From: Solirubrobacteraceae bacterium
Lineage (GTDB): Bacteria > Actinomycetota > Thermoleophilia > Solirubrobacterales > Solirubrobacteraceae
Reading direction: 5' to 3'
Assembly: GCA_030690545.1 (NCBI GenBank)
Contig: JAUYGN010000056.1
Coordinates: 1-64,000, forward strand
DNA: 64,000 nucleotides
Of this stretch, positions 1 to 64,000 are shown in pieces (the first letter of the stretch is position 1; each line of letters begins with the position of its first letter). Under the pieces are notes generated by a model. It made no database searches, was not told where the DNA came from, and worked only from the letters and a program-made list of their open reading frames with translations. The position numbers and the translations under genes are program-made.

Positions 1-1872
<1,872 letters not shown>

Positions 1873-2035
1873 GGCCGCAGCTCGGCAGCGCCCACGTCTT
1901 GCGCAGAATCGTCACGGACACGTCTTGTTCTGTCACCGCAGGGGCGCCAGGCTGCGGGCATGAACAGCCACGCATGCATCGGGGACGGCGGGTGAGTGAG
2001 CGCTCGACGCGCTGGTCGACGCGACCGGGCGACGG

Positions 2036-2041
2036 TACGAT
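2036..2041 (+). promoter_or_regulatory. -10 box TACGAT of the Uma2 gene
   Basis: TACGAT lies 7 nt before the ATG at 2049 and no Shine-Dalgarno sequence fits between. This suggests a leaderless transcript, a pattern repeated at many genes in this window. Confidence 0.45.
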
Positions 2042-2048
2042 CGCTGCC

Positions 2049-2618
2049 ATGGCCGTACACGTGGACGCATCGCTGCCGGTTCATCCGCTCACCGTCGACG
2101 ACGTCGTGGCCATGGTCGACGCTGGCATCCTCGGCGAGGACGACAAGGTCGAGCTGCTCGACGGGGTGCTCGTCGAGATGAGCCCGCAGGGTTCCCCGCA
2201 CGCCACGGCCATCCGGCGTCTCAACAGGCTGCTCATGCCGGTGGTGCAGCCCGCCGGATTCGATGTCAGCCCGCAGTGCCCACTCGACGTGCTGAGCCCG
2301 ATCAGCCTGCCCGAGCCGGACATCGCGATCGTCCCGATCTCGGGCTGGGACGCCCACGCCGCCGGCGCCGTGCTCGTCATCGAGGTCAGCGTCACGTCGC
2401 GCGCGATCGACCTCGGCCGCAAGGCCGCGATCTACGCCGCCGCCGGCATCCCCGAGTACTGGGTGCTCGACCTCGCCGACCGCCGCCTCCTCGTACATCG
2501 CGAGCCCGCCGGCGACGGCTACGCGGACGTCGTGGCGAGGACCGACGCCGACGAGGTCACCGCCGCGCACCTGCCGTTGACCGTCGCGGTCGCCGAGCTC
2601 CTGCCGCCGCGCCCGTGA
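2049..2618 (+). CDS. Uma2 family endonuclease-like protein (DUF820)
   Basis: A 189-residue protein of the Uma2/DUF820 family, which has a PD-(D/E)XK nuclease fold. Family landmarks are VELLDGVLVEMSPQGSPHA near residue 35, the acidic PEPDIAIV strand (about 90), VLVIEVSVTS (about 110) and IPEYWVLDL (about 135), in the usual order and length. The biological target of this family is not established; many copies often occur per genome. A second copy lies at 52549. The gene stands alone with its own promoter-like box. The ATG was chosen because it follows that box and gives the standard N-terminus. Confidence 0.85.
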   Translation: MAVHVDASLPVHPLTVDDVVAMVDAGILGEDDKVELLDGVLVEMSPQGSPHATAIRRLNRLLMPVVQPAGFDVSPQCPLDVLSPISLPEPDIAIVPISGWDAHAAGAVLVIEVSVTSRAIDLGRKAAIYAAAGIPEYWVLDLADRRLLVHREPAGDGYADVVARTDADEVTAAHLPLTVAVAELLPPRP

Positions 2619-2637
2619 CCATGCGGCCGAGCGACGG

Positions 2638-5600
2638 TCACGCCGGACCGGTGAGATCCCACTTCGGCGCGTCGCCGGGCGCGGGCTCGTAGGCGCAGAA
2701 GATGCCCGTCCGGATGTCGGCGTCGAGCCGGCGCCCGAGCTCCGGGTCGTGTTCGGAGAGGCGCTTGAGCGCGGTGCGGATCGCGCGCGTGACGTTGACG
2801 CGAGCGCGCTCGGCGTCCGAGCCGGTCTTGCGGTCGCGGCCGTGCAGGCCGACGGCGCTCGACAGCTCGCGCGTGAGGAAGTCGAGCTCCTCGCGCAGGC
2901 GGGCGGCACGCGCCGGATCGTGCAGCGCCTCCGCCTCGTCGACCTGCGCCTGCAGCTCGGCGACGCGGGCGCGGTAGGCCGCCTTGGCCTGGTTGTCGAG
3001 CGCCGGGCCGGCGCCGTCCTCGCCGCGCGCGTGGATCTCGATGCCGGCGTCGGCGGCGATCGCCGCCGACGCGCTGCCCTTCGCCGCCGAGCCGCGTCCG
3101 CGGCCGCTCCGGCGAGCGCCGCTGCCGTCGCGACCGAGATCGAGCGCGTGCACCTCGACGTGCGGAGCACCGAGCAGGCGTGCGACGTGCGACAGGCCCT
3201 TCGCGTCGCGCAGCTGGATCTCGCGACCGGGCGGGCCGATCGTCCAGATGTCGCCGCGCCGGTAGAAGGCATGGCCGGCGGCGCGCACGGGGGCAGTCCC
3301 GTCCGCGCCGGTGAGCTCGCGGCCGCGCTCGCCGTCCTCGCCACGAGAGCGCCGCTGCGCTGCCGCGGCCAGCCCTGACGACGACGACGCGCCGGGCACC
3401 GCCGGCTTGTCGACCGCCACCTTCGGCCGCTCGCCGACCACCTCCGCGAGCTCCAGCTCGATCCCGGTAGCCATCGAGTCGGCACCCCAGCGCCGCGCCG
3501 TGGCGAGCGCCTGCTCCAGCAGCACCGCCGCCTCGGCGGGATGCCCCGCCGTCGCCGCGGCGAGCCCCGCGAAGCGCGCGACCGGCCCGAGGCAGAGCGC
3601 ACCCCGACCCGCGATCACGGCACGGTCGACGTAGGGCGCCAGCAGCAGACCCAGCTCAGCGCAGCGACGCGCATCGCCGAGCCGCGCGCCCGTGCGCACG
3701 AGCAGCGCGACCGTCGCCAGCCACTCCCCGTCACGCGGCATCCCGCCGATCCCGGCGCCCGCGCCGATCCCGATTCCGCCGCCCGGGCCACCGCCCGTCA
3801 GTGCCTCGAACCCTCGCCGCGCCTGCTCCATGCGACCCAGCACCGACAGCACGAACGCGTCCGCCGCGCGCCAGACGGGGATCGCGGGGTAGCGCCGCGC
3901 GAACTCCTCCAGCACCCCCTCGATCTCCGCCAGCCGCCCCTGCTCGGCCCGCAGCGCGAAGCGCTGGACGACGTGCAGCTGCTCGGCGTTCTGCGCCTGC
4001 ACCCCGCGACCGACCGTGAACGCCTGATCGGCGAACCGCTCGGCGTCGCGCAGTCGCCCCTGCAGGAGCGCGCGCGACGCCTCGAACAGCGGCACGTACC
4101 AGAGATGCAGCGGATCGCGCAGCTCGTCGGCGAGCCGCGCGTGAACCGCCAGCTCGATCTCGGCGCCGACCCAGTCGGCGAGCTCCATCAGCGACAGGAC
4201 CCGCCACGCATGGCCGCGCAGGACGAGCTCGCGATCGCGCACGTCCTCCCCCAGGGCGATGACGTCGCTCGCGATCTGCAGGCGCTCCTCGCCATGCTCC
4301 GGGCCGAGCAGCGTCAAGAACCGCGCCGACAGCGTCGATGCCAGCGTGGCGCGATCGCCGAGCCGTCGCGCCATCGAGACGGCCTGCTCGGCGAGCCCGA
4401 CGCGCTCGTCGGCGCGATCGGAGAAGTACAGCTCGGTCGCCATCCGGCCGAGCACGCGCGCGTGCAGCGCACTGTCGCCATCCTCGAGCGCCTCGAGCGC
4501 CTCGCCGAGCAGCCCGACGAGCACACCGTCGACGCGACCGAACTCGAAGCCGCCCATCCCCGCCCCGTAGCCGAGCGCGGCCCGTGCGAGGTGAGCCGCC
4601 GAGCCGATCCCCCGCGCCACCGCCGCCGCACGCAGGAACGTGTCCCGCGCCGTGCTCGCGTCGCCCGCGCGCGACTGTGCGGTGGCGAGCGCGAGCAGCA
4701 GGTCGCAGCGACGCGGCACGTCGGCGCGCTCCTGCAACCCGAGCACATGCAGCGCCCGCTCGAAGTGCTCGGCGGCCGCTTCGTAGGCGAGCAGCGCGAG
4801 CGCCCGCTCGCCCGCTCGCACGGAGTAGTCGAGCGCCTTGGCCAGATCGCCCGTCGTCGCCGCGACGAAGAAGTGATGTGCGAGCTCGGCGACGTGCTGA
4901 TCGATATCGCCGGCGTAGCGCTGCTCGAGCGCCAGGCCGACCGCGCGGTGCAGCTCTCCGCGGCGCTGCGGGCCGAGGTCGCTGTAGAGCGTCTCGCGAA
5001 TCAGCCCTTGGGCGAAGCCGTAGACGCCCAGCGCAGGCGGCCGCTCGACGACGACGCCGCTGGCGACGGCCTCCCCGAGCGCCGCGTCGAGCGTGCTCGC
5101 GTCGCAGCCGGCGACGCGCTGCAGCATGTCCAGCCGGAACTCGCGCCCGATCACCGACGCGGTCAGCAACAGCGACCGCGTCGCTTCGGGCAGTGGCTGC
5201 AGGCGATCGCGAATCGTCTCGCGCACGCCGTCGGGGATCCGCACGTCGGCGACCCGCGCGATGTCGTCGAGGCGCCCCTCGGCGCTCAGCAGCCGCACGA
5301 CCTCGTCGACGAAGAACGGGTTTCCCTCCGTCGCGCTGTGGATCGCGCGCACGACCCGATCGGGCGCGGGCCGGCCGGCGACGCGCCGCACGACCTCGGC
5401 GACGTCGTGCTCGCGCAGCCCGCGCAACGGCAGCCGCTGGCCGTGGCGCAGGATGTCCGCGAGCGTCGCCGCGAGCTGCGTGTCGAGCCGAGCCTCGTCC
5501 TCGCGGTAGGTTCCGACGATGAGGATCGGCGCGTCGCGGACGTGCACGGCGAGGAAGTCGAGCAGCAGCAACGACGGCCGATCGGCGCCGTGCATGTCGT

Positions 5601-6120
5601 CGAGGATCAGCACGAGCGGGTTCAAGCCGGCAGCCGCGCGCAGCAGCGACGTGATCGCGTCGAAGAGCTGAAACCGCCCCGCATCGGAGTCGCCGGGATC
5701 GGGGGCCGCGACGCCGGCGGCAGCCGGCGCCGTCACAGCATCGGCTCGATCCGCGCCAGACGCGTGCTCCTTGGGCGCGCGCGCGAGCGACGGCACCAGG
5801 CGCATCAGCCGTCCGGTCGTCTCGGGGCTGAGCGTGGCGAGCACGGTCGCGATGTCGCGCTGTGACCCCAGGCGCCGCAGGATCCTCAGCCACGGCCAGT
5901 ACGAAGGCGCGCCGCCGCCGTCCCAGGCACGGCCCCAGAGGACGGTCGCGCCGGCAGCCACGGCCTCGGTGCCGATCGCGTCGGCCAGCGCCGTCTTGCC
6001 CACGCCGGGGTCGCCGGCCACCATGAACAGCCGGCCGCGCTCAGCGAGCGCGCCTTCCAGGCCCTGGCGCAACTCGGCCAGCTCGCGGTCGCGCCCGACC
6101 AAGGTCCCCGAAGCGGTCAC
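2638..6120 (-). CDS. large AAA/STAND-type ATPase with TPR-like repeats, putative regulator
   Basis: A 1160-residue cytoplasmic protein starting at a GTG. The N-terminus (LVGRDRELAEL, Walker A GDPGVGKT at 36-43, Walker B LVLILDDMHGAD at about 169-180) matches the AAA_16 module of LuxR-type and adenylate-cyclase-associated regulators. The middle (about 400-900) is alanine/leucine-rich helical repeat sequence of TPR type. The last 200 residues form a separate module ending in ARVNVTRAIRTALKRL and an ADIRTGIFCAYEP motif, found at the end of many actinobacterial ATPases of this class. No LuxR-type helix-turn-helix is visible, so DNA binding is not shown. A glycine-rich insert lies in the repeat region. 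The function is probably signal transduction; the ligand is unknown. It converges on the Uma2 gene. Confidence 0.75.
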   Translation of the reverse strand: MTASGTLVGRDRELAELRQGLEGALAERGRLFMVAGDPGVGKTALADAIGTEAVAAGATVLWGRAWDGGGAPSYWPWLRILRRLGSQRDIATVLATLSPETTGRLMRLVPSLARAPKEHASGADRADAVTAPAAAGVAAPDPGDSDAGRFQLFDAITSLLRAAAGLNPLVLILDDMHGADRPSLLLLDFLAVHVRDAPILIVGTYREDEARLDTQLAATLADILRHGQRLPLRGLREHDVAEVVRRVAGRPAPDRVVRAIHSATEGNPFFVDEVVRLLSAEGRLDDIARVADVRIPDGVRETIRDRLQPLPEATRSLLLTASVIGREFRLDMLQRVAGCDASTLDAALGEAVASGVVVERPPALGVYGFAQGLIRETLYSDLGPQRRGELHRAVGLALEQRYAGDIDQHVAELAHHFFVAATTGDLAKALDYSVRAGERALALLAYEAAAEHFERALHVLGLQERADVPRRCDLLLALATAQSRAGDASTARDTFLRAAAVARGIGSAAHLARAALGYGAGMGGFEFGRVDGVLVGLLGEALEALEDGDSALHARVLGRMATELYFSDRADERVGLAEQAVSMARRLGDRATLASTLSARFLTLLGPEHGEERLQIASDVIALGEDVRDRELVLRGHAWRVLSLMELADWVGAEIELAVHARLADELRDPLHLWYVPLFEASRALLQGRLRDAERFADQAFTVGRGVQAQNAEQLHVVQRFALRAEQGRLAEIEGVLEEFARRYPAIPVWRAADAFVLSVLGRMEQARRGFEALTGGGPGGGIGIGAGAGIGGMPRDGEWLATVALLVRTGARLGDARRCAELGLLLAPYVDRAVIAGRGALCLGPVARFAGLAAATAGHPAEAAVLLEQALATARRWGADSMATGIELELAEVVGERPKVAVDKPAVPGASSSSGLAAAAQRRSRGEDGERGRELTGADGTAPVRAAGHAFYRRGDIWTIGPPGREIQLRDAKGLSHVARLLGAPHVEVHALDLGRDGSGARRSGRGRGSAAKGSASAAIAADAGIEIHARGEDGAGPALDNQAKAAYRARVAELQAQVDEAEALHDPARAARLREELDFLTRELSSAVGLHGRDRKTGSDAERARVNVTRAIRTALKRLSEHDPELGRRLDADIRTGIFCAYEPAPGDAPKWDLTGPA

Positions 6121-6126
6121 GGGCGG

Positions 6127-6132
6127 AGTGTA
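6127..6132 (-). promoter_or_regulatory. -10 box TACACT of the ATPase gene
   Basis: Read on the minus strand, TACACT ends 6 nt before the GTG start at 6120, fitting a leaderless start. The rest of the gap up to 6337 separates two divergent genes and holds no other recognisable feature. Confidence 0.4.
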
Positions 6133-6337
6133 GGTCCGTTCGGCGGCCGCGCGAGAAGACCTCGACCGGCGTGCCCACCCGGGGCGTGCGACGCCTGCTC
6201 ACCCGGTCGCGGCACCGAGCCGAACGCCGGTTCATCGAGCGCGCCACGCAGCCGATCGCCGGCCGGTTTCGCGCGGTTCGGCGCGAAGTGGGATACAACG
6301 GTGCCACCAGCCCACGCTCGCAGCAGATGGAGGCGCC

Positions 6338-6619
6338 ATGCCCACGTACCTGATGCTCTCGACCCTGACTCCCGACGGCGTCCAGACCGTGAAGAACAAC
6401 CCGCAGCGCATCCTCGAGGTCAACCGCGAGGTCGAGCAGCTGGGGGCGACCGTCAAGGCGCAGTGGAGCACGCTTGGCCGCTTTGACTTCGTCAGCATCG
6501 TCGAGGCTCCCGACGAGCTGACGATGACGCGCGTCTCGCTCGAGCTCGGCTCGCGCGGCACGTCGCACTACGAGACGCTGCCGGCGATCCCGATCGACGA
6601 CTTCATCGCCGCGATCTGA
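6338..6619 (+). CDS. GYD domain protein
   Basis: A 93-residue protein matching the small GYD-domain family throughout: MPTYLMLSTLTPDGVQTVK at the start, and a central GRFDFVSIVEAPDE segment standing where the family usually has GxYD. The fold is ferredoxin-like (alpha/beta, probably dimeric) and the biochemical role is unknown. GGAGG about 6 nt before the ATG is a good ribosome binding site, unlike many neighbours that look leaderless. It stands alone, divergent from the ATPase. Confidence 0.8.
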   Translation: MPTYLMLSTLTPDGVQTVKNNPQRILEVNREVEQLGATVKAQWSTLGRFDFVSIVEAPDELTMTRVSLELGSRGTSHYETLPAIPIDDFIAAI

Positions 6620-6624
6620 AGTGC

Positions 6625-6630
6625 TACGCT
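6625..6630 (+). promoter_or_regulatory. -10 box TACGCT of the first TA operon
   Basis: TACGCT is followed by exactly 7 nt and the antitoxin ATG at 6638, consistent with leaderless transcription of the antitoxin. Confidence 0.45.
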
Positions 6631-6637
6631 GACGCAC

Positions 6638-6919
6638 ATGTCGAACACGGTCGGCGTTCGCGAGCTGCGCCAGAACCTCAGCCGCTACCTCGACCGCGTC
6701 AAGGCCGGCGAGGGATTCATCGTGACCGAGCGCGGCGAGGAGGTCGCGCGCCTGACGCCGTCGGCCCGCCACGAGACGCCGCTCGCCCAGCTCGTCGCGG
6801 AGCGCGGCGCGAGCATTCCGCGAGCCGACCTGCTTGACACATTGGCGCCGCCGACCGCTCCGGCGCAGGGGCCGCCGAGCGGCGACGTGCTCGACGAGCT
6901 GCGCGAGGAGCGGTTCTGA
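6638..6919 (+). CDS. Phd/YefM-type antitoxin
   Basis: A 93-residue protein beginning SNTVGVRELRQNLSRYLD, the classic Phd/YefM DNA-binding fold, followed by VTERGEEVARLTP. The C-terminal 35 residues are the probable disordered toxin-binding tail. Antitoxins of this family neutralise a PIN RNase and repress their own operon. The partner toxin overlaps its stop codon at 6916. The pair lies immediately upstream of purD on the same strand. Confidence 0.88.
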   Translation: MSNTVGVRELRQNLSRYLDRVKAGEGFIVTERGEEVARLTPSARHETPLAQLVAERGASIPRADLLDTLAPPTAPAQGPPSGDVLDELREERF

Positions 6920-7338
6920 GCACCGTCGCCACCGCCGCCACGATCGCCTATCTCGACACGTCGGCATATCTGAAGGTCGTGCTCGACGAGCGCGAGTCGG
7001 CGGCGCTGCGCGAGGAGCTGTCGCGCTGGCCCGCGCGAGTCTCCAGCCGGCTGCTGATCGTCGAGAGCCTGCGCGCCTGCACGCGCTACGGGCCGGAGCT
7101 CGTCGAACGTGCCCGAGCCGGACTCGCCGACGTCGCGCTGCTGCCGATGGACGACGAGCTGCTGCTCGCGGCGGGGCAGCTGCAGCCACCCGGGCTGCGC
7201 TCGCTGGACGCGATCCATCTCGCGACCGCGCTCAGCATCCGCGACCGCGTCGGCGTCCTGCTGTGCTACGACACGCGCCTCGCGGACGCCGCGCGCGCAG
7301 CGGGCCTTCCGATCGCGCGGCCCGGTGCGGACCGATGA
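6916..7338 (+). CDS. PIN-domain toxin (VapC-like), probable CTG start
   Basis: The first catalytic Asp of the PIN RNase fold lies in IAYLDTSAYLK, upstream of the first GTG in this frame (6979), so that GTG cannot be the true start. No ATG, GTG or TTG exists between the previous in-frame stop (6835) and that motif. CTG at 6916 does: it has GAGGAG at 6905-6910 with 5 nt spacing and overlaps the antitoxin stop as CTGA. From there the protein has 140 residues, with the second acidic site in IVESLRA, SLDAIHLATA and a C-terminal Asp in CYDTRLADAA. Its own stop overlaps the purD start (ATGA), so toxin and purD should be translationally coupled. Confidence 0.8.
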   Translation: MSTVATAATIAYLDTSAYLKVVLDERESAALREELSRWPARVSSRLLIVESLRACTRYGPELVERARAGLADVALLPMDDELLLAAGQLQPPGLRSLDAIHLATALSIRDRVGVLLCYDTRLADAARAAGLPIARPGADR

Positions 7339-8609
7339 CCGCCCGCCCGCGGATCCTCGTCGTCGGCGCCGGCGGGCGCGAGCATGCGCTCGTGCGCGCG
7401 CTGCAGCGCTCGGCGTCCGAGCCGGAGCTGCTGTGCGCGCCCGGCAACCCCGGCATCGCGGCCGGCGCGCGGCTCCTGCCGGTCGCCGTCGACGACGTCG
7501 CCGGGCTCGCCGGTGCCGCGCAGGACGCCGCCTGCGATCTCGTCGTGATCGGCCCCGAGGCGCCGCTCGTCGGCGGGCTCGCCGACGAGCTGGCGGCGCG
7601 CGGCATCGCGGCGTTCGGGCCGAGCGCGGCGGCGGCGCGGCTGGAGGGGTCGAAGGCGTTCGCCAAGGAGGTGATGGAGGCCGCCGGCGTGCCGACCGCG
7701 CGCTGGAGCGTCGTCGACGACGTCGACGCGGGGATGGCGGCGATCGAGCGCTACCCGGTCGTCCTGAAGTTCGACGGCCTCGCCGCCGGCAAGGGCGTCG
7801 TGATCGCCGCCGATGCCCGCCAGGCACGGGCCGCGCTCGAGGAGTTCCTCGTCGCGCGCCGCTTCGGCGCGGGCCGCGTCGTCGTCGAGGAGTGCCTGGA
7901 GGGCGAGGAGCTGTCGCTGCTGGCGCTGTGCGACGGCGAGCGCGCGCTGCCGATGGCGCCGGCGCAGGACTACAAGCGGATCTTCGACGGCGACGAGGGC
8001 CCGAACACCGGCGGGATGGGCTCCTACTCGCCGGTGCCGGGCATCGGGCCCGAGCGGGTCGCGCAGATCGCCGCGCTCGTGCACCAGCCGATCGTCGACC
8101 TGCTGGCCGCCCGCGGGACCCCGTTCCACGGCGTGCTCTACGCCGGGATCATGCTGACCGCGGACGGGCCGAAGGTGCTCGAGTACAACGTGCGCTTCGG
8201 CGATCCCGAGACGCAGGCGGTGCTGCCGCGACTGCGCTCGGACGCCCACGAGCTGCTGGCGGCGGCGGCCCGGCCCGGCGGCCTGGCCGGCGCCCGGCTG
8301 GACTTCGGCGACGACTGGGCGGTGACGCTCGTGCTCGCCAGCGCCGGCTACCCGGAGGCGCCGCGGACCGGCGACGTGATCGCGGGCCTCGACGAGGTCG
8401 ACGCGGCGATCGAGGTCACGCACGCGGGCACCGCCCGGCGCGACGAGGACGGCGCGATCGTGACCGCCGGCGGGCGCGTGCTGAACGTCACCGCGCTCGC
8501 GGCGACGCCCGCGCTCGCGCGCGATGGTGCCTACGCGGCGGCGCGCGGGATCTCGTTCGCGGGCAGCCAGCTGCGCAGCGACATCGCCCTGCGCGCGGTC
8601 GATCGGTAG
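7335..8609 (+). CDS. purD: phosphoribosylamine--glycine ligase (GARS)
   Basis: PurD joins phosphoribosylamine and glycine with ATP to give GAR in purine synthesis. At 424 residues it has the normal single-domain length. Visible are the N-terminal VVGAGGREHAL (9-19), the ATP-grasp loop DGLAAGKGV (about 147-155), PNTGGMGSYSP, and LEYNVRFGDPETQ with metal ligands. The start overlaps the toxin stop by ATGA and there is no separate promoter box, so expression depends at least partly on the upstream TA operon. Another TA pair follows it. Confidence 0.97.
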   Translation: MTARPRILVVGAGGREHALVRALQRSASEPELLCAPGNPGIAAGARLLPVAVDDVAGLAGAAQDAACDLVVIGPEAPLVGGLADELAARGIAAFGPSAAAARLEGSKAFAKEVMEAAGVPTARWSVVDDVDAGMAAIERYPVVLKFDGLAAGKGVVIAADARQARAALEEFLVARRFGAGRVVVEECLEGEELSLLALCDGERALPMAPAQDYKRIFDGDEGPNTGGMGSYSPVPGIGPERVAQIAALVHQPIVDLLAARGTPFHGVLYAGIMLTADGPKVLEYNVRFGDPETQAVLPRLRSDAHELLAAAARPGGLAGARLDFGDDWAVTLVLASAGYPEAPRTGDVIAGLDEVDAAIEVTHAGTARRDEDGAIVTAGGRVLNVTALAATPALARDGAYAAARGISFAGSQLRSDIALRAVDR

Positions 8610-8624
8610 GGGGAGAACCGGCGC

Positions 8625-8644
8625 CCTTTACGATACGGTAAAGG
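8625..8644 (+). promoter_or_regulatory. inverted repeat operator over the AbrB-type antitoxin promoter
   Basis: A perfect 7-bp inverted repeat (CCTTTAC, 6 nt, GTAAAGG) ends 2 nt before the antitoxin ATG at 8647. It contains a -10-like TACGGT (8634-8639) placed 7 nt before the ATG. The repeat is well placed for autorepression by the antitoxin dimer. Confidence 0.5.
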
Positions 8645-8646
8645 CT

Positions 8647-8865
8647 ATGCCGCGCATCTCCAGCAAGCATCAGGTGACGCTACCCGTCGAGATGCTCGAG
8701 CTGGCGGGCCTCCGGGCCGGTGACGAGGTCACCTTCGAAGCCGACGGTCCCGACCGGATCGTCGTGCGCCGGACACCGCCCGAGCCGCACCGCGCACTTG
8801 GGGTCTTCGACGGCCTCTACGAGCCGGGCTACCTCGAGCGATTGCGCTCGCAGGAACGCGCGTGA
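8647..8865 (+). CDS. AbrB/MazE-type (SpoVT-like) antitoxin
   Basis: A 72-residue protein: the N-terminal swapped-hairpin DNA-binding domain (ISSKHQVTLPVEML, LRAGDEVTFEADGPDRIVV) is followed by a short tail (LGVFDGLYEPGYLERL) of the type that wraps the toxin. The gene overlaps the next one by GTGA, the usual layout of an antitoxin-PIN toxin pair. The ATG was chosen from domain length and the operator directly upstream. Confidence 0.85.
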   Translation: MPRISSKHQVTLPVEMLELAGLRAGDEVTFEADGPDRIVVRRTPPEPHRALGVFDGLYEPGYLERLRSQERA

Positions 8866-9263
8866 GCGCGTGCGTGCTCGACACCGACGTCGTCATCGCA
8901 GCCCTCGATCGTCGTGACGCGCACCACGCTCACGCGGCAGCCGCGATCACCGCGATGATCGACTCCGACACCGAGCTGCTGCTGTCGCTGATCAACTACG
9001 CGGAGACGCTCGTCAAGCCCGCCGAGAGCGAAGCGACGCTGCGGGCGGCGATCGGCGCGCTCGGATCGCTGGGCATTCGTCTTGTCGCTCCGACGCCCGC
9101 GATCGCACGCGACGCAGCCCGGCACCGCGGTCTGAACGTCAGCCTCGCCGACGGCTTCGCGATCGCGACGGCGCAAGCGCGTGGAGCGGCGCTTGCCTCC
9201 TTCGACACGCGCGTGCGCCGGGCCCTGCGTACCACGGGCATCGATCTGGCTGCCGGGCTATGA
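8862..9263 (+). CDS. PIN-domain toxin (VapC-like)
   Basis: A 133-residue PIN RNase. The first acidic residue is in CVLDTDVVIAALDRRD (Asp7), the second in LINYAETLVKP, the third in VSLADGFAIATA, and the fourth region is SFDTRVRRAL, so the catalytic set looks intact. The GTG start overlaps the antitoxin stop. Such toxins cut tRNA or rRNA; the target here cannot be read from sequence. It ends 25 nt before purE. Confidence 0.88.
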   Translation: MSACVLDTDVVIAALDRRDAHHAHAAAAITAMIDSDTELLLSLINYAETLVKPAESEATLRAAIGALGSLGIRLVAPTPAIARDAARHRGLNVSLADGFAIATAQARGAALASFDTRVRRALRTTGIDLAAGL

Positions 9264-9288
9264 GTCACCGAAGCGAAAGGACGGGCGG

Positions 9289-9765
9289 ATGAACGAGCAG
9301 ACAGGGCCGGCGAGCGAGACCGAGACCGAGGTCGCGGTGCAGCTTGCGGAGATCGAGGTCGATCCCCCGCGGGTCGGGATCATCATGGGCTCCAAGAGCG
9401 ACATGGACGTGATGGACGGCGCCGCGAGCGTCCTGCGCGAGGCGGGCGTCCGCCACGAGGTGCGGGTGATGTCGGCGCACCGCGAGCCCGAGCTCGTCGC
9501 CGAGTACTGCCGCAACGCCCGCATCCGGGGCGTGCGCGTGATCGTCGCCGGCGCCGGCCTGTCGGCGGCGCTGCCCGGCGTCGCCGCCGCGCACACCGAC
9601 CTGCCGGTGATCGGCGTCCCGCTGTCCAGCCGGCTGTCGGCGATGGGCGGGCTGGACGCGATCCTGTCGGTCCTGCAGATGCCGCCGGGCGTGCCGGTCG
9701 CGGGTGTCGGCCTGGACAACGCGAAGAACGCCGGGCACCTCGCGCTGCGGATCCTGCGCAGCTGA
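9289..9765 (+). CDS. purE: N5-carboxyaminoimidazole ribonucleotide mutase
   Basis: PurE class I converts N5-CAIR to CAIR. The protein has 158 residues, with an N-terminal extension of about 28 residues that the family usually lacks. It has GIIMGSKSDMDVM (30-42), the catalytic SAHREPE (about 62), AGAGLSAALPGVAA and GVPLSS. A GAAAGGA site lies about 8 nt before the ATG. purK is not next to it and is not in the window. Confidence 0.95.
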   Translation: MNEQTGPASETETEVAVQLAEIEVDPPRVGIIMGSKSDMDVMDGAASVLREAGVRHEVRVMSAHREPELVAEYCRNARIRGVRVIVAGAGLSAALPGVAAAHTDLPVIGVPLSSRLSAMGGLDAILSVLQMPPGVPVAGVGLDNAKNAGHLALRILRS

Positions 9766-9767
9766 AC

Positions 9768-9781
9768 GCCGATCGATCGGC
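9768..9781. repeat. 14-nt perfect palindrome behind purE
   Basis: GCCGATCGATCGGC follows the purE stop by 2 nt. It could be a protein site or part of a weak terminator; there is no loop for a stable hairpin. Confidence 0.3.
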
Positions 9782-9810
9782 AGCTCGCGAGCGTCGTCGG
9801 TCGGTGCCGA

Positions 9811-9836
9811 TTGACACGCGCGACGACGGGTAGCCT
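9811..9836 (+). promoter_or_regulatory. candidate promoter of the graspetide operon
   Basis: A perfect -35 TTGACA (9811-9816) and a -10-like TAGCCT (9831-9836) precede the precursor gene. The spacer is only 14 nt, shorter than the usual 17, so either another -35 is used or an alternative sigma factor acts. Confidence 0.35.
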
Positions 9837-9886
9837 CGCCCAAGGGACGCCACCGTCGTACAACGCGAACCGAAAGGACACGCGTC

Positions 9887-10153
9887 ATGACCGCACAGCC
9901 GATGTACATCTCCGACCTTCCCGAGAGCCTCACCGGAGACCCGCTGGCCACTCGCGCCGGCGCCGCGCGCGCCGTCGCCGAGCAGGAGGGGGTCGCGACG
10001 CTCGCGATCGACGAAGAGGTCGACGACCCGACCACGCTCGCGGTCGACGAGGACGGTCTGTCCGGCGAGGAGCCGACGACGCTCGCGATCGGCGAGGAGG
10101 GCGACGACGACGTCACGACCCTCGCCATCGGTGAGGAGGCCGGCGCCTATTAG
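9887..10153 (+). CDS. graspetide (plesiocin-type) RiPP precursor peptide, four cores
   Basis: An 88-residue acidic peptide with no recognised fold. The first 35 residues are leader-like (ISDLPESLTGDPLATRAG). Four repeats follow: ATLAIDEE (37-44), TTLAVDED (49-56), TTLAIGEE (64-71) and TTLAIGEE (77-84), separated by short acidic linkers, and the tail is AGAY. TTxxxxEE is the core signature of plesiocin-type graspetides, in which Thr hydroxyls are esterified with Glu side chains by an ATP-grasp ligase. Such a ligase starts 7 nt after this stop codon. An AAAGGA site sits 8 nt before the ATG. The first two cores are degenerate (Ala for Thr; Asp for the last Glu). The assignment is inference from motif plus neighbour. 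Confidence 0.85.
   Translation: MTAQPMYISDLPESLTGDPLATRAGAARAVAEQEGVATLAIDEEVDDPTTLAVDEDGLSGEEPTTLAIGEEGDDDVTTLAIGEEAGAY
9995..10138 (+). repeat. four tandem core repeats of the graspetide precursor
   Basis: The DNA of the cores is itself repetitive: ACGCTCGCGATCG or close variants recur at core starts. Core starts are 12, 15 and 13 codons apart. This fits expansion by local duplication, with cores 3 and 4 identical at protein level. Confidence 0.8.
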
Positions 10154-10159
10154 GCGCCG

Positions 10160-11113
10160 ATGAAGCCGGGCATCATCGGCCCGGCGCACGATCCGCAGGT
10201 CCGCCGTGTGGCGCGCCGCCTGCGCGAGCTCGATGCGACCGGGCCGGTGGTCCTCGACCTGTCGCGCTTTCCGGGCAGCGGGCGCGCCTCGCTCGTCGAC
10301 GGCGTGCCCGCGTGCCCCGGTGTGGACGTCGGCGCCGTGGGCTGCTGGTACCTGCGCTCGATGCCGCTCGCGCTGCCGTTTCAGCCGCTCCGCGAGGTCG
10401 ACCCGCACGGCTCCGCGACGGCGCTGCTCGACGCAGCCCGGCGCGCGTTCGCCGCCGGGCGCGAGCGGCGCTCCTTTCTGGCGAGCTTCGTCGCGGGGCT
10501 CGCACGCGCCGGCGCGACGCTCGTCAACGCGCCCGCGGCGGCGGCCCAGCACTTCCTCAAGCTCGAGCAGCTCGAGCTGCTGCGCGCGGCGGGGGTCCCG
10601 CTGCCCCGCACGCTGGCGACGAACGACCCCGAGGCCGTCGCCGACCTCGCCGCGAGCCTCGACGGCGCGCTTGTCTACAAGCCGCTCGCCGGCGGCGGGC
10701 TGTGTCGCCGGGTGACCGACGACGACCTGCGCCCGCAGCGTCTGCGCGCGCTCGCAGCCGCCCCGGTGCTCTTTCAGGAGGAGATCCCGGGACGCAACAT
10801 CCGCGTGTACGTCGTCGGCGGCCGGATCGCGGCGTCGTATGAGATCGCATCCGACGAGCTCGACTACCGTGGCGCGGAGACCTCGGTGCGGACCGCCGAG
10901 CCGAGCGATGCGGAGCGCGCGGCCTGCATCGCGGCGGCGGCGGCCTGCGGCATGACGTTCACGGGAATCGACGTCCGGCGCCGGCCGGATGGCAGCTTCG
11001 CGTTGCTGGAGTGCAATCCGTCGCCGATGTTCGCGGCGATCGAGCGGCGGACCGGTGGCGCACCGGTCACAGAGATGCTGGCGAATCTCCTCCGCGGCGC
11101 TGCGCTGAGATAG
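10160..11113 (+). CDS. RimK-like ATP-grasp ligase, putative graspetide synthetase
   Basis: A 317-residue ATP-grasp enzyme. The ATP-binding part shows LVYKPLAGGGLC (about 170), VLFQEEIPGRNIRVYVVGG (about 207-225) and the metal-binding GIDV and LLECNPSPMF (Glu284, Asn286). The N-terminal 110 residues are unlike RimK or glutathione synthetase and may hold the leader-binding site, as in MvdC/MvdD and PsnB. By neighbour logic it forms omega-ester (or omega-amide) links between Thr and Glu/Asp of the peptide encoded 6 nt upstream. No N-acetyltransferase, protease or dedicated transporter is adjacent. Confidence 0.85.
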   Translation: MKPGIIGPAHDPQVRRVARRLRELDATGPVVLDLSRFPGSGRASLVDGVPACPGVDVGAVGCWYLRSMPLALPFQPLREVDPHGSATALLDAARRAFAAGRERRSFLASFVAGLARAGATLVNAPAAAAQHFLKLEQLELLRAAGVPLPRTLATNDPEAVADLAASLDGALVYKPLAGGGLCRRVTDDDLRPQRLRALAAAPVLFQEEIPGRNIRVYVVGGRIAASYEIASDELDYRGAETSVRTAEPSDAERAACIAAAAACGMTFTGIDVRRRPDGSFALLECNPSPMFAAIERRTGGAPVTEMLANLLRGAALR

Positions 11114-11208
11114 CGCTCACCCGCGCGGGGACCGAGGTGCACGCATATGCTCTCGCGTCGAGTGCCCGCGCCACGAGGACATGTCGACCGCGGGGCGGTG
11201 CATCGGAG

Positions 11209-11910
11209 GTGAGAAGGCGATTCTCGAACCGCCGGCCTCCACACGGGCCTCACGGACCGCTCGACGAACGGGCGCGGATGCTGCTGCGCGGAACGGGCAA
11301 GCTCGTGGCGGTCGTCGTGCTCGCGGGCGCGGCGGGGGTGCTGCTCGGGATCGGCCTCGCCGCGCTGACCGGCGACGACGCGCCCTCGCCGTCAGCGAGC
11401 GGCTTGGCCGCCGCGACCGCCGGTTCGACCCCGGCGACGCCCGCCCAGGTGACCACGACGACGACCAGCACCACGGCGGGCCAGCCCGGCCGGACCGCCG
11501 CAGCGCCGGCGACGACGACGCCCGCGACGATCTCCAGCGGCGGCAGGCTGCGCGTCGACGTCATCTCGACGATCGTCCATCCCGTGGACACCCCGGCCGC
11601 CGGCAGACGAGAACGCGCGCAGACCGGCGTGCACGTGCGCCTGACAAACAACACCGGCTCGAGCTTCGCGCTCGCCCCTGCGCAGCTGATCGTCGGCGAC
11701 CGGGTGCTGCTCCCGGCGCCGCCGGACAGCTCCAGCGCCGACCCGTTCCCGACTGCGCTCGATGCCGATGCCGTCCTCGACACGACGCTGCGATTCGACA
11801 GCGAGGGGATCGCCGCCGGACGGCTCGCCGCCGCGCCCGTCCGCCTGCGGATCGCCACGAAGATCATCCGGGTCGCGCCGATCGTCGGGTCGCCGGTCTC
11901 CGGTCGCTGA
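11209..11910 (+). CDS. membrane-anchored secreted protein, paralog A
   Basis: One N-terminal membrane segment (LVAVVVLAGAAGVLLGIGL) is followed by a Ser/Thr/Ala/Pro linker and a beta-rich domain of about 110 residues (VHVRLTNNTGSSFALAP, TLRFDSEGI) resembling DUF4352-type extracellular folds. The ATG at 11278 would start directly at the membrane segment. The GTG at 11209 is preferred because the downstream paralog keeps an ERARLLLRG stretch matching ERARMLLRG here; its ribosome binding site is poor. Function unknown. It follows the graspetide ligase by about 100 nt with a TATGCT box at 11146, so it may be a separate unit. Confidence 0.6.
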   Translation: MRRRFSNRRPPHGPHGPLDERARMLLRGTGKLVAVVVLAGAAGVLLGIGLAALTGDDAPSPSASGLAAATAGSTPATPAQVTTTTTSTTAGQPGRTAAAPATTTPATISSGGRLRVDVISTIVHPVDTPAAGRRERAQTGVHVRLTNNTGSSFALAPAQLIVGDRVLLPAPPDSSSADPFPTALDADAVLDTTLRFDSEGIAAGRLAAAPVRLRIATKIIRVAPIVGSPVSGR

Positions 11911-12029
11911 GCAACCTGCGCGCGTCGCAGGCACGCCGGCGAGCGCGACCATGAGCTGCCGCGCCCGCACGCCCGCACGTCGGCGCTCTGCGGTGCGGCG
12001 TCGATCTATGCTGCGCAGCAGGCCAGGCG

Positions 12030-12698
12030 ATGCCCCGTCACGAGAGAGCCCGACTGCTGCTGCGCGGCGCGACCAAGCGGCTGGTCATCGTGCTCCTCGC
12101 CGGGAGCGTGGGGGTGGGTCTCGGGCTCGGACTCGCCGCACTGCTCGGCGACGACGACCTGCCACGGCCCGCGACCACCGCGAGCGCGCCGGCCGGCAAC
12201 GCAACGACGCCGGCAGGCTCCTTCTCGACGCCCCCGACCACCCCGACCCCGTCGCTTGCTCCCGCCGATCGCACGGCGCCGGCGTCTCCGCCGGCCGTAC
12301 CGCCCGATCCGCGCCGGCAGCTGCGCGTGAGCGTCGGCCCGGCCGTGCTGCACCCGGCGGCGTCGGCATCGGGGCAGCGCCGCCAGCGCGCTCGCCTCGG
12401 GGTGCGGCTCGAGCTGGCCAACCTGGCCGCGGAGCCCGTCACGCCCGCTCGGCCGGTGCTGCTGGCGGCCGGTGAGCGCGTCGCGACCGACCCCAGGCAG
12501 GACGCGCCCGACACGCATATCGGTCCGCTGGCGCCGGGCGCGACGGCCGGGGTCACGCTGCGCTTCGAGACGTCCGGAGCGGTCACGGAGCAGCTCACGA
12601 CACAGCGACAGGCACGGATCCTCGTGGCCGGGCGCATGCATGCGGTCCGCGTCACGATCGGGGAGCGGGCACGCCCGTCCGGCTCCGGCTCCGGCTGA
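12030..12698 (+). CDS. membrane-anchored secreted protein, paralog B
   Basis: A 222-residue tandem paralog of the preceding gene. It shares ERARLLLRGATKRL, one membrane segment (VIVLLAGSVGVGLGLGLAAL), the GDDD motif after it, a Pro/Thr/Ser linker and a beta domain with LRVSVGPAVLHPA and VTLRFETSG matching LRVDVISTIVHPV and TTLRFDSEG of paralog A. The topology predicts a short cytoplasmic N-terminus and an extracellular domain. No enzyme motif is visible. Confidence 0.65.
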   Translation: MPRHERARLLLRGATKRLVIVLLAGSVGVGLGLGLAALLGDDDLPRPATTASAPAGNATTPAGSFSTPPTTPTPSLAPADRTAPASPPAVPPDPRRQLRVSVGPAVLHPAASASGQRRQRARLGVRLELANLAAEPVTPARPVLLAAGERVATDPRQDAPDTHIGPLAPGATAGVTLRFETSGAVTEQLTTQRQARILVAGRMHAVRVTIGERARPSGSGSG

Positions 12699-12711
12699 CC
12701 GGAGCGCGATC

Positions 12712-12785
12712 ACGGGCCGGACGGGTCGCGCGCCGCAGCGTGACGAAGCGCCCGCTCACTCGCCGCTGCGGCGAGGCGCGCGTGC
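12712..12785 (-). pseudogene. relic of the 3' end of a secreted repeat-protein gene
   Basis: About 55 bases here are nearly identical to 14466-14522, inside the repeat-protein gene at 14298. On the minus strand both read QRRV-GRFVTLRRA. Nothing of the rest of the gene is left, so this is a duplicated and deleted fragment. Confidence 0.6.
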
Positions 12786-12835
12786 TGCGACGCCGCAGCG
12801 AACGTAGCCCGCCCGCTCCCACGCAACGTGACGGT

Positions 12836-13231
12836 TCAGGCCAGCGTCTCGATCCTGGCGCGAACGCCCGGCGCTGCCGCCAGCCGGGCGTCGAGCGTGA
12901 CCAGTCCAAGCTCCAAGCGCTCGGCCAGCGCGACGTACAGGCCGTCGTAGAACGTCACGTTCGCGCGCAGCTCCCAGGCCCTGCCGAGCAGCGCCCCGTG
13001 CGCGACGCGACGAAGCGGCAGATCCGCGAGGTCGTCGAGCGCGGCGCGCGCCGCACGCGCGCTCAGTTCTCCGACGCCGACGATGCGTCGCAACGCGTGC
13101 CCAACCTCGGCGTCGACGAGATGCGGAGCCCAGTTGCGACGAGTGTCGGCGAACAGCGCCGCCCTGGCCTCGTGCGCGAACTGTCCGCCGCTGAGGTAGG
13201 CGACGAGGACGGAGGCATCGAGGACCGGCAC
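12836..13231 (-). CDS. PIN-domain toxin (VapC/FitB-like)
   Basis: A 131-residue PIN RNase from a GTG start. Acidic sites: VLDASVLVAYLSG (Asp5), LVDAEVGHALRR, FYDGLYVALAE and TLDARLA. It follows its antitoxin gene by 4 nt and shares the operon. Putative target: tRNA, by family knowledge only. Confidence 0.88.
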   Translation of the reverse strand: MPVLDASVLVAYLSGGQFAHEARAALFADTRRNWAPHLVDAEVGHALRRIVGVGELSARAARAALDDLADLPLRRVAHGALLGRAWELRANVTFYDGLYVALAERLELGLVTLDARLAAAPGVRARIETLA

Positions 13232-13235
13232 GAGC

Positions 13236-13466
13236 TCAAGCGTCCCGGACCTCGCGCAGCGCCGAGATCACCGTCGCCGCGCGGACCGACGACGTCCCTC
13301 GCGCCGTCACGCGGGCGTCGATCTCCTCGATCGTCGGCTGAGCCGCCGCAGCCTCCAGATCCTGCTTGATGTAGTCCGACAACGACATCCCCGCCGCCGC
13401 CGCGCGCATCTTCAGCGTCCGATGCACGCCATCGGGCACGTTGCGCACCTGAATCATCTTTGACAT
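13236..13466 (-). CDS. ribbon-helix-helix antitoxin (FitA/VapB-like)
   Basis: A 76-residue protein with MIQVRNVPDGVHRTLKMRAA, a FitA-like ribbon-helix-helix N-terminus, then SLSDYIKQDLEAAA and a C-terminal toxin-binding tail. A longer reading from 13562 would add 32 unrelated residues. The ATG at 13466 is preferred because a TACGGT box lies exactly 7 nt upstream. Confidence 0.85.
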   Translation of the reverse strand: MSKMIQVRNVPDGVHRTLKMRAAAAGMSLSDYIKQDLEAAAAQPTIEEIDARVTARGTSSVRAATVISALREVRDA

Positions 13467-13473
13467 GCGTCCG

Positions 13474-13488
13474 ACCGTAACACATGTG
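13474..13488 (-). promoter_or_regulatory. TACGGT -10 box and CACATGTG palindrome of the FitAB-like operon
   Basis: On the minus strand TACGGT (13479-13474) precedes the ATG by 7 nt. The 8-bp palindrome CACATGTG (13481-13488) lies just upstream and is a plausible antitoxin operator. Confidence 0.45.
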
Positions 13489-13574
13489 CCACACACGTAT
13501 TGATCGCCAAGCACGCGAGGCCCGCCGCTCACCGAGACGGCCTGGCCCGCCTCAGCAGCCATGCTCCGGACAGA

Positions 13575-13955
13575 TCAGCCGCTCGCGTCGATCAGCGCGA
13601 CGTCGTACGCCGCGAAGCGGGCGTCAGCACTGAGCAGCGTCAGGCCTTCGGACCGGGCCTGTGCGATCAGGAGCCTGTCGAACGGGTCGCGATGATGCAT
13701 CGGCAGGCGCGCGACCGCGAGGCCGTGCTCGGCGGCCAAGCCGAGAATCCGCATGCCGCCGCGCACGACGTGGTCACGCAGATCCTGTGGGATGACCAGC
13801 TTGCCGATCGCGGCCTTGACGCCGATCTCGGCGAACGACACGACGCTGAAGGCCAACTCGTCGGCGCGCTCGATCGCTTCACGAGCACGAGGACCGACGA
13901 TTCGCGAACCCTGCAGCTGCCACAGGACGACGTGCGTGTCGAGCAGCAGCCTCAC
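13575..13955 (-). CDS. PIN-domain toxin (Sll0205-type VapC)
   Basis: A 126-residue PIN protein of the subtype marked by LLLDTHVVLWQL at the start (Asp6), SFAEIGVKAAIGKL in the middle and HRDPFDRLLIAQA before the end, with a final SADARFAAY. All expected acidic positions are present. Its start overlaps the upstream Phd-type antitoxin stop by ATGA. Confidence 0.9.
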   Translation of the reverse strand: MRLLLDTHVVLWQLQGSRIVGPRAREAIERADELAFSVVSFAEIGVKAAIGKLVIPQDLRDHVVRGGMRILGLAAEHGLAVARLPMHHRDPFDRLLIAQARSEGLTLLSADARFAAYDVALIDASG

Positions 13956-14200
13956 GCGGAGTCGTCGAGCAGCTCGTCGATCTCCTCGTCTGTGAACTCG
14001 AAGTCCTCGCCGATCGCGATCTGCCCGGCGAGCGACCCGCGGGCCGCGAGGAAGCGCGCGCCCGGACCGACGATCGGGTCGATCTTCACCAACTGCGCGA
14101 CCGGAACGCCGTCACGCGCGATCTCGACGTTCTCACCGGCCTCGACGCGAGCGAGCAGCTTCGACAGGTCCGTCTTCGCCTGACCGACGTTCACTCGCAT
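13952..14200 (-). CDS. Phd/YefM-type antitoxin
   Basis: An 82-residue protein: MRVNVGQAKTDLSKLLARVE, then ENVEIARDGVPVAQLV is the canonical Phd core, and an acidic tail (GEDFEFTDEEIDELLDD) should occupy the toxin. The start at 14200 sits 6 nt after a TATGAT box, so longer readings are rejected. It forms a pair with the PIN gene that it overlaps. Confidence 0.88.
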   Translation of the reverse strand: MRVNVGQAKTDLSKLLARVEAGENVEIARDGVPVAQLVKIDPIVGPGARFLAARGSLAGQIAIGEDFEFTDEEIDELLDDSA

Positions 14201-14206
14201 CGGGCC

Positions 14207-14212
14207 ATCATA
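14207..14212 (-). promoter_or_regulatory. consensus-like -10 box TATGAT of the Phd/PIN operon
   Basis: Minus-strand TATGAT ends 6 nt before the ATG at 14200. A TTGGCC lies 18 nt further upstream as a possible -35. This is the best promoter match of the leaderless-type starts here. Confidence 0.5.
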
Positions 14213-14297
14213 GTCTGCTTGGTCAGGCTTGGCCAACAGAATGCGGGTTGCGGGCTGAGCGAGTCCTGCCGGGGTCGGCGAAGCCGAGGAGGACGAG

Positions 14298-15565
14298 TCA
14301 GCGTCCGCGCCGCAGCCCGGCGATCGGCTGCTCACGACTGACGCCGCGGGCGTGCCCGCTGGAGCTCAGCGGGGTCACGATCACGCGGTAGACGGACGCC
14401 GTCCTGCGTGCCGCGATCGTGATCCGGTACCTCGAGCGGTCGCGGCCCTCGGGCCGGACGTTCGCCCGCCGCAGCGTGACGAAGCGCCCGCGCACGCGCC
14501 GCTGCAGCGAGGCGCGCGCACCGCTGACGGCAGGCCGGACCGTGCCCGAGAAGCGCACCCGGCGCACCGGGCCGCGCGTCGCCACCAGGCCGACCCGCGC
14601 CGTCGTGCGGACCGTCCGCGCGACGCTCGTGACCGCCGGCGTCGTCCGCGCGACGACGCGCAAGCGCACGCTGAGCAGCATCCGCGGAACGGTGAAGCTG
14701 TAGCCGCCGTCGCTGGCGGAACGCGTCGAGGCGACGCGGTGAAACGGCCCGCTGAACGGGAACGGCTGGCGCTCGAGCACGACGTCGACGCCGCCGGCGC
14801 CCGCGCTCGTCGCGCTGCCAGCGGCGACGACGGTGCCCTCGTACGGGACGCGGTTCGACTGCAGCGCGAACGTGAGCGCCGCAGGCGCGCGCGGGGACGT
14901 GAACGAGCGCTGGCGGCCGCGCGTCGTGCCGGCCGAGCTCGTCGCCAGCAGGCGGTAGCGGTAGCGCGTGTCGGGCGACAGCGTGAGCGCCGCGGCAACC
15001 GGAACGGCCGCCGTGCCGGCGCCCGCCGCCACGAGCGCCGTGCGCCGGTTCAAGCGCGTGCCGGTGCCGTACTCGAAGCGATAGCGCGTCGCCAGCCCGC
15101 GCGGGTTGACGGTTCCCGTCAGCGCAACCGACCGCGGTGCGAGATCGCGCACGGGCCCGGTCGTGACCGCCGGGGGTCGCGGCTGCGTCGGACGGGCCGT
15201 GCGCAGCGTGCGGTTGGCGCTGCGCCCGATCCCGGCGGCGTTCGTCGCCACGAGGCGGAAGTGGTAGGTCGTGTCCACGGTCAGCCCGCTCAGGTTCACG
15301 CTGATCGCGACCGGCGCGTCGCCGGCGCCGGCATTGCGATCGGGCGTCCGCAGCCCGTACGCGTTCGTCGTCCCGTACTCGACGTAGTACGTCGTCGCAG
15401 CGCCGTTGGGATCGACCGTCCCCGGCACGGTCGCCGTCCTCAGCGCAAGGTTCGTGGCGGCGCTCGTGGCGACCGCCGGCGGCCGGGATTCGGAGCCTCC
15501 GCGAGCGCCGGAACCGTGGCGAGGAGCGCGCCGAGCACGAGCACACAGAAAAGTCGACGTCGCAT
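14298..15565 (-). pseudogene. secreted fibronectin-like repeat protein, frameshifted after the signal peptide
   Basis: A good signal peptide (MRRRLFCVLVLGALL, cleavage near ALA-EA) starts at 15565, but its frame stops at 15440. The body is in another frame, open from about 15500 to 14298. There, RPPAVATSAATNLALRT and VPGTVDPNGAATTYYVEYGT match the next repeat (PPAVTTGPVRDLAPRS, GTVNPRGLATRYRFEYGT) and so are clearly coding. The shift therefore falls in the GC-rich run around 15480-15520. The body has two fibronectin-like repeats of about 95 residues and C-terminal beta domains ending in QRRVRGRFVTLRRA. Either the gene is inactivated or one base is wrong in the assembly. Confidence 0.7.
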
Positions 15566-15684
15566 TCGCCCTGCCGGGCAGAATAGCGTCGCGCGTTGCG
15601 CGATGGGAGGCGAACGGGGCGCGCGCCGCCGCGGTCGGCGTCTGGTCGATACTGGCAGCCCGAGCTCGGCTCGACCTCGACGCC

Positions 15685-15945
15685 TGTCAAGGCCGGTTGA
15701 AGAGTCGGCCGGTAGCGCCGGTCGAAAAGTGGGCCACCTAGCGAAGGGTTCGTGGCGGGCGGCGCGGAGGCGAGCCCGTAGGGCGAGCCGGAGCGACGCT
15801 CGCCACGCGCGTGTCAGTCGCTCGGGCCCCGTGGTCGCGCGAGGTCGCGGTCTTTTTGAGGCGGTAGCTGTCGCCCTTGAGGGCGAGGATCTCGGCGTGG
15901 TGAACGAGGCGCTCGGGCACATCCTCCCAAGGTTTGGACAGAGGG
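15685..15945 (-). mobile_element. IS21-family relic: istB 3' end and terminal repeats
   Basis: On the minus strand, ERLVHHAEILALKGDSYRLK (about 15855-15920) is the typical C-terminus of IstB, the AAA+ helper of IS21 transposases. Downstream of it are two imperfect copies of a 20-nt repeat (15691-15710 and 15717-15735, GGCC..GACT/ACTT..TCAACCGG type), like the multiple terminal repeats of IS21 elements. A TG terminus lies at 15685. istA and the rest of istB are missing, so the element is dead. It sits exactly at the edge of the polysaccharide locus. Confidence 0.7.
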
Positions 15946-15970
15946 CCTCGCCCCCGGAGCGCTCTGTCCA
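15935..15970 (-). terminator. hairpin behind the minus-strand glycosyltransferase operon
   Basis: TGGACAGAG (15935-15943) pairs with CTCTGTCCA (15962-15970). It lies 12 nt beyond the stop codon of the glycosyltransferase gene at 15982. There is no clear U-tract. Confidence 0.45.
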
Positions 15971-15981
15971 TTGTTCGGCGC

Positions 15982-17019
15982 CTATGCGCGACCCATGGCG
16001 TGGACCTCTCGGTACGCAGAGAGAAACGAGGGCAATCGCGTCTCCCACGTGAAGCGCTCCGCGTGATGCATCCCCGCATCGCTGAGACGCTCGCGTTCGC
16101 CGGCGTCCGTGGCCATACGCTTGATCGCCTCCACCCATGCCCGCTCGTCCTGAGCTGGTATGCGCAACGCCGCATCTGCGGCAGTCTCGTCCAAGGCGCT
16201 GCCGCAGCTGGCGATGACGGGCACGCCCCGCATCATCGCCTCGACCACGGGATAGCTGAAGCCCTCTACCTGGGAGGGCATCGCCAAGAACGCCGCGCGG
16301 GCCCACAACTGCTCCAGCTCCTCGGGTGGGACGAAGCCAGGAACCGTGACGCCAGCAGTGCTGCGCAGCGACCGGAGAAGCCCGCGGTCAGCGGCATCCG
16401 TCGGTCCGACCGCGATCCACTCCATCATTTCCCCGGCGGCGCGTCCCCGGCGGTACGCCCGAAGCAGCATGTCAAGATTCTTGCGGCCCTCGAAGGACCC
16501 GACGGTCAGGAAGTACCGAGGATCGGACCGGACGGGATCCCGTGGAGCGACCCGTCCGATCCCAGGAGGAAGGATCCGGCACCTGTCGGCCAACTGCGGC
16601 GCGTGGCACCTGACACAGTCGTAGGTATAACGACTGTCGCACGCGATCATCTCCGGAGTCGACCGGATCATGTGCCGAAACGCGGCGCGCTTGTACGTGC
16701 CGGCGGCGGCTCGTGACAGGTGAGGGTGAGTCAAGAACCCGATGTCGTGAACGGTCGCGATCACAGGACACGTTCGCCGGACGGGGACCCGGAAATCGCT
16801 CATGTGAAGGATGTCCGCGCCCAGGCTCGCGGTTGGGAGACGCACCTGTTCGTAGAGCAGACGCACCAGCGGGTTCTGGCGTCCTGCTTGAGTTCCGATC
16901 CCCTGGATATGAATGTCGTGCTCGTCGGCATCTTCGAGGGCGGCGGTCAGCTCGCGCGTATAGGTCGCGATGCCGCCGCGGTTACCGACTTGGTGCTGGG
17001 GAAGAGCAACGAAGATCAT
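15982..17019 (-). CDS. glycosyltransferase family 4 (GT-B)
   Basis: A 345-residue GT-B enzyme. The N-terminal acceptor half has GGIATYTRELTAAL and VIATVHDIGF; the C-terminal nucleotide-sugar half has LTVGSFEGRKNLDMLLRAYR and PSQVEGFSYPVVEAMMRGVP with the E-x7-E pattern. It most resembles retaining mannosyl/rhamnosyl-type transferases acting on a lipid-linked glycan at the cytoplasmic membrane; the sugar cannot be told. Its start overlaps the upstream family 2 enzyme by 4 nt, so the two form one operon. Confidence 0.88.
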   Translation of the reverse strand: MIFVALPQHQVGNRGGIATYTRELTAALEDADEHDIHIQGIGTQAGRQNPLVRLLYEQVRLPTASLGADILHMSDFRVPVRRTCPVIATVHDIGFLTHPHLSRAAAGTYKRAAFRHMIRSTPEMIACDSRYTYDCVRCHAPQLADRCRILPPGIGRVAPRDPVRSDPRYFLTVGSFEGRKNLDMLLRAYRRGRAAGEMMEWIAVGPTDAADRGLLRSLRSTAGVTVPGFVPPEELEQLWARAAFLAMPSQVEGFSYPVVEAMMRGVPVIASCGSALDETAADAALRIPAQDERAWVEAIKRMATDAGERERLSDAGMHHAERFTWETRLPSFLSAYREVHAMGRA

Positions 17020-17939
17020 CGCCGCGGGTCGACAGTACTGACGTCGCCAGCGATCTGGCTGCGTAACGTGCGACCTACGCTACGCATCGCCGGTCGTTCC
17101 GAGCCTGCAGGCGCCACGGGGCTGGCGTGCCCCGCGCACAGGCCTGCACGACGGCTCGCCAAGAGACGGATCGATCGGCACGCCACGCAGCCCCGGACGA
17201 GCGAGGGCCAGTCCACGACCGCGACAAGGAGCCGGTCGATGCGGCTGAGCCACGCCGCATACCTGCCTAGCACGAAGCCGCGACCGAAGGCGTCGAGCTC
17301 GCGCTGCCGCGACGACCGGCCTTGCAAGGCGCTGCCGCGCCTGTGGTAGGCGCGTGCACCGCCAGCGTACGCGCAGCGATGACCGCCCTGCCACAGCCGC
17401 AAGGCAAGGTCGGCGTCCTCCCAATAGGCGAACAGTTGCGGAGCAAAGCCACCGACGGCAAGGAACGTGGCGCGCCTGTAGGCGGCCGCAGCGCCCGATG
17501 GTCCGATGATCGCCGTGCCCGACGGGTGGTGCTCGCGGACATCCGCAGCGCGAAGCGTGCGATCGAACGCGATGCCGAGGCTATCGATCATTCCCGATCC
17601 ATCGGCGAGCAGACAGCATGCCGCCTGATGTACGTCGCTGTCCGCGAACGGCGCCGTGATCGCGGCGATGAAGCCCTGGCCGGGCACGACATCGTCGTTG
17701 AGGATGACGATCAACTCGGCATCGGTACCTCTGGCCGCGAGATTCACTGCGGCTCCGAAACCAAGGTTACTCTCCGCGCGAATGACGGATACGCGCGGTG
17801 AGCAACTGGCGAGCGCCGCGCCAACAGCGCCGTCCGCGTTGTCGATCACGACGACCACATCGACCGAGTCCCCCAGCTCCTCGACGACACTGGCTGCTCC
17901 CTCCGGCGACAGCGCAGGGATGATGGCGCAAACGGTCAC
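17016..17939 (-). CDS. glycosyltransferase family 2 (GT-A), rhamnosyltransferase-like
   Basis: A 307-residue GT-A protein: VIDNADGAVGAAL, the NLGFGAAVNLA motif typical of WbbL/rhamnosyltransferase-like enzymes, LNDDVVP as the DxD equivalent, and YWEDADLALRLWQGGH near residue 190. The start is a GTG; a GATACT box lies 10 nt upstream. It shares an operon with the downstream family 4 transferase and is divergent from the enzyme at 18028. Confidence 0.87.
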   Translation of the reverse strand: MTVCAIIPALSPEGAASVVEELGDSVDVVVVIDNADGAVGAALASCSPRVSVIRAESNLGFGAAVNLAARGTDAELIVILNDDVVPGQGFIAAITAPFADSDVHQAACCLLADGSGMIDSLGIAFDRTLRAADVREHHPSGTAIIGPSGAAAAYRRATFLAVGGFAPQLFAYWEDADLALRLWQGGHRCAYAGGARAYHRRGSALQGRSSRQRELDAFGRGFVLGRYAAWLSRIDRLLVAVVDWPSLVRGCVACRSIRLLASRRAGLCAGHASPVAPAGSERPAMRSVGRTLRSQIAGDVSTVDPRR

Positions 17940-18027
17940 CTAGCGCTGGAGTATCGTTGCCCGACGCGCTTCCGGGTCGAGGCGGTAGACCCGACCGAAC
18001 CGAATTTCTTAGGCACGTGGGCGGTCA

Positions 18028-19104
18028 TTGCTCCCAATCATCCCGACCTCGGACAGCTTCGCACACCGCCCTGATCTGACCGTCGACGTGGCGATGACCG
18101 TCTGCGACGGTGAGCGCTACCTGGAGGAGCAACTCCAAAGCATCGCCGGCCAGACGCGAGCGCCGACGCGCTTGCTCGTACACGACGATGCGTCCTCGGA
18201 CGCATCGGCCGAGATCCTGGGTCGCTTCGCTGCCAACGCACCGTTTCCGGTATGGGTCTTCAGCGCGGACGTGCGCATCGGTTCGGCGCGCAGCTTCGAG
18301 AGGGTACTCGCGGCGTGCAGCGCCGACATCGTGCTGCTGAGCGACCACGACGACCGCTGGAGCCCCAATCGCCTCAGCCGGATCGTCGAGCAGTTCGCGA
18401 CCGGCGACCGGCCCAGCCTCGTGTACTCCGACGGACGGCTGATCGACGCCGTCGGCCAGCCGACTGGTGCCACGATCTGGGAGGTGTTCGCCGCGCCTGA
18501 CGTCGGAACGATCGACGACCCCGATCTGATCCTTCGCACCCTCGTGGCACCCTTCGTCCCGGGGTGCACGATCGCGATATCCCGTGCGCTGCTGGCGGCG
18601 GCCCTGCCGTTCCCGCGTGGCCTTTCGCTCGGTGCCGTCGGCCTCGAGCACGACGGTTGGCTGGTGGGACTCGGCTGGGCGCAGGGAGCCGTCGTCGCAC
18701 TCCCCGAGCCGCTGATCGATTACCGGATTCACGAAGACCAGCAAGTCGGCCTGCCGGCCCGGCGGACTATCCGCAGCCACGTGGTTCGGCCGGGGGGACC
18801 GGGTCGCCACCGGCGCAGCGAGCTGGCGCGGCGCGCAGCCGCGGCAACGCTCCTGCGCGAGGGGCTCGACCGGTATGCGCCCACGTCCCGCAGCCGGCGC
18901 TGCGCCGATGATCTCGACGCGCTGATCGCCCATCTTGACGCCCGTCGGCAGCTTCCGAGGTCACCCGTCGCACGCACAGGCGTCGTGCGTGACATGTGGC
19001 GCACTGGGAGCTACAAGCGCTTCTCCAGCGGCCACCGCAGCGTGGCAGTCGACCTGCTGGCACTGCGGCCGTCTCGCACCGGCCGCCGCACGTACGGGAG
19101 ATGA
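18028..19104 (+). CDS. glycosyltransferase family 2 (GT-A)
   Basis: A 358-residue enzyme with the usual WfgS/RfbF-like layout: MTVCDGERYLEEQLQSIAGQ, DDASSDASAEI, LLSDHDDRWSPNRL (DxD region) and VPGCTIAISRALL. The first beta strand (TVDVAMT) forces a start upstream of the ATG at 18094. The TTG at 18028 is the best candidate but has no clear ribosome binding site. It converges with the minus-strand gene ending at 19117, and both share the C-terminal CTIA/CTMA and HHDGW/EHDGW patterns. Confidence 0.82.
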   Translation: MLPIIPTSDSFAHRPDLTVDVAMTVCDGERYLEEQLQSIAGQTRAPTRLLVHDDASSDASAEILGRFAANAPFPVWVFSADVRIGSARSFERVLAACSADIVLLSDHDDRWSPNRLSRIVEQFATGDRPSLVYSDGRLIDAVGQPTGATIWEVFAAPDVGTIDDPDLILRTLVAPFVPGCTIAISRALLAAALPFPRGLSLGAVGLEHDGWLVGLGWAQGAVVALPEPLIDYRIHEDQQVGLPARRTIRSHVVRPGGPGRHRRSELARRAAAATLLREGLDRYAPTSRSRRCADDLDALIAHLDARRQLPRSPVARTGVVRDMWRTGSYKRFSSGHRSVAVDLLALRPSRTGRRTYGR

Positions 19105-19116
19105 GGTCGGCTGACC

Positions 19117-20499
19117 TCAACGCCCTCGTGCTCGAAGCGGCAGCGTGCCCACCACACCTGCTGCCCGAGATCGCGAGAGCCGGTTCGCCAAGAGTCCGCG
19201 AGCAACCGAAAGCTCGGTCCCGCGCAAGCCACGGTGCACCGAAGCACGCGCTCCGCGCACAACGTGATCCAGGATGCGGTCGAAATCGTCGTCCACACGA
19301 CACGCTTCGGTCAGCTCGCGTGAGACCGGCCGATCCGAAGCACGGGCGCGCAGTCGCAGCGTGCGAGCAAGGGCTTCGGGCCGGATGGCCGTGTCGATCT
19401 GCAGCCGGGATAGCGTGTGCCGGCAGCCCACCGACACGAAAAGGCTGAGAACCTCGCGGTGGCTGAGCCGCCCGATCCTCCGATCGACCGCGGCCGAGTG
19501 CCCTAGCGCGTTGCCGTCATGCTGCACATAGTCGACGAGCGGCTCGTCGATCCTGTGGATGCCACCGAACGCGGCCGCGGCGGCGGCGACCCAGCCATCG
19601 TGATGGAGGTGCTCGAGCTGCGGCGGGAACGGCAATACGACATCGTGCAGACGTGTGTCCCACGCCATGGTGCACCCGGGAACGGAGTTGGCGTTCAGGA
19701 TCGACCGTACATCGGTCGGCAGGTCGCGCCGGGTGGTCCAGAACGTTGGTGAGATCACCGAGCCGTCGGGACGTACGATCCGCGCATCCGAGCAGACCAC
19801 GCCATCCTGCGGTAACGACGCCGCGAGCCGCTCAAGCTTGTCAGCCCTCCAGACGTCGTCCTGATCGCAGAACGCCGCCATCGTGCACCAAGCCGGAACC
19901 GCGCGCGCGGCCCGCTCGAAGTTCGCGTAGGACCCGACGCGATCCTCGTGCTCCAGCAAGACGAAGCGCTCGTCGCGTGCGACGAGCTGACGTAGAACGT
20001 TCAGCCGGTCAGGCCGCGAGGCATCATCGCTGATGAGCGCCACCCAGTTACGGTGCGACTGGGTTTCCAGGGAGCGCAACTGGCGCTCGAGCAGCACGGG
20101 CTCTGGATCGTGGGTGGCCATGCAGATGGCCACCCGGGCCTCGCGCGCACGCAGCACGGCAGGGGGCTGGGTCGTCGCATGGCCGATCGTGATCACCCGT
20201 TCTCCCGCTGGACCGGCGTCGCCGAACGACATTGCGAGCCGCAGTCGCTCAGGAGCCGCGCGGTCAAGCTCGACGATCGCCCAAGCGTACCCCGGATAGT
20301 CAAGTCCAGCCCCGAGGGCAGCCCGCAGCGGACAGGCACGCTCGTCGACGAACAACCCCGAAGGCACCTGCCTGCGAGCGCTCACGAACCGGCCGCGAAC
20401 GAGCAGGGCGAGTCCCGAGCCGACCTGCACCGCGTTCAGACCGACGTCAAGCTGGCCCGCGGGCTCCTCGCGGCCGCGCAGCGCCGGTCGCCCGCTCAC
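19117..20499 (-). CDS. glycosyltransferase family 2 with N-terminal extension
   Basis: A 460-residue protein. About 120 N-terminal residues form a beta-rich extension of unknown role. The GT-A domain follows: VAICMATHDPEPVLLERQL, LISDDASRPDRLNVLRQL, FCDQDDVWRADKLERLA (DQDD motif) and SVPGCTMAWDTRLHD. The GTG start at 20499 overlaps the upstream stop as GTGA; longer readings would run through the upstream gene. It is in an operon with the StrF-like gene. Confidence 0.83.
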   Translation of the reverse strand: MSGRPALRGREEPAGQLDVGLNAVQVGSGLALLVRGRFVSARRQVPSGLFVDERACPLRAALGAGLDYPGYAWAIVELDRAAPERLRLAMSFGDAGPAGERVITIGHATTQPPAVLRAREARVAICMATHDPEPVLLERQLRSLETQSHRNWVALISDDASRPDRLNVLRQLVARDERFVLLEHEDRVGSYANFERAARAVPAWCTMAAFCDQDDVWRADKLERLAASLPQDGVVCSDARIVRPDGSVISPTFWTTRRDLPTDVRSILNANSVPGCTMAWDTRLHDVVLPFPPQLEHLHHDGWVAAAAAAFGGIHRIDEPLVDYVQHDGNALGHSAAVDRRIGRLSHREVLSLFVSVGCRHTLSRLQIDTAIRPEALARTLRLRARASDRPVSRELTEACRVDDDFDRILDHVVRGARASVHRGLRGTELSVARGLLANRLSRSRAAGVVGTLPLRARGR

Positions 20500-21188
20500 G
20501 CCGCGGGTCCACGTGTCCACGCGAGCCCAGGCGGGCTGCCCGCAAGATCCCACTTCTTGCGGATATCGATCTCTGCCGCGATCCACGTCGTGTCACGACC
20601 GCCACGTAGTCCATCGACCTGATAATGGCGCAATGGCAGGTCTTCGACGGCGACGAGCTTGTTGTGGGCTTGCGCCTGCAGACAGATGTCGATGTCGTAG
20701 CCATGAAAGTTGTCCGCGAATCGCTCGTCGAAGCGAAGGTTCTGCACAGCCCAAGGCGAGAACGCGAGCATCACGCCGTCGACGGCGGCGACGATCGCGC
20801 TGCCACCGCTGAGCACCATCGCCGGAAACGGCTCAGGCAACTCGATCCGCAGCCCCCGCGGCGCGCCCATCCACCATCGCAGGCCAGCACGAGCTGTGCT
20901 GCCGATCGCCCCGATGATCGCGATCTGGTCGTTGCGGAACTGCGTTGCGAGGAGACTGGCAGAGGTGTCGAGCATCTCGACGTCCTGGTGGATGACGACC
21001 GCAGCGTCAACTGACGGGACTCGTGCCAGCCGATCGAGCATCGCGTTGACGGTGGCCTGATAGGAACCGGTGCTCGTCTCGGCGAGCACGAGGGTGTCCG
21101 GCGCGGCTGCGACGAGTCGCTCCACGCCCGGGAGCGCGTATGCCTCGTAGTCGCCCCACGACGTGACCGGAATGCAGATCGCCAACAT
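20496..21188 (-). CDS. glycosyltransferase, StrF-like (GT-A fold)
   Basis: A 230-residue protein starting MLAICIPVTSWGDYEAY. The features VVIHQDVEMLD, IAIIGAIGSTARAGLRWW, VDGVMLAFSPWA, FHGYDIDICLQAQ and LPLRHYQ match the StrF-type glycosyltransferase domain, named from streptomycin clusters. Its role is probably adding a sugar to the surface glycan. The ATG at 21188 lies back-to-back with the methyltransferase at 21217, leaving a shared promoter region of only 28 nt. Confidence 0.8.
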   Translation of the reverse strand: MLAICIPVTSWGDYEAYALPGVERLVAAAPDTLVLAETSTGSYQATVNAMLDRLARVPSVDAAVVIHQDVEMLDTSASLLATQFRNDQIAIIGAIGSTARAGLRWWMGAPRGLRIELPEPFPAMVLSGGSAIVAAVDGVMLAFSPWAVQNLRFDERFADNFHGYDIDICLQAQAHNKLVAVEDLPLRHYQVDGLRGGRDTTWIAAEIDIRKKWDLAGSPPGLAWTRGPAA

Positions 21189-21203
21189 CTGCTGAGCATC
21201 ATC

Positions 21204-21209
21204 TAGGAT
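21204..21209 (+). promoter_or_regulatory. -10 box TAGGAT of the methyltransferase-exporter operon
   Basis: TAGGAT is followed by 7 nt and the GTG start at 21217, the leaderless arrangement seen elsewhere in the window. It lies inside the 28-nt divergent gap. Confidence 0.45.
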
Positions 21210-21216
21210 CAGCCTC

Positions 21217-23289
21217 GTGCACGACCTGTCTAGCCGCGTCGTCCGGCGGCTCCGGCGGAAGGCCGGCGGCGAGACGATCCATCTCGTCTGGGATCTGCCG
21301 CTGGCTGACGACGAGAACGTCGGTGAGCCGTTACGAGTGTCGGGTTGGGCATTCGACCCGTCGGGCATTGACGCGGTGACCGTTCGTGTCAACAGGGGCG
21401 AAGAGTTCGTAGTACCGACCGGGACCGCCCGCGACGATGTCGCCGAAGCGTTGAACGACCCTCGCGCGGCACGAGCCGGCTGGTCGACGTCGCTACCCCT
21501 GTCGCTGTTACAGGCGGGAGAGAACCTCGTTGAGATCAAGGCTCGCGCGCACAGCAACCGACACGCCTCCCTAGCGCGCAGCGTTCGCTGGCGCGACTTC
21601 GTCGAAGGCGAGAATCCCTACGACCAGGTCGACCTCAGCGGAGAGCGCTATGACCCTCGCTACCCGCACATGAACGCAGTCGCGATCGAGCACCGGGCTC
21701 GCTACCTGCTGGCCGCATCTCTCGCCAACGGTCGCCGCGTCGTCGACGTGGGCTGCGGGCTGGGCTATGGGGCCGCAGCCATGGCCGCCGCCGGCGCCGC
21801 CTCCGTCGACGCCGTCGATGCCAACGGATCGGCGATCGGGATCGCGCGGCGTAATCACGGAAATGGTGTCCGCTACACGATCGGCGACATCCGCAAGCTT
21901 CCGTACGCCGACGCGAGCTTCGACCTCGCTGTGTGCTTTGAGGTCATCGAGCACATCGTGGAGCACGACGCACTGCTCGAGGAGATGCGCCGCGTTCTGG
22001 TGCCCGACGGACTCGTGCTCATGTCCACGCCCAACCGAGGCCGATATCCCCCGGACAACCCGTGGCACCTCAAGGAACTCACCACGGGTGAGCTCGCCGA
22101 CGCGCTCGGGGCGCAGTTCAGGAACGTCCGCGTGCTCGGGCAGCAGCTTCATCTCGCTTCGCTGGTCGGGGACCGGGCGCTGCACGAGCGCATCGATCCC
22201 GCCTCATCGTTCCGGGCCGACGTCCTGAAGCTCAGTGCCACGGCGGCCACGGACGAGGTCTACGCCGTCGCGCTCGCCAGCGACGCGGATCTGCCGCCTT
22301 TGGAGCCACTGGTCGCCATCGGCGATCCACGTGACGAGCTCGCCGACGCGACGATCGAGAGCTGGAGCGAGAGAGCGCTGGCGGCCGAGGCAGAGGTCGC
22401 GATGCTACGCACGAAGATCCACATCGCGCGCCACCTCGGTCAGGTTCCCGGCAACGAGGTCACTCCTTCAGCGCCAGTTCTCTCACAAGCCGAGACACAG
22501 GCTGCGCTCGAACGAGAGATCGCCGCTGATCCTCCGTGGATGTACGCATGGGATCTCGGCTCTGCTGGACGGGTAACGCACACGGTTCAACGGCGTGAGC
22601 TGGAGAGCATCCATCAGACCCGGCTGGACCTCATCACCGACTCAGCCTCCCAGGCGATCGGCGACGCGGGACCGGACGCGCGCGTCCTCGACCTCGGATG
22701 TTGCGAGGGGTGGTTCGCGCATCGCATGCTCGAGCTCGGCGCGGGCTCCGTCGTCGGCGTTGATGTGCGGGAGGTCAACATCCGTCGCGCGAACCTCGTC
22801 CGCGACCAGCTCGGCATCCACCCGGCTCGGCTGGAGTTCTTGCAGGCAGACGTGTTGGCCCTTCCTGATCTCGGCCGGTTCGACGTCGTCCTCATGCTCG
22901 GCCTCATCTACCACTTGGAGAACCCGGTGGCGGCGATGCGAGTCGCCCGGAGCCTAACGAAGACAGTCTGCCTCGTAGAGAGTCAGCTGACCGAACAGCG
23001 GATGCCGATCATGGCAGGCAACGGCGGTTCGGGCGTTCACTTCGAGCGGGCTGCGAGCTTCGCGGCATGGTTTGAGGAGGACCAGCAGGACAACCCGCTT
23101 GCGAGCTTCGGCTCGGTTCTCAGCCTCGTTCCCAACGAGGCAGCATTGCTGACGATGGGTCGGGTGGCGGGGTTCCGGGACGTCCGGATCGCATCGGCCT
23201 CGCCGAGTCACAATCCCGCCTACGTCAACAGGGAGCGCGCCGTCATGATCGCCCTCACGCGACCGGCTGTGGCGCAGGGTGCTCGGTGA
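21217..23289 (+). CDS. two-domain SAM methyltransferase with N-terminal Ig-like domain
   Basis: A 690-residue cytoplasmic fusion. Residues 25-125 resemble an Ig-like module (VSGWAFDPSGIDAVTVRVN). A first class I methyltransferase has VVDVGCGLGYGAAAM (about 170), IRKLPYADASFDLAVCFEVI and LVLMSTPNRGRYP. A linker of about 100 residues leads to a second one with VLDLGCCEGWFAHRM (about 490), VGVDVREVNI and FDVVLMLGLIYHLENP. Both SAM-binding loops look intact. The second domain resembles tRNA/sugar-type methyltransferases of DUF1698 style. It probably methylates the glycan at two steps. It starts a five-step overlapping operon with another methyltransferase and the ABC exporter. Confidence 0.82.
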   Translation: MHDLSSRVVRRLRRKAGGETIHLVWDLPLADDENVGEPLRVSGWAFDPSGIDAVTVRVNRGEEFVVPTGTARDDVAEALNDPRAARAGWSTSLPLSLLQAGENLVEIKARAHSNRHASLARSVRWRDFVEGENPYDQVDLSGERYDPRYPHMNAVAIEHRARYLLAASLANGRRVVDVGCGLGYGAAAMAAAGAASVDAVDANGSAIGIARRNHGNGVRYTIGDIRKLPYADASFDLAVCFEVIEHIVEHDALLEEMRRVLVPDGLVLMSTPNRGRYPPDNPWHLKELTTGELADALGAQFRNVRVLGQQLHLASLVGDRALHERIDPASSFRADVLKLSATAATDEVYAVALASDADLPPLEPLVAIGDPRDELADATIESWSERALAAEAEVAMLRTKIHIARHLGQVPGNEVTPSAPVLSQAETQAALEREIAADPPWMYAWDLGSAGRVTHTVQRRELESIHQTRLDLITDSASQAIGDAGPDARVLDLGCCEGWFAHRMLELGAGSVVGVDVREVNIRRANLVRDQLGIHPARLEFLQADVLALPDLGRFDVVLMLGLIYHLENPVAAMRVARSLTKTVCLVESQLTEQRMPIMAGNGGSGVHFERAASFAAWFEEDQQDNPLASFGSVLSLVPNEAALLTMGRVAGFRDVRIASASPSHNPAYVNRERAVMIALTRPAVAQGAR

Positions 23290-24203
23290 ACCGGCACGCG
23301 GGGGCAGCGCAGATCATCCGCCGAGCAGCTTCGCCCCGGCAGTGGATCAAGCACGTGATCGCGATCCCCTATGTGATCGCGGCGAAGCGGTCCGATCGGC
23401 CCCTCGCAGCGCACTACGCGAAGCAGTACGCCGCGGAGGACCTCTGGAATCGGATCCTCCATCGCGATGGGCACCTCCCGCCCCGGCGGATGTGGTTCGT
23501 CGGAGGGGGGGACTTCGAACAGATCGGCAGGCGCTACCACGATCATCTCGTCAACTACGCGGGACTCCGTCCCGACAGCCGCGTGCTCGACGTTGGCTGC
23601 GGTATCGGCAGGATGGCGATTCCCCTGACAACGGCCCTCGGAAGCGATGGATCATATGACGGCTTCGACGTCGTAGACGAGGGCATCCGCTGGTGTCGCC
23701 GGAACATCACGACGAAGCATCCGAACTTCCGCTTCACCACGATCGAGGCACAGAACGGCGTCTATCGTCCGCGGGGCCGCGTGGACGCCCACAGCCTCCG
23801 GTTTCCATACGAGGATGCGAGTTTTGACATCGTCCTGCTGGCCTCGGTGTTCACTCACATGCAGGAGGCAGCGGTGGCACATTATTTGCACGAGATCCGG
23901 CGCGTCCTGCGACCGGCCGGGCGGGCATTCGTCACCGTGTTCCTGCTCGACAACGTCAGCCGACTCCGCATGGCCACGAATCGCGCGGAAGTGATCTTCG
24001 ATGTCCCGATGGGCAGGCACGCGATGACCGCGGTCGCCCACCAGCCGGAATGGGCCGTCGGGCTCGATGCTGCGTGGTTCTACGAGGCGACAGCCGTCGC
24101 TGGGCTCGCGCTCGACGGCGAGGTGAAGCCAGGACTCTGGCGCGGCGAGACATCCGCCGTGGACTACCAGGACGTCGTCGTGCTGCAGTGCAATGCCCGC
24201 TGA
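23286..24203 (+). CDS. class I SAM-dependent methyltransferase
   Basis: A 305-residue protein. A basic, amphipathic N-terminus (about 70 residues) precedes the Rossmann core: VLDVGCGIGRMAIPL (about 99-113), YDGFDVVDEGI, LRFPYEDASFDIVLLASVFTHM and LRPAGRAFVTVF. The GTG start overlaps the upstream stop (GTGA). Its likely role is O-methylation of a sugar of the exported polysaccharide, judged only from position before the exporter genes. Confidence 0.83.
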   Translation: MNRHAGAAQIIRRAASPRQWIKHVIAIPYVIAAKRSDRPLAAHYAKQYAAEDLWNRILHRDGHLPPRRMWFVGGGDFEQIGRRYHDHLVNYAGLRPDSRVLDVGCGIGRMAIPLTTALGSDGSYDGFDVVDEGIRWCRRNITTKHPNFRFTTIEAQNGVYRPRGRVDAHSLRFPYEDASFDIVLLASVFTHMQEAAVAHYLHEIRRVLRPAGRAFVTVFLLDNVSRLRMATNRAEVIFDVPMGRHAMTAVAHQPEWAVGLDAAWFYEATAVAGLALDGEVKPGLWRGETSAVDYQDVVVLQCNAR

Positions 24204-25032
24204 ACCGGCGTGCGGCGTCACCTACGATTCGGCGCGAGCTGCGTCCATCGTCGGTGACGCACGAATGGTCTGGGAGCGGCGCGACGTCGTCGGGCTGCTC
24301 ATTCGTCGCGAACTGCACGTCCGGTACCGGCGCTCGCTTCTGGGGGTGTGGTGGACCTTGCTGGCGCCAATGCTGGAGATGGCGGTGCTCTGGGCCGTCT
24401 TCTCTCAGCTGTTCCGGTTTAGCACCGATGGAGCCCCGTACGTCGTCTACCTCTTGGCGGGCCTCATCATCGCGGCACTGGTCCGCAACACCATCCTCGG
24501 GGTCGGTTCGGTGCTTGGAGCAAACGGCGCGTTGCTCGCGCGCATACGAGTTGCGCCCCAGCTCTTCGCGCTGGCCAAAGCGGCGGAGATGCTGATCGCC
24601 TTCACCGTCAGCCTCGTACCACTCATCCTGATCATGATCATCGTCGGCCCTGGGGTATCACTCTGGATGCCGCTACTTGTGGTCCCGGCGATCCTCGCGA
24701 CGGTCTTCGCACTTGGCCTAGGCCTTCTCGTGGCACCGGTCGCGGTGCGCTTTCCTGATGCGATCGTGCTGCTTGGAATCCTCTTGACGCTCGTCATCTA
24801 CCTGGCTCCCGTAATCTATCCCCTGGAGATAGTGCCCACGGACTACCGCTGGATCGTGGAGATCAATCCGCTGACGTGCTACGTCGACAGCTTCCGAGCG
24901 GCGCTCTACGAGCAGTCGCTAGGAACGCCTGCGGACATCGCCGGGATGATCGGATACGGTGCTGCGAGTCTCGTCGCCGGTGCGGCCGTGTTCACGAAAT
25001 TGCGGCAGTCGAGCCAGATTCACCTCGCGTGA
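24193..25032 (+). CDS. ABC-2 type polysaccharide exporter permease (Wzm-like)
   Basis: A 279-residue inner-membrane protein with six hydrophobic segments. The N-terminal LLIRRELHVRYRRSLLGVWW is the usual entry motif of Wzm/TagG permeases, and IYLAPVIYPLEIVP and INPLTCYVDSFRAALY are the conserved C-terminal part. It overlaps the methyltransferase by 11 nt and the ATPase by GTGA. With the ATPase it should export a lipid-linked glycan made fully in the cytoplasm. Confidence 0.9.
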   Translation: MPAEPACGVTYDSARAASIVGDARMVWERRDVVGLLIRRELHVRYRRSLLGVWWTLLAPMLEMAVLWAVFSQLFRFSTDGAPYVVYLLAGLIIAALVRNTILGVGSVLGANGALLARIRVAPQLFALAKAAEMLIAFTVSLVPLILIMIIVGPGVSLWMPLLVVPAILATVFALGLGLLVAPVAVRFPDAIVLLGILLTLVIYLAPVIYPLEIVPTDYRWIVEINPLTCYVDSFRAALYEQSLGTPADIAGMIGYGAASLVAGAAVFTKLRQSSQIHLA

Positions 25033-25781
25033 CCGCCCCCGCGATCAGCGTCGACGGCGTGGGCGTCGACTATCAGCGAGCACTGCATCCGGCGGGCAGC
25101 ATCAAGGAGCTGTTCATCCGGACTGCGCGCCGTGACATGGAGTACCAGCGCGTGTGGGCTCTGCGCGACGTGTCGTTCGAGCTCCGACCGGGCGAGGTCA
25201 TCGGGGTGGTCGGACACAACGGCGCCGGAAAGTCCACGCTCCTGAGCGTCATTTCGGGCGTTTTGCAGCCGACGGTCGGCCGTATCGTGGTCCGCGGCCG
25301 CATGACTCCCGTGCTTGGGATCGGCGCGGGGCTCGATATCGACATGACGACCGCCGAGTGCATCGTGCTGCTCGGCTCGCTGCTTGGCCGCCGGCCGGCA
25401 GAGATGCGAAGCCGGGTGATCCCGATCGCCGAGTGGGCCGGGCTGTCGAACTACCTCGACTCGCCCGTCCGAGCCTTCTCGACAGGGATGTTCGCACGCC
25501 TCGGGTTTTCGATCGTTACCGACGACGTCCCCGAGATCCTGCTGATTGACGAGGTGCTATCGGTAGGTGATGCCGGCTTTCAGGCCCGCTCGCTGAAACG
25601 TATCGAAACGCTTGCGAACGCAGGTGCGACAGTAGTGATCGCGAGTCACGATCTGGTTACCGTTGAGCGACTTGCTTCCCGAATACTCTGGCTTTCAGGA
25701 GGCCGGACTGTCATGCTGGCCGAAGCAGAGACCGTCGGCGCGGCATACGTCGACTCCGCAGCACCCGAGCAGATCGAGTAG
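25029..25781 (+). CDS. ABC exporter ATPase (Wzt-like)
   Basis: A 250-residue ATP-binding subunit. It carries GVVGHNGAGKSTLLSVI (Walker A, about 60-72), the signature-like AFSTGMFARLGFSI in place of LSGGQ (typical for Wzt/TagH), Walker B EILLIDEVLSVGD (about 169) and SHDL. There is no C-terminal carbohydrate-binding domain, so substrate choice is left to the permease or the lipid carrier. The GTG start overlaps the permease stop. The last gene of the operon. Confidence 0.92.
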   Translation: MTAPAISVDGVGVDYQRALHPAGSIKELFIRTARRDMEYQRVWALRDVSFELRPGEVIGVVGHNGAGKSTLLSVISGVLQPTVGRIVVRGRMTPVLGIGAGLDIDMTTAECIVLLGSLLGRRPAEMRSRVIPIAEWAGLSNYLDSPVRAFSTGMFARLGFSIVTDDVPEILLIDEVLSVGDAGFQARSLKRIETLANAGATVVIASHDLVTVERLASRILWLSGGRTVMLAEAETVGAAYVDSAAPEQIE

Positions 25782-26022
25782 CCCTCGTTGTGGTGGTCTT
25801 AGCTCAATCCACCGCGAGGTTCTAGCGCTGTAGCCATCGCAGGCAGAAGGGCGCGTTGCGGGCTGGGCGCCTGGGTCTTGGACGAGCCGGGGACGCGATG
25901 GGGCTCGTCGCGAGGGTCGCTGGCGCGGACGGTGTGGGCGTCACCGTTGCACTGGTCGTTGTGGTCTGCTTGCGTTCGGGCCACGGGAAGGCGCTCGGAG
26001 GCTGACGAGCATCACGTGGAGT
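25782..26022. other. intergenic gap between convergent transcripts
   Basis: I see no gene. A possible hairpin pairs GACGAGCC (25881-25888) with GGCTCGTC (25902-25909) and could stop transcription from both sides. Confidence 0.4.
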
Positions 26023-27111
26023 TCAGCCTGCGATCGAGCGCAACAGCTCTCCGACCCGTTCGGCGGGACGCGGCCACGCGAACTGCTCAACCCAGCTGGG
26101 GCCGTTCAACGAGAGCCTGTCGCGAAGCTCGCCTGACGCAAGAATCGAGCTGATTGCCTCCGCGACGGCAGACGGATCCGTGGGATCGACGAGAAGGCCC
26201 GTGCTGCCGTGAGACACGGCGTCCGGAGCGCCCCCGGTGCATCCCGCAACGACTGGGAGACCGCGCGCGCTCGCTTCCAGGTAGACAATCCCGAAGCCCT
26301 CCCCTCCCAGCCCTTGAGGTGGGAGCCGGGATGGCATCGCGAACACCGCCGCCCGCTCGAGCCAGCTATCGCGTTCCTCGTCGCTCACGGCGCCCGTGAA
26401 CAGCACGTGCTCGGCGACGCCCTCGGCGGACGCGAGCTCTGATAGCCAGGCACGCAACGGACCGGCACCGACCACCACGAGTCGCGCATCCGGAACGCGG
26501 GCTCTGACCACATCCAGGGCCCGGATGAGGACGTCAACGCCCTTGTACCGGTCTTCGAGCCGGCAGATGGTCAGGATGATGGGTTCCCGAGCCTCGGAAG
26601 GCCGAGTGGCGGCTCGTGACTGATCGACGCCCGGCGGGACGAGATGAAGCCGATCGGGCGAGGCACCCAAACGGAGGACCAGTTCCTGGCTATAGCGGCT
26701 GATCGCGACGGTCGCATCAGCCCGGCCTACCGCATAGCGCGCAAGCCGCGGCCTAGCCGCTACCTCCTTTGCATAGACATACTGAAGCCACGGGCGTCGG
26801 ATGGCCTCCGCGGCTGGACAGCAGATGACGTGGCCGCTGAGCACGACATCGGGACGCCGCGCGTAGCCTTCGCGGACCGCCGCGACGTTCAGCGCAGTGA
26901 CGGCAGCTTGGCGGGGGGTCGCCCGCGTCGCAACGCGAACGACGTCAGAGGGCCCGTCAGCGTCGAACGCTTTCGCATCCGGATGGTCAAAGGTCACTAC
27001 TCGAAACGTCGCCTCGGGCACATGCCGTACGAGGCCAAGCATAAGTGCTTGAATGCCACCACGCGCGGGAGGAAAGTCGGGTGCTATGACCAGGACGTCC
27101 AGCACGGTCAC
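26023..27111 (-). CDS. glycosyltransferase family 4 (GT-B)
   Basis: A 362-residue enzyme with APDFPPARGGIQALMLGLV at the N-terminus, a short VAISRYSQELVLRLG segment, LTICRLEDRYKGVDVLIRAL, and GEGFGIVYLEASARGLPVVAG (E-x7-E). It is similar in style to PimB/mannosyltransferase-like enzymes. The GTG start directly follows the stop of the FkbM gene upstream on the same strand. Confidence 0.9.
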   Translation of the reverse strand: MTVLDVLVIAPDFPPARGGIQALMLGLVRHVPEATFRVVTFDHPDAKAFDADGPSDVVRVATRATPRQAAVTALNVAAVREGYARRPDVVLSGHVICCPAAEAIRRPWLQYVYAKEVAARPRLARYAVGRADATVAISRYSQELVLRLGASPDRLHLVPPGVDQSRAATRPSEAREPIILTICRLEDRYKGVDVLIRALDVVRARVPDARLVVVGAGPLRAWLSELASAEGVAEHVLFTGAVSDEERDSWLERAAVFAMPSRLPPQGLGGEGFGIVYLEASARGLPVVAGCTGGAPDAVSHGSTGLLVDPTDPSAVAEAISSILASGELRDRLSLNGPSWVEQFAWPRPAERVGELLRSIAG

Positions 27112-28080
27112 CTACGGTGAGTCGCCGTCGCAGGAATAGTCGGCAGCAACTTGCGCATGCGTGTCGAACCAGCCCGGCAACGGCACCCCAAGAACCTTCG
27201 ACAGTTCCCCGAGCAGGCGGCGGCCGACCCGCGTCCTCCGAATCGGTGACGCGTCTCCGAACACCCGGTACCGGCGAAAGACCCGGCGATACGCAGCAAT
27301 CGCCTCGGGACGTGCCAGCCATGGGCCGACATCCTCACCGAACGGCCCCGACGAGTCCGCGTCGAGTCGGTACCGCAGAGGATCGCCGGTAAGACGCGAG
27401 GTCTCGAGCACACGTCCGTTCAGGGTTGCCTGCTGGACCACAGCAAACCTGTCGTACCCAAGGCTCTCGAGCAACTCGAATTCCTCGATCAGGTCCGCCA
27501 TGCTGACCTTGCTCGATTCCATCGACACGAACTGCGGGCGGGCCACAAACCGACGCAGAGCCTCGAAGCACAACCGGTCAGCGCCTTCGATGTCGACCTT
27601 CATGAAATGAGGCATCCCCGTAGAGCGGATGCAAGCGGCAAAGTCGATGCTGGGAACCTCGATGGCCGTGCTCTCCCCCAAGCGTGAGTTCCTGCGCATC
27701 CATTCCGCGTCAGTGGTCCCGAAGACCGAGATGGTCGGGTGGCGGTAGAACCGCACCGTCTCAGATCCACCGTCATCGATGGCGCCCTCGATCAAATCGA
27801 ATTGGCCACTTGCGTGTTCGGCCCGAAAGCGCGAACGACATAGCTCCGCAAGCGCTGGGTCCGCCTCGAACGCGACCACGCGGTAGCCCTTCGCCAAATA
27901 GTACGACGTGTCTTCACCTTTATGGATGCCCACGTCATACACGAGATCCCTGACTGTTGGGGTTGTGTTCATGTCATATCGATTTGGGAATAGCGGCCCA
28001 TACCTCATCATCACCGCGTCGCGTACGATAGTCCACGCTTCAGCTCCTCGTTCCGGGATCAGGTTGAACGTCGCGGACAT
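27112..28080 (-). CDS. FkbM family methyltransferase
   Basis: A 322-residue protein. The FkbM core shows VYDVGIHKGEDTSYYLAKGY, VVAFEADPALAELCRSRF, MPHFMKVDIEGADRLCFEAL and SMESSKVSMADLIEEFELLE. The family O-methylates sugars or macrolides; here a glycan is likely. The start at 28080 overlaps the flippase gene by 41 nt; it is kept because GGAG lies 7 nt upstream, while the later ATG at 27972 has no ribosome binding site. Confidence 0.86.
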   Translation of the reverse strand: MSATFNLIPERGAEAWTIVRDAVMMRYGPLFPNRYDMNTTPTVRDLVYDVGIHKGEDTSYYLAKGYRVVAFEADPALAELCRSRFRAEHASGQFDLIEGAIDDGGSETVRFYRHPTISVFGTTDAEWMRRNSRLGESTAIEVPSIDFAACIRSTGMPHFMKVDIEGADRLCFEALRRFVARPQFVSMESSKVSMADLIEEFELLESLGYDRFAVVQQATLNGRVLETSRLTGDPLRYRLDADSSGPFGEDVGPWLARPEAIAAYRRVFRRYRVFGDASPIRRTRVGRRLLGELSKVLGVPLPGWFDTHAQVAADYSCDGDSP

Positions 28081-29434
28081 CAGCGATCTCCGTGGAATCC
28101 AGCTCGGGGGTGCCTATTGGCGCCAACGGTGTCGAAATCGTCTGTTTGGATGCGATGCGCTGCACACGGCCGAGCGCCCACAGACTGATGACCGCCGAGG
28201 CTGAGTACGCGCAGGTCGACGTGATCGCGGCACCCTGGGCTCCGTACTTTGGAAGCAGGAACGGGAGCATGGCAGCAGTGATGAGCACGCCGGCGCCTTG
28301 TGCAAGGTTCCCGACCCACGGTCTGCGCATGCCGATGAGTCCGGCATCGACAATGTGGGCGTAGCCTCGCAGTACGAAACCCGGCAGCAGAATCCATACA
28401 AGCACGACAGCGGGTTCGAACGCCTGACCGAACACGAATGGCAGTGCAAACGGCGCAGCGGCGGCGACGACTGCAGCGACGATCAGCATGAGAAGTCCAT
28501 ACCGGGCCGCCGTCCGTCGAATGAGAGACCCGTCCTCGGATGCCTCTCCGGCCCGGTCAGCCCTGGCGCGTCCGATCGCGGGCATTATCAGCGTCGCCAT
28601 GGTCGTCCCGACGACCGTGATCGGGAGCATTGCGTTGTTGGCAATCGTGTAGTAGCCGATCTCGCTGCCGGAGACGAACGCCGTCATGAGCAGGATGTCA
28701 AGCCTGACATTGATCAAATTGAGCATGCTCGTAAGAAACACACGAAGTCCATAGGCCAGATCACGCCGGAGTTTCGCCAGGGACACCCCGATTCTCCGCC
28801 ACGGCAGGCCGCCAGCCGCGATCGTCGCGCCCACGAGGCCACCGCTCATCGTCGCCAGTACGACGGTCTGGGGCGTTGCCGAATCCGCGATGACAAGCGC
28901 CAGACTCGCCACGAGAACGGTGAGTCCGCCCACCACTCGCGCCGTGTTGTAGCGGCGCACGCGGCCGAGTCCGAGGCAGATGCCCGCCAGGACCTCCGTG
29001 AACATCGAGATCGGGATGGCCAGCAACGCCAGGTGCGCCGTTGCGCGAGCATCCGGCCCTAGGTGCTCCAGCGCCCCCGGTAGCACCGCGTACCCGACCA
29101 CCGTGCCCAGGACGCCAACCGTGAGGCAGTACACAACCGTGTTGCCCAAGGCCTCCGAGACCGAACCGTCCCGCGTCTCAGCTACGCGCAGCGATGTCGC
29201 CGTGCCCAACCCGAGCAGGAGGACCCAAGCCGAAAGTTGGGGCCAGGCCATCACGCCCGCCACCACCCCCTTCCCTTCTGGACCCAGGGCACGGGCCGTG
29301 ACGATGCCGCTGAGCGCCGTCGCGATCTGGGCCACCAGCAGACTGCCGCCCGTCGAAAGGACCTTGCGACGGCTTAGATCAGAGATGACGGGGATCTGGG
29401 TAGTCGGTCGGAGGACGCGGATCCCAGGGCGCAC
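28040..29434 (-). CDS. polysaccharide flippase (Wzx/MATE-like)
   Basis: An inner-membrane protein with about 12-14 hydrophobic segments and the N-terminal VISDLSRRKVLSTGGSLLVA pattern of Wzx/RfbX and lipid II flippase relatives. NLINVRLDILLMTAFVSGSEIGYY is a typical mid-protein motif. It flips lipid-linked repeat units for Wzy-dependent assembly. The start is unsure: GTG at 29434 avoids overlap with the divergent gene, while another GTG at 29515 would add 27 residues and overlap it. The short cytoplasmic C-tail is Thr/Asp/Glu-rich. Confidence 0.86.
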   Translation of the reverse strand: MRPGIRVLRPTTQIPVISDLSRRKVLSTGGSLLVAQIATALSGIVTARALGPEGKGVVAGVMAWPQLSAWVLLLGLGTATSLRVAETRDGSVSEALGNTVVYCLTVGVLGTVVGYAVLPGALEHLGPDARATAHLALLAIPISMFTEVLAGICLGLGRVRRYNTARVVGGLTVLVASLALVIADSATPQTVVLATMSGGLVGATIAAGGLPWRRIGVSLAKLRRDLAYGLRVFLTSMLNLINVRLDILLMTAFVSGSEIGYYTIANNAMLPITVVGTTMATLIMPAIGRARADRAGEASEDGSLIRRTAARYGLLMLIVAAVVAAAAPFALPFVFGQAFEPAVVLVWILLPGFVLRGYAHIVDAGLIGMRRPWVGNLAQGAGVLITAAMLPFLLPKYGAQGAAITSTCAYSASAVISLWALGRVQRIASKQTISTPLAPIGTPELDSTEIADVRDVQPDPGTRS

Positions 29435-29447
29435 TACGATCCGATCG

Positions 29448-30392
29448 TTGAGCGAAGACTCTAGACCCTCGTGTTCGGTGCTCGTGCCCAGCTTTCGGCG
29501 CCCGAGTGACCTCACCCGCTGTCTGCGCGCGCTCGACGGACAGACCTGTCCTCCCGCGCAGGTCGTCGTGGTTGCCCGAGCCGACGATCATGAGACCCGG
29601 CAGGTGATTGCGGCTGCGTCGCAGAACCTGCCTATCACCGAGGTGATCGTCACCGCACCCGGCCAGGTAGCCGCACTAAATAGCGGGCTCCGCGCCGTCG
29701 TTTCGGACATCACCGCAATCACCGACGACGACGCCGCCCCACGCACGGACTGGTTGCAGCACATGCTGACCCATTTCGCCGACCCCACGGTAGCAGGCGT
29801 CGGCGGGCGCGATGTGGTGACCGGATCGTTCCGCACTCCACAGGAAACGGTTGGACTGGTGCGCTTCCAAGGCCGCGTAGTCGGCAACCATCACCGTGGA
29901 ACCGGGACAGCTCGCCACGTCGATGTGCTCAAAGGCACCAACATGGCCTTCCGGACTGCCTGGGTGCGGCGCTTCGGATTCGACGCGCGACTCAGGGGGA
30001 CGGGCGCACAGGTTCACAACGACATGCTGATCTCGCTGCGCATCCGCGCGGCGGGCGGTATACTCGTCTACGATCCCGCGGTCCTGGTTGACCACCATCC
30101 TGCCATACGCGCCGCAGGCGACCCGCGCACCACTTGGCAATTCGATGCCATTCGTGACGAGTCTCACAATGAGACCATCGCTGTCTTGGAGTACCTCCCC
30201 GCGATCCGGCGCGGACTCTACCTTGCTTGGGCGGTGCTGTGCGGAACGAAGCGCAACCCTGGGCTCCTCCTGTTGGTGGCGCTCCTGCCCGCACGGCGAT
30301 GGCGAACCGTCGAGGCGTTCGCCGGCTCTGTCGCAGGCCGAGCGCTCGGCGTCCATTCGTGGATCACGAAGGATTCGCAGCCTGCCGGGTAG
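29448..30392 (+). CDS. glycosyltransferase family 2 (GT-A)
   Basis: A 314-residue enzyme: SVLVPSFRRPSDLTRCLRAL, VIVTAPGQVAALNSGLRAV, ITDDDAAPRTDWLQHM (DDD motif) and LKGTNMAFRTAWVRRFGF. The last 50 residues are hydrophobic and may touch the membrane. The TTG at 29448 is chosen because the first beta strand begins only ten residues later; the next candidate GTG would cut it. It lies back-to-back with the flippase. Confidence 0.83.
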   Translation: MSEDSRPSCSVLVPSFRRPSDLTRCLRALDGQTCPPAQVVVVARADDHETRQVIAAASQNLPITEVIVTAPGQVAALNSGLRAVVSDITAITDDDAAPRTDWLQHMLTHFADPTVAGVGGRDVVTGSFRTPQETVGLVRFQGRVVGNHHRGTGTARHVDVLKGTNMAFRTAWVRRFGFDARLRGTGAQVHNDMLISLRIRAAGGILVYDPAVLVDHHPAIRAAGDPRTTWQFDAIRDESHNETIAVLEYLPAIRRGLYLAWAVLCGTKRNPGLLLLVALLPARRWRTVEAFAGSVAGRALGVHSWITKDSQPAG

Positions 30393-30419
30393 CGCGAGTC
30401 CTGCCGTATGCTGGTGACC

Positions 30420-31232
30420 GTGCATCTCCCCTCGCGGACGAACATCAAGGGTGTATCAAAGGAGCTACTGGCAGGCCAGCGCGCGCGGGCCGACTGGCGC
30501 TCGGTCGCGCGGTGGAGTGCTGACGTCTTCCTCCAACGGCTGCCGGAGTCGTGCCAGGGTCCACGACGCAGTCAACTGAGGACGATACGACTCAGCGATG
30601 GCGTTCGACTGCGATACCGGCTCAACCGTGGCGACCTCCAGAGCGTCCGTGAGGTCTGGCTCGATCAAACATACCGTTTTCCTGCTGACCTCGGCTCCGT
30701 GAAGACCATCGTCGACCTCGGCGCCAACATCGGATTGACCAGTGTCTACCTCGCGTCGCACTACGGCAGCGAGTGTCTCGTGGCGGTGGAGCCGGTGCCC
30801 GCCAACGCCGCACTCGCCCGACAGAACCTCGCGCTGAACGGGATCGCCGGCGAGGTGATCGAGGGAGTCGTCGGCCCACCGGAGGGCACCGCCTACTTCC
30901 ACGACGCCGTTCATTCAAACGTTGGCCATCTTGCTCATCACGGTCGCGCCGTGAAATCGTTTGGCATCCGATCCGTCTTTGCACACCTTGGGGTTGACGC
31001 GGTCGATCTGCTCAAAGTCGACATCGAGGGTGCGGAGGACGCCCTTCTCGACGGCGACAGGTCTTGGCTGGACCAGGTGCGGGCGCTCATCATCGAAATT
31101 CACACGCACACCGTCGACGACCTACAAATTGTACGTATTCTCGAATCCGAAGGATTCCACCACATCCCGAGTTCATCTGTTTATGCGCATTCCGCCACCG
31201 CGTTCGTGAGGCACGACGATCATGCCGGCTAG
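30420..31232 (+). CDS. FkbM family methyltransferase
   Basis: About 270 residues. After a basic N-terminal part come VREVWLDQTYRFPADLGSVK, IVDLGANIGLTSVYLASHYG (SAM loop), LVAVEPVPANAALARQNLAL and VDLLKVDIEGAEDALL, all FkbM marks. The start could be ATG 30408, but TATGCT at 30407-30412 followed by 7 nt and GTG 30420 matches the leaderless pattern of this genome. It overlaps the next methyltransferase by 11 nt. Confidence 0.85.
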   Translation: MHLPSRTNIKGVSKELLAGQRARADWRSVARWSADVFLQRLPESCQGPRRSQLRTIRLSDGVRLRYRLNRGDLQSVREVWLDQTYRFPADLGSVKTIVDLGANIGLTSVYLASHYGSECLVAVEPVPANAALARQNLALNGIAGEVIEGVVGPPEGTAYFHDAVHSNVGHLAHHGRAVKSFGIRSVFAHLGVDAVDLLKVDIEGAEDALLDGDRSWLDQVRALIIEIHTHTVDDLQIVRILESEGFHHIPSSSVYAHSATAFVRHDDHAG

Positions 31233-31938
31233 TCGACTCTTGCGAAGGAACCGGCTCCCTTACCGACTTCTACTCAGGAGCGTTCCCTTGCATGCCGTGA
31301 AGGTGGTCCGCTACGAGCTGGCAATGACACGCTCGCGAATGATGCACAGGCGGATTGATCCGCGCTTCAAGCCCGGCATGAATCTCTTCGTGAATCTTGG
31401 ATGTGGCCGCCACGGCAAGCCCGGATGGGTCAACGTCGACAGCGCACTGGCGCCGGGGGTTACATGCGTCTACGACTGTCGAAGGCACATTCCGTTACCA
31501 GCATCGTGTGCACAAGCCGTCTTCACCGAGCACCTGATGGAACATCTCGACTATGACGACGAGGTCCCAGTGTTTCTTGCCGAGTGCCGACGAATCCTAC
31601 AAGCCGACGGAATCATCCGGATTGTCGTTCCAGATGGCCGTAAGTACCTGCTCGCGTATGCCGCGGGAGGATGGGATCACCTCCGCGCGTTCAGCCCCTT
31701 GCTCGACGGGCATGACGGCTATGCCACCCCGATGGAGGTGGTCAATGCGCATTTCCGGCAGGGCGGCCAGCACCGCTACTCCTACGACTTCGACACGTTG
31801 CGGGAATGCCTGCTGCGCAGCGGCTTCGAGGATGTCAGGAACTGCGCCTTTGGCGAGTCAAGACTCCCCGAACTCGCGATCGATCTGGTAGCACGCGCCT
31901 CGGAGAGCCTCTACGTTGAGGCAACCGTAGGCGCGTGA
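31222..31938 (+). CDS. SAM-dependent methyltransferase-like protein
   Basis: A 238-residue protein with a basic N-terminus and a class I core: LFVNLGCGRHGKPGWVNVD (about 55-73), FTEHLMEHLDYDDEVPVFL, LQADGIIRIVVPDGRKYL and HRYSYDFDTLRECLLRSGFE. The family includes many predicted SAM-dependent methyltransferases in surface glycan clusters. It is translationally linked to the FkbM gene before it. Confidence 0.8.
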   Translation: MPASRLLRRNRLPYRLLLRSVPLHAVKVVRYELAMTRSRMMHRRIDPRFKPGMNLFVNLGCGRHGKPGWVNVDSALAPGVTCVYDCRRHIPLPASCAQAVFTEHLMEHLDYDDEVPVFLAECRRILQADGIIRIVVPDGRKYLLAYAAGGWDHLRAFSPLLDGHDGYATPMEVVNAHFRQGGQHRYSYDFDTLRECLLRSGFEDVRNCAFGESRLPELAIDLVARASESLYVEATVGA

Positions 31939-31974
31939 CCGAGCCACACCGGACCGAGCTCGGCAGCGTGGGTC

Positions 31975-33216
31975 CTAGTGTCGCGGTTGACTCGTTGCAC
32001 GTTCGATCGCTTCCGCGAGCACCGACTCAAGGCCATCCGCCACGTGGTCGAGCGCGAAGTGTCGCTCGGCAGCGGCGCGAGCGTCAGCCCTGAGATCGCC
32101 TTCGCGCTGATCGTATCCAGCGAGGAGCATTTGCAAGGCATGCGCGACCGATGATGAGCTGTATTTATCAAACATGATGCCTCCTGCGTCAACATAATCC
32201 CGGGTCCCGTTGCCGGGCCCCACGATGACAGGGGTACCGCAGGCCAAAGCTTCGCTGACGGACGATCCGAAGTTCTCCTCCTCACTTGGCTGTATCAGCA
32301 CGGTGGCCCGCCGGTAGACGTCCGGTAGCTGCTCTCGCTCGCGATGTGCAACATAGTTGAGACGCTCCGGATAAGGGAACTCGGAGAGCACGCTCGACAA
32401 GCCGCGTGCGAAGGGAAATCCTCCGATCACGTCAAGGGAGAGGTTCCATCCGGCATCGCACAGCTTCCGGCTCGCATCAAGGAAGAGGTCCAGACGCTTT
32501 CGAGGGACGACGCGGCCCACCCAGAGGAGCCTGTACGACGCGGTGGCGACCGGCCTCATACCCGGGCAGAACTGTGCAAGGTCAACTGGATAGGGAAGTG
32601 AGCGGAGACGCTCCATGCGCACACCGTACGTGTCCGCCAATGTCCGACATGAATCCTTGCTACCGCAAATGACCATGTCACTTGCGGTGAACGATGGTTG
32701 CCCGAGCGGGGAGCTGCGGTAGAGGGAGTACGCACGGAGCCTTGCGTACTCTGACGTTCCGCACCGCGCCTTGATCGCTGCGCGATGGCGTAGTACCGAT
32801 CGCACGTCAGTTCCTGGCGGCCCCTGCACCCAACTGACTACGGGTACACCGGGAACCGGCCCGTACGCCCACTGACCGAGAAACAGGACGACATCGTAGT
32901 TCCTGGCGGCTTGCTCAGTCAGGATCCGCTGGGTGACACCACGCATATATGCATGCCGGTCCGCGATGTCAACCGCGGACCGGGCAAGCCGACCAGCACC
33001 CCAGAGCGTCGTGCCGACGTAGCCCGGCCCCGCGGTATCGCAGTCTACATATCGGAAACTGCTTTGCGAGGCAAATATGTCACCCGGCACGAAGCAGGGG
33101 CGTGAAAAGAAATCGACCTCGTGCCCGCGTGCGAGTAGTTCTTGCATGAGCTGGAACCCAGCTGACGCAACGCTGCCACTCTGAGCGGCGAGCAGGCCAC
33201 TAGCTGCGATTTTCAT
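31975..33216 (-). CDS. glycosyltransferase family 4 (GT-B)
   Basis: A 413-residue enzyme: MKIAASGLLAAQSGSVASAG at the start, VVSWVQGPPGTDVRSVL, LLWVGRVVPRKRLDLFLDAS, and LIQPSEEENFGSSVSEALACG (E-x7-E). It stands as a single minus-strand gene convergent with the methyltransferase operon on its left. Confidence 0.88.
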   Translation of the reverse strand: MKIAASGLLAAQSGSVASAGFQLMQELLARGHEVDFFSRPCFVPGDIFASQSSFRYVDCDTAGPGYVGTTLWGAGRLARSAVDIADRHAYMRGVTQRILTEQAARNYDVVLFLGQWAYGPVPGVPVVSWVQGPPGTDVRSVLRHRAAIKARCGTSEYARLRAYSLYRSSPLGQPSFTASDMVICGSKDSCRTLADTYGVRMERLRSLPYPVDLAQFCPGMRPVATASYRLLWVGRVVPRKRLDLFLDASRKLCDAGWNLSLDVIGGFPFARGLSSVLSEFPYPERLNYVAHREREQLPDVYRRATVLIQPSEEENFGSSVSEALACGTPVIVGPGNGTRDYVDAGGIMFDKYSSSSVAHALQMLLAGYDQREGDLRADARAAAERHFALDHVADGLESVLAEAIERATSQPRH

Positions 33217-33451
33217 GTTTCATCAGTTCGTAGACCGCAGGGCTGACGCCACAGCTCTCGAGCCGATCATGGCCGATAGACGCCAACCGCGGTGTTATCG
33301 GCGCCCCATGGCCACAGCGCAACGACATGGTTGGCTGCTGCGATACCTGGCGCCAGACGTAGAATTTCGGCAATGTGGGGCGACACGTTATCGTGGCGCA
33401 CGGCAGTCGTCGTCCCAAGATCTGCGTGTTCCGGTGCCGCCTCACGCCCAT
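33217..33451. other. divergent gap without recognisable gene
   Basis: The frame of the next methyltransferase is open through this stretch, but the encoded residues resemble no methyltransferase N-terminus and are rich in Arg/Gln. I treat it as non-coding promoter region. Confidence 0.4.
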
Positions 33452-34129
33452 ATGACCAGCGCTAGCCCCACAGCCGCCAGACAACGACCCTCACAGGGGA
33501 TCTCGGGCCGCGACATACAAGCTGCTGCGCTCGACGCGGCCGGGGCCCGTCCTGGGCTGGATTGGCTTGATATCGGGTGCGGGACTGGTGCATTGCTTCG
33601 AGCCGTGCGCGATCGTCACGAGCCGAGCAGCCTTCGAGGCACGGACGTCATCAATTGGCTGGACGAGGATCTGCTCGGCGACGTCGAAGCGGTCACCGGA
33701 CCGGCCGAGGTCGCGCTTCCCACCGTATCGAGCGCTGATCGCGTGCTCATGGTCGAGGTGATGGAACATCTGGAGTCCCCTTGGACCATCCTGCGCGCAG
33801 CGGCGCGCCTCGTGCGTCCCCACGGCCGGCTAGTCGTCACGACTCCACACGTCGCCAACCTGCGACACCGCCTGGAACTCGTGGTTCGCGGTCAGCTCAC
33901 GAGTTTTCGACCCGACAACCAGCCACATCTCACTCCGGTCTTGCCTCATGTGGTACGCACCATCCTCGTCGAAGAGGGTCTGTCCGTTTCGACGCGCTAT
34001 GGCGGAGTGGACCTCATCCCACTGACCGGTGGGCGGCGCTGGCCCAGCGGAATTCGCTGTAGGTTCCCGGCGCTCACCCACCGAAGCGTCGTGATGATCG
34101 GCATCCGCAACGAAGGGACCGCGCGATGA
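33452..34129 (+). CDS. class I SAM-dependent methyltransferase
   Basis: A 225-residue protein when begun at ATG 33452, the last start before the core. LDWLDIGCGTGALLRAV, VLMVEVMEHLESPWTILRAA and VRPHGRLVVTTPHVANLRHR are the class I marks; the core resembles methyltransferase type 11/UbiG enzymes. It opens a tightly overlapping operon of six genes (methyltransferases, two family 4 transferases, polymerase). An earlier start, 33215, is possible but unconvincing. Confidence 0.78.
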   Translation: MTSASPTAARQRPSQGISGRDIQAAALDAAGARPGLDWLDIGCGTGALLRAVRDRHEPSSLRGTDVINWLDEDLLGDVEAVTGPAEVALPTVSSADRVLMVEVMEHLESPWTILRAAARLVRPHGRLVVTTPHVANLRHRLELVVRGQLTSFRPDNQPHLTPVLPHVVRTILVEEGLSVSTRYGGVDLIPLTGGRRWPSGIRCRFPALTHRSVVMIGIRNEGTAR

Positions 34130-34905
34130 AGCCGACTGCCTCGCTGCGCGAAGTCGAGGCAGAGCGCGTTGTTCCCTGGGGATCGCCAGCTCAGTATGCC
34201 TGGCACGTCGCTAGGTATCGCTTTGCGCTGTCGCTGGCCCGCGGGAACCGTGTTCTCGACGTTGGCTCAGGCGAGGGTTACGGCGCCGCTCTCATGGCAG
34301 AGAGCGCGAAGCACGTGGTCGGCGTCGACTACTCCCCAGCGGCCGTCGAGCACGCTCGCGACCGCTACGAGCACCCCAATCTGACGTTCGTCGAGGCCGA
34401 CGTCCGGTCCCTTCCAGGGCCCCCTGAAAGCTTCGACCTCGTGACGTGCTTCGAGGTTCTCGAGCACATTGACGACCACCGAGCACTGCTCGACGGTATC
34501 CAGCGAGCGCTCGTGCCGGGCGGCACGCTGCTGATGAGCTCTCCTAACGCCGAGCTCGAGCGCCTGCACGAGCTCGTCACAGGCCGGGAGCACTATGCGT
34601 ACCACGTCAATGTCCTGACCGCTGGCGGCTTCGAGGCGCTGCTCGGCCACCATTTCACAGATGTGATGCTGTACGGGCAGTACGCTCGCGGCAACCGCCT
34701 CCGATTCGTACTCAAGCTGATGGATCGCTACAACCTGCGACACCGGTTGATGCGTTCGCGCTCGTTGCAAATCGGAGTCAGCCAGCGGGTCATGGGCACG
34801 CCGACGGAGGGAAGCACCTCGGCCGACGACGTAGAGTTCAGCCGACTCATGGTGCGCCAGAGTCCAATCGTCCTGGCGCGGGCGCGACTCCCGAAGCAAT
34901 TCTGA
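34126..34905 (+). CDS. class I SAM-dependent methyltransferase
   Basis: A 259-residue protein with VLDVGSGEGYGAALMAESAK (about 43-62), VVGVDYSPAAVEHARDRY, VRSLPGPPESFDLVTCFEVL and LVPGGTLLMSSPNAELE. The start overlaps the previous gene by ATGA. It is related to the first domain of the two-domain enzyme at 21217 (both have FDL.VCFEV.EH). Confidence 0.85.
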   Translation: MKPTASLREVEAERVVPWGSPAQYAWHVARYRFALSLARGNRVLDVGSGEGYGAALMAESAKHVVGVDYSPAAVEHARDRYEHPNLTFVEADVRSLPGPPESFDLVTCFEVLEHIDDHRALLDGIQRALVPGGTLLMSSPNAELERLHELVTGREHYAYHVNVLTAGGFEALLGHHFTDVMLYGQYARGNRLRFVLKLMDRYNLRHRLMRSRSLQIGVSQRVMGTPTEGSTSADDVEFSRLMVRQSPIVLARARLPKQF

Positions 34906-34946
34906 TTCGCACGACCTCAACCCCGGACGCCGAACCGATTCGCGTC

Positions 34947-36071
34947 GTGATCCTCGCTCCGTGGGGAGCACGGCTCGGAGGAGCCGAGCACCGATTGCTG
35001 ACGATCCTCCAAGCCTTGGACCGAATGCGCTTTCACGTGCAGGTGGTCTTCCTCGAAGACGGCCCGATGGTCGGCGAGGTCGCCCGGGCAGGTATCCCGA
35101 CGTGGGTCGCGCCAGCCGGACGGTTGCGCGACGTCCGAGCCTTCGGGCGCACGGTGCGTGGTCTGCGCCGGCATGTTCAGCGCGAGCGCACCGATGTCCT
35201 TTTTAGCTGGGGCTCGAAGCCACAGCTCTACGGAGGACTGGCCAGCCTGCGAAGCGAAGGTCTCGTGAACACCTGGTGGATGCTCGAGATCCCTACGCGA
35301 AGCTGGCTGCCGTTCCTCGCAACGGCGCTTCCCGCGAGGGAGATCGCGTGCTCGTCCCGGTACGTCGCGCGGGAGCAACGACGCCTCCTGAGGCCACGTC
35401 GTCCCTGCTGCGTGATCTATCCGGGCGTGACCGCTCCGCGCACCGTCACAGCCCACGAGCTGACCGAGCTTCGGCGGTCGCTGGCGATCCCGCCAAACCG
35501 CACGGTCATCGGCTGCGTCGGCCGCATGCAGCCTTGGAAGAACCATCATCTCGTCGCACAAGCGGTGGGCCGGTTGATCGACGCCGGACGCGACGTCCAT
35601 CTCGTCGTCGCCGGAGCCACCGCCCATGGGCGCTCCCCCGGATATGAGGAGGCACTGCACCGTTCGGTGCGAGAGGCCGGGCTCACCGACCGCGTCTCGT
35701 TCGTCGGACAACAGCCCGACGTCGACCTGTTCTTCGCGCTGTTCGATGTCTTCGTGCTCGGGTCCGCGGACGAGCCGTTCGGCTTGGTCGTCCTCGAGGC
35801 AATGGCATCCGGCGTCCCCACGATCGCCGTCGACTGCGCCGGTCCGTCGGAGATCCTCGAACACAGCAGGACAGGGTTGCTGGTGAAGGAGGCCACGGTC
35901 GACAACTTCCTGGCGGCGATCACCCAGCTGGTCGATGAGCCCGACCACCGAGCGCTCTTGGCCGATGCGGCACTCGCTGAGTACAGGTATCGCTTCACTG
36001 TCGAGCGCATGGTCGGCGAATTCGAAGGACAGCTCACCCGACTGGCCACCAGGAGTGAGGTGGGGACGTGA
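34947..36071 (+). CDS. glycosyltransferase family 4 (GT-B)
   Basis: About 374 residues. ILAPWGARLGGAEHRLLTIL at the N-terminus, IGCVGRMQPWKNHHLVAQAV and LGSADEPFGLVVLEAMASGVP (E-x7-E) are clear. The start is not secure: GTG 34947 cuts close to the first strand, and CTG 34902 (overlapping the upstream stop as CTGA) or ATT 34938 would give a more normal N-terminus. Confidence 0.86.
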   Translation: MILAPWGARLGGAEHRLLTILQALDRMRFHVQVVFLEDGPMVGEVARAGIPTWVAPAGRLRDVRAFGRTVRGLRRHVQRERTDVLFSWGSKPQLYGGLASLRSEGLVNTWWMLEIPTRSWLPFLATALPAREIACSSRYVAREQRRLLRPRRPCCVIYPGVTAPRTVTAHELTELRRSLAIPPNRTVIGCVGRMQPWKNHHLVAQAVGRLIDAGRDVHLVVAGATAHGRSPGYEEALHRSVREAGLTDRVSFVGQQPDVDLFFALFDVFVLGSADEPFGLVVLEAMASGVPTIAVDCAGPSEILEHSRTGLLVKEATVDNFLAAITQLVDEPDHRALLADAALAEYRYRFTVERMVGEFEGQLTRLATRSEVGT

Positions 36072-37213
36072 CCCGAGCCCGCACGATCGTCACGGTCGCT
36101 GCCCACTCCGTCGCGAATACCGGCGGCATGGAGCGCCAGCTCTTCAAGCTCATCAGCGGTCTGCTCGATCGAGGGCACGAGGTGACCGTGGTCGCACGAC
36201 GCTGCGACCTTGTCCCACGGCCGGGCCTCAGAATCGTCCGGGTGCGCACGCCGAGCCGGCCCTCGCCGCTCGCGTACCCTGCGTTCTTCGCCCTCGGATC
36301 GATCGCGGTGCGCCGGCACGGAAGAGGGCTTCTGCACACGACCGGAGCGATCGTCATCCCCCGCGCGGATCTTTCGACCGTCCACTTCTGCCATCACGCA
36401 TACGCGGACCGCTTCGACACACTGCGTCAGCGGCGCAAGGGATTCTTGTACGCAGTGAACGCGCAGATTCGAGCGCGCATGGCGTTGCTCGGCGAGCGAT
36501 ACTGCTTCCGTCGCTCCCGGACACGGCACCTCTCGTCCGTCTCGGCCGGCGCTCGTCGCGAGCTTCTGAAGTTCTTCCCCACGTACGAAGGTGCGGTCAC
36601 GGTGATCCCCAACGGCGTCGACCGGACGTTGTTTCGTCCGAGCGCGGAGGCGCGAGTCGCTGTCCGGAGCGAGCTTCGCATTCCGCCCGACTGCCTTCTG
36701 GGCGTATTCGTGGGTGGCGAGTGGAAAAGGAAGGGTCTTCCCCATGCGATCGATGCGCTGCCAGACGCGATCGGCTGGCATCTGCTCGTGGTGGGCGGCG
36801 GCGACGCCGTGGCTGCACGGGAGCGCGCGGCCGCCCGTGGCGTCCGGGACCGACTGCATTTCGCCGGTGCAGTCAGCGATCCGGAGCGCTACATGGCTGC
36901 CGGCGACGCGTTCGTGCTCCCCACGTCGTACGAGACGTTCTCGATGGCTACCTTCGAGGCAGCCGCCTGCGGGTTACCGCTCGTGAACACGCGCGTCAGC
37001 GGTGCTGAGGAGATCGTTGTCGACGGACTCACCGGCCACACGATCGAGCCGAACGCCGACAGCGTTGCGCACGCACTCGTGCGTCTGAACGATGCCGAGG
37101 AGCGCAGGCAGATGGGGCGCGCTGCGCTGGATGCGTCGGCTGCGTACGGCTGGGATCCAGTGGTCGACGGCTACGTCGAGCTCTATGCGCAGCTACGGGC
37201 GACTGCCACGTGA
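36068..37213 (+). CDS. glycosyltransferase family 4 (GT-B)
   Basis: A 381-residue enzyme: AAHSVANTGGMERQLFKLIS, VIPNGVDRTLFRPSAEAR, GVFVGGEWKRKGLPHAIDAL and LPTSYETFSMATFEAAACGLP (E-x7-E). GTGA overlap with the preceding gene. It belongs to the same operon; a role in glycan chain building at the membrane is likely. Confidence 0.88.
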   Translation: MTRARTIVTVAAHSVANTGGMERQLFKLISGLLDRGHEVTVVARRCDLVPRPGLRIVRVRTPSRPSPLAYPAFFALGSIAVRRHGRGLLHTTGAIVIPRADLSTVHFCHHAYADRFDTLRQRRKGFLYAVNAQIRARMALLGERYCFRRSRTRHLSSVSAGARRELLKFFPTYEGAVTVIPNGVDRTLFRPSAEARVAVRSELRIPPDCLLGVFVGGEWKRKGLPHAIDALPDAIGWHLLVVGGGDAVAARERAAARGVRDRLHFAGAVSDPERYMAAGDAFVLPTSYETFSMATFEAAACGLPLVNTRVSGAEEIVVDGLTGHTIEPNADSVAHALVRLNDAEERRQMGRAALDASAAYGWDPVVDGYVELYAQLRATAT

Positions 37214-38685
37214 ACGTTCGCTTCCTCGCATTGCCGCGACCCAGCGTAGGTGCCGCCGCAATGGGTGCCGCTGCGGCCGTTCTCGCCTTTGGAACCGCAT
37301 CCGTCGCGGTCGCGCTACCGGAGAGCTACCGACTGTTCTTCGCTTCAACGATCACGCTCGTCCTCATAACGGCAGCGATCTCCTGGCCACGCACGATCGC
37401 CGTGATCACGCTGGGCTTTCTCTGCTTCCTCGCATTGATACGGCGGATGCTCATCGAGAGCGCGGGATGGGCGGAGTTCGATCCCCTCCTCCTCGTCGGG
37501 CCCTTGGTCGCGACCGCACTTCTCGCGCGCACATACCTCGTGGCCGGGCGGCGGCCCGACGAAGATCGCCTCGTTCGCGTCGTCATCGCGCTGCTGGCGC
37601 TGATGGCGCTTCAGGTCTTTAACCCAAGCGGATCGGGAATCGTCCCGGCCCTCGGCGGCCTCCTCTTCCTCGCCGTTCCGCTGGTGTGGTTTCTCGTCGG
37701 ACGCGAGCTCACCGATCGGACACACGTCCGCGTCGTCGCGTACGGGCTGCTTGGGGTCAGCGTCATCGCCGCTCTCTATGGGCTGGCGCAAACGGAGATC
37801 GGCTTTCCGAGCTGGGACAAGGACTGGATCGCGATATCGAACATCGCCTCGCTATACATCGCGGAGAATGAGGTCCGGGGCTTCGGGATGCTGACGAACT
37901 CGGCCGAGTACAAGCAGATCCTTGCAATGGGGACCGTTGCCGCTCTGGCGTTCGGTGCTCACGGCAAGCCGGTCGCCCTGCTCACACTCCCCCTGTTGTT
38001 CACGGCGCTGGTGCTCTCCGGAGCGCGCAGCGGAATCGCTCTGTCGCTCCTCGGCATCATCCTCATCACTGCCATCAGGATTCGCAACCGACGGCTTGCG
38101 GTCGCCGTCGCGATTCTCGGCATCGGGTTGTCTCTAGTCGCCCTTTCCACCTTGTCGGATACGCTCGCGTCCGTAGCGGGAGGTTCAACGAACGCGGGGG
38201 TCGCCCGGCAAGCGGCCGGCTACTCAGACCCATTCAACCCTGACAAGTCCACGCTCCCAGCACATATCTCCCTGATCTACAACGGCTTCGTCGAGGGCGT
38301 GAGTCACCCGCTTGGTCGAGGCACCGCGAACGGAAACCTGGCAAGTACACGCCTCTCATCTGCCGGCAACACAAGTAGCGAGTTCGACGTCACCGATGCC
38401 CTACTGGCTCTCGGCGTCATCGGCGGCGTGCTCTATCTGTACGTCGTGATTGTCGTGCTGTCGCGCGTCATCAAGGAGTACCGGCGCTCGCGCGACGTAC
38501 TGGTTCTCGTGGCCTTCGGCTGTCTCGTGGTCAGCCTCAGCGGCTGGCTGAAGGGCGCCCACTACGCAGGTGCCTCAATCCTCTGGTTTCTCGCCGGATG
38601 GGCAACGGCACGGCAGCACGTGACGCAGCGCGCGGCACCCGATCCCCACATGACCCGCCCTCAGCTCGGGGGTGCGCCGCGCTGA
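37210..38685 (+). CDS. O-antigen polymerase/ligase-like membrane protein (Wzy-like)
   Basis: A 491-residue protein with about 10-12 membrane segments. GMLTNSAEYKQILAMGTVAA and LVLSGARSGIALSLLGIILI match the Wzy_C region, where a large loop with conserved Arg follows. Wzy polymerises undecaprenyl-linked repeats outside the membrane. It lies between glycosyltransferases and the Wzc-like gene, the normal neighbourhood of Wzy. It overlaps the previous gene by GTGA. Confidence 0.82.
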   Translation: MNVRFLALPRPSVGAAAMGAAAAVLAFGTASVAVALPESYRLFFASTITLVLITAAISWPRTIAVITLGFLCFLALIRRMLIESAGWAEFDPLLLVGPLVATALLARTYLVAGRRPDEDRLVRVVIALLALMALQVFNPSGSGIVPALGGLLFLAVPLVWFLVGRELTDRTHVRVVAYGLLGVSVIAALYGLAQTEIGFPSWDKDWIAISNIASLYIAENEVRGFGMLTNSAEYKQILAMGTVAALAFGAHGKPVALLTLPLLFTALVLSGARSGIALSLLGIILITAIRIRNRRLAVAVAILGIGLSLVALSTLSDTLASVAGGSTNAGVARQAAGYSDPFNPDKSTLPAHISLIYNGFVEGVSHPLGRGTANGNLASTRLSSAGNTSSEFDVTDALLALGVIGGVLYLYVVIVVLSRVIKEYRRSRDVLVLVAFGCLVVSLSGWLKGAHYAGASILWFLAGWATARQHVTQRAAPDPHMTRPQLGGAPR

Positions 38686-38824
38686 GTGACGCCTCATGCG
38701 GTCCGGAGTATCTTGACGAGGCCCTTTTGCTGATTGCAGCGCTGCTAGACTCCCGCTCGCGGTCGCACCACTCCGAGCCCTCCCGCGGATCCGCGCGGCG
38801 GCGTGCAGCTCATCAGTTCCGTCC

Positions 38825-40471
38825 TTGAAGGCGTGCCCGGACGCCCCCGATCATTTCTTGCCTGAAAACCAAACCAGCGGCGTAGACCTACGGCAGGTTC
38901 TGTCGATCCTGCGCCGCCAAGCGTGGGTCATCCTCGCGTGCTGCGCGATCGCAGTCGGTGCCGCAATCGGCCTCTCGCTGCGGGAGGAGAAGCGCTATAC
39001 GGCGACCGCCGCGCTCCTCTTCGGCCAGCCGAACGCCGGCCAGGCGCTGCTCAGCCTCGGTGCTCCGCCACAGGCCACCGATCACAGCGCCGAGACCAAT
39101 CTCCAACTGGTTTCGCTTCCGGTCATCGCGCAGAACACGGCGGCAGCGCTCAAGGGTGCCCTCAGCCCTCAACAGGTCGAACGCGCGATCAATCTCGAAC
39201 CTCGAGGGCAGTCCGATGTCGCGGAGGTATCGGCCACTCACGCGGATGGCACTGTTGCCGCGACAGTGGCCAATCAGTTCGCGCAGGAGTACATCAACTT
39301 TCGTCGCGACTCAGACCAGAAGGCGATCTCGGCCACGCGTGACATCGTCGTCAAACAGATCGACCAGCTCAGGCAACAGCCCAACTCGACGCCAAAGCCC
39401 GGAAGCGCCGCCTCTCAGAACCCTGCGCTGTTGACCCCGCTGCAGCTGCAACTCGTCACGCTGCAGAACCGCGCAGCAGATCTCGCCACCCTCGCCTCAG
39501 TGCAAACCGGCAACGCGCAGATCGTCCAAACCGCAACTGCGCCGTCCACCCCCTCGTCCCCCAAGCCGAAGCGTAGTGGCCTCATCGCGCTGTTCGGCGG
39601 CCTACTGGTCGGCCTACTGCTCGGGCTGCTGAGGGAGCAGTTCAACCGACGCATCACATCCCCGGAGGAGTACGCCGAGTTGCTTGACGTCCCACTCGTT
39701 GGGACGATTCCGATGGGCGACGCGCTCGGCCGACCCGGTCCGATGCCGCACCGGCTGTCCCACGCGGAGGACGAGAGCTTCCGAATGCTGCACGGGGCGC
39801 TACGGCTCTCCTTGGCGGGCGATGACGCCAAAGTCGTCATCGTGACGTCGGCGGTCCCGTCGGAGGGCAAGAGCACCGTTGCTTTGCACCTGGCAGCGGC
39901 TGCATGCTCGCTGGGCGAACGCGTCCTGCTGATCGATGCGGACTTTCATCGACCGAGCATTCACGGCCTTACCCACCTGCATTCAGGCCCAGGACTGCCA
40001 GAACTCCTCGCCGGTATTGCTCGTAGCACGACCGATGTGGTGCAAACAGCTGCGGTCACCCGCGATGACGCGGGTCAGTCCGGCCGTCAGATTGACGTGC
40101 TCACGTCGGGCACCGTGGCGGATCACCCACGCGAGACGCTGAACGCGGCTCGTGTCGCCGACGTGATCAAGCGCGCCCGTCCGCACTACGATCGGATCGT
40201 CATCGACACGGCTCCTGCCACCGTCGTCTCCGACCCGATCGCGCTCATGCAACGCATTCCTGCGGTCGTGCTCGTCGTCGCACGCATGGATGTCGTGACT
40301 CAGGAGGCGGCCAAGCGCCTGCATCGACAGATGGCCACCGCCGGCGCGACGATCGAAGGCGTCGTCGCAAACTGCGTCCGTTCCGGGTCCGGAGGTGGCG
40401 CTTATGACTATGCGTACAGTCCGATCGCCAAGAACGGTAAGCCTGCCGCGAAGGCCGCGGCAAGACACTGA
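38825..40471 (+). CDS. Wzc-like polysaccharide co-polymerase with bacterial tyrosine kinase
   Basis: A 548-residue fusion. The Wzz-type part has two membrane segments (about 33-50 and 255-275) and a coiled periplasmic-type loop with a Gln/Pro-rich end. The kinase part has Walker A AVPSEGKSTVALHLA (about 343-357), Walker A' LLIDADFHRP (about 373) and Walker B RIVIDTAPATVVSDP (about 457). The tail has a small Tyr cluster (AYDYAYSP) that may be phosphorylated. It controls chain length and export. The start is TTG by default; 139 nt of non-coding DNA precede it. Confidence 0.9.
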   Translation: MKACPDAPDHFLPENQTSGVDLRQVLSILRRQAWVILACCAIAVGAAIGLSLREEKRYTATAALLFGQPNAGQALLSLGAPPQATDHSAETNLQLVSLPVIAQNTAAALKGALSPQQVERAINLEPRGQSDVAEVSATHADGTVAATVANQFAQEYINFRRDSDQKAISATRDIVVKQIDQLRQQPNSTPKPGSAASQNPALLTPLQLQLVTLQNRAADLATLASVQTGNAQIVQTATAPSTPSSPKPKRSGLIALFGGLLVGLLLGLLREQFNRRITSPEEYAELLDVPLVGTIPMGDALGRPGPMPHRLSHAEDESFRMLHGALRLSLAGDDAKVVIVTSAVPSEGKSTVALHLAAAACSLGERVLLIDADFHRPSIHGLTHLHSGPGLPELLAGIARSTTDVVQTAAVTRDDAGQSGRQIDVLTSGTVADHPRETLNAARVADVIKRARPHYDRIVIDTAPATVVSDPIALMQRIPAVVLVVARMDVVTQEAAKRLHRQMATAGATIEGVVANCVRSGSGGGAYDYAYSPIAKNGKPAAKAAARH

Positions 40472-40523
40472 ATCGATCTCAGGCAGTGCTGGGTTTGCAC
40501 CAGCCGATGGACCTTGACGCCGC

Positions 40524-41738
40524 GTGAGAGTTCTGTACGTCAGCCATACCGGCGTCGTTGGAGGCGCCGAGCACTCACTGCTCACACTCCTCGAAGGGCT
40601 TCCCCCTGATGTCGAGCCGATCCTGGCAAGCCCACCGGGTGCCCTGCATCAGCGCGCCACCGTTTCGGGCGTGCGGGTCATTGAGCTGCGTGGCACAGAC
40701 GGATCGTTTCGCCTCCATCCATCTCGGACGGTGCGCGCACTGCTTGATATCGCTCGAAGCGCCGCCCAAGTCCGCGTGATCGCCCATCAGACGAGCGCGG
40801 ACTTGATACATGCAAACTCCGTGCGTGCCGGCCTCATCACGGTGCTTGCCCGCGCAACTGGTGGGCCACCGACTGTGGTTCATGTGCGTGACGTGCTACC
40901 GCAAGGACGTGCGGCAAGGGCGATCCGACGCGTCATATTGAGGGGAGCACGCTGCACGATCTGCATCTCCCAGCATGTCGCATACAGGTTTGTGCTCCCA
41001 GGCTCACGCGACGCCGTCGTGGCCGTTCACAACGGTGTGGATCTCGGGCTGTTCGATCCAGACGTTCATGACCGCGAGACCATGCGCGAGAGCCTAGGCC
41101 TGACCGGCCAAGATCAAGCCATGGCGGTACTGGCTCAAATTACCCCATGGAAAGGCCAAGACAATGCGGTGGCTGCTCTCGCAGCGATTCTTCCAACCAA
41201 CCCGACCGCGCGCTTGTTTCTGATCGGCGAGGCGAAGTTCATTTCAGGTGATACTCGGCTTGATAACCGCGCCTTTCACACAGAGCTCATCGAGCAAGCT
41301 CAGCGCCTCGGCATCGATCGCGCCGTGGAGCTTCTCGGTGAGCGTCACGACGTGCCAGCGTTACTACACGCGATGGACATCGTCCTCGTTCCATCGTTGG
41401 AGGAGCCGTTTGGGCGCAGCGTGATCGAGGCAATGGCGATGGAACGAGCCGTCATCGCGACGAACACCGGAGGGCCGGTCGAAATCATCGATCACGGGGT
41501 CACTGGTCTGCTTGCGCCCCCACGCGATGTGGAGGCGTGGAGCAGGATGATCCGCAAGTTGCTGGATGACCGGGAGCTTCGCGCAGTCCTGGGACGCCGC
41601 GCACGGGCGTCCCTGATCGGACGTTTTGACCAGAGTTCCCACGTGACGCAGATCGTCGGTATTTACCGAGCGGCAATCAACGTGGACTCGTCGTGTGGCC
41701 GCGGGTCAGCGACAGGCGCCCACCAACGGCCTCGCTGA
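40524..41738 (+). CDS. glycosyltransferase family 4 (GT-B)
   Basis: A 404-residue enzyme: VLYVSHTGVVGGAEHSLLTL, ICISQHVAYRFVLPGSRDAV, VHNGVDLGLFDP, AQITPWKGQDNAVAALAAI and VPSLEEPFGRSVIEAMAMER (E-x7-E). It starts at a GTG. The 3' end overlaps the convergent transferase gene by 62 nt, an unusual degree of tail-to-tail overlap. Confidence 0.88.
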   Translation: MRVLYVSHTGVVGGAEHSLLTLLEGLPPDVEPILASPPGALHQRATVSGVRVIELRGTDGSFRLHPSRTVRALLDIARSAAQVRVIAHQTSADLIHANSVRAGLITVLARATGGPPTVVHVRDVLPQGRAARAIRRVILRGARCTICISQHVAYRFVLPGSRDAVVAVHNGVDLGLFDPDVHDRETMRESLGLTGQDQAMAVLAQITPWKGQDNAVAALAAILPTNPTARLFLIGEAKFISGDTRLDNRAFHTELIEQAQRLGIDRAVELLGERHDVPALLHAMDIVLVPSLEEPFGRSVIEAMAMERAVIATNTGGPVEIIDHGVTGLLAPPRDVEAWSRMIRKLLDDRELRAVLGRRARASLIGRFDQSSHVTQIVGIYRAAINVDSSCGRGSATGAHQRPR

Positions 41739-42852
41739 GCACGCTCGACAATCGCGATCCAAAGGTCCCAGAGGAGAACCGTCGAGCGAGTCTTGCCAGA
41801 GCCTCTGGGGTGGTGGTGATGGCGTCACAACGGTGGATTGCGCGCAGGACATCCTCCGTCTCGTGGCTTTGGAAGAATGCTCCGGAAATCCCATCTTCGA
41901 GGGTTTCCAACGCCCCGCCAGCGCCCAGCGCGACCACAGGCTTGCCGGCCGCGTTTGCCTCCACGGGAGTGAGTCCAAAGTCTTCCTTGCCGGGCAGGCA
42001 GAGCGCCCGACAACGCTCCATAAGCTCCGTGACCTCCGAGTCCTCGAGATGCCCGTGAAACGCGACAGTCGGGCCGCCGCGGCGCCGCAGATCCTCCAGC
42101 GCCGGACCGGTTCCGACCACGTCCAGGCCGATACCGGCCTCGGTGGCGGCATCCACGATCGCATCGACGCGCTTGTAGGGCAGTAGGCGCGACACGACAA
42201 GGAGCCGCTCGCCGCGCTGACTCGGGCGGAAGCGATCGACGTTGACCGGCGGGTAGACGACCGGGGCATCAAGGCCGTACCGCTGACGGATGCGGTCGCG
42301 CACGGCGTTGCTGATCGCGATGTACAGGTCGGCGCGACGGGCTGCCGCGCGATCCCACCGGCGGACGAGCCCAATCGCCGGCTGGAGCGCCTGCCGTCGG
42401 CGTGAAGCGCCGAGGTGGTCGTCGGCGTACAGCCAGCGCGCCGGCGTGTAGCAGTAAACGGCATGGAAGCTCTCGGGGGCGGTGCGCACGCTGTGCGCCC
42501 AGCCGCTCGAGCTTGAGATGACGACATCGTGCGACAGCGTGCCGAAAGCGCGAAACGCTGCCGGGTAGAGCGCGAAGAGGTTGCGGAATCCGGCGTCAAC
42601 GGGCAGCCGGTCCAGCGGCGAGGTCCGCACGTCTCGTTCCCTGAACTCGGGGAAGGTCGAGTCGGGCCGGTACAGCGACGTGAAGATCGGCGCCTGCGGC
42701 CAGATGGCAGCCATTTCGAGCACGACGCGCTCGGCGCCACCAGGCTGGTTGAGGTAGTCGTGGACGATCGCCACGGAGCCCAGCTTGGTCGGCCCTTGCG
42801 CTTGAGCCGAATGTGGCAAGGGTTCCAACGAATCTGGCGAGTTGAACGCCAT
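41677..42852 (-). CDS. glycosyltransferase family 4 (GT-B), WbaZ-like
   Basis: About 391 residues. VAIVHDYLNQPGGAERVVLE, FHAVYCYTPARWLY, PVVYPPVNVDRFRPS, LLVVSRLLPYKRVDAIVDAA and CLPGKEDFGLTPVEANAAGKP are hallmarks of the WbaZ/mannosyltransferase branch of family 4. The ATG at 42852 is preferred; a longer reading would run into the divergent sigma factor. The 3' end overlaps the convergent gene by 62 nt. Confidence 0.88.
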   Translation of the reverse strand: MAFNSPDSLEPLPHSAQAQGPTKLGSVAIVHDYLNQPGGAERVVLEMAAIWPQAPIFTSLYRPDSTFPEFRERDVRTSPLDRLPVDAGFRNLFALYPAAFRAFGTLSHDVVISSSSGWAHSVRTAPESFHAVYCYTPARWLYADDHLGASRRRQALQPAIGLVRRWDRAAARRADLYIAISNAVRDRIRQRYGLDAPVVYPPVNVDRFRPSQRGERLLVVSRLLPYKRVDAIVDAATEAGIGLDVVGTGPALEDLRRRGGPTVAFHGHLEDSEVTELMERCRALCLPGKEDFGLTPVEANAAGKPVVALGAGGALETLEDGISGAFFQSHETEDVLRAIHRCDAITTTPEALARLARRFSSGTFGSRLSSVLSEAVGGRLSLTRGHTTSPR

Positions 42853-42944
42853 CGTTTCTGGCAGTGACACGGATCGCTGATGGCCGCAAGCGATCAGGTG
42901 TCGGGGCCAGGAGCCGATCAACGAAACTGTAGCGAGGCTACCAA

Positions 42945-43562
42945 GTGTCAGCGCGCAGACGAGAGGTAATGCCACCATGCAACCATGAGGCCATCAGTTC
43001 CTTCCGCGACGCGATGCCTGCGCGTGACTTCGCAGTCGTCTATGACAACCACATCTGGCAGATCTATGGCTTCTTCGCCTACCGGCTCCGCAGCCGCGCA
43101 GACGCCGAAGACCTGACGCAGCAGACCTTCGAGCGCGCGCTGCGCTCCTGGGGGCGTTACGACGCCTCGAAGGCGAGCGTGGCCACGTGGCTGCTGGTCA
43201 TCGCGCGCAATCTGCTCGTCGACCATTTCCGCGCAGACCGCACGAGCCGCACTCAGCCACTTGACGGGCTCGAGGTCGAGGGGGAACACCTTGAGGCCAG
43301 CCCGGATCGACCGGACCTCGGGCTCGACCCGGACTTGGAGCGTGCGCTGGCCACCCTTGGCGACCGCGAGCGGGAGATCGTCGCGCTGCGCTTTGGCGGC
43401 GATCTGAGTGGACCCGAGATCGCCGAAGCGATGGGGCTCAGCCTCGCCAACGTGCAGCAGATCCTCTCGCGCTCGCTGCGGCGCATGCGCGCCGAGCTCG
43501 ATGCGCGCGAACCGGTCAGGCCCCCAGCGGACCGACCCCCGCAGCGCTTGCCGCGCCGATGA
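42945..43562 (+). CDS. ECF-type RNA polymerase sigma factor
   Basis: A 205-residue sigma-70 family protein: region 2 with DAEDLTQQTFERALRSWGRY and SKASVATWLLVIARNLLVDH, region 4 with LATLGDREREIVALRFGGDL and GLSLANVQQILSRSLRRMR. There is no extra C-terminal domain, only a Pro/Arg tail. The GTG at 42945 has GCGAGG about 7 nt upstream; later ATGs at 42969 and 43014 are possible. It is divergent from a transferase and tail-to-tail with a small membrane protein that could be its partner. Confidence 0.88.
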   Translation: MSARRREVMPPCNHEAISSFRDAMPARDFAVVYDNHIWQIYGFFAYRLRSRADAEDLTQQTFERALRSWGRYDASKASVATWLLVIARNLLVDHFRADRTSRTQPLDGLEVEGEHLEASPDRPDLGLDPDLERALATLGDREREIVALRFGGDLSGPEIAEAMGLSLANVQQILSRSLRRMRAELDAREPVRPPADRPPQRLPRR

Positions 43563-43782
43563 GCAGCAGCGCCGAGCCCGTGCTCGCGTAGGCGCAGATC
43601 AGCAGCCGCAGCCGCTTCGGGCGCGAGTGCTGCGCGCCGCTGCTCAGCAGCCGGCGGCGTAGGTCGCCGCGAAACGCAGCCGCGGGCACCGGTCGCTCCT
43701 GCTGCAGTCGCTCAGCCAGGCGGATCAGCTCCTCGGGTGCGTCGGGCTCGAGATCGGCACGGATGTCGCGGTCGCGGTTCAT
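43516..43782 (-). CDS. small single-membrane-segment protein, possible anti-sigma factor
   Basis: An 88-residue protein. The cytoplasmic half has LIRLAERLQQERPVPAAAFR and RGDLRRRLLSS, a pattern seen in small proteins near ECF sigma genes; one membrane segment follows (ICAYASTGSALLLIGAASAA). The length is too short for a usual zinc anti-sigma factor and no HxxxCxxC is present. It overlaps the sigma gene end by 47 nt (convergent) and the ligase gene upstream by 4 nt. The anti-sigma role is inference. Confidence 0.55.
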   Translation of the reverse strand: MNRDRDIRADLEPDAPEELIRLAERLQQERPVPAAAFRGDLRRRLLSSGAQHSRPKRLRLLICAYASTGSALLLIGAASAAGVGPLGA

Positions 43783-45788
43783 GGGCCTCCCAGCAGCGGC
43801 GAGCGGGGGTTCAGCTCACGGGCCCTGCGCAGCGCGTCGACGGCCGCGACGGCCTCGCCGCTGCGCGCCTCGATCCGCGCGAGGACGAACCAGGTGCGCC
43901 AGTTCGTCGGCTCGTCGGCGGTGGCAAGCTTCGCGGCGGCGGCAGCGACCGTCAGCGAGCCGGCCTGCTCGAGCACGAGCGCACGCTGCAGGCGCGGCGT
44001 CGCCGCGTAGGGCTGCAGGCGCTCCGCGGTGAGGCTGTCCTCCAGCGCCGGCGCGAGTCGACCGTCGGCCGCAGCGCTCTGGCTGTCCCGCGTCGCCAGC
44101 GCACCGGCCATCGGGACCGCGATGGCACCCATCGCCGCGATCGCCAGCAGCGCGATCGCGCCGCGTGCAAGCAGCGGACGCGGCGTCGCGGCCGCCGACT
44201 CGTCGACAGCCAGCTCGTCAGCGCCCATCGCCGGCTCGTCGCGCCCGCAGACGATGGCGGCCGCCAGCAGCAGGACCGCGCAGGCGATCGCGGCCATCTC
44301 CCAGACCCATTCGAACGCCGCCGCGGTCATGAACGCCGCGAGGCCGCCGACGGCGGCCGCGATCCAGATCCGCAGCACCGGCGAGGCGCGTCGCGAGCGG
44401 GCGATCGCCGCCGCCACGAGGAACGCGAGCAGCCCGCCGAGCAGCGCCAAGCCGACGATGCCGGTCTCGGCGAGCGTCTCGAAGTACAGCGTGTGCGCGT
44501 CGCGGACGAACCCCGTCGTACCGTTGCGCGCCCACCAGAACTCGAACGTCCCCGGCCCGATGCCCTTCAGCCGGTCGGTCGCGTTGGCCTCGAGCGCCGA
44601 CTGCCAATACTCGTACCGGCTGTTGCTGTTCGCGACCGACAGGCGGCTGAACACGTCGGTCCCAGCCCCCGAGGCGATCGTGCCCGCGGGTGCCTTGAAC
44701 TCCTGCCAGCGGTCGTCCATCCAACCGGGAGCGCCGGCCGCGACGCCGACGACACCCGCGACGACGACGGCCACCAGCGTGCTCGCGAGCACCGCCCGCC
44801 GCCCGGGCGCAAGCAGTGCCGGACGCTCGAGATGGCGTGCCGCCAGGCCGATCGCCACCTGCAGCAGGGCGACGCCGCCACAGACGATGGCCACAAGCCA
44901 GATCAGCTCGTTGCCCTGCGAGATCGCGGTCGCCGTCGGCAAGCCGTCCTGCACGGTCTCGCGCTGCGACGCCGCCGACACGAGGATCGCCGACCCGATG
45001 CCGGCCACGAGCAGCGTCCCGAGGGCGTCCAGGCGTCGCGGGACGAACACGAGGAAGACGACGATCCCGACGACGAGCGCCAGCGAGCCGCCACGCGAGA
45101 TCGTCAGGTAGATGCACAGCGCCGACAGCGGCAGGGCGGCGGCGGCCAGGGCCTGGCCGAGCAGCGTGCGGGCCGCGAGCGCGACGCCGAGCAGCAGCGG
45201 CACGCCGATCGCCGTGAACGCAGCCAGGGCGTTCCAGTAGTTCAGCGGGTAGCTGAGCTTGCGCGCGCTGCCCTCACCGAGGAACTCGAGGTGGTCGTTG
45301 TCAGGAAACCACTGCGGGTGCAGGCGCGACAGCACCGCCAGCAGCGTGACAAGCCCGATCGCACAGGCCAGCCCGTTGATCGTGTGCCGCGCCGCGGTGC
45401 GCCCCTGCAGCGCGACCGCCAGCACGAGCGCGCCGAGGTAGGCGGCGACACGCCCGAGCTCGATCGTCGAGCGCTCGGCGCTCTCCGACCAGCCGGTCGC
45501 CACGCCCGTCCACAACGCAAAGCCGGCGAGCAGTCCCACAGCCGTCCAGCCGGCGACGCCGAAGCGCGCCGGCAGCACCCCGGCGAGCGCTCCGAGCAGC
45601 ACGATCCACCAGACAGCGATGCCGACCTGGCTGCGCACGATCGTGTCGTAGCCGCCGTTGCTCAGCGCGAGGTAGGAGACGACGGAGAAGGCCAGCGTCC
45701 AGGCAGCGATCGCGGGCGGATCCAGGCGCGTCGTCAGCCGGCGGGTCCGCGTCAGCGCGCCGGTGCCGTGGGAGGCGGTGAGCTCCAT
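43779..45788 (-). CDS. O-antigen ligase family protein with C-terminal TPR-like domain
   Basis: A 669-residue membrane protein with about 12 segments. KLSYPLNYWNALAAFTAIGV, LTISRGGSLALVVGIVVFLV and the loop motif LKGIGPGTFEFWWARNG followed by DAHTLYFETLAETGIVGLAL are typical of the Wzy_C (O-antigen ligase/polymerase) family. The last 130 residues (RLQPYAATPRLQRALVLEQA, TWFVLARIEARSG) look like extracellular TPR repeats. It probably polymerises or attaches a surface glycan. The ATG at 45788 is 79 nt from a divergent gene. It is a second Wzy-like protein in the window. Confidence 0.84.
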   Translation of the reverse strand: MELTASHGTGALTRTRRLTTRLDPPAIAAWTLAFSVVSYLALSNGGYDTIVRSQVGIAVWWIVLLGALAGVLPARFGVAGWTAVGLLAGFALWTGVATGWSESAERSTIELGRVAAYLGALVLAVALQGRTAARHTINGLACAIGLVTLLAVLSRLHPQWFPDNDHLEFLGEGSARKLSYPLNYWNALAAFTAIGVPLLLGVALAARTLLGQALAAAALPLSALCIYLTISRGGSLALVVGIVVFLVFVPRRLDALGTLLVAGIGSAILVSAASQRETVQDGLPTATAISQGNELIWLVAIVCGGVALLQVAIGLAARHLERPALLAPGRRAVLASTLVAVVVAGVVGVAAGAPGWMDDRWQEFKAPAGTIASGAGTDVFSRLSVANSNSRYEYWQSALEANATDRLKGIGPGTFEFWWARNGTTGFVRDAHTLYFETLAETGIVGLALLGGLLAFLVAAAIARSRRASPVLRIWIAAAVGGLAAFMTAAAFEWVWEMAAIACAVLLLAAAIVCGRDEPAMGADELAVDESAAATPRPLLARGAIALLAIAAMGAIAVPMAGALATRDSQSAAADGRLAPALEDSLTAERLQPYAATPRLQRALVLEQAGSLTVAAAAAKLATADEPTNWRTWFVLARIEARSGEAVAAVDALRRARELNPRSPLLGGP

Positions 45789-45855
45789 TGCAGAGCCATA
45801 CGTTGCAGCACGCGCGACGCTGACGGCAACTGTCAGCGCACGGGAGCCCGCTGCG

Positions 45856-45861
45856 TATGGT
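45856..45861 (+). promoter_or_regulatory. -10 box TATGGT
   Basis: TATGGT ends 6 nt before the ATG at 45868, again the leaderless layout. A second TATGGC-type box faces the other way toward the ligase gene at 45788. Confidence 0.4.
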
Positions 45862-45867
45862 GTTGAC

Positions 45868-46341
45868 ATGACCCGCGCGATCCTGGCGCTTGCCGTCCTG
45901 GCGCTCGCATTGCCCGCGGCAGCACAAGCCCAGACCCCGAAGACCAATGCCCCGCCCGGGAACTCGGCGATCGACGAGTACCTCGAGACCGTTCCCGGCG
46001 CGACCGGCAACCAGCGTCCCCGCCCTCCGGCGCGGAACGGCGGCGACGGCGCCGCGGTGCTCTCAGCCGCCGAGCGCGCGCGTCTGGAGCGACTGGGTCC
46101 GGACGGGGAGACCCTCGCCGACGCGGTCGAGGCAACCGCTCCGGCGCGCGAAACCCAGGCCAAGCCCGACGTGACGCTTCCCGAAGGCGAGGGTCGCTCG
46201 CCGACCCGCGAGCTGCTCGGTGCGATCGGCGGCAACGACGGTGGCGGCGGCGGGATGGGTGTCGTCCTGCCGGCGATCCTCGTCGCGGCGCTGCTCGCCG
46301 TGATCACGACCGTGCTGCTGCGACGCCGCGCCGCGTCCTGA
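45868..46341 (+). CDS. secreted protein with C-terminal membrane anchor
   Basis: 157 residues. The signal peptide is AILALAVLALALPAAAQAQ. A hydrophilic middle part follows with SAIDEYLETVPGATGNQRP, and a Gly-rich hinge leads to a C-terminal membrane segment (VVLPAILVAALLAVITTVLL) and RRR stop-transfer. SAIDQYVE-like starts are frequent in actinobacterial secreted proteins of this form. No catalytic motif. It lies 14 nt before the glycosidase-like gene and probably shares its transcript. Confidence 0.7.
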   Translation: MTRAILALAVLALALPAAAQAQTPKTNAPPGNSAIDEYLETVPGATGNQRPRPPARNGGDGAAVLSAAERARLERLGPDGETLADAVEATAPARETQAKPDVTLPEGEGRSPTRELLGAIGGNDGGGGGMGVVLPAILVAALLAVITTVLLRRRAAS

Positions 46342-46355
46342 CGCGCTCGTCGTTC

Positions 46356-47879
46356 GTGTCGACCGATGATGCGTCCCGCCGTCTCGTCACCGCGCTTACC
46401 TGTACCGCGCCCCGCACACGCCGCCATATCGCCGGCTCGCTCGGGTCGGCCCCGCCTTCGCGACGCCGCGTCGCCGCGGCGCTGCTCCTGGTCGTCGCCG
46501 CCGTGCTTGGAGCTGCCCCCGCCGCGCAGGCAGCCCGCCCGCTGAACATCGGCTTCTTCGACGGCCTCTACTTCGCCGCCGAGCCGGCCGAGCGCGACGC
46601 CTGGCTAGACCGCACGACCGCCGTCGCCGCCCACACCGTCCGCATCAACATCGGCTGGCCGGCACCGAACACGGTCACCCGCCCGCCGGATTTCGACGCC
46701 CGCGATCCCGCCGATCCGCAGTACGACTTCAGCCGCGCCGACGCCGCGATCGTCGCGGCCCGCGGCCGCGGTCTGCAGGTGCTCGCGAGCTTCACCGGCG
46801 CGCCCGCCTGGGTCGACGGCCCCAACCGCCCGGCCGGTGTCGCCCGCGGCACCTGGAAGCCGTCGACGCGGGCGCTCGAGGACTACGGTGCCGCGCTCGC
46901 GCGCCGCTACTCGGGCCGCTTCCCCGATCCGGCACGTCCGGGTCAGCGGTTGCCACGGGTCAAGGGCTTTCAGGTCTGGAACGAGCCCAACCTCTCGAAG
47001 TACCTCAACCCACAATGGAACGGGGGTCGCACGGCCTCACCTGCGCTCTACCGGCGGATGCTGAGCGGCTTCTATCGCGGCGTGAAGTCCGTCGACCGGC
47101 GCGCACTCGTCGTGACCGCGGGCACGGCGCCGTTCGGCGACCCACAGCCCGGCGGCAACCGCGTCCAGCCGGCTCGCTTCTGGCGCGAGCTGCTGTGCCT
47201 GCGCACACTCCGAGGCCAGCTGCGGCGCGCGGCCTGCCCCGCTCGCGCGAGCTTCGACGTCCTCTCCCATCACCCCTACTCCGTCGGCCAGCCGCGCCGC
47301 GCGGCGCTCAATGCCGACGACGTCTCGATCCCCGACGTGCGCAAGCTCGTGCGCCTGCTGCGCGGGGCCGAGCGCCTGCAGCGCGTGCTGCCGCGCAAGC
47401 GCCACCCGGTCTGGGTCACGGAGATCTCCTATGACTCCAATCCGCCCGATCCCGACGGCGTCCCGGAGGCGACCCACGCGCGCTACCTGCAGGAGGCCTT
47501 CTACCTGCTCTGGCGCCAGGGCGTCGACACGATCACCTGGTTTCAGGTCCGCGACCAGCTGCCCGGCGCGAGCTTCGCCGCGACGAGCCAGTCGGGCGTC
47601 TTCTTCCACGACGGGCGGCCGAAGCTCGCCGCCGCCGCATTTCGCTTCCCGCTCGTGACCGAGCGTGCGAGCACCATGCAGCTGCGCGTCTGGGGTCGCA
47701 GCCCGCGGGCCGGGCGACTCAGCATCCAGCGCCGCGTGGGCCCGAGCTGGCGCACTCTGCGCACCGTGAAAGTCCGCCGCAACGGCACGTTCTTCCTGCG
47801 TGTCAACCGATTCCGCGCAGGTGATCGACTACGAGCGCGGGTCGCCGACGAGACAAGCCTCGTCTGGACGAGTCGTTGA
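46356..47879 (+). CDS. secreted glycoside-hydrolase-like protein (TIM barrel)
   Basis: 507 residues from a GTG. A long N-region ends in a signal segment (RRRVAAALLLVVAAVLGAAP). The barrel shows VKGFQVWNEPNLSKYLNP with the acid/base Glu at about 209, and HPVWVTEISYDSNPPDPD with the nucleophile Glu at about 356, the GH-A clan pattern of cellulase/GH39-type enzymes. The C-terminal beta domain (SIQRRVGPSWRTLRTVKV) resembles the tail of the repeat protein at 14298. It probably trims or remodels the surface polysaccharide; true substrate unknown. Confidence 0.82.
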   Translation: MSTDDASRRLVTALTCTAPRTRRHIAGSLGSAPPSRRRVAAALLLVVAAVLGAAPAAQAARPLNIGFFDGLYFAAEPAERDAWLDRTTAVAAHTVRINIGWPAPNTVTRPPDFDARDPADPQYDFSRADAAIVAARGRGLQVLASFTGAPAWVDGPNRPAGVARGTWKPSTRALEDYGAALARRYSGRFPDPARPGQRLPRVKGFQVWNEPNLSKYLNPQWNGGRTASPALYRRMLSGFYRGVKSVDRRALVVTAGTAPFGDPQPGGNRVQPARFWRELLCLRTLRGQLRRAACPARASFDVLSHHPYSVGQPRRAALNADDVSIPDVRKLVRLLRGAERLQRVLPRKRHPVWVTEISYDSNPPDPDGVPEATHARYLQEAFYLLWRQGVDTITWFQVRDQLPGASFAATSQSGVFFHDGRPKLAAAAFRFPLVTERASTMQLRVWGRSPRAGRLSIQRRVGPSWRTLRTVKVRRNGTFFLRVNRFRAGDRLRARVADETSLVWTSR

Positions 47880-47894
47880 ACTCACGCGTTCAAC
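47875..47894 (+). terminator. short hairpin at the stop codon of the glycosidase gene
   Basis: GTTGAAC (47875-47881) pairs with GTTCAAC (47888-47894) over a 6-nt loop, covering the TGA stop. Only 7 bp and no U-tract, so weak. Confidence 0.35.
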
Positions 47895-48077
47895 CATAAT
47901 CTGGCTACACAATCAGTCGTCGGTGTACTACTGTGACGGCAGCGGCTCATTCGGGGACACTGAGCCAGCTCTCCCACCAAATTTCTGTGAATGGTGAGCT
48001 GACACCGTGCCCCCGAGCTTTCTCGTTCCTCATAACCTCCGTGCGCATGGGTGCTCCGTGCGCTGGTCGTGGTCGCC

Positions 48078-49550
48078 ATGAGCACCGAACGACGCGACAC
48101 AACGCTGGCGGAACGCAGTCGGATGCCGCTCCTGCTGCGCCCGCTGCGCCGCTCGATCGAGCGTCCGATCACCGAGGGTACGGCCGATCGTGCGATCAAG
48201 TTCCGTGAGGCGATCTTTCGCCGCAGCTTGGCACTCGCCGACATCGCGGCGGCCGGTGCCGCGTTGTTCGTCTGCATCAACCTGATCGGAGACGACTCGC
48301 TGCGGCCGACCGGGCTGCTCGTGCTGCTGCCGCTGATCATCATCGCCGGCAAGGCACACGCGCTCTATGACCGCGACGAGCTCGTCCTCAACAAGACGAC
48401 GATCGACCAGGCACCGGGGATCTTTCAGTGCGCGACCCTCTACGCGCTGCTGGTCGTGCTGCTCGAAGGTACCTTCATCCGGGGCGAGCTGGGCACCGAG
48501 CAGATCATCGCCCTGTGGGCCACGCTGTTCGTCGCGACGCTGCTGGCACGGCGAGCCGCGCGGTTCCTCGCGCGCAGGCTGACGCCGCCCGAGCGCTGCC
48601 TGTTCGTCGGCAGCGACGAGTCATTCGATCGGCTGCGCTCGAAGCTTCCCGAGCGCGACCATCGGGCGACGATCGTCGGCCGGATGTCGCTGGAGGGCCT
48701 GTCCGGAGAGCAGCTCGTCGACACCGGCGTCGCGACGTTGCACAACCTGATCGCCGAGCATGGCGTGCATCGGGTCATCATCGAGCCCAGCGAGGCCCGC
48801 CAGCAGACGACGCTGGACTTCGTCCGCGAGGCCAAGGCGACCGGCGTACGCGTCAGCCTGCTGCCGCGGATCCTCGAGGTCGTCGGCTCCTCGATCGAGG
48901 TCGACGACGTCGACGGGATGACGCTGCTCGGGGTGCGACGCTTCGGCCTGTCGCGCTCGTCGAAGGTGACCAAGCGCAGCCTCGACGCCGTCGGCGCGGG
49001 ACTCGGGCTGATCGTGCTGTCGCCGCTGCTGCTCGCGATCACGCTGGCGATCAAGCTCGACACCCGCGGACCGGTGCTGTTTCGCCAGATGCGCGTCGGA
49101 CGCGGCGGACGGCAGTTCGAGATGCTGAAGTTCCGCACGATGGTCGTCGATGCCGAGGCGCTCAAGCCAGAGCTGCTCGACCGGACCGACCCACGGGCGC
49201 TGCTCTTCAAGCTGCCCGACGACCCGCGGGTCACGCGCGTCGGGCGGTGGCTGCGCGGCACGTCGCTCGACGAGCTGCCCCAGCTCATCAACGTGTTGCT
49301 CGGCGAGATGAGCCTCGTCGGACCGCGTCCGCTGATCGGCCACGAGGACGAGCAGATCAAGGGCCGGGACCGCTCGCGCCTGAAGCTGACACCCGGCATG
49401 ACGGGTCACTGGCAGATCCAGGGCTCGCGCACGCCGCTGGCGGAGATGATCAAGCTCGACTACCTCTACGTCGCCGGCTGGTCGCTGTGGGGCGACGTGA
49501 AGATCCTGTTGCGGACCGGGACGCACGTCGTCACGCGCCGCGGGATGTGA
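48078..49550 (+). CDS. polyprenyl-phosphate sugar-1-phosphate transferase (WbaP/exosugar family)
   Basis: 490 residues. The N-terminal half has four or five membrane segments and a Rossmann-like part (CLFVGSDESFDRLRSKL). The catalytic domain begins at KRSLDAVGAGLGLIVLSPLL, with RQMRVGRGGRQFEMLKFRTM, DELPQLINVLLGEMSLVGPR and TPGMTGHWQIQGS. This enzyme starts glycan synthesis by placing a sugar phosphate on undecaprenyl phosphate. The ATG at 48078 is preferred over GTG 48051 on N-terminal composition. It initiates the Wzx/Wzy pathway seen upstream. Confidence 0.93.
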   Translation: MSTERRDTTLAERSRMPLLLRPLRRSIERPITEGTADRAIKFREAIFRRSLALADIAAAGAALFVCINLIGDDSLRPTGLLVLLPLIIIAGKAHALYDRDELVLNKTTIDQAPGIFQCATLYALLVVLLEGTFIRGELGTEQIIALWATLFVATLLARRAARFLARRLTPPERCLFVGSDESFDRLRSKLPERDHRATIVGRMSLEGLSGEQLVDTGVATLHNLIAEHGVHRVIIEPSEARQQTTLDFVREAKATGVRVSLLPRILEVVGSSIEVDDVDGMTLLGVRRFGLSRSSKVTKRSLDAVGAGLGLIVLSPLLLAITLAIKLDTRGPVLFRQMRVGRGGRQFEMLKFRTMVVDAEALKPELLDRTDPRALLFKLPDDPRVTRVGRWLRGTSLDELPQLINVLLGEMSLVGPRPLIGHEDEQIKGRDRSRLKLTPGMTGHWQIQGSRTPLAEMIKLDYLYVAGWSLWGDVKILLRTGTHVVTRRGM

Positions 49551-49673
49551 GCGCTCGGGAGTTTTCGCCGACGCGTCAGCTTTCGCTGCCGGTCGTCGTA
49601 CAACGACAGCAAGGCGACGTTCGCTCGCTCGCCAAACGATTGTGTTCAACAACCTCGTCGTGAGGGAGAAACC

Positions 49674-50459
49674 GTGAAGAAGGTTCTGATTACGCTCGCC
49701 GTCGGTGTGGGTGCGGCACTGCTCGCCGCCTCTGCAGCGCAAGCCCAGCAGGCGTGCCCACCGGGGCAGACGGGCAACCTGCCCTACTGCCAGGTCATCC
49801 CGCCGCCACCACCGCCTCCGCCACTGCCGGAGGCATGCGGCACGTTCACGGCCAAGCTGTCGCTGGCGCGGGCGACGTTCAACGCGCGCGCCCGCAACAT
49901 CTCGATCCTGGCGCCGCTGACCCGGCTCGCGTCCGGCGCGGCGCGGATCAGCGTCTTCGCGGCGGGACGGACGACGACGTTCAACGCGCCGATCGACAGC
50001 GCCAACGGGCGCATCCGCGTCACGCGGTCGGTGCCGGCCGCCCAGGCGCGACTGGGCACCGGAATCCTCACGTTGCGCTACGCCGGTGACGCCGACACGC
50101 GTCCGCAGACGGTGCGCCTGCGCGCCGCCAACACGCCGGCCCGTCTCACCGCTCAGCGGCCGACGATCACCTCGACCGGTGCCCTGCGAGCCCAGGGAAC
50201 GGTCAGCAGATCGGCCCGCGGCGTCGTCCGCGTGCAGCTGGAGTACGTCAACCGCCTCGACGGCCAGATCGTGACCCTCGAGCGCACGGCGAGGATCAAC
50301 AACGGCCGCTGGAGCCTGAACTCCCAGCTGTCGCAGACCATCCTCGCGCAGATCGCGCTGCGCTGCGGCACGGTGCATTCCTACACGCTGTTCACGGGCT
50401 ACCTCCCGGCCCGGATGCGCGGCGAGATGCGCGCCTACCAGGTGCTGCCCTCGCAGTAG
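49674..50459 (+). CDS. secreted protein of unknown function, proline stretch
   Basis: 261 residues. Signal peptide (KVLITLAVGVGAALLAASAA, cut at AQA). The mature start has CPPGQTGNLPYCQVIPPPPP with two Cys and an eight-Pro run, then a two-module beta-rich region (TLRYAGDADTRPQTVRLRAA). A third Cys and fourth Cys (ACGTF; LRCGT) may pair. GAGGGAG lies 6 nt before the GTG. It ends 28 nt before a strong terminator and so forms its own unit. Confidence 0.72.
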   Translation: MKKVLITLAVGVGAALLAASAAQAQQACPPGQTGNLPYCQVIPPPPPPPPLPEACGTFTAKLSLARATFNARARNISILAPLTRLASGAARISVFAAGRTTTFNAPIDSANGRIRVTRSVPAAQARLGTGILTLRYAGDADTRPQTVRLRAANTPARLTAQRPTITSTGALRAQGTVSRSARGVVRVQLEYVNRLDGQIVTLERTARINNGRWSLNSQLSQTILAQIALRCGTVHSYTLFTGYLPARMRGEMRAYQVLPSQ

Positions 50460-50487
50460 GTCGCTTCCCGGGACGCGGTTGTTCAGA

Positions 50488-50523
50488 CGAGAGGCCCCGG
50501 CGACGTCGCGCCGGGGCCTCTCG
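50488..50523 (+). terminator. strong 15-bp hairpin terminator
   Basis: CGAGAGGCCCCGGCG (50488-50502) pairs perfectly with the segment 50509-50523 over a 6-nt loop (ACGTCG). It closes the polysaccharide locus before purB. It has no U-tract but is GC-rich and very stable. Confidence 0.85.
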
Positions 50524-50603
50524 CCGTTCATGGCCGTGCGGGAGATGCCAGCGCGATCGCGAACGACAAACCGGGCACACGTCACCGCAGCCGGTCTCTG
50601 CTC

Positions 50604-50609
50604 GATACT
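50604..50609 (+). promoter_or_regulatory. -10 box GATACT of purB
   Basis: GATACT ends 6 nt before the purB GTG, with no ribosome binding site between, so purB appears leaderless. Confidence 0.45.
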
Positions 50610-50615
50610 GAGGCC

Positions 50616-51887
50616 GTGATCGATCGCTACACCCGTCCCGAGATGGGCGCACTCTGGACCGACGAGGCGCGGATGGAAGCCTGGCGCCGCGTCGAGGTCG
50701 CCGCCTGCGAGGCGATGGACGGGCCGACCGAGGCCGAGCTGGACGCGATCCGCGCGGCGACCTTCACCGTGCGGGCGGTGCAGGAGCGCGAGGCGATCAC
50801 CGACCACGACGTCGCCGCGTTCGTCGACGTCCTGAGCGCGTCGGCCGGCGACGCCGGGCGCTGGATCCACTTCGGCCTGACGTCGAGCGACGTGCTCGAC
50901 ACGGCCACCGCCGTGCAGCTGCGCGCCGCCGGCGAGATCGTGCTGAAGGGCGCGCGCGAGCTCGTCGAGGCACTCGCCGAGCGCGCCCGCGAGCACGTCG
51001 ACACGGTCTGCGTCGGGCGCACGCACGGCGTCCACGCCGAGCCGACGACGTTCGGCGTCAAGCTGGCGGGCTTCGCGATGGAGGCCCAGCGCAACGTCGA
51101 GCGACTGCAGCGCGCGTTCGCGCAGGTCAGCGTCGGCGCGATCTCCGGCGCCGTCGGTACGTACTCGGCGACGTCGCCGGAGTTCGAGCTGCGCGTGCTG
51201 CAGCGACTCGGCCTCCAGCGCGAGCCCGTCTCGACGCAGGTCGTCGCACGCGACCGCCACGCCGAGCTGCTGCAGGCGATCGCGCTCGCCGGCGCCGGCC
51301 TGGAGCGCTTCGCCACCGAGATCCGCCACCTCCAGCGCACCGAGGTGCGCGAGGTCGAGGAGCCGTTTCGCAGCGGCAAGCAGAAGGGCTCGAGCGCGAT
51401 GCCGCACAAGCGCAACCCGATCACGACCGAGCGGATCACGGGCTTGGCGCGCGTGCTGCGCGGCAACGCCTCAGCCGCCGTCGAGAACGTCGCGCTGTGG
51501 CACGAGCGCGACATCTCGCACTCCGGCGCCGAGCGCGTGATCCTGCCCGACTCGCTGATCCTGCTCGACTACCTCCACTCGCTCGCGATCCGCGTCGCGC
51601 GCGGCATGGTCGTCCACGCCGACCGCATGCGCGAGAACATCAACCTCACGTACGGCGCGCTGTACTCCCAACGCGTCCTACTCACCCTCGTCGCAAGCGG
51701 GACCGGGCGCGACGAGGCCTACCGGATCGTCCAGCAGGCCACGCAGCGCGCATGGGACGAACGCACCCCCCTGCGCGAGCTGCTCGCAGCGCAACCCGAG
51801 CTCGGCCTCGACCTCGACGCCGTCTTCGACCTCAGCGCCTACACCCGCCACGCCGCACAGATCGTCGCACGACTCGACGAACAGTAA
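50616..51887 (+). CDS. purB: adenylosuccinate lyase
   Basis: PurB acts twice: SAICAR to AICAR, and adenylosuccinate to AMP. At 423 residues it has the normal short bacterial form. Landmarks: HFGLTSSDVLDTATAVQL (about 87), GRTHGVHAEPTTFGVKLAGF (catalytic His region), and the signature GSSAMPHKRNPITTERITGL (about 259). The enzyme is a cytoplasmic homotetramer. It stands alone, 3.8 kb from the purC cluster, separated by accessory genes. Confidence 0.97.
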   Translation: MIDRYTRPEMGALWTDEARMEAWRRVEVAACEAMDGPTEAELDAIRAATFTVRAVQEREAITDHDVAAFVDVLSASAGDAGRWIHFGLTSSDVLDTATAVQLRAAGEIVLKGARELVEALAERAREHVDTVCVGRTHGVHAEPTTFGVKLAGFAMEAQRNVERLQRAFAQVSVGAISGAVGTYSATSPEFELRVLQRLGLQREPVSTQVVARDRHAELLQAIALAGAGLERFATEIRHLQRTEVREVEEPFRSGKQKGSSAMPHKRNPITTERITGLARVLRGNASAAVENVALWHERDISHSGAERVILPDSLILLDYLHSLAIRVARGMVVHADRMRENINLTYGALYSQRVLLTLVASGTGRDEAYRIVQQATQRAWDERTPLRELLAAQPELGLDLDAVFDLSAYTRHAAQIVARLDEQ

Positions 51888-51931
51888 GCCTCCTATACAC
51901 GTATCGTGCGGCCTCGTGTACGGCGAGCTGC

Positions 51932-52177
51932 ACGGAACGCCTGAACATCACGCTCGACGACGAGCATGCGGAGAAGCTCGCGCGCTTGGCCGAGCGGATG
52001 CGTGTGTAGCCCGGTACGGTGGCGCGTTCGCTGCTGACGCAAGCGCTCGACGAGACCGACCCCGACGCGCGTAACGTCGCCGCGCCGCTCGACGCCATCC
52101 CCGGCGCCCTTGAGCGCGCTCAGCTTGGCCTTCAGCAAGCGAGGGCAGGGCAGACCATTTCGCTTGACGAGCTGTAG
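51932..52177 (+). pseudogene. dead RHH-type antitoxin with nonsense codon
   Basis: The reading ERLNITLDDEHAEKLARLAE is a clear ribbon-helix-helix antitoxin N-terminus. It is broken by a TAG at 52007-52009, after which PGTVARSLLTQALDE continues in the same frame to a proper stop at 52175. Family members have VQPGT here, so CAG has probably changed to TAG. An ACG stands where the start ATG would be expected. The two faults mean no working antitoxin. Confidence 0.75.
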
Positions 52178-52180
52178 CGC

Positions 52181-52476
52181 GTGGCCACCGTCGAGCTGAG
52201 CACCACGGCGATCGACGATCTCGACGAGCTGATCCGCACACACACAGCCTGCCAGCCGACACGCGTGCCCGCATCGCGCGATCGCTGCGTCCGCTGCAGC
52301 GGTTCCCGCTCATCGGGCCGACGCTGGAGGGCCGCTGGGACGGCTTTCGGTTCCTGCTCGGACCGTGGTGCTGGCTGCTGCTCGTCTACGTCTTCATCGA
52401 GTCCGAGGACCGCGTCGTCCTCGTGACGATCCAGGACGCTCGCTCGTCGGTCTCCCCGACCAGCACCTCACCGTGA
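52181..52476 (+). pseudogene. ParE/RelE-type toxin frameshifted at a CA repeat
   Basis: A GTG start 3 nt after the antitoxin stop gives VELSTTAIDDLDELIRTH, a ParE/RelE start. The rest (SLPADTRARIARSLRPLQRF, GRWDGFRFLLGPWCWLLLVY, VVLVTIQDARSS) continues in another frame. The break is at five CA units (52237-52246). Removing one unit restores one open frame of about 97 residues. The toxin is therefore off now, possibly by slippage. Confidence 0.8.
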
Positions 52477-52534
52477 GGGTGCCGAAAGCCGCAAGCCACA
52501 CGCACAGAACACGCCCGCCCCGGGATCGCGGCGT

Positions 52535-52540
52535 TACCAT
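52535..52540 (+). promoter_or_regulatory. -10 box TACCAT of the second Uma2 gene
   Basis: TACCAT precedes the ATG at 52549 by 8 nt; no ribosome binding site is present. Confidence 0.4.
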
Positions 52541-52548
52541 CGGCAACG

Positions 52549-53226
52549 ATGGCCCCCGCCGACGTCAGGATCCCGATGCGGTTGCTCACGGTGGACGAGT
52601 TCGAGCGGATGTTCGACGCCGGGATCCTCGCCGAGGACGACAGCGTGGAACTGCTCGAGGGACAGCTTTCAGTCGTGAGCCCACAGGGTCCGCAGCACGC
52701 CGCCATCATCCAGTGGCTCGCCACACAACTGATCCGCGCGATCGATCCCGAGATCGCCGCTGTGCGCGTTCAGTTGCCGCTGCGCTTCCTGCCCGTGTCC
52801 GAGCCGGAGCCGGACATCGCGATCGTGTCCGCCGGTGGCTACTCGCATGAGCATCCCGCCGAGGCGATGCTCGTGATCGAGGTCGCCGCGACCTCCCAGC
52901 AGCTCGACCTCGGCACGAAGCTCGAGGTCTACCCGACGGCAGCTGTCGCCGAGTACTGGGTGATCGACCTCCCGGCACGAACCGTCCACGTCCATCGCTC
53001 ACCGGCGGGCGCCGCCTACGGCTCATCCCGGCAGGTCACGGGCGGCAGCCCTGCAACCGCTGTTGAGCGCCGCGCCGGCGATCGAGGTGGACGCGCTCCT
53101 CAAGCTGCTGGACTGACCTCGGCAGCCCGATCGTTCAGCTCGCAGCGCCGGCCCGCCGGGACGCTCGCGAGCGCCTCGACGCGGCGTCCGGCGCGCTCGT
53201 GTCGGCGAGGCGGTGACCATCGGTGA
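52549..53226 (+). CDS. Uma2 family endonuclease-like protein, C-terminus frameshifted
   Basis: Second Uma2/DUF820 protein. VELLEGQLSVVSPQGPQHAA, EPEPDIAIVSAGGYSHE, EAMLVIEVAATSQQLDLGTK and AVAEYWVIDLPARTVHVHRS show an intact nuclease-fold core. After GSSRQVTGGS the frame runs into 60 Arg/Ala-rich residues unlike the family. Dropping one C of the CCC at 53049-53051 gives the normal end SLQPLLSAAPAIEVDALLKL and a stop at 53116. So a one-base insertion (or sequencing error) has replaced the last 20 or so residues. Confidence 0.78.
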   Translation: MAPADVRIPMRLLTVDEFERMFDAGILAEDDSVELLEGQLSVVSPQGPQHAAIIQWLATQLIRAIDPEIAAVRVQLPLRFLPVSEPEPDIAIVSAGGYSHEHPAEAMLVIEVAATSQQLDLGTKLEVYPTAAVAEYWVIDLPARTVHVHRSPAGAAYGSSRQVTGGSPATAVERRAGDRGGRAPQAAGLTSAARSFSSQRRPAGTLASASTRRPARSCRRGGDHR

Positions 53227-53715
53227 CGGCGTCGATGACCGCGCGCTTTCGCTGCAGGACGCTGGCCATCTGCTCGTCGATCGTCTCCGACGCGAGCAGG
53301 TAGTACGCCGTCACGGCATCCTGCTGGCCGATCCGATGGCAGCGATCCTCGGCCTGGTCATGGCGCGCCGGCGTCCAGTCGAGCTCGACGAACGCGACGT
53401 TCGACGCGCGCACGAGCGTGAGGCCCGTGACGCGGCCTGCATTGAGCAGACGATCAGCGCAGGCCCGTCGGAGCGCTGGAAGTCGTCGACGGCGGCGGCG
53501 CGGCGCGAGGTCGTCGCCGCCGAGCACATGCGCGGCGCCGGGGAAGCGGGCGATCAGCGCCTGCTGGACCTCGCGGTGATGCGCGAACACGACGAGCGGC
53601 TCACCCGACGCGGTGAAGTCCTCGATCCAGGCGATCGCGGCCCGCAGCTTTGCCGCCCGCGGCGAGCCGGCGCAGGTAGTTCAGCCGCGCGAGCTGCACG
53701 GCGCGCAGCGCCGCC
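53135..53715 (-). pseudogene. shattered SNF2-family helicase C-terminal fragment
   Basis: Pieces of the SNF2 C-terminal helicase lobe appear in order on the minus strand but in different frames: QLARLNYLRRLAA, then FAHHREVQQALIARFPGAAH, then VDDFQRSDGPALIVCSMQAA, then ASNVAFVELDWTPARHDQAE and DRCHRIGQQDAVTAYYLLAS (motif VI). At least three frameshifts and loss of the N-terminal 1.5 kb or more make it a relic. SNF2 helicases of this kind often belong to defence or plasmid systems, but the source cannot be told. Confidence 0.75.
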
Positions 53716-53726
53716 GCCGACGCACA

Positions 53727-53732
53727 TAGTAT
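53727..53732 (+). promoter_or_regulatory. -10 box TAGTAT of the VapBC operon
   Basis: TAGTAT ends 9 nt before ATG 53742 and only 3 nt before ATG 53736, which favours the second ATG as the start of a leaderless antitoxin message. Confidence 0.4.
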
Positions 53733-53741
53733 GGTATGCAC

Positions 53742-53993
53742 ATGTTGAATCGACGTACACAGGTACTGCTCGACGAGGAGCGCTACCAGCGCTTGCAGCA
53801 ACGCGCGCGGGAGTCCGACCGATCGGTGGGCGCCGTCATCCGCGAAGCGATCGACGGCGCGTTTCCGCCTCGCGCAATGACCCGCGACGAGGCGCTCGAG
53901 CACTTTCGCAGCGCCCCGCAACTCGCGGGCAGCGACCGGCCACAGGACATCAGGCGCGACATCCTCTCCAGGCACGAGCGCCACGAGCGATGA
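53742..53993 (+). CDS. ribbon-helix-helix antitoxin (VapB-like)
   Basis: About 83 residues: LNRRTQVLLDEERYQRLQQR, SDRSVGAVIREAIDGAF, then a charged tail (RDEALEHFRSAPQLAG). The ATG 53736 would add two residues but sits too near the promoter box. The stop overlaps the toxin start (ATGA). The pair sits directly against the helicase relic. Confidence 0.85.
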   Translation: MLNRRTQVLLDEERYQRLQQRARESDRSVGAVIREAIDGAFPPRAMTRDEALEHFRSAPQLAGSDRPQDIRRDILSRHERHER

Positions 53994-54430
53994 CCCGCGT
54001 GCTGCTCGACGCGAACGTCTTCGTACATGCCGTTGGCGGCGACCCGGTGCTGCGCCCTGCGTGCCAGGGAGTCATCGCCCATCTTGCCGCCGGTCGCCTC
54101 GCCGGCGAGGCTTCGTCGCTGATGGTCGAGGAAGTCGTGCACGTTCGCCATCGCCGCAATGGAGATCGCGCACTCGCGGTACGCGACGGCCGCGCAGCCG
54201 CCGCCCTGCTCACGCTGCATCCTGTCGAAGAGCAGGTGCTCGAAGGGGCCCTCGAGGCGTTCGCCGTCCACGAGCGGCTCGAGGTGCGCGATGCCGTCCA
54301 CATCACGACGGCCAGGCGGCACGGCTTGACGATCATCCTGTCGACCGACCGCGGCTTCGACGGGATCGCGGACGTCCGCCGCGTCGACCCGGCCGACCAC
54401 GCCGCCGTCGAAGCCCTCGTCACAGCCTGA
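53990..54430 (+). CDS. PIN-domain toxin (VapC-like)
   Basis: A 146-residue PIN RNase: VLLDANVFVHAVGGDP (Asp7), SLMVEEVVHVRHRR, EVRDAVHITTARRHGLTIIL and STDRGFDGI supply the acidic sites. Translation is coupled to the antitoxin by ATGA. The last 20 residues (VRRVDPADHAAVEALVTA) are usual for this subtype. Confidence 0.88.
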   Translation: MTRVLLDANVFVHAVGGDPVLRPACQGVIAHLAAGRLAGEASSLMVEEVVHVRHRRNGDRALAVRDGRAAAALLTLHPVEEQVLEGALEAFAVHERLEVRDAVHITTARRHGLTIILSTDRGFDGIADVRRVDPADHAAVEALVTA

Positions 54431-54495
54431 GCACCATCCGGGTGGTGTTCCTCCACCTGTCCATCGGCCCGCTGGCGCGCCCGCCGAAGGCAAGA

Positions 54496-54517
54496 GGCCC
54501 GGCAAAGATGCCGGGCC
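54496..54517 (+). terminator. hairpin between convergent genes
   Basis: GGCCCGGCA (54496-54504) pairs with TGCCGGGCC (54509-54517) over AAGA. It lies 66 nt behind the VapC stop and fits its terminator. Confidence 0.65.
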
Positions 54518-54532
54518 CCTCGTTCGCGGTCG

Positions 54533-54575
54533 ACGGTGCGAGCGTCGCCGCCTGAGCGGCTGACGCTCGCACCGT
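54533..54575 (-). terminator. long hairpin behind the secreted protein gene
   Basis: ACGGTGCGAGCGTC (54533-54546) pairs with its exact complement at 54562-54575. An inner GCCGC/GCGGC stem (54547-54551, 54556-54560) adds five pairs with a single bulged T. It lies 10 nt beyond the stop of the gene at 54585. Confidence 0.75.
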
Positions 54576-54584
54576 GCTGCCGGA

Positions 54585-55424
54585 CTACCGGGTGATGCAG
54601 CGGTACGCCCGCGCCGTGCCCAGCTCCTGGGTCCCGAGAGCGCCGGCGGCGGAGACGGTCACGTATCCCTGGGTGACGCCGCCGAGGCCCAGCAGCGAGA
54701 TCGAGTCGACCGTGATGTCGGCGCTCATCTCGCCGCCGCCGAGGTTGATCGGCTCGAGCGTGCGGGCGTGCAGCAGCACGTCGGGCGGTGCGAGCCGGCG
54801 CCCTGCCTCGCCGCAGGCCGCCGCCGCGGCGGCGTAGGTCGCCGCGGCGCGCGGCGCGTTCTCGATGCAGCTGCCGCCGGTCAGCGTCGTGCCCTCCGGG
54901 CAGGCGCCGGTGCCGGCGCCCCCTCCTGCGACCGCGGCCGCGGCCGCGGCGACGATCTCGCTGGCGTTCAGGCCGTCGACGCGGTCGGCGTTCAGCCCGA
55001 CGGCGACGCCGGTCGCGTTCGTGATGAACGGCGCGACCTCCGGCCGCGGCGTGTTCAGGCTCGACCCGGCCTGCATGGTCCCGATCACGCGACCGGTGTT
55101 GGTCTGGAAGTCGAACGCCTTGCCGGCGCGGAGGTTGTTGACGCGCAGGCACGGCGTGCTCAGCTTCGGATTGCCGATGCCGGCCGTGTCGAGTGCCGAG
55201 CGGCACCCGTAGATCGCACCGCCGCCCGCGCCGAGGTTCGACTGGCGCGTGCCGTAGTTGTCCCTGCCGCTGCGAACGATGATCTGCGTCTCGTTCGTGG
55301 CGGCGCCGCTGCTTGGGTTGCGCACCCCCTCGCGGATGTTGTCGCCGGTGCGGGCGGAGGCCAGCGGCGCGGTGAGCACGATCGCGGCGGCGAGCGTGAG
55401 GACGAGCGCGGTACGAGTGGACAT
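54585..55424 (-). CDS. secreted protein of unknown function
   Basis: 279 residues. Signal peptide (TALVLTLAAAIVLTAPLASA). The mature part has TQIIVRSGRDNYGTRQSNLG and GGGAIYGCRSALDTAGIGNP, then VGLNADRVDGLNASEI, a heptad/collagen-like motif (NADxxDGxxASEI) often seen in actinobacterial spore- or surface-related proteins, and a final Cys-containing domain (CPEGTTLTGGSCIENAPRAA). AAGGGA lies 6 nt before the ATG. No partner genes; bounded by a hairpin. Confidence 0.72.
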   Translation of the reverse strand: MSTRTALVLTLAAAIVLTAPLASARTGDNIREGVRNPSSGAATNETQIIVRSGRDNYGTRQSNLGAGGGAIYGCRSALDTAGIGNPKLSTPCLRVNNLRAGKAFDFQTNTGRVIGTMQAGSSLNTPRPEVAPFITNATGVAVGLNADRVDGLNASEIVAAAAAAVAGGGAGTGACPEGTTLTGGSCIENAPRAAATYAAAAAACGEAGRRLAPPDVLLHARTLEPINLGGGEMSADITVDSISLLGLGGVTQGYVTVSAAGALGTQELGTARAYRCITR

Positions 55425-55658
55425 GGGTTCCCTTCGAATGGTGTGCGGTTGTGACAGGCAAACACGCGGCCGGGCACTGGGATTCGGCCGCGCGGGTTCG
55501 GGTGGGTCCGTCCGCATCCTCCTGCAGTGGCGACCGGCCGTCCATGCCTGCGCGAGATCTCCCGTCCGGCGTCGCGCCCGCCGTGCACCGGCTCGCGCGT
55601 GAGCACCCGCCCACGGGCGCGCCGCCCGCGGGCACGCGGAAGCGCCCGCCCGCGTTGG

Positions 55659-55664
55659 TAGCCT
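55659..55664 (+). promoter_or_regulatory. -10 box TAGCCT of purC
   Basis: TAGCCT ends 7 nt before the purC GTG. The 230 nt before it, up to the divergent secreted-protein gene, contain no gene that I can see. Confidence 0.45.
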
Positions 55665-55671
55665 GCGGCCG

Positions 55672-56562
55672 GTGCCGACCACGCTCGCCGACCTGCCGCT
55701 GATCGCCTCCGGCAAGGTCCGCGAGATGTACGACCTCGGCGACCGGCTGCTGATGGTCGCAAGCGACCGGATCTCGACCTACGACGTCGTCCATCCGACG
55801 CCGATCCCCGACAAGGGCAAGGTGCTGACGGCCCTGTCGGTCTTCTGGTTCGAGCAGACCGGCACGATCGTGCCCAACCACCTGCTGTCGGCGACCGACG
55901 GCGTGCCCGACGAGGCGCGCGGCCGCGCGCTGTCGGTGCGCAAGCTCGAGATGCTGCCCGTCGAATGCGTCGTGCGCGGGTACCTGACCGGCTCGGGCTG
56001 GAAGGACTACCAGGCGACCGGCGCCGTCGCGGGGATCGCGCTGCCCGACGGCCTGCTCGACTCCGAGCAGCTGCCCGAGCCGATCTTCACGCCTTCGACG
56101 AAGGCCGACGTCGGCCACGACGAGACGATCGACTTCGATCGCGCGGCGCAGATCGTCGGCGATCGCGCGGTGATGGAGCAGCTGCGCGACCTGTCGATCG
56201 CCCTGTACTCGTTCGCGGCGGAGCACGCGCGCTCGCGCGGGGTGATCCTCGCCGACACGAAGTTCGAGTTCGGCCGCGACGCCGACGGCGTGCTGCGCGT
56301 CGGCGACGAGGTGCTGACGCCCGACTCCTCGCGCTTCTGGCCGGCCGACACGTACGAGGTCGGCCGCGCGCAACCGAGCTTCGACAAGCAGTACGTGCGC
56401 GACTGGGCCGCCGGCACCGGCTGGGACAAGAAGCCACCGGCGCCGACGATCCCCGACGACGTCGTCGCGGGCACGCGGGCACGCTACGTCGAGGCCTACG
56501 AGACGATCACGGGCGAGCCGTTCGCCGCGTGGATCGCGCGGACCGATTCGGAGCAGACCTAG
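55672..56562 (+). CDS. purC: SAICAR synthetase
   Basis: PurC condenses CAIR and aspartate with ATP. At 296 residues it has the longer form found in Actinobacteria and eukaryotes. SGKVREMYDLGDRLLMVASD, RKLEMLPVECVVRGYLTGSG, PSTKADVGHDETIDFD, ILADTKFEFGRDADG and LTPDSSRFWPADTYEVG carry the ATP and substrate sites. It starts the purC-purS-purQ-purL cluster; purS begins 3 nt later. Confidence 0.97.
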   Translation: MPTTLADLPLIASGKVREMYDLGDRLLMVASDRISTYDVVHPTPIPDKGKVLTALSVFWFEQTGTIVPNHLLSATDGVPDEARGRALSVRKLEMLPVECVVRGYLTGSGWKDYQATGAVAGIALPDGLLDSEQLPEPIFTPSTKADVGHDETIDFDRAAQIVGDRAVMEQLRDLSIALYSFAAEHARSRGVILADTKFEFGRDADGVLRVGDEVLTPDSSRFWPADTYEVGRAQPSFDKQYVRDWAAGTGWDKKPPAPTIPDDVVAGTRARYVEAYETITGEPFAAWIARTDSEQT

Positions 56563-56565
56563 CCC

Positions 56566-56793
56566 GTGCACGCACGAGTCCTCGTACGGCCGAAGGCCGG
56601 GATCCTCGACCCGCAGGGCGTCGCCGTCGAGCGCGCGCTGCCGGCGCTCGGCTTCGAGGGCGTCGCGAACGTCCGCGTGGGGCGGCTGATCGAGCTCGAG
56701 ATCGAGGACCCCAGCCAGCTCGAGTCGATGTGCGAGAAGCTGCTCGCCAACCCGCTGATCGAGGACTACGAGATCCTCGAGGACGCGGGCTGA
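56566..56793 (+). CDS. purS: FGAM synthase subunit PurS
   Basis: A 75-residue dimeric bridge protein that brings PurQ and PurL together. ARVLVRPKAGILDPQGVAVE, VRVGRLIELEI and LLANPLIEDYEI cover the full family. The GTG start is 3 nt after the purC stop, so the two are co-translated. In most genomes purQ follows at once; here a TA module of about 720 nt lies between. Confidence 0.95.
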   Translation: MHARVLVRPKAGILDPQGVAVERALPALGFEGVANVRVGRLIELEIEDPSQLESMCEKLLANPLIEDYEILEDAG

Positions 56794-56807
56794 TGCATGT
56801 GATGCGT

Positions 56808-56813
56808 TAGCCT
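56808..56813 (+). promoter_or_regulatory. -10 box TAGCCT of the purS-purQ TA module
   Basis: TAGCCT precedes the antitoxin ATG by exactly 7 nt. Two TGATGC direct repeats (56791-56796 and 56800-56805) lie over the spacer and might be an operator. This internal promoter could also drive purQ and purL. Confidence 0.45.
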
Positions 56814-56820
56814 GTGCACC

Positions 56821-57078
56821 ATGCGCACCACCGTTTCGATCCACGATGAGCTGCTTGAGAGCGCGAAGCTCCGCGCCAAGGAACGCGGCAAGACCCTGGG
56901 ACAACTCATCGAGGACGGGCTGCGGCGCGAGCTGTCAGCCGCGCTCGAGCACGCGCCGAGACCGGAAGTTCCCGTCTTCCGGGGCGGCGGCGGATTGATG
57001 CCCGGCGTCGACATCACGTCCAACCGTGCGCTGTACGAGCTGCTCGACGAGGGCGTGCCGCTCGAAAAGCGCCGCTGA
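56821..57078 (+). CDS. ribbon-helix-helix antitoxin (VapB-like)
   Basis: An 85-residue protein: [37 protein letters not shown] is a textbook ribbon-helix-helix, followed by a Pro/Gly linker and the toxin-binding end ([20 protein letters not shown]). It lies between purS and purQ on the same strand. The toxin starts 3 nt after its stop. Confidence 0.88.
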
Positions 57079-57080
57079 GC

Positions 57081-57512
57081 GTGTACGTCCTCGACGTCAA
57101 CGTTCTCGTCGCGGCACACCGCGACGACCACGTCCACCATGCGCCGGTCGATCGCTGGTTCCGGACGATGATCGCAGGCGTCGAGCCGTTCGCGGTGCCG
57201 TCTCTCGTGTGGACGTCGTTCCTACGTCTCGTTACGGGCCGACACGTGTTCAGCCCCTCGACGCCGCCGGCTGCGGCGTTCGCGTTTGCCGACGGCATCT
57301 GCGCGCAGCCGCACTATCTGCCGATCGAGCCTGGACCCACGCATCTGCGACTACTGCGCCGGCTCTGCGACGAGGCCGGCGCGACCGGTAATCTCGTGCC
57401 GGACGCGGCGCTCGCCGCGATCGCGCTCGAGCACGACGGCACGATCGTCAGCATCGATCGCGACTTCGCTCGCTTCACGTCGATCGACCACGTCGTGCCG
57501 GGGCGGGACTGA
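57081..57512 (+). CDS. PIN-domain toxin (VapC-like)
   Basis: A 143-residue protein of the TA-associated PIN type: YVLDVNVLVAAHRDDHVHH (Asp5), VPSLVWTSFLRLVTGR, NLVPDAALAAIALEHDGTIV and SIDRDFARF. It matches the Mycobacterium-type VapC with HRxDHxxH after the first Asp. The purQ start is 5 nt after its stop, so toxin and purQ share a message. Confidence 0.9.
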   Translation: MYVLDVNVLVAAHRDDHVHHAPVDRWFRTMIAGVEPFAVPSLVWTSFLRLVTGRHVFSPSTPPAAAFAFADGICAQPHYLPIEPGPTHLRLLRRLCDEAGATGNLVPDAALAAIALEHDGTIVSIDRDFARFTSIDHVVPGRD

Positions 57513-57516
57513 CGCG

Positions 57517-58185
57517 ATGCGCTTCGGAGTCATCCGCTTCCCCGGCTCGTGCGACGAGGTCGATGCCGTGCTCGCCTGCGAGCGGGTGCCGGGCGCGAGC
57601 GCGCAGCTGCTGTGGCACGGCGACGCGGAGCTGCACGGCGTCGACGCCGTCGTCGTGCCGGGCGGATTCTCCTACGGCGACTACCTGCGCGTCGGCGCGA
57701 TCGCGCGCTTCTCGCCGGTGATGGAGTCCGTCATCCGCTTCTCGCGCGAGGGCGGGCTCGTGCTCGGGATCTGCAACGGCTTCCAGGTCCTCTGCGAAGC
57801 GGGGCTCTTGCCGGGCGCGCTGCTGCCGAACGTCGAGCGGCGCTTCATCTGCCGCCAGGTCGACCTCGAGGTCGTGCAGGCGACGATGCCGTTCACCGCC
57901 GACTGCGCCGCGGGCGAGCTGCTGTCGATCCCGGTGAAGCACACGACGGGCCGCTACTACGCGCCGGCGGACGTCCTCGAGTCCCTCGACGCTGATGGGC
58001 AGATCGTCCTCCGGTACGCGCGCGACGCCAACCCGAACGGGTCGTCCGACGACATCGCCGGCGTGCGCAACGCCGCCGGCAACGTGTTCGGCCTGATGCC
58101 CCATCCCGAGCACGCGGTCGATCCCCTGACGGGATCGGTCGACGGGCTGAAGATCTTCACCTCGATGGCCCATGCCCACGGTTGA
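57517..58185 (+). CDS. purQ: FGAM synthase subunit PurQ (glutaminase)
   Basis: PurQ releases ammonia from glutamine for PurL. At 222 residues it is a class I glutamine amidotransferase: [37 protein letters not shown], nucleophile Cys in [18 protein letters not shown] (about 86) and the His-Glu pair in [10 protein letters not shown] (about 196). It overlaps purL by 14 nt. Its only nearby upstream transcription source besides purC is the TA promoter. Confidence 0.97.
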
Positions 58186-60364
58186 CCAGGCCATAGCGCT
58201 CGGCCTGACGGCCGCCGAGTTCGCGCTGATCGCAGAGAAGCTCGGCCGCGAGCCCAACGAGGTCGAGCTCGCCGTCTTCTCGCTGATGTGGAGCGAGCAC
58301 TGCGCCTACAAGCACTCCAAGAAGCTCCTGCGCTCGCTGCCGACCGAGGGGCCGAGACTGGCGCTCGGCCCGGGCGAGAACGCCGGCGCCGTCGACGTCG
58401 GCGACGGCTGGGTCGTCGCGTTCAAGGTCGAGTCGCACAACCACCCGTCGGCGGTCGAGCCGTTTCAGGGCGCGGCGACCGGCGTCGGCGGGATCCTGCG
58501 CGACATCTTCGCGATCGGCGCGCGGCCGATCGCGGTGCTCGACTCGCTGCGCTTCGGCGAGCCGTCGTCGGCGCGCTCGCGCTACCTGCTCGACCACGCC
58601 GTCGGCGGGATCGGCCACTACGGCAACTCGATCGGCGTGCCGACGATCGGCGGCGAGGTCTACTTCGAGGAGCCCTACGAGCAGAACTGCCTCGTCAACG
58701 CGATGGCGCTCGGCCTGGCGCGCGGCGACGAGCTGATCCGCAGCGCGGCGACGGGGGTCGGCAACCTCCTCGTGCTGTTCGGCGCCTCGACCGGCCGCGA
58801 CGGGATCGGCGGAGCGTCGGTGCTCGCCTCGGCCGAGCTCGGCGAGGAGGACGCGGCCAAGCGCCCGACGGTCCAGGTCGGCGATCCGTTCGCCGAGAAG
58901 AAGGTGATGGAGTGCTCGCTGGAGCTGCTCGAGCGCGGGCTGCTCGTCGCGCTGCAGGACCTCGGCGCGGCGGGGCTGTCGTCGTCGTCCGCGGAGATGG
59001 CGTCCAAGGGCGAGGTCGGGCTGGACATCGACGTCTCGCTGGTGCCGCTGCGCGAGGCGGGGATGGAGCCCTGGGAGATCATGATCAGCGAGTCGCAGGA
59101 GCGGATGCTCTGCGTCTGCGAGCCCGCGCAGCTCGACGAGGTCCTCGCGGCGTGCGAGAAGTGGGAGGTCGGCGGCACCGCGATCGGCACGGTCACCGAC
59201 ACGCGCGCGCTGCGGGTCTTCGCCGGCGAGTCGCTCGTCGCCGACATGCCGGTGCCCGCCCTGGTCGACGACTGCCCGCTGTACGACCTGACCGTCGAAC
59301 CCCCGGCACGCGGACTGTATCCGGCGCCGGTGGCGACGCTGTCCGCGGACGCCGGCCCGCGCGAGATCCTGCTCGCGCTGCTGGGGTCGCCGAACATCGC
59401 CTCGCGCCTGCCGCTGTTCGAGCAGTACGACTGCATCGTGCAGTCGCGCACGGTGCGCCGGCCCGCGCAGGCCGATGCCGCCGTGCTGGCGCTGCCGTCG
59501 TCGCCGCGCGGGATCGCGGTGTCGATCGACGGCTCCGGGCGGCGCGTGGCCTGCGATCCCTACACCGGGACGATCGAGGCCGTCCTGGAGTGCGCCGCCA
59601 ACCTCGCCTGCGCCGGCGCGGAGCCGCTCGGCCTGACGAACTGCCTGAACTTCGGCAACCCCGAGAAGCCGCACATCGCCTGGCAGCTGACGGAGTCGAT
59701 CCGCGGCCTCGGCGACGCCTGCCGCGCGCTCGACATGCCGGTCGTCGGCGGCAACGTCTCGCTCTACAACGAGAGCGGCGGCGGCCCGATCTACCCGACG
59801 CCGGTCGTCGGCGTCGTCGGCGAGCTGCCCGACGTCGCGAGCGCCGGGCGCTCGGGGTTCGCGCGCGCCGGCGACGCGGTCGCGCTGGCGGGTCCCTTCC
59901 GCCCGACGCTGGCGGGATCGGAGCTCGCCAAGCTGCGCGGCGACGAGCTGCCGGTCGGCTTGCCGGCGATCGACGTCGCCGCGGTCCGCGCCGCGCAGGA
60001 GGCGATCCGCGACCTCGTCCGCGACGGGTCGCTGGCGAGCGCGCACGACGTCGCCGAGGGCGGCGTCCTCGTCGCCGTCGCGGAGAGCTGCCTCGCGGGC
60101 GGGCTCGGCGCGACGCTCGACCTCGGTGCGGTCGGCGCCTCCGACCAGCTCGAGCGGACGCTGTTCGGCGAGTCGCCGGGCCGCGGGTTCGTCGTATCGG
60201 GCTCCGAGGACGCGCTACGGCGCCTGGGCGAGCTCGTCGAGCTCGCCATCCTCGGCGTCGTCGAGGGCGACGCGCTGTCCGTCGTCAGCGGAGAGGCGCC
60301 GATCGCGGCGACGCTCGACGAGCTGCGCGCCGCGCACGGCGCGCTCGCCCCGCTGTTCGCCTGA
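58172..60364 (+). CDS. purL: FGAM synthase subunit PurL (small type)
   Basis: 730 residues, the small PurL that needs PurS and PurQ. It turns FGAR into FGAM with [42 protein letters not shown] (ATP/metal site), [36 protein letters not shown] and [16 protein letters not shown] are all present. The start lies inside the purQ end. purF does not follow; surface-protein genes do. Confidence 0.98.
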
Positions 60365-60483
60365 CCGCCCCATCACCGCTGGGCACTCCGTCGAAATCGA
60401 CGCTCAAGATGTGACGCTCGCGGACCGATAGAGCGACAACCGCGGCTCATCGCGAGTCGCTCATCTTTCCGAACGGGGTACAC

Positions 60484-60960
60484 ATGCCGAAGTCCAATCG
60501 CAAGCGCAGCACCATCAGTGCCGTCGCCGTCATCCTGCTGCTCGCGGCGGGCGCGTACGCCTACTGGACCGCTGGCGGCTCGGGCAGCGGCAGCGGCACG
60601 GCGGGCGACACCGTGGGTCTGATCGTCAACCAGACGACGGTCGTCGACGACATGCACCCGGGCGACACCGCCCAGACGATCAGCGGCAACTTCAACAACG
60701 CCAACGAGGGTCCGATCTACGTCGGCACCGTCACCGCCGCGATCTCGTCCGTCGTCAAGGCCGTCGGCGCGCCCGCGGGCGACTGCGACGCGACCGACTT
60801 CACGCTTGCCAGCGGCGCGATGACCGTCAACGCCCAGGTGCCCGTCGGAACCGGCGTGGGCACATGGACCGGAGCCACGATCAAGTTCAACAACAAGGCG
60901 GACGCCAACCAGGATGCCTGCAAGGGCGCGACCGTCAACCTGGCCTACACGATCAGCTGA
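60484..60960 (+). CDS. small secreted protein with SipW-type signal region
   Basis: 158 residues. A basic start (KSNRKRSTIS), a hydrophobic run (AVAVILLLAAGAYAYW) and TAGGSGSGSGTAG follow. This AYW-xxGSGSG pattern resembles the signal region of SipW-dependent (camelysin/TasA-like) proteins. The mature part is beta-rich with Thr/Asn repeats and two Cys (DCDATDF, DACKGATV). It may form a surface fibre or matrix protein. It is paired with the larger gene at 61050, which has the same motif. Confidence 0.68.
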   Translation: MPKSNRKRSTISAVAVILLLAAGAYAYWTAGGSGSGSGTAGDTVGLIVNQTTVVDDMHPGDTAQTISGNFNNANEGPIYVGTVTAAISSVVKAVGAPAGDCDATDFTLASGAMTVNAQVPVGTGVGTWTGATIKFNNKADANQDACKGATVNLAYTIS

Positions 60961-60994
60961 CCACCTGACCGCCCGTCGCACGGCGGCGCTCGGC

Positions 60995-61025
60995 ACGGGG
61001 ACGGCGACATGCGCGCCGTCCCCGT
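60995..61025 (+). terminator. 12-bp hairpin between the two surface-protein genes
   Basis: ACGGGGACGGCG (60995-61006) pairs with CGCCGTCCCCGT (61014-61025) over a 7-nt loop. It ends 24 nt before the next start and could reduce read-through so that the small protein is made in excess. Confidence 0.7.
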
Positions 61026-61049
61026 CGTCGTTCGAGGGACTGCATACCC

Positions 61050-62726
61050 ATGCCACGACGCCTCCCCACGCCGCAGCCGCGATCCGTCCCTGCGCTGATC
61101 GCGACACGCGTGCTCCTCGCCGGTCTGTGCGTCATGGCGATGGGCGCCGTCGCGGCGCCCGCGGGCGCGTACTGGAGCGCCAGCGGGAGCGGGGCGGGCT
61201 CGGGCTCCGTGGCGACGATGCCGGCCGGCCAGCAGCCGTCCGCCTCAGCCGCCGGCCGAGACGTGACGATCGCGTGGACGCAGAGCACCTTCCGGGGAAC
61301 CCCGCTCGGCTCCCACATCGGCGGCGGCTACACGCTCACGCGCTACGCGCAGGGCGAGTCGACCCCGACGACGCCGAACGCGAGCTGCGCGACGACGATC
61401 GGCGGCGCGACGGCGACGCTGCAGTGCGTCGAGGCCGGCGTTCCCTACGGGAGCTGGCAGTACGCGATCACGCCACGGCTGAGCACGTTCACCGGCGCGG
61501 AGGGGCCCCGCAGCGCGCAGGTCGCGGTCGTGCCGGCGGCACCGGTCCTCGCGACGATCGTGCGCGCCGACCCGGTCGACGACCACGCGGTCGGTGACCT
61601 GCGGCTGAGCTGGAGCGCCGTCGCGGGCGTCAGCGGGTACGACGTCTACCGCCGCACCGACTCGGGCAGCTACCCGCAGACGCCGCTCAACGAAGCCCCG
61701 TTGAGCGCGACGACGTTCACGGATCCCGGCTCGGGCCTCGCCACGGGCACGTCCTACGTCTACGTCGTACGGGCCATCGCGGGCTCGCCGGCCGTGCAGT
61801 CCGCGGCGAGCGCCGAGCGGCACGTCACGCCGACCGGTCGCCCAGGGCCGCCGGCGACCGTCGGGGCCGTGGCTGCCGTCGGCGCCCGCGTCGATGTGAG
61901 CTGGGCGAGCGTGCCCGGCGCCGCGGGCTACGACGTCTACCGCCGCACGGCGGAAGGCAGCTTCGACTACGCCGCCCGTCTCGGCGGCGCGACGGTCGCG
62001 GGCACCACGATCGCGGACACGACCGCGGTGGACGGCGCGACCTACGTGTACGTCGTGCGCACGGTGATCGCAGGCGCCGACGGGCCGATCGAGAGCTTCA
62101 GCAGCGTGCAGAGCGCGCCCGTGACCGCGGACGGCACCGCGCCCGCGCCGCCGACCGCCGTCAGCGTCACGAACGGGCCCGTGCTCCCCGCCGCTCGATG
62201 CGCCATCGCGGCCGGCACCCGCTTCATCAACAGCGCCGGCCAGACGGCGGTGGCCGTCTCGGCGACGCTCCCCGTCGCCGAACCCGGTGCGACCGTCGTG
62301 TTCAGCGCCTCGACGCCGGGCTCGGCGGCTGTCTCCGGCTCCGCGCCCGCCGCCCTGCCGTCCACGGCGACGCTCAACCTCGCGTCGCTGAGCGACGGGG
62401 CTCTCACGCTGACCGCGTACTCGCGCGACGCCGCGGGCAATGTCTCGAGCGCGACGGCGATGACGGCTGCGGTCCGCAAGGACACGGTCTTCATCCCCGT
62501 GCTGACCGCCAGGTATCGCGGTGGGATCCTCGGGCTCGGCGCCACGATCGACGGCGCCGCCGAGTGCGGCGCCGACGTCGTGGCGACGAAGGGCGGGAAC
62601 GTACGGTCCACGATCGCCACGAGCACCACGTACGAGATCAATGTCGGCTCGCTGCTGGGCTCCGGCGGCTGGGCGGTGACCGCGACCGACCCTGCGGGCA
62701 ACACGGCTGTGCCGATCACCGCCTGA
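61050..62726 (+). CDS. secreted fibronectin type III repeat protein
   Basis: 558 residues. The hydrophobic signal ends in APAGAYWSASGSGAGSGS, the same motif as in the gene before it. Three fibronectin-like modules follow; two have the near-identical strand GYDVYRRT (about 207 and 292), each with YVYVVR. The C-terminal part has an Ig-like YSRDAAGNVSSATAM and a final Ala/Gly-rich domain. It should be exported and could stay bound to the cell surface. No catalytic or sortase motif is visible. Confidence 0.75.
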   Translation: MPRRLPTPQPRSVPALIATRVLLAGLCVMAMGAVAAPAGAYWSASGSGAGSGSVATMPAGQQPSASAAGRDVTIAWTQSTFRGTPLGSHIGGGYTLTRYAQGESTPTTPNASCATTIGGATATLQCVEAGVPYGSWQYAITPRLSTFTGAEGPRSAQVAVVPAAPVLATIVRADPVDDHAVGDLRLSWSAVAGVSGYDVYRRTDSGSYPQTPLNEAPLSATTFTDPGSGLATGTSYVYVVRAIAGSPAVQSAASAERHVTPTGRPGPPATVGAVAAVGARVDVSWASVPGAAGYDVYRRTAEGSFDYAARLGGATVAGTTIADTTAVDGATYVYVVRTVIAGADGPIESFSSVQSAPVTADGTAPAPPTAVSVTNGPVLPAARCAIAAGTRFINSAGQTAVAVSATLPVAEPGATVVFSASTPGSAAVSGSAPAALPSTATLNLASLSDGALTLTAYSRDAAGNVSSATAMTAAVRKDTVFIPVLTARYRGGILGLGATIDGAAECGADVVATKGGNVRSTIATSTTYEINVGSLLGSGGWAVTATDPAGNTAVPITA

Positions 62727-62848
62727 TCGCGGGCTCTACGCCGCGACCGCTCCAGCTGGTGCCACCGGCAGCGCCAGCCTCTCGGGTGAGCATCGGCTGA
62801 ACCGGCGCGGTCTTCACCCAACCTCCTGACACCCGCTCCCCGAGCCTT

Positions 62849-62854
62849 TACGAT
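62849..62854 (+). promoter_or_regulatory. -10 box TACGAT of the SigG-like gene
   Basis: TACGAT ends 6 nt before the ATG at 62861; leaderless layout. Confidence 0.45.
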
Positions 62855-62860
62855 TCGTCC

Positions 62861-63859
62861 ATGACCGCAAACGTCGCGGGCACGGCCACCGCGTCCGCCG
62901 ACCTCGAGCTGCGCCTCGAGGCCCACCGCCGTGAGCTGACCGGCTACTGCTACCGGATGCTCGGCTCGGCGTTCGAGTCCGAGGACGCCGTCCAGGAGAC
63001 GATGCTGCGCGCCTGGCGCAAGATCGACGGCTTCGAGGGGCGCGCCGCGCTGAAGTCGTGGCTGTACCGGATCGCGACGAACGTCTGCCTGGACATGCTC
63101 AAGGGCCGTCAGCGGCGCGCGCGTCCGATGGACTTCGGCCCGGTCGGGACGCCGCAGAGCGCGCTCACGACGCAGCCGGAGGTCACCTGGCTGGAGCCGA
63201 TCCCCGACAGCCGCGTGATCGCCGACGATGGCGACCCGGCCGAGATCGCGCAGGCCCAGGAGACGCTGCGCCTGGCGTTCGTCGGCGCGCTGCAGCACCT
63301 GCCGCCGCGCCAGCGCGCCGTCCTCATCCTGCGCGAGGTGCTGCGCTGGAGCGCCGCCGAGGTCGCGGAGCTGCTGGACTCGAGCGTCGCGTCGGTCAAC
63401 AGCGCGCTGCAGCGCGCGCGGGCAGCGCTCAACGACAGCGACCTGACGCCGGATGGCCCCGCAGTCGCATTGGATGCCGAGCAGGACGCCCTGCTGGGGC
63501 GCTACGTCGCGGCGTTCGAGCGCTACGACATGGACGCGCTCGTCGCGCTGCTGCGCGAGGACGCGACGCTGTCGATGCCGCCATACGACCTCTGGCTGCG
63601 CGGCCAGCAGCACGTCGTCGACTGGATGCTGGGCCTCGGCCACGGATGCCGCGGATCGCGGCTTGTCGCGTCGACGGCGAACGGCTCACCGGCCTTCGGC
63701 CAGTACCGCCCGAGCGGTCCCGGAGGCAGCTTCGAGCCGTGGGCGCTTCAGGTGATCGAGCTGTCGGACGGTCGGATCAGCGCGATCAACTCCTTCCTCG
63801 ACACCGCGCGCCTGTTTCCCCTCTTCGGGCTGCCGGCGACACCGCCCGAGCCGGGCTAG
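62861..63859 (+). CDS. ECF sigma factor with C-terminal SnoaL-like domain (SigG-like)
   Basis: 332 residues. Region 2 has [20 protein letters not shown] and [20 protein letters not shown]; region 4 has [20 protein letters not shown] and [16 protein letters not shown]. After about 205 comes a SnoaL/NTF2-like domain ([40 protein letters not shown]). This matches the SigG/SigX5 class, where the C-terminal domain controls the sigma factor and no anti-sigma gene is needed; none is next to it. The stop overlaps the convergent STAS gene. Confidence 0.93.
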
Positions 63860-64000
63860 CGACCCGCGTCGCCCTCAGCCTCGAGCACGCCCGCCAGTCC
63901 GCAGAACGCCAACAGCTCGTCGAGCTCGGGCGAGGCGTCGCGCAGCGCCAGCCGGCAGCCGAGCCGGCGCGCCGTCAGGCACAGGCGGGCGAGCACCTCG
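63856..64000 (-). CDS. STAS-domain protein, C-terminal part
   Basis: The frame is open from the window edge to a TAG at 63856-63858. The 47 visible residues ([40 protein letters not shown]) match the last helix-strand-helix of STAS domains of anti-sigma factor antagonist style, with the usual short acidic tail. The start is outside. It is too short to be noticed by length alone and is called on similarity. Confidence 0.65.

Follow-up and report, generated by a model that had tools for sequence, protein, structure and literature searches.

A two-gene, plesiocin-type graspetide system very probably lies behind purE in a 64,000-nucleotide stretch of DNA from a Solirubrobacteraceae bacterium (contig JAUYGN010000056.1, positions 1 to 64,000; hereafter the window). 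ORF A would encode the precursor peptide and ORF B the ligase that modifies it. A preliminary description, made from the letters alone, had proposed this reading, and it was upheld by a ligase of PsnB type (in sequence, tree and predicted structure) and by the plesiocin-type leader and core motifs of the peptide. The marks of plesiocin-type membership that were found include a full-length ligase of the PsnB clade, ATP-grasp residues, repeated TTxxxxEE cores (a rule broken by core 1) and an LFIEDL-type leader. The class is already known, with more than 21,000 graspetide members predicted by 2026 (PMC13097080); the pair adds a plesiocin-type member with two unusual cores and leaves the understanding of the class unchanged. 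The features of the locus are as follows.

9872..9877, + strand: Shine-Dalgarno-like AAAGGA 5' of ORF A, read directly from the sequence
9887..10153, + strand: ORF A, predicted graspetide precursor peptide of 88 aa (leader motif, four repeats, homologous peptides 5' of homologous ligases at 28 of 34 loci)
9902..9919, + strand: predicted leader recognition motif MYISDL, residues 6-11, counterpart of PsnA2 LFIEDL
9995..10018, + strand: core repeat 1, ATLAIDEE, residues 37-44; first Thr missing, position 6 D and not G
10031..10054, + strand: core repeat 2, TTLAVDED, residues 49-56; positions 6 and 8 are D
10076..10099, + strand: core repeat 3, TTLAIGEE, residues 64-71; identical to the PsnA2 core in PDB 7drm
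10115..10138, + strand: core repeat 4, TTLAIGEE, residues 77-84; likewise identical to that core
10141..10159, + strand: perfect 8-bp inverted repeat CGGCGCCT-ATT-AGGCGCCG, spanning the ORF A stop and ending just before the ORF B ATG
10160..11113, + strand: ORF B, predicted PsnB-type ATP-grasp graspetide synthetase of 317 aa (profiles, PDB sequence search, tree, alignment, AlphaFold model, Foldseek)

The purE gene ends at 9765, 121 nt before ORF A, and 6 nt separate the ORF A stop from the ORF B ATG; both ORFs were found where the preliminary description had located them. Codon-position GC (0.75/0.48/0.91 for ORF A and 0.77/0.56/0.91 for ORF B) was as in genuine host genes. A scan for a sigma-70 promoter, ill-suited to this 74% GC host, found none. 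The inverted repeat at 10141-10159 had a shuffle z-score of -2.2, its sequence is not conserved in relatives, and it is only suggestive of an element that damps translation of the ligase below that of the precursor.

The ATP-grasp ligase

ORF B was found by Pfam to contain a RimK-like ATP-grasp domain, and its top NCBIfam model was the ATP-grasp peptide maturase TIGR04187 (87.5 bits), ahead of the RimK-family (62.9 bits) and LysX models. Although the TIGR04187 score is below the cutoff of 350 bits, the authentic PsnB of Plesiocystis pacifica also scored only 95.9, and the shortfall is therefore taken as a limit of the model. When the PDB was searched by sequence, the best match was PsnB (7drm, E 2.8e-46, residues 5-298), compared to 6e-13 for the next graspetide ligase (9bou) and about 2e-10 for RimK proteins. 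The AlphaFold model of ORF B (pLDDT 92, pTM 0.89) was compared to the PDB by Foldseek, and PsnB chains occupied all of ranks 1-15, with MdnC (5ig9), PruB, AMdnB, CdnC, MdnB (5ig8) and RimK lower. All 29 columns invariant across 23 aligned homologs are kept in ORF B, including K134, K174, D271, E284 and N286, which we take to be ATP/metal residues of the ATP-grasp fold; the sites that had been called intact are all present.

Across 84,980 named genomes that were scanned, 48 loci were found, and a tree of 52 rows was built with RimK as outgroup. ORF B fell in a seven-member subclade (SH-aLRT 98) with ligases of Streptosporangium subroseum, a Thermomicrobiales MAG and four Pseudonocardia, which are also its closest relatives at 57-66% identity. 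This subclade is nested in a 32-member group (support 90, not above 95) that includes PsnB and also holds Bacillota, Melainabacteria/Omnitrophota and myxobacterial ligases. By contrast, MdnB, MdnC, AMdnB, CdnC, PruB and a Streptomyces TgmB-type enzyme formed a separate group. The comparison with graspetide synthetase groups that had been proposed as a check thus returned PsnB as top match and grouped ORF B with it, and the clustering with RimK or LysX that would have spoken against the reading was absent. Membership in the RimK/LysX family was rejected on the weaker NCBIfam, PDB and structure matches and on the position of the RimK rows outside; a microviridin-type (MdnB/MdnC) ligase was likewise rejected, as these enzymes form a separate clade and ORF A has no PFFARFL leader.

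Compared to known systems, ORF B is homologous over its full length to the ligase of plesiocin (PsnA2/PsnB, P. pacifica, graspetide group 2) at about 35-37% identity, and the two loci share an LFIEDL-type leader, four cores per precursor and a precursor directly 5' of the ligase. They differ in gene gap (6 nt in the window vs about 115), in the GG site that follows the leader in plesiocin but not in ORF A, and in the degenerate cores 1 and 2 of the window; in addition, a HlyD-type gene was read after the P. pacifica ligase (L030, 6931-7899), whereas the window has none. The thuringinin, microviridin, fuscimiditide and PruB-type graspetides share the enzyme class (ATP-grasp) and the kind of ring chemistry; the microviridin and PruB ligases lie in other clades, in a tree that was built without the thuringinin and fuscimiditide ligases. 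The leaders and core spacings of these four types differ from the plesiocin type (PMC8939145, PMC12291112). The RimK/LysX/ArgX amino-acid ligases have the ATP-grasp fold in common with ORF B, are weaker matches and have no repeat-peptide partner.

The precursor peptide and its cores

ORF A (MTAQPMYISDLPESLTGDPLATRAGAARAVAEQEGVATLAIDEEVDDPTTLAVDEDGLSGEEPTTLAIGEEGDDDVTTLAIGEEAGAY; 88 aa, 9887-10153) has 22 acidic vs 2 basic residues and four 8-residue repeats, at residues 37-44, 49-56, 64-71 and 77-84. The acidic peptide with four repeats was thus as first described, but a TT start was found in only three of the four cores and a canonical core in only two. Cores 3 and 4 are the same in every letter as the TTLAIGEE core of PsnA2(14-38), the chain co-crystallised with PsnB (LFIEDLGKVTGGKGGPYTTLAIGEE). 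When ORF A was shuffled 20,000 times, the repeat pattern arose as a single copy once and as two copies never, and three general [TS][TS]x4[ED][ED] motifs arose in 7 of 20,000 shuffles.

Cores 1 and 2 depart from those of relatives. Among 91 relatives' cores judged real (six more regex matches, considered by eye to be linker or tail, were left out), position 6 was G in 90, C in one and D in none, and position 1 was T or S without exception, compared to A in core 1 of ORF A. The degeneracy of cores 1 and 2 may represent partial erosion or tuned heads.

Distribution and genomic setting

PsnB-like loci were surveyed across several phyla (n=34, window included), and 28 of the 34 were found to have a peptide with leader and TTxxxxEE motifs directly upstream of the ligase. 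These peptides carry leaders of the [L/M/H][F/Y]I-x-[D/E]L type and one to nine TTxxxxEE cores. Of the remainder, L020 carries its cores in an ORF that the contig cuts off, L019 lies at the edge of a contig, and no precursor match was found at L031, L035, L037 and L038. The peptide-ligase pair, which the preliminary description had suggested looking for in related genomes, does recur at most of these loci. Within the order, neither the pair nor a PsnB-like ligase of the ORF B clade was detected in 231 other genomes, and no close ligase lacking the peptide, an observation that would have counted against the reading, was found. Three other genomes of the order matched the TTxAxGEE pattern in DNA; these matches (two in an ORF resembling a 2-oxoacid:ferredoxin oxidoreductase subunit, the third in an unrelated long frame) were taken as chance.

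The novelty of host and product had been overstated: pairs of the same subclade are present in Actinomycetota (Pseudonocardia, Streptosporangium) and in a Thermomicrobiales MAG. These pairs (L011-L016: S. subroseum, Pseudonocardia spp. and Thermomicrobiales MAG YPbin5) have the two-gene layout of the window, with gaps of -1 to 65 nt, and leaders similar to that of ORF A (F/Y-I-x-D-L-P-x-S/T-L/V in most). Unlike cores 1 and 2 of the window, their two to six cores each hold G at position 6 (TTxAxGEE). One of these loci, L015, has a different strong hairpin in the same place as the 10141-10159 repeat. The preliminary description was right that the set is minimal, consisting of two genes only, but this is not unusual, as the subclade conserves the two-gene set and other groups have it (PMC13097080), with groups 27, 28 and 35 already described as two-gene graspetide groups in the same work. 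Since the six nearest pairs have no other neighbour in common, save between two sister Pseudonocardia, the bare precursor-ligase pair is the norm of the subclade. No export, protease or immunity gene was found next to the pair in the window, which counts against the graspetide reading; loci of this kind, however, generally do not encode the leader protease (PMC8939145).

The pair forms the purE edge of an interval of about 41 kb (9766-50615) that separates purE from purB (at 50616). A purE match was found in five of six congeneric genomes, and in four of those five purB is within 1 kb of purE. Between the congener purE and purB are a short remnant-like protein in one genome (G069) and an AbrB-PIN pair in another (G072); in the fifth genome with a purE match (G071) polysaccharide-type genes follow purE. 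In the window, the interval has many glycosyltransferases, an ABC-2 exporter membrane protein, a Wzz/kinase-like chain-length protein and a weak O-antigen-ligase match, together with several PIN/antitoxin-like genes; it resembles a polysaccharide island that either was inserted into the purine gene cluster or expanded inside it. There is no sign that the pair is functionally tied to purine synthesis. The pair was probably acquired horizontally, which is the simplest reading given that its nearest relatives are in other orders and phyla and that it was not found in the 231 other genomes sampled from the order. With this pair, plesiocin-type graspetides reach an actinomycetote order whose other sampled genomes all lack them, and the signs of horizontal spread are clear. 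No relative was found on viral contigs, and plasmid matches were distant.

Several other loci were noted in this search. PsnB-like ATP-grasp ligases occur in archaea, on a plasmid of Halocatena salina (L007, 4001-4912, 37-39% identity), where no precursor is recognisable, and in a Haloferacaceae MAG (L045, 873-1514), where no TTxxxxEE precursor is recognisable nearby; it is possible that these are graspetide-like systems with other substrates. Five loci of the same family or phylum (L002-L006), with 35-40% identity over part of the protein, were set aside as other than a PsnB-type pair, with L002, L003 and L006 in a different clade. The ATP-grasp genes of L002, L003, L005 and L006 are outside the PsnB-type group and no precursor was noticed with them; L003 (about 239-2238) and L005 (about 662-2328) have a second ATP-grasp-like ORF immediately upstream. 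In the window itself, downstream of ORF B at 11260-12698, are two paralogous proteins (35% identical over about 200 residues); in each, a membrane segment at the N-terminus precedes a Thr/Pro-rich stretch and a C-terminal domain. They have relatives in the genus and matched no Pfam family.

Proposed product and alternative readings

In plesiocin, nested T1-E8 and T2-E7 pairing closes the rings of each core. By analogy, ORF B would bind the ORF A leader through MYISDL and, with ATP, phosphorylate Glu (or Asp) side chains of the repeats, after which the hydroxyl of a Thr within the repeat concerned would displace the phosphate to form an omega-ester bond. Nested T1-E8 and T2-E7 esters would then give a two-ring hairpin at each canonical core. 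This scheme follows the known course of graspetide synthetases, which phosphorylate a carboxylate with ATP prior to attack by a hydroxyl or amine (PMC13097080), and of plesiocin, in which each repeat has two esters in a ring-within-ring hairpin and more cyclised motifs give higher inhibitory potency (PMC13097080, PMC12291112). Judged by the residues they contain, cores 3 and 4 are predicted to become bicyclic, core 2 could do so with Asp replacing the outer Glu, and core 1 would form at most one ring because it has only one Thr. A maximum of seven water losses (7 x 18 Da) would be expected, one ester from core 1 and two from each of the other cores. A multi-headed serine-protease inhibitor is the probable product, which a protease encoded elsewhere would release.

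A product mixed by design, in which two heads are normal and bicyclic, a third is bicyclic through closure by Asp and the fourth is monocyclic, with D in place of the near-invariant turn G in cores 1 and 2, is conceivable though doubtful; if true, one chain would have graded or different inhibitor specificities. The same two cores, together with the lack of the pair in all congeners and of an adjacent dedicated exporter, could instead indicate a locus that was gained horizontally and is decaying, with its product no longer made. We consider such decay quite unlikely, as neither ORF is disrupted, every family-invariant column is retained in the ligase, two cores are perfect, and the GC3 of both genes is near the value of host genes. 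Whichever holds for cores 1 and 2, the pair is a compact two-gene test case for the tolerance of a turn D, an outer-acceptor D and the loss of an outer Thr by one ligase.

The function of a modified peptide could also differ. Repeats rich in Asp/Glu (22 of the 88 residues) might point to a metal-binding or signalling peptide, and rosaritide, another graspetide, gave no growth inhibition in one reported panel (PMC13097080). Every graspetide characterised by the time of a 2022 survey, however, was a protease inhibitor (PMC8939145), and the core here is the same as that of PsnA2, such that a metal-binding or signalling role appears rather unlikely. A reading without a graspetide, in which ORF B is a RimK-like glutamate ligase acting on an acidic peptide or a cell protein and the ORF A repeats are a mere acidic tail, would agree with the Pfam RimK domain and the RimK-family NCBIfam score, but is highly improbable given that PsnB is far ahead of RimK in sequence and fold, that RimK is outside in the tree and that TTxxxxEE repeats accompany such a ligase across many phyla.

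For the favoured protease-inhibitor graspetide, export by the only C39 transporter of the genome was considered and not favoured, since that gene is on another contig beside its own GG-leader peptide and ORF A is without GG. At that second locus (L081, 4924-7502), a peptide of 86 aa with a DLEAVVGG leader and a Gly-rich tail comes after the C39-peptidase ABC transporter gene, and the two form a putative locus for an unmodified double-glycine bacteriocin.
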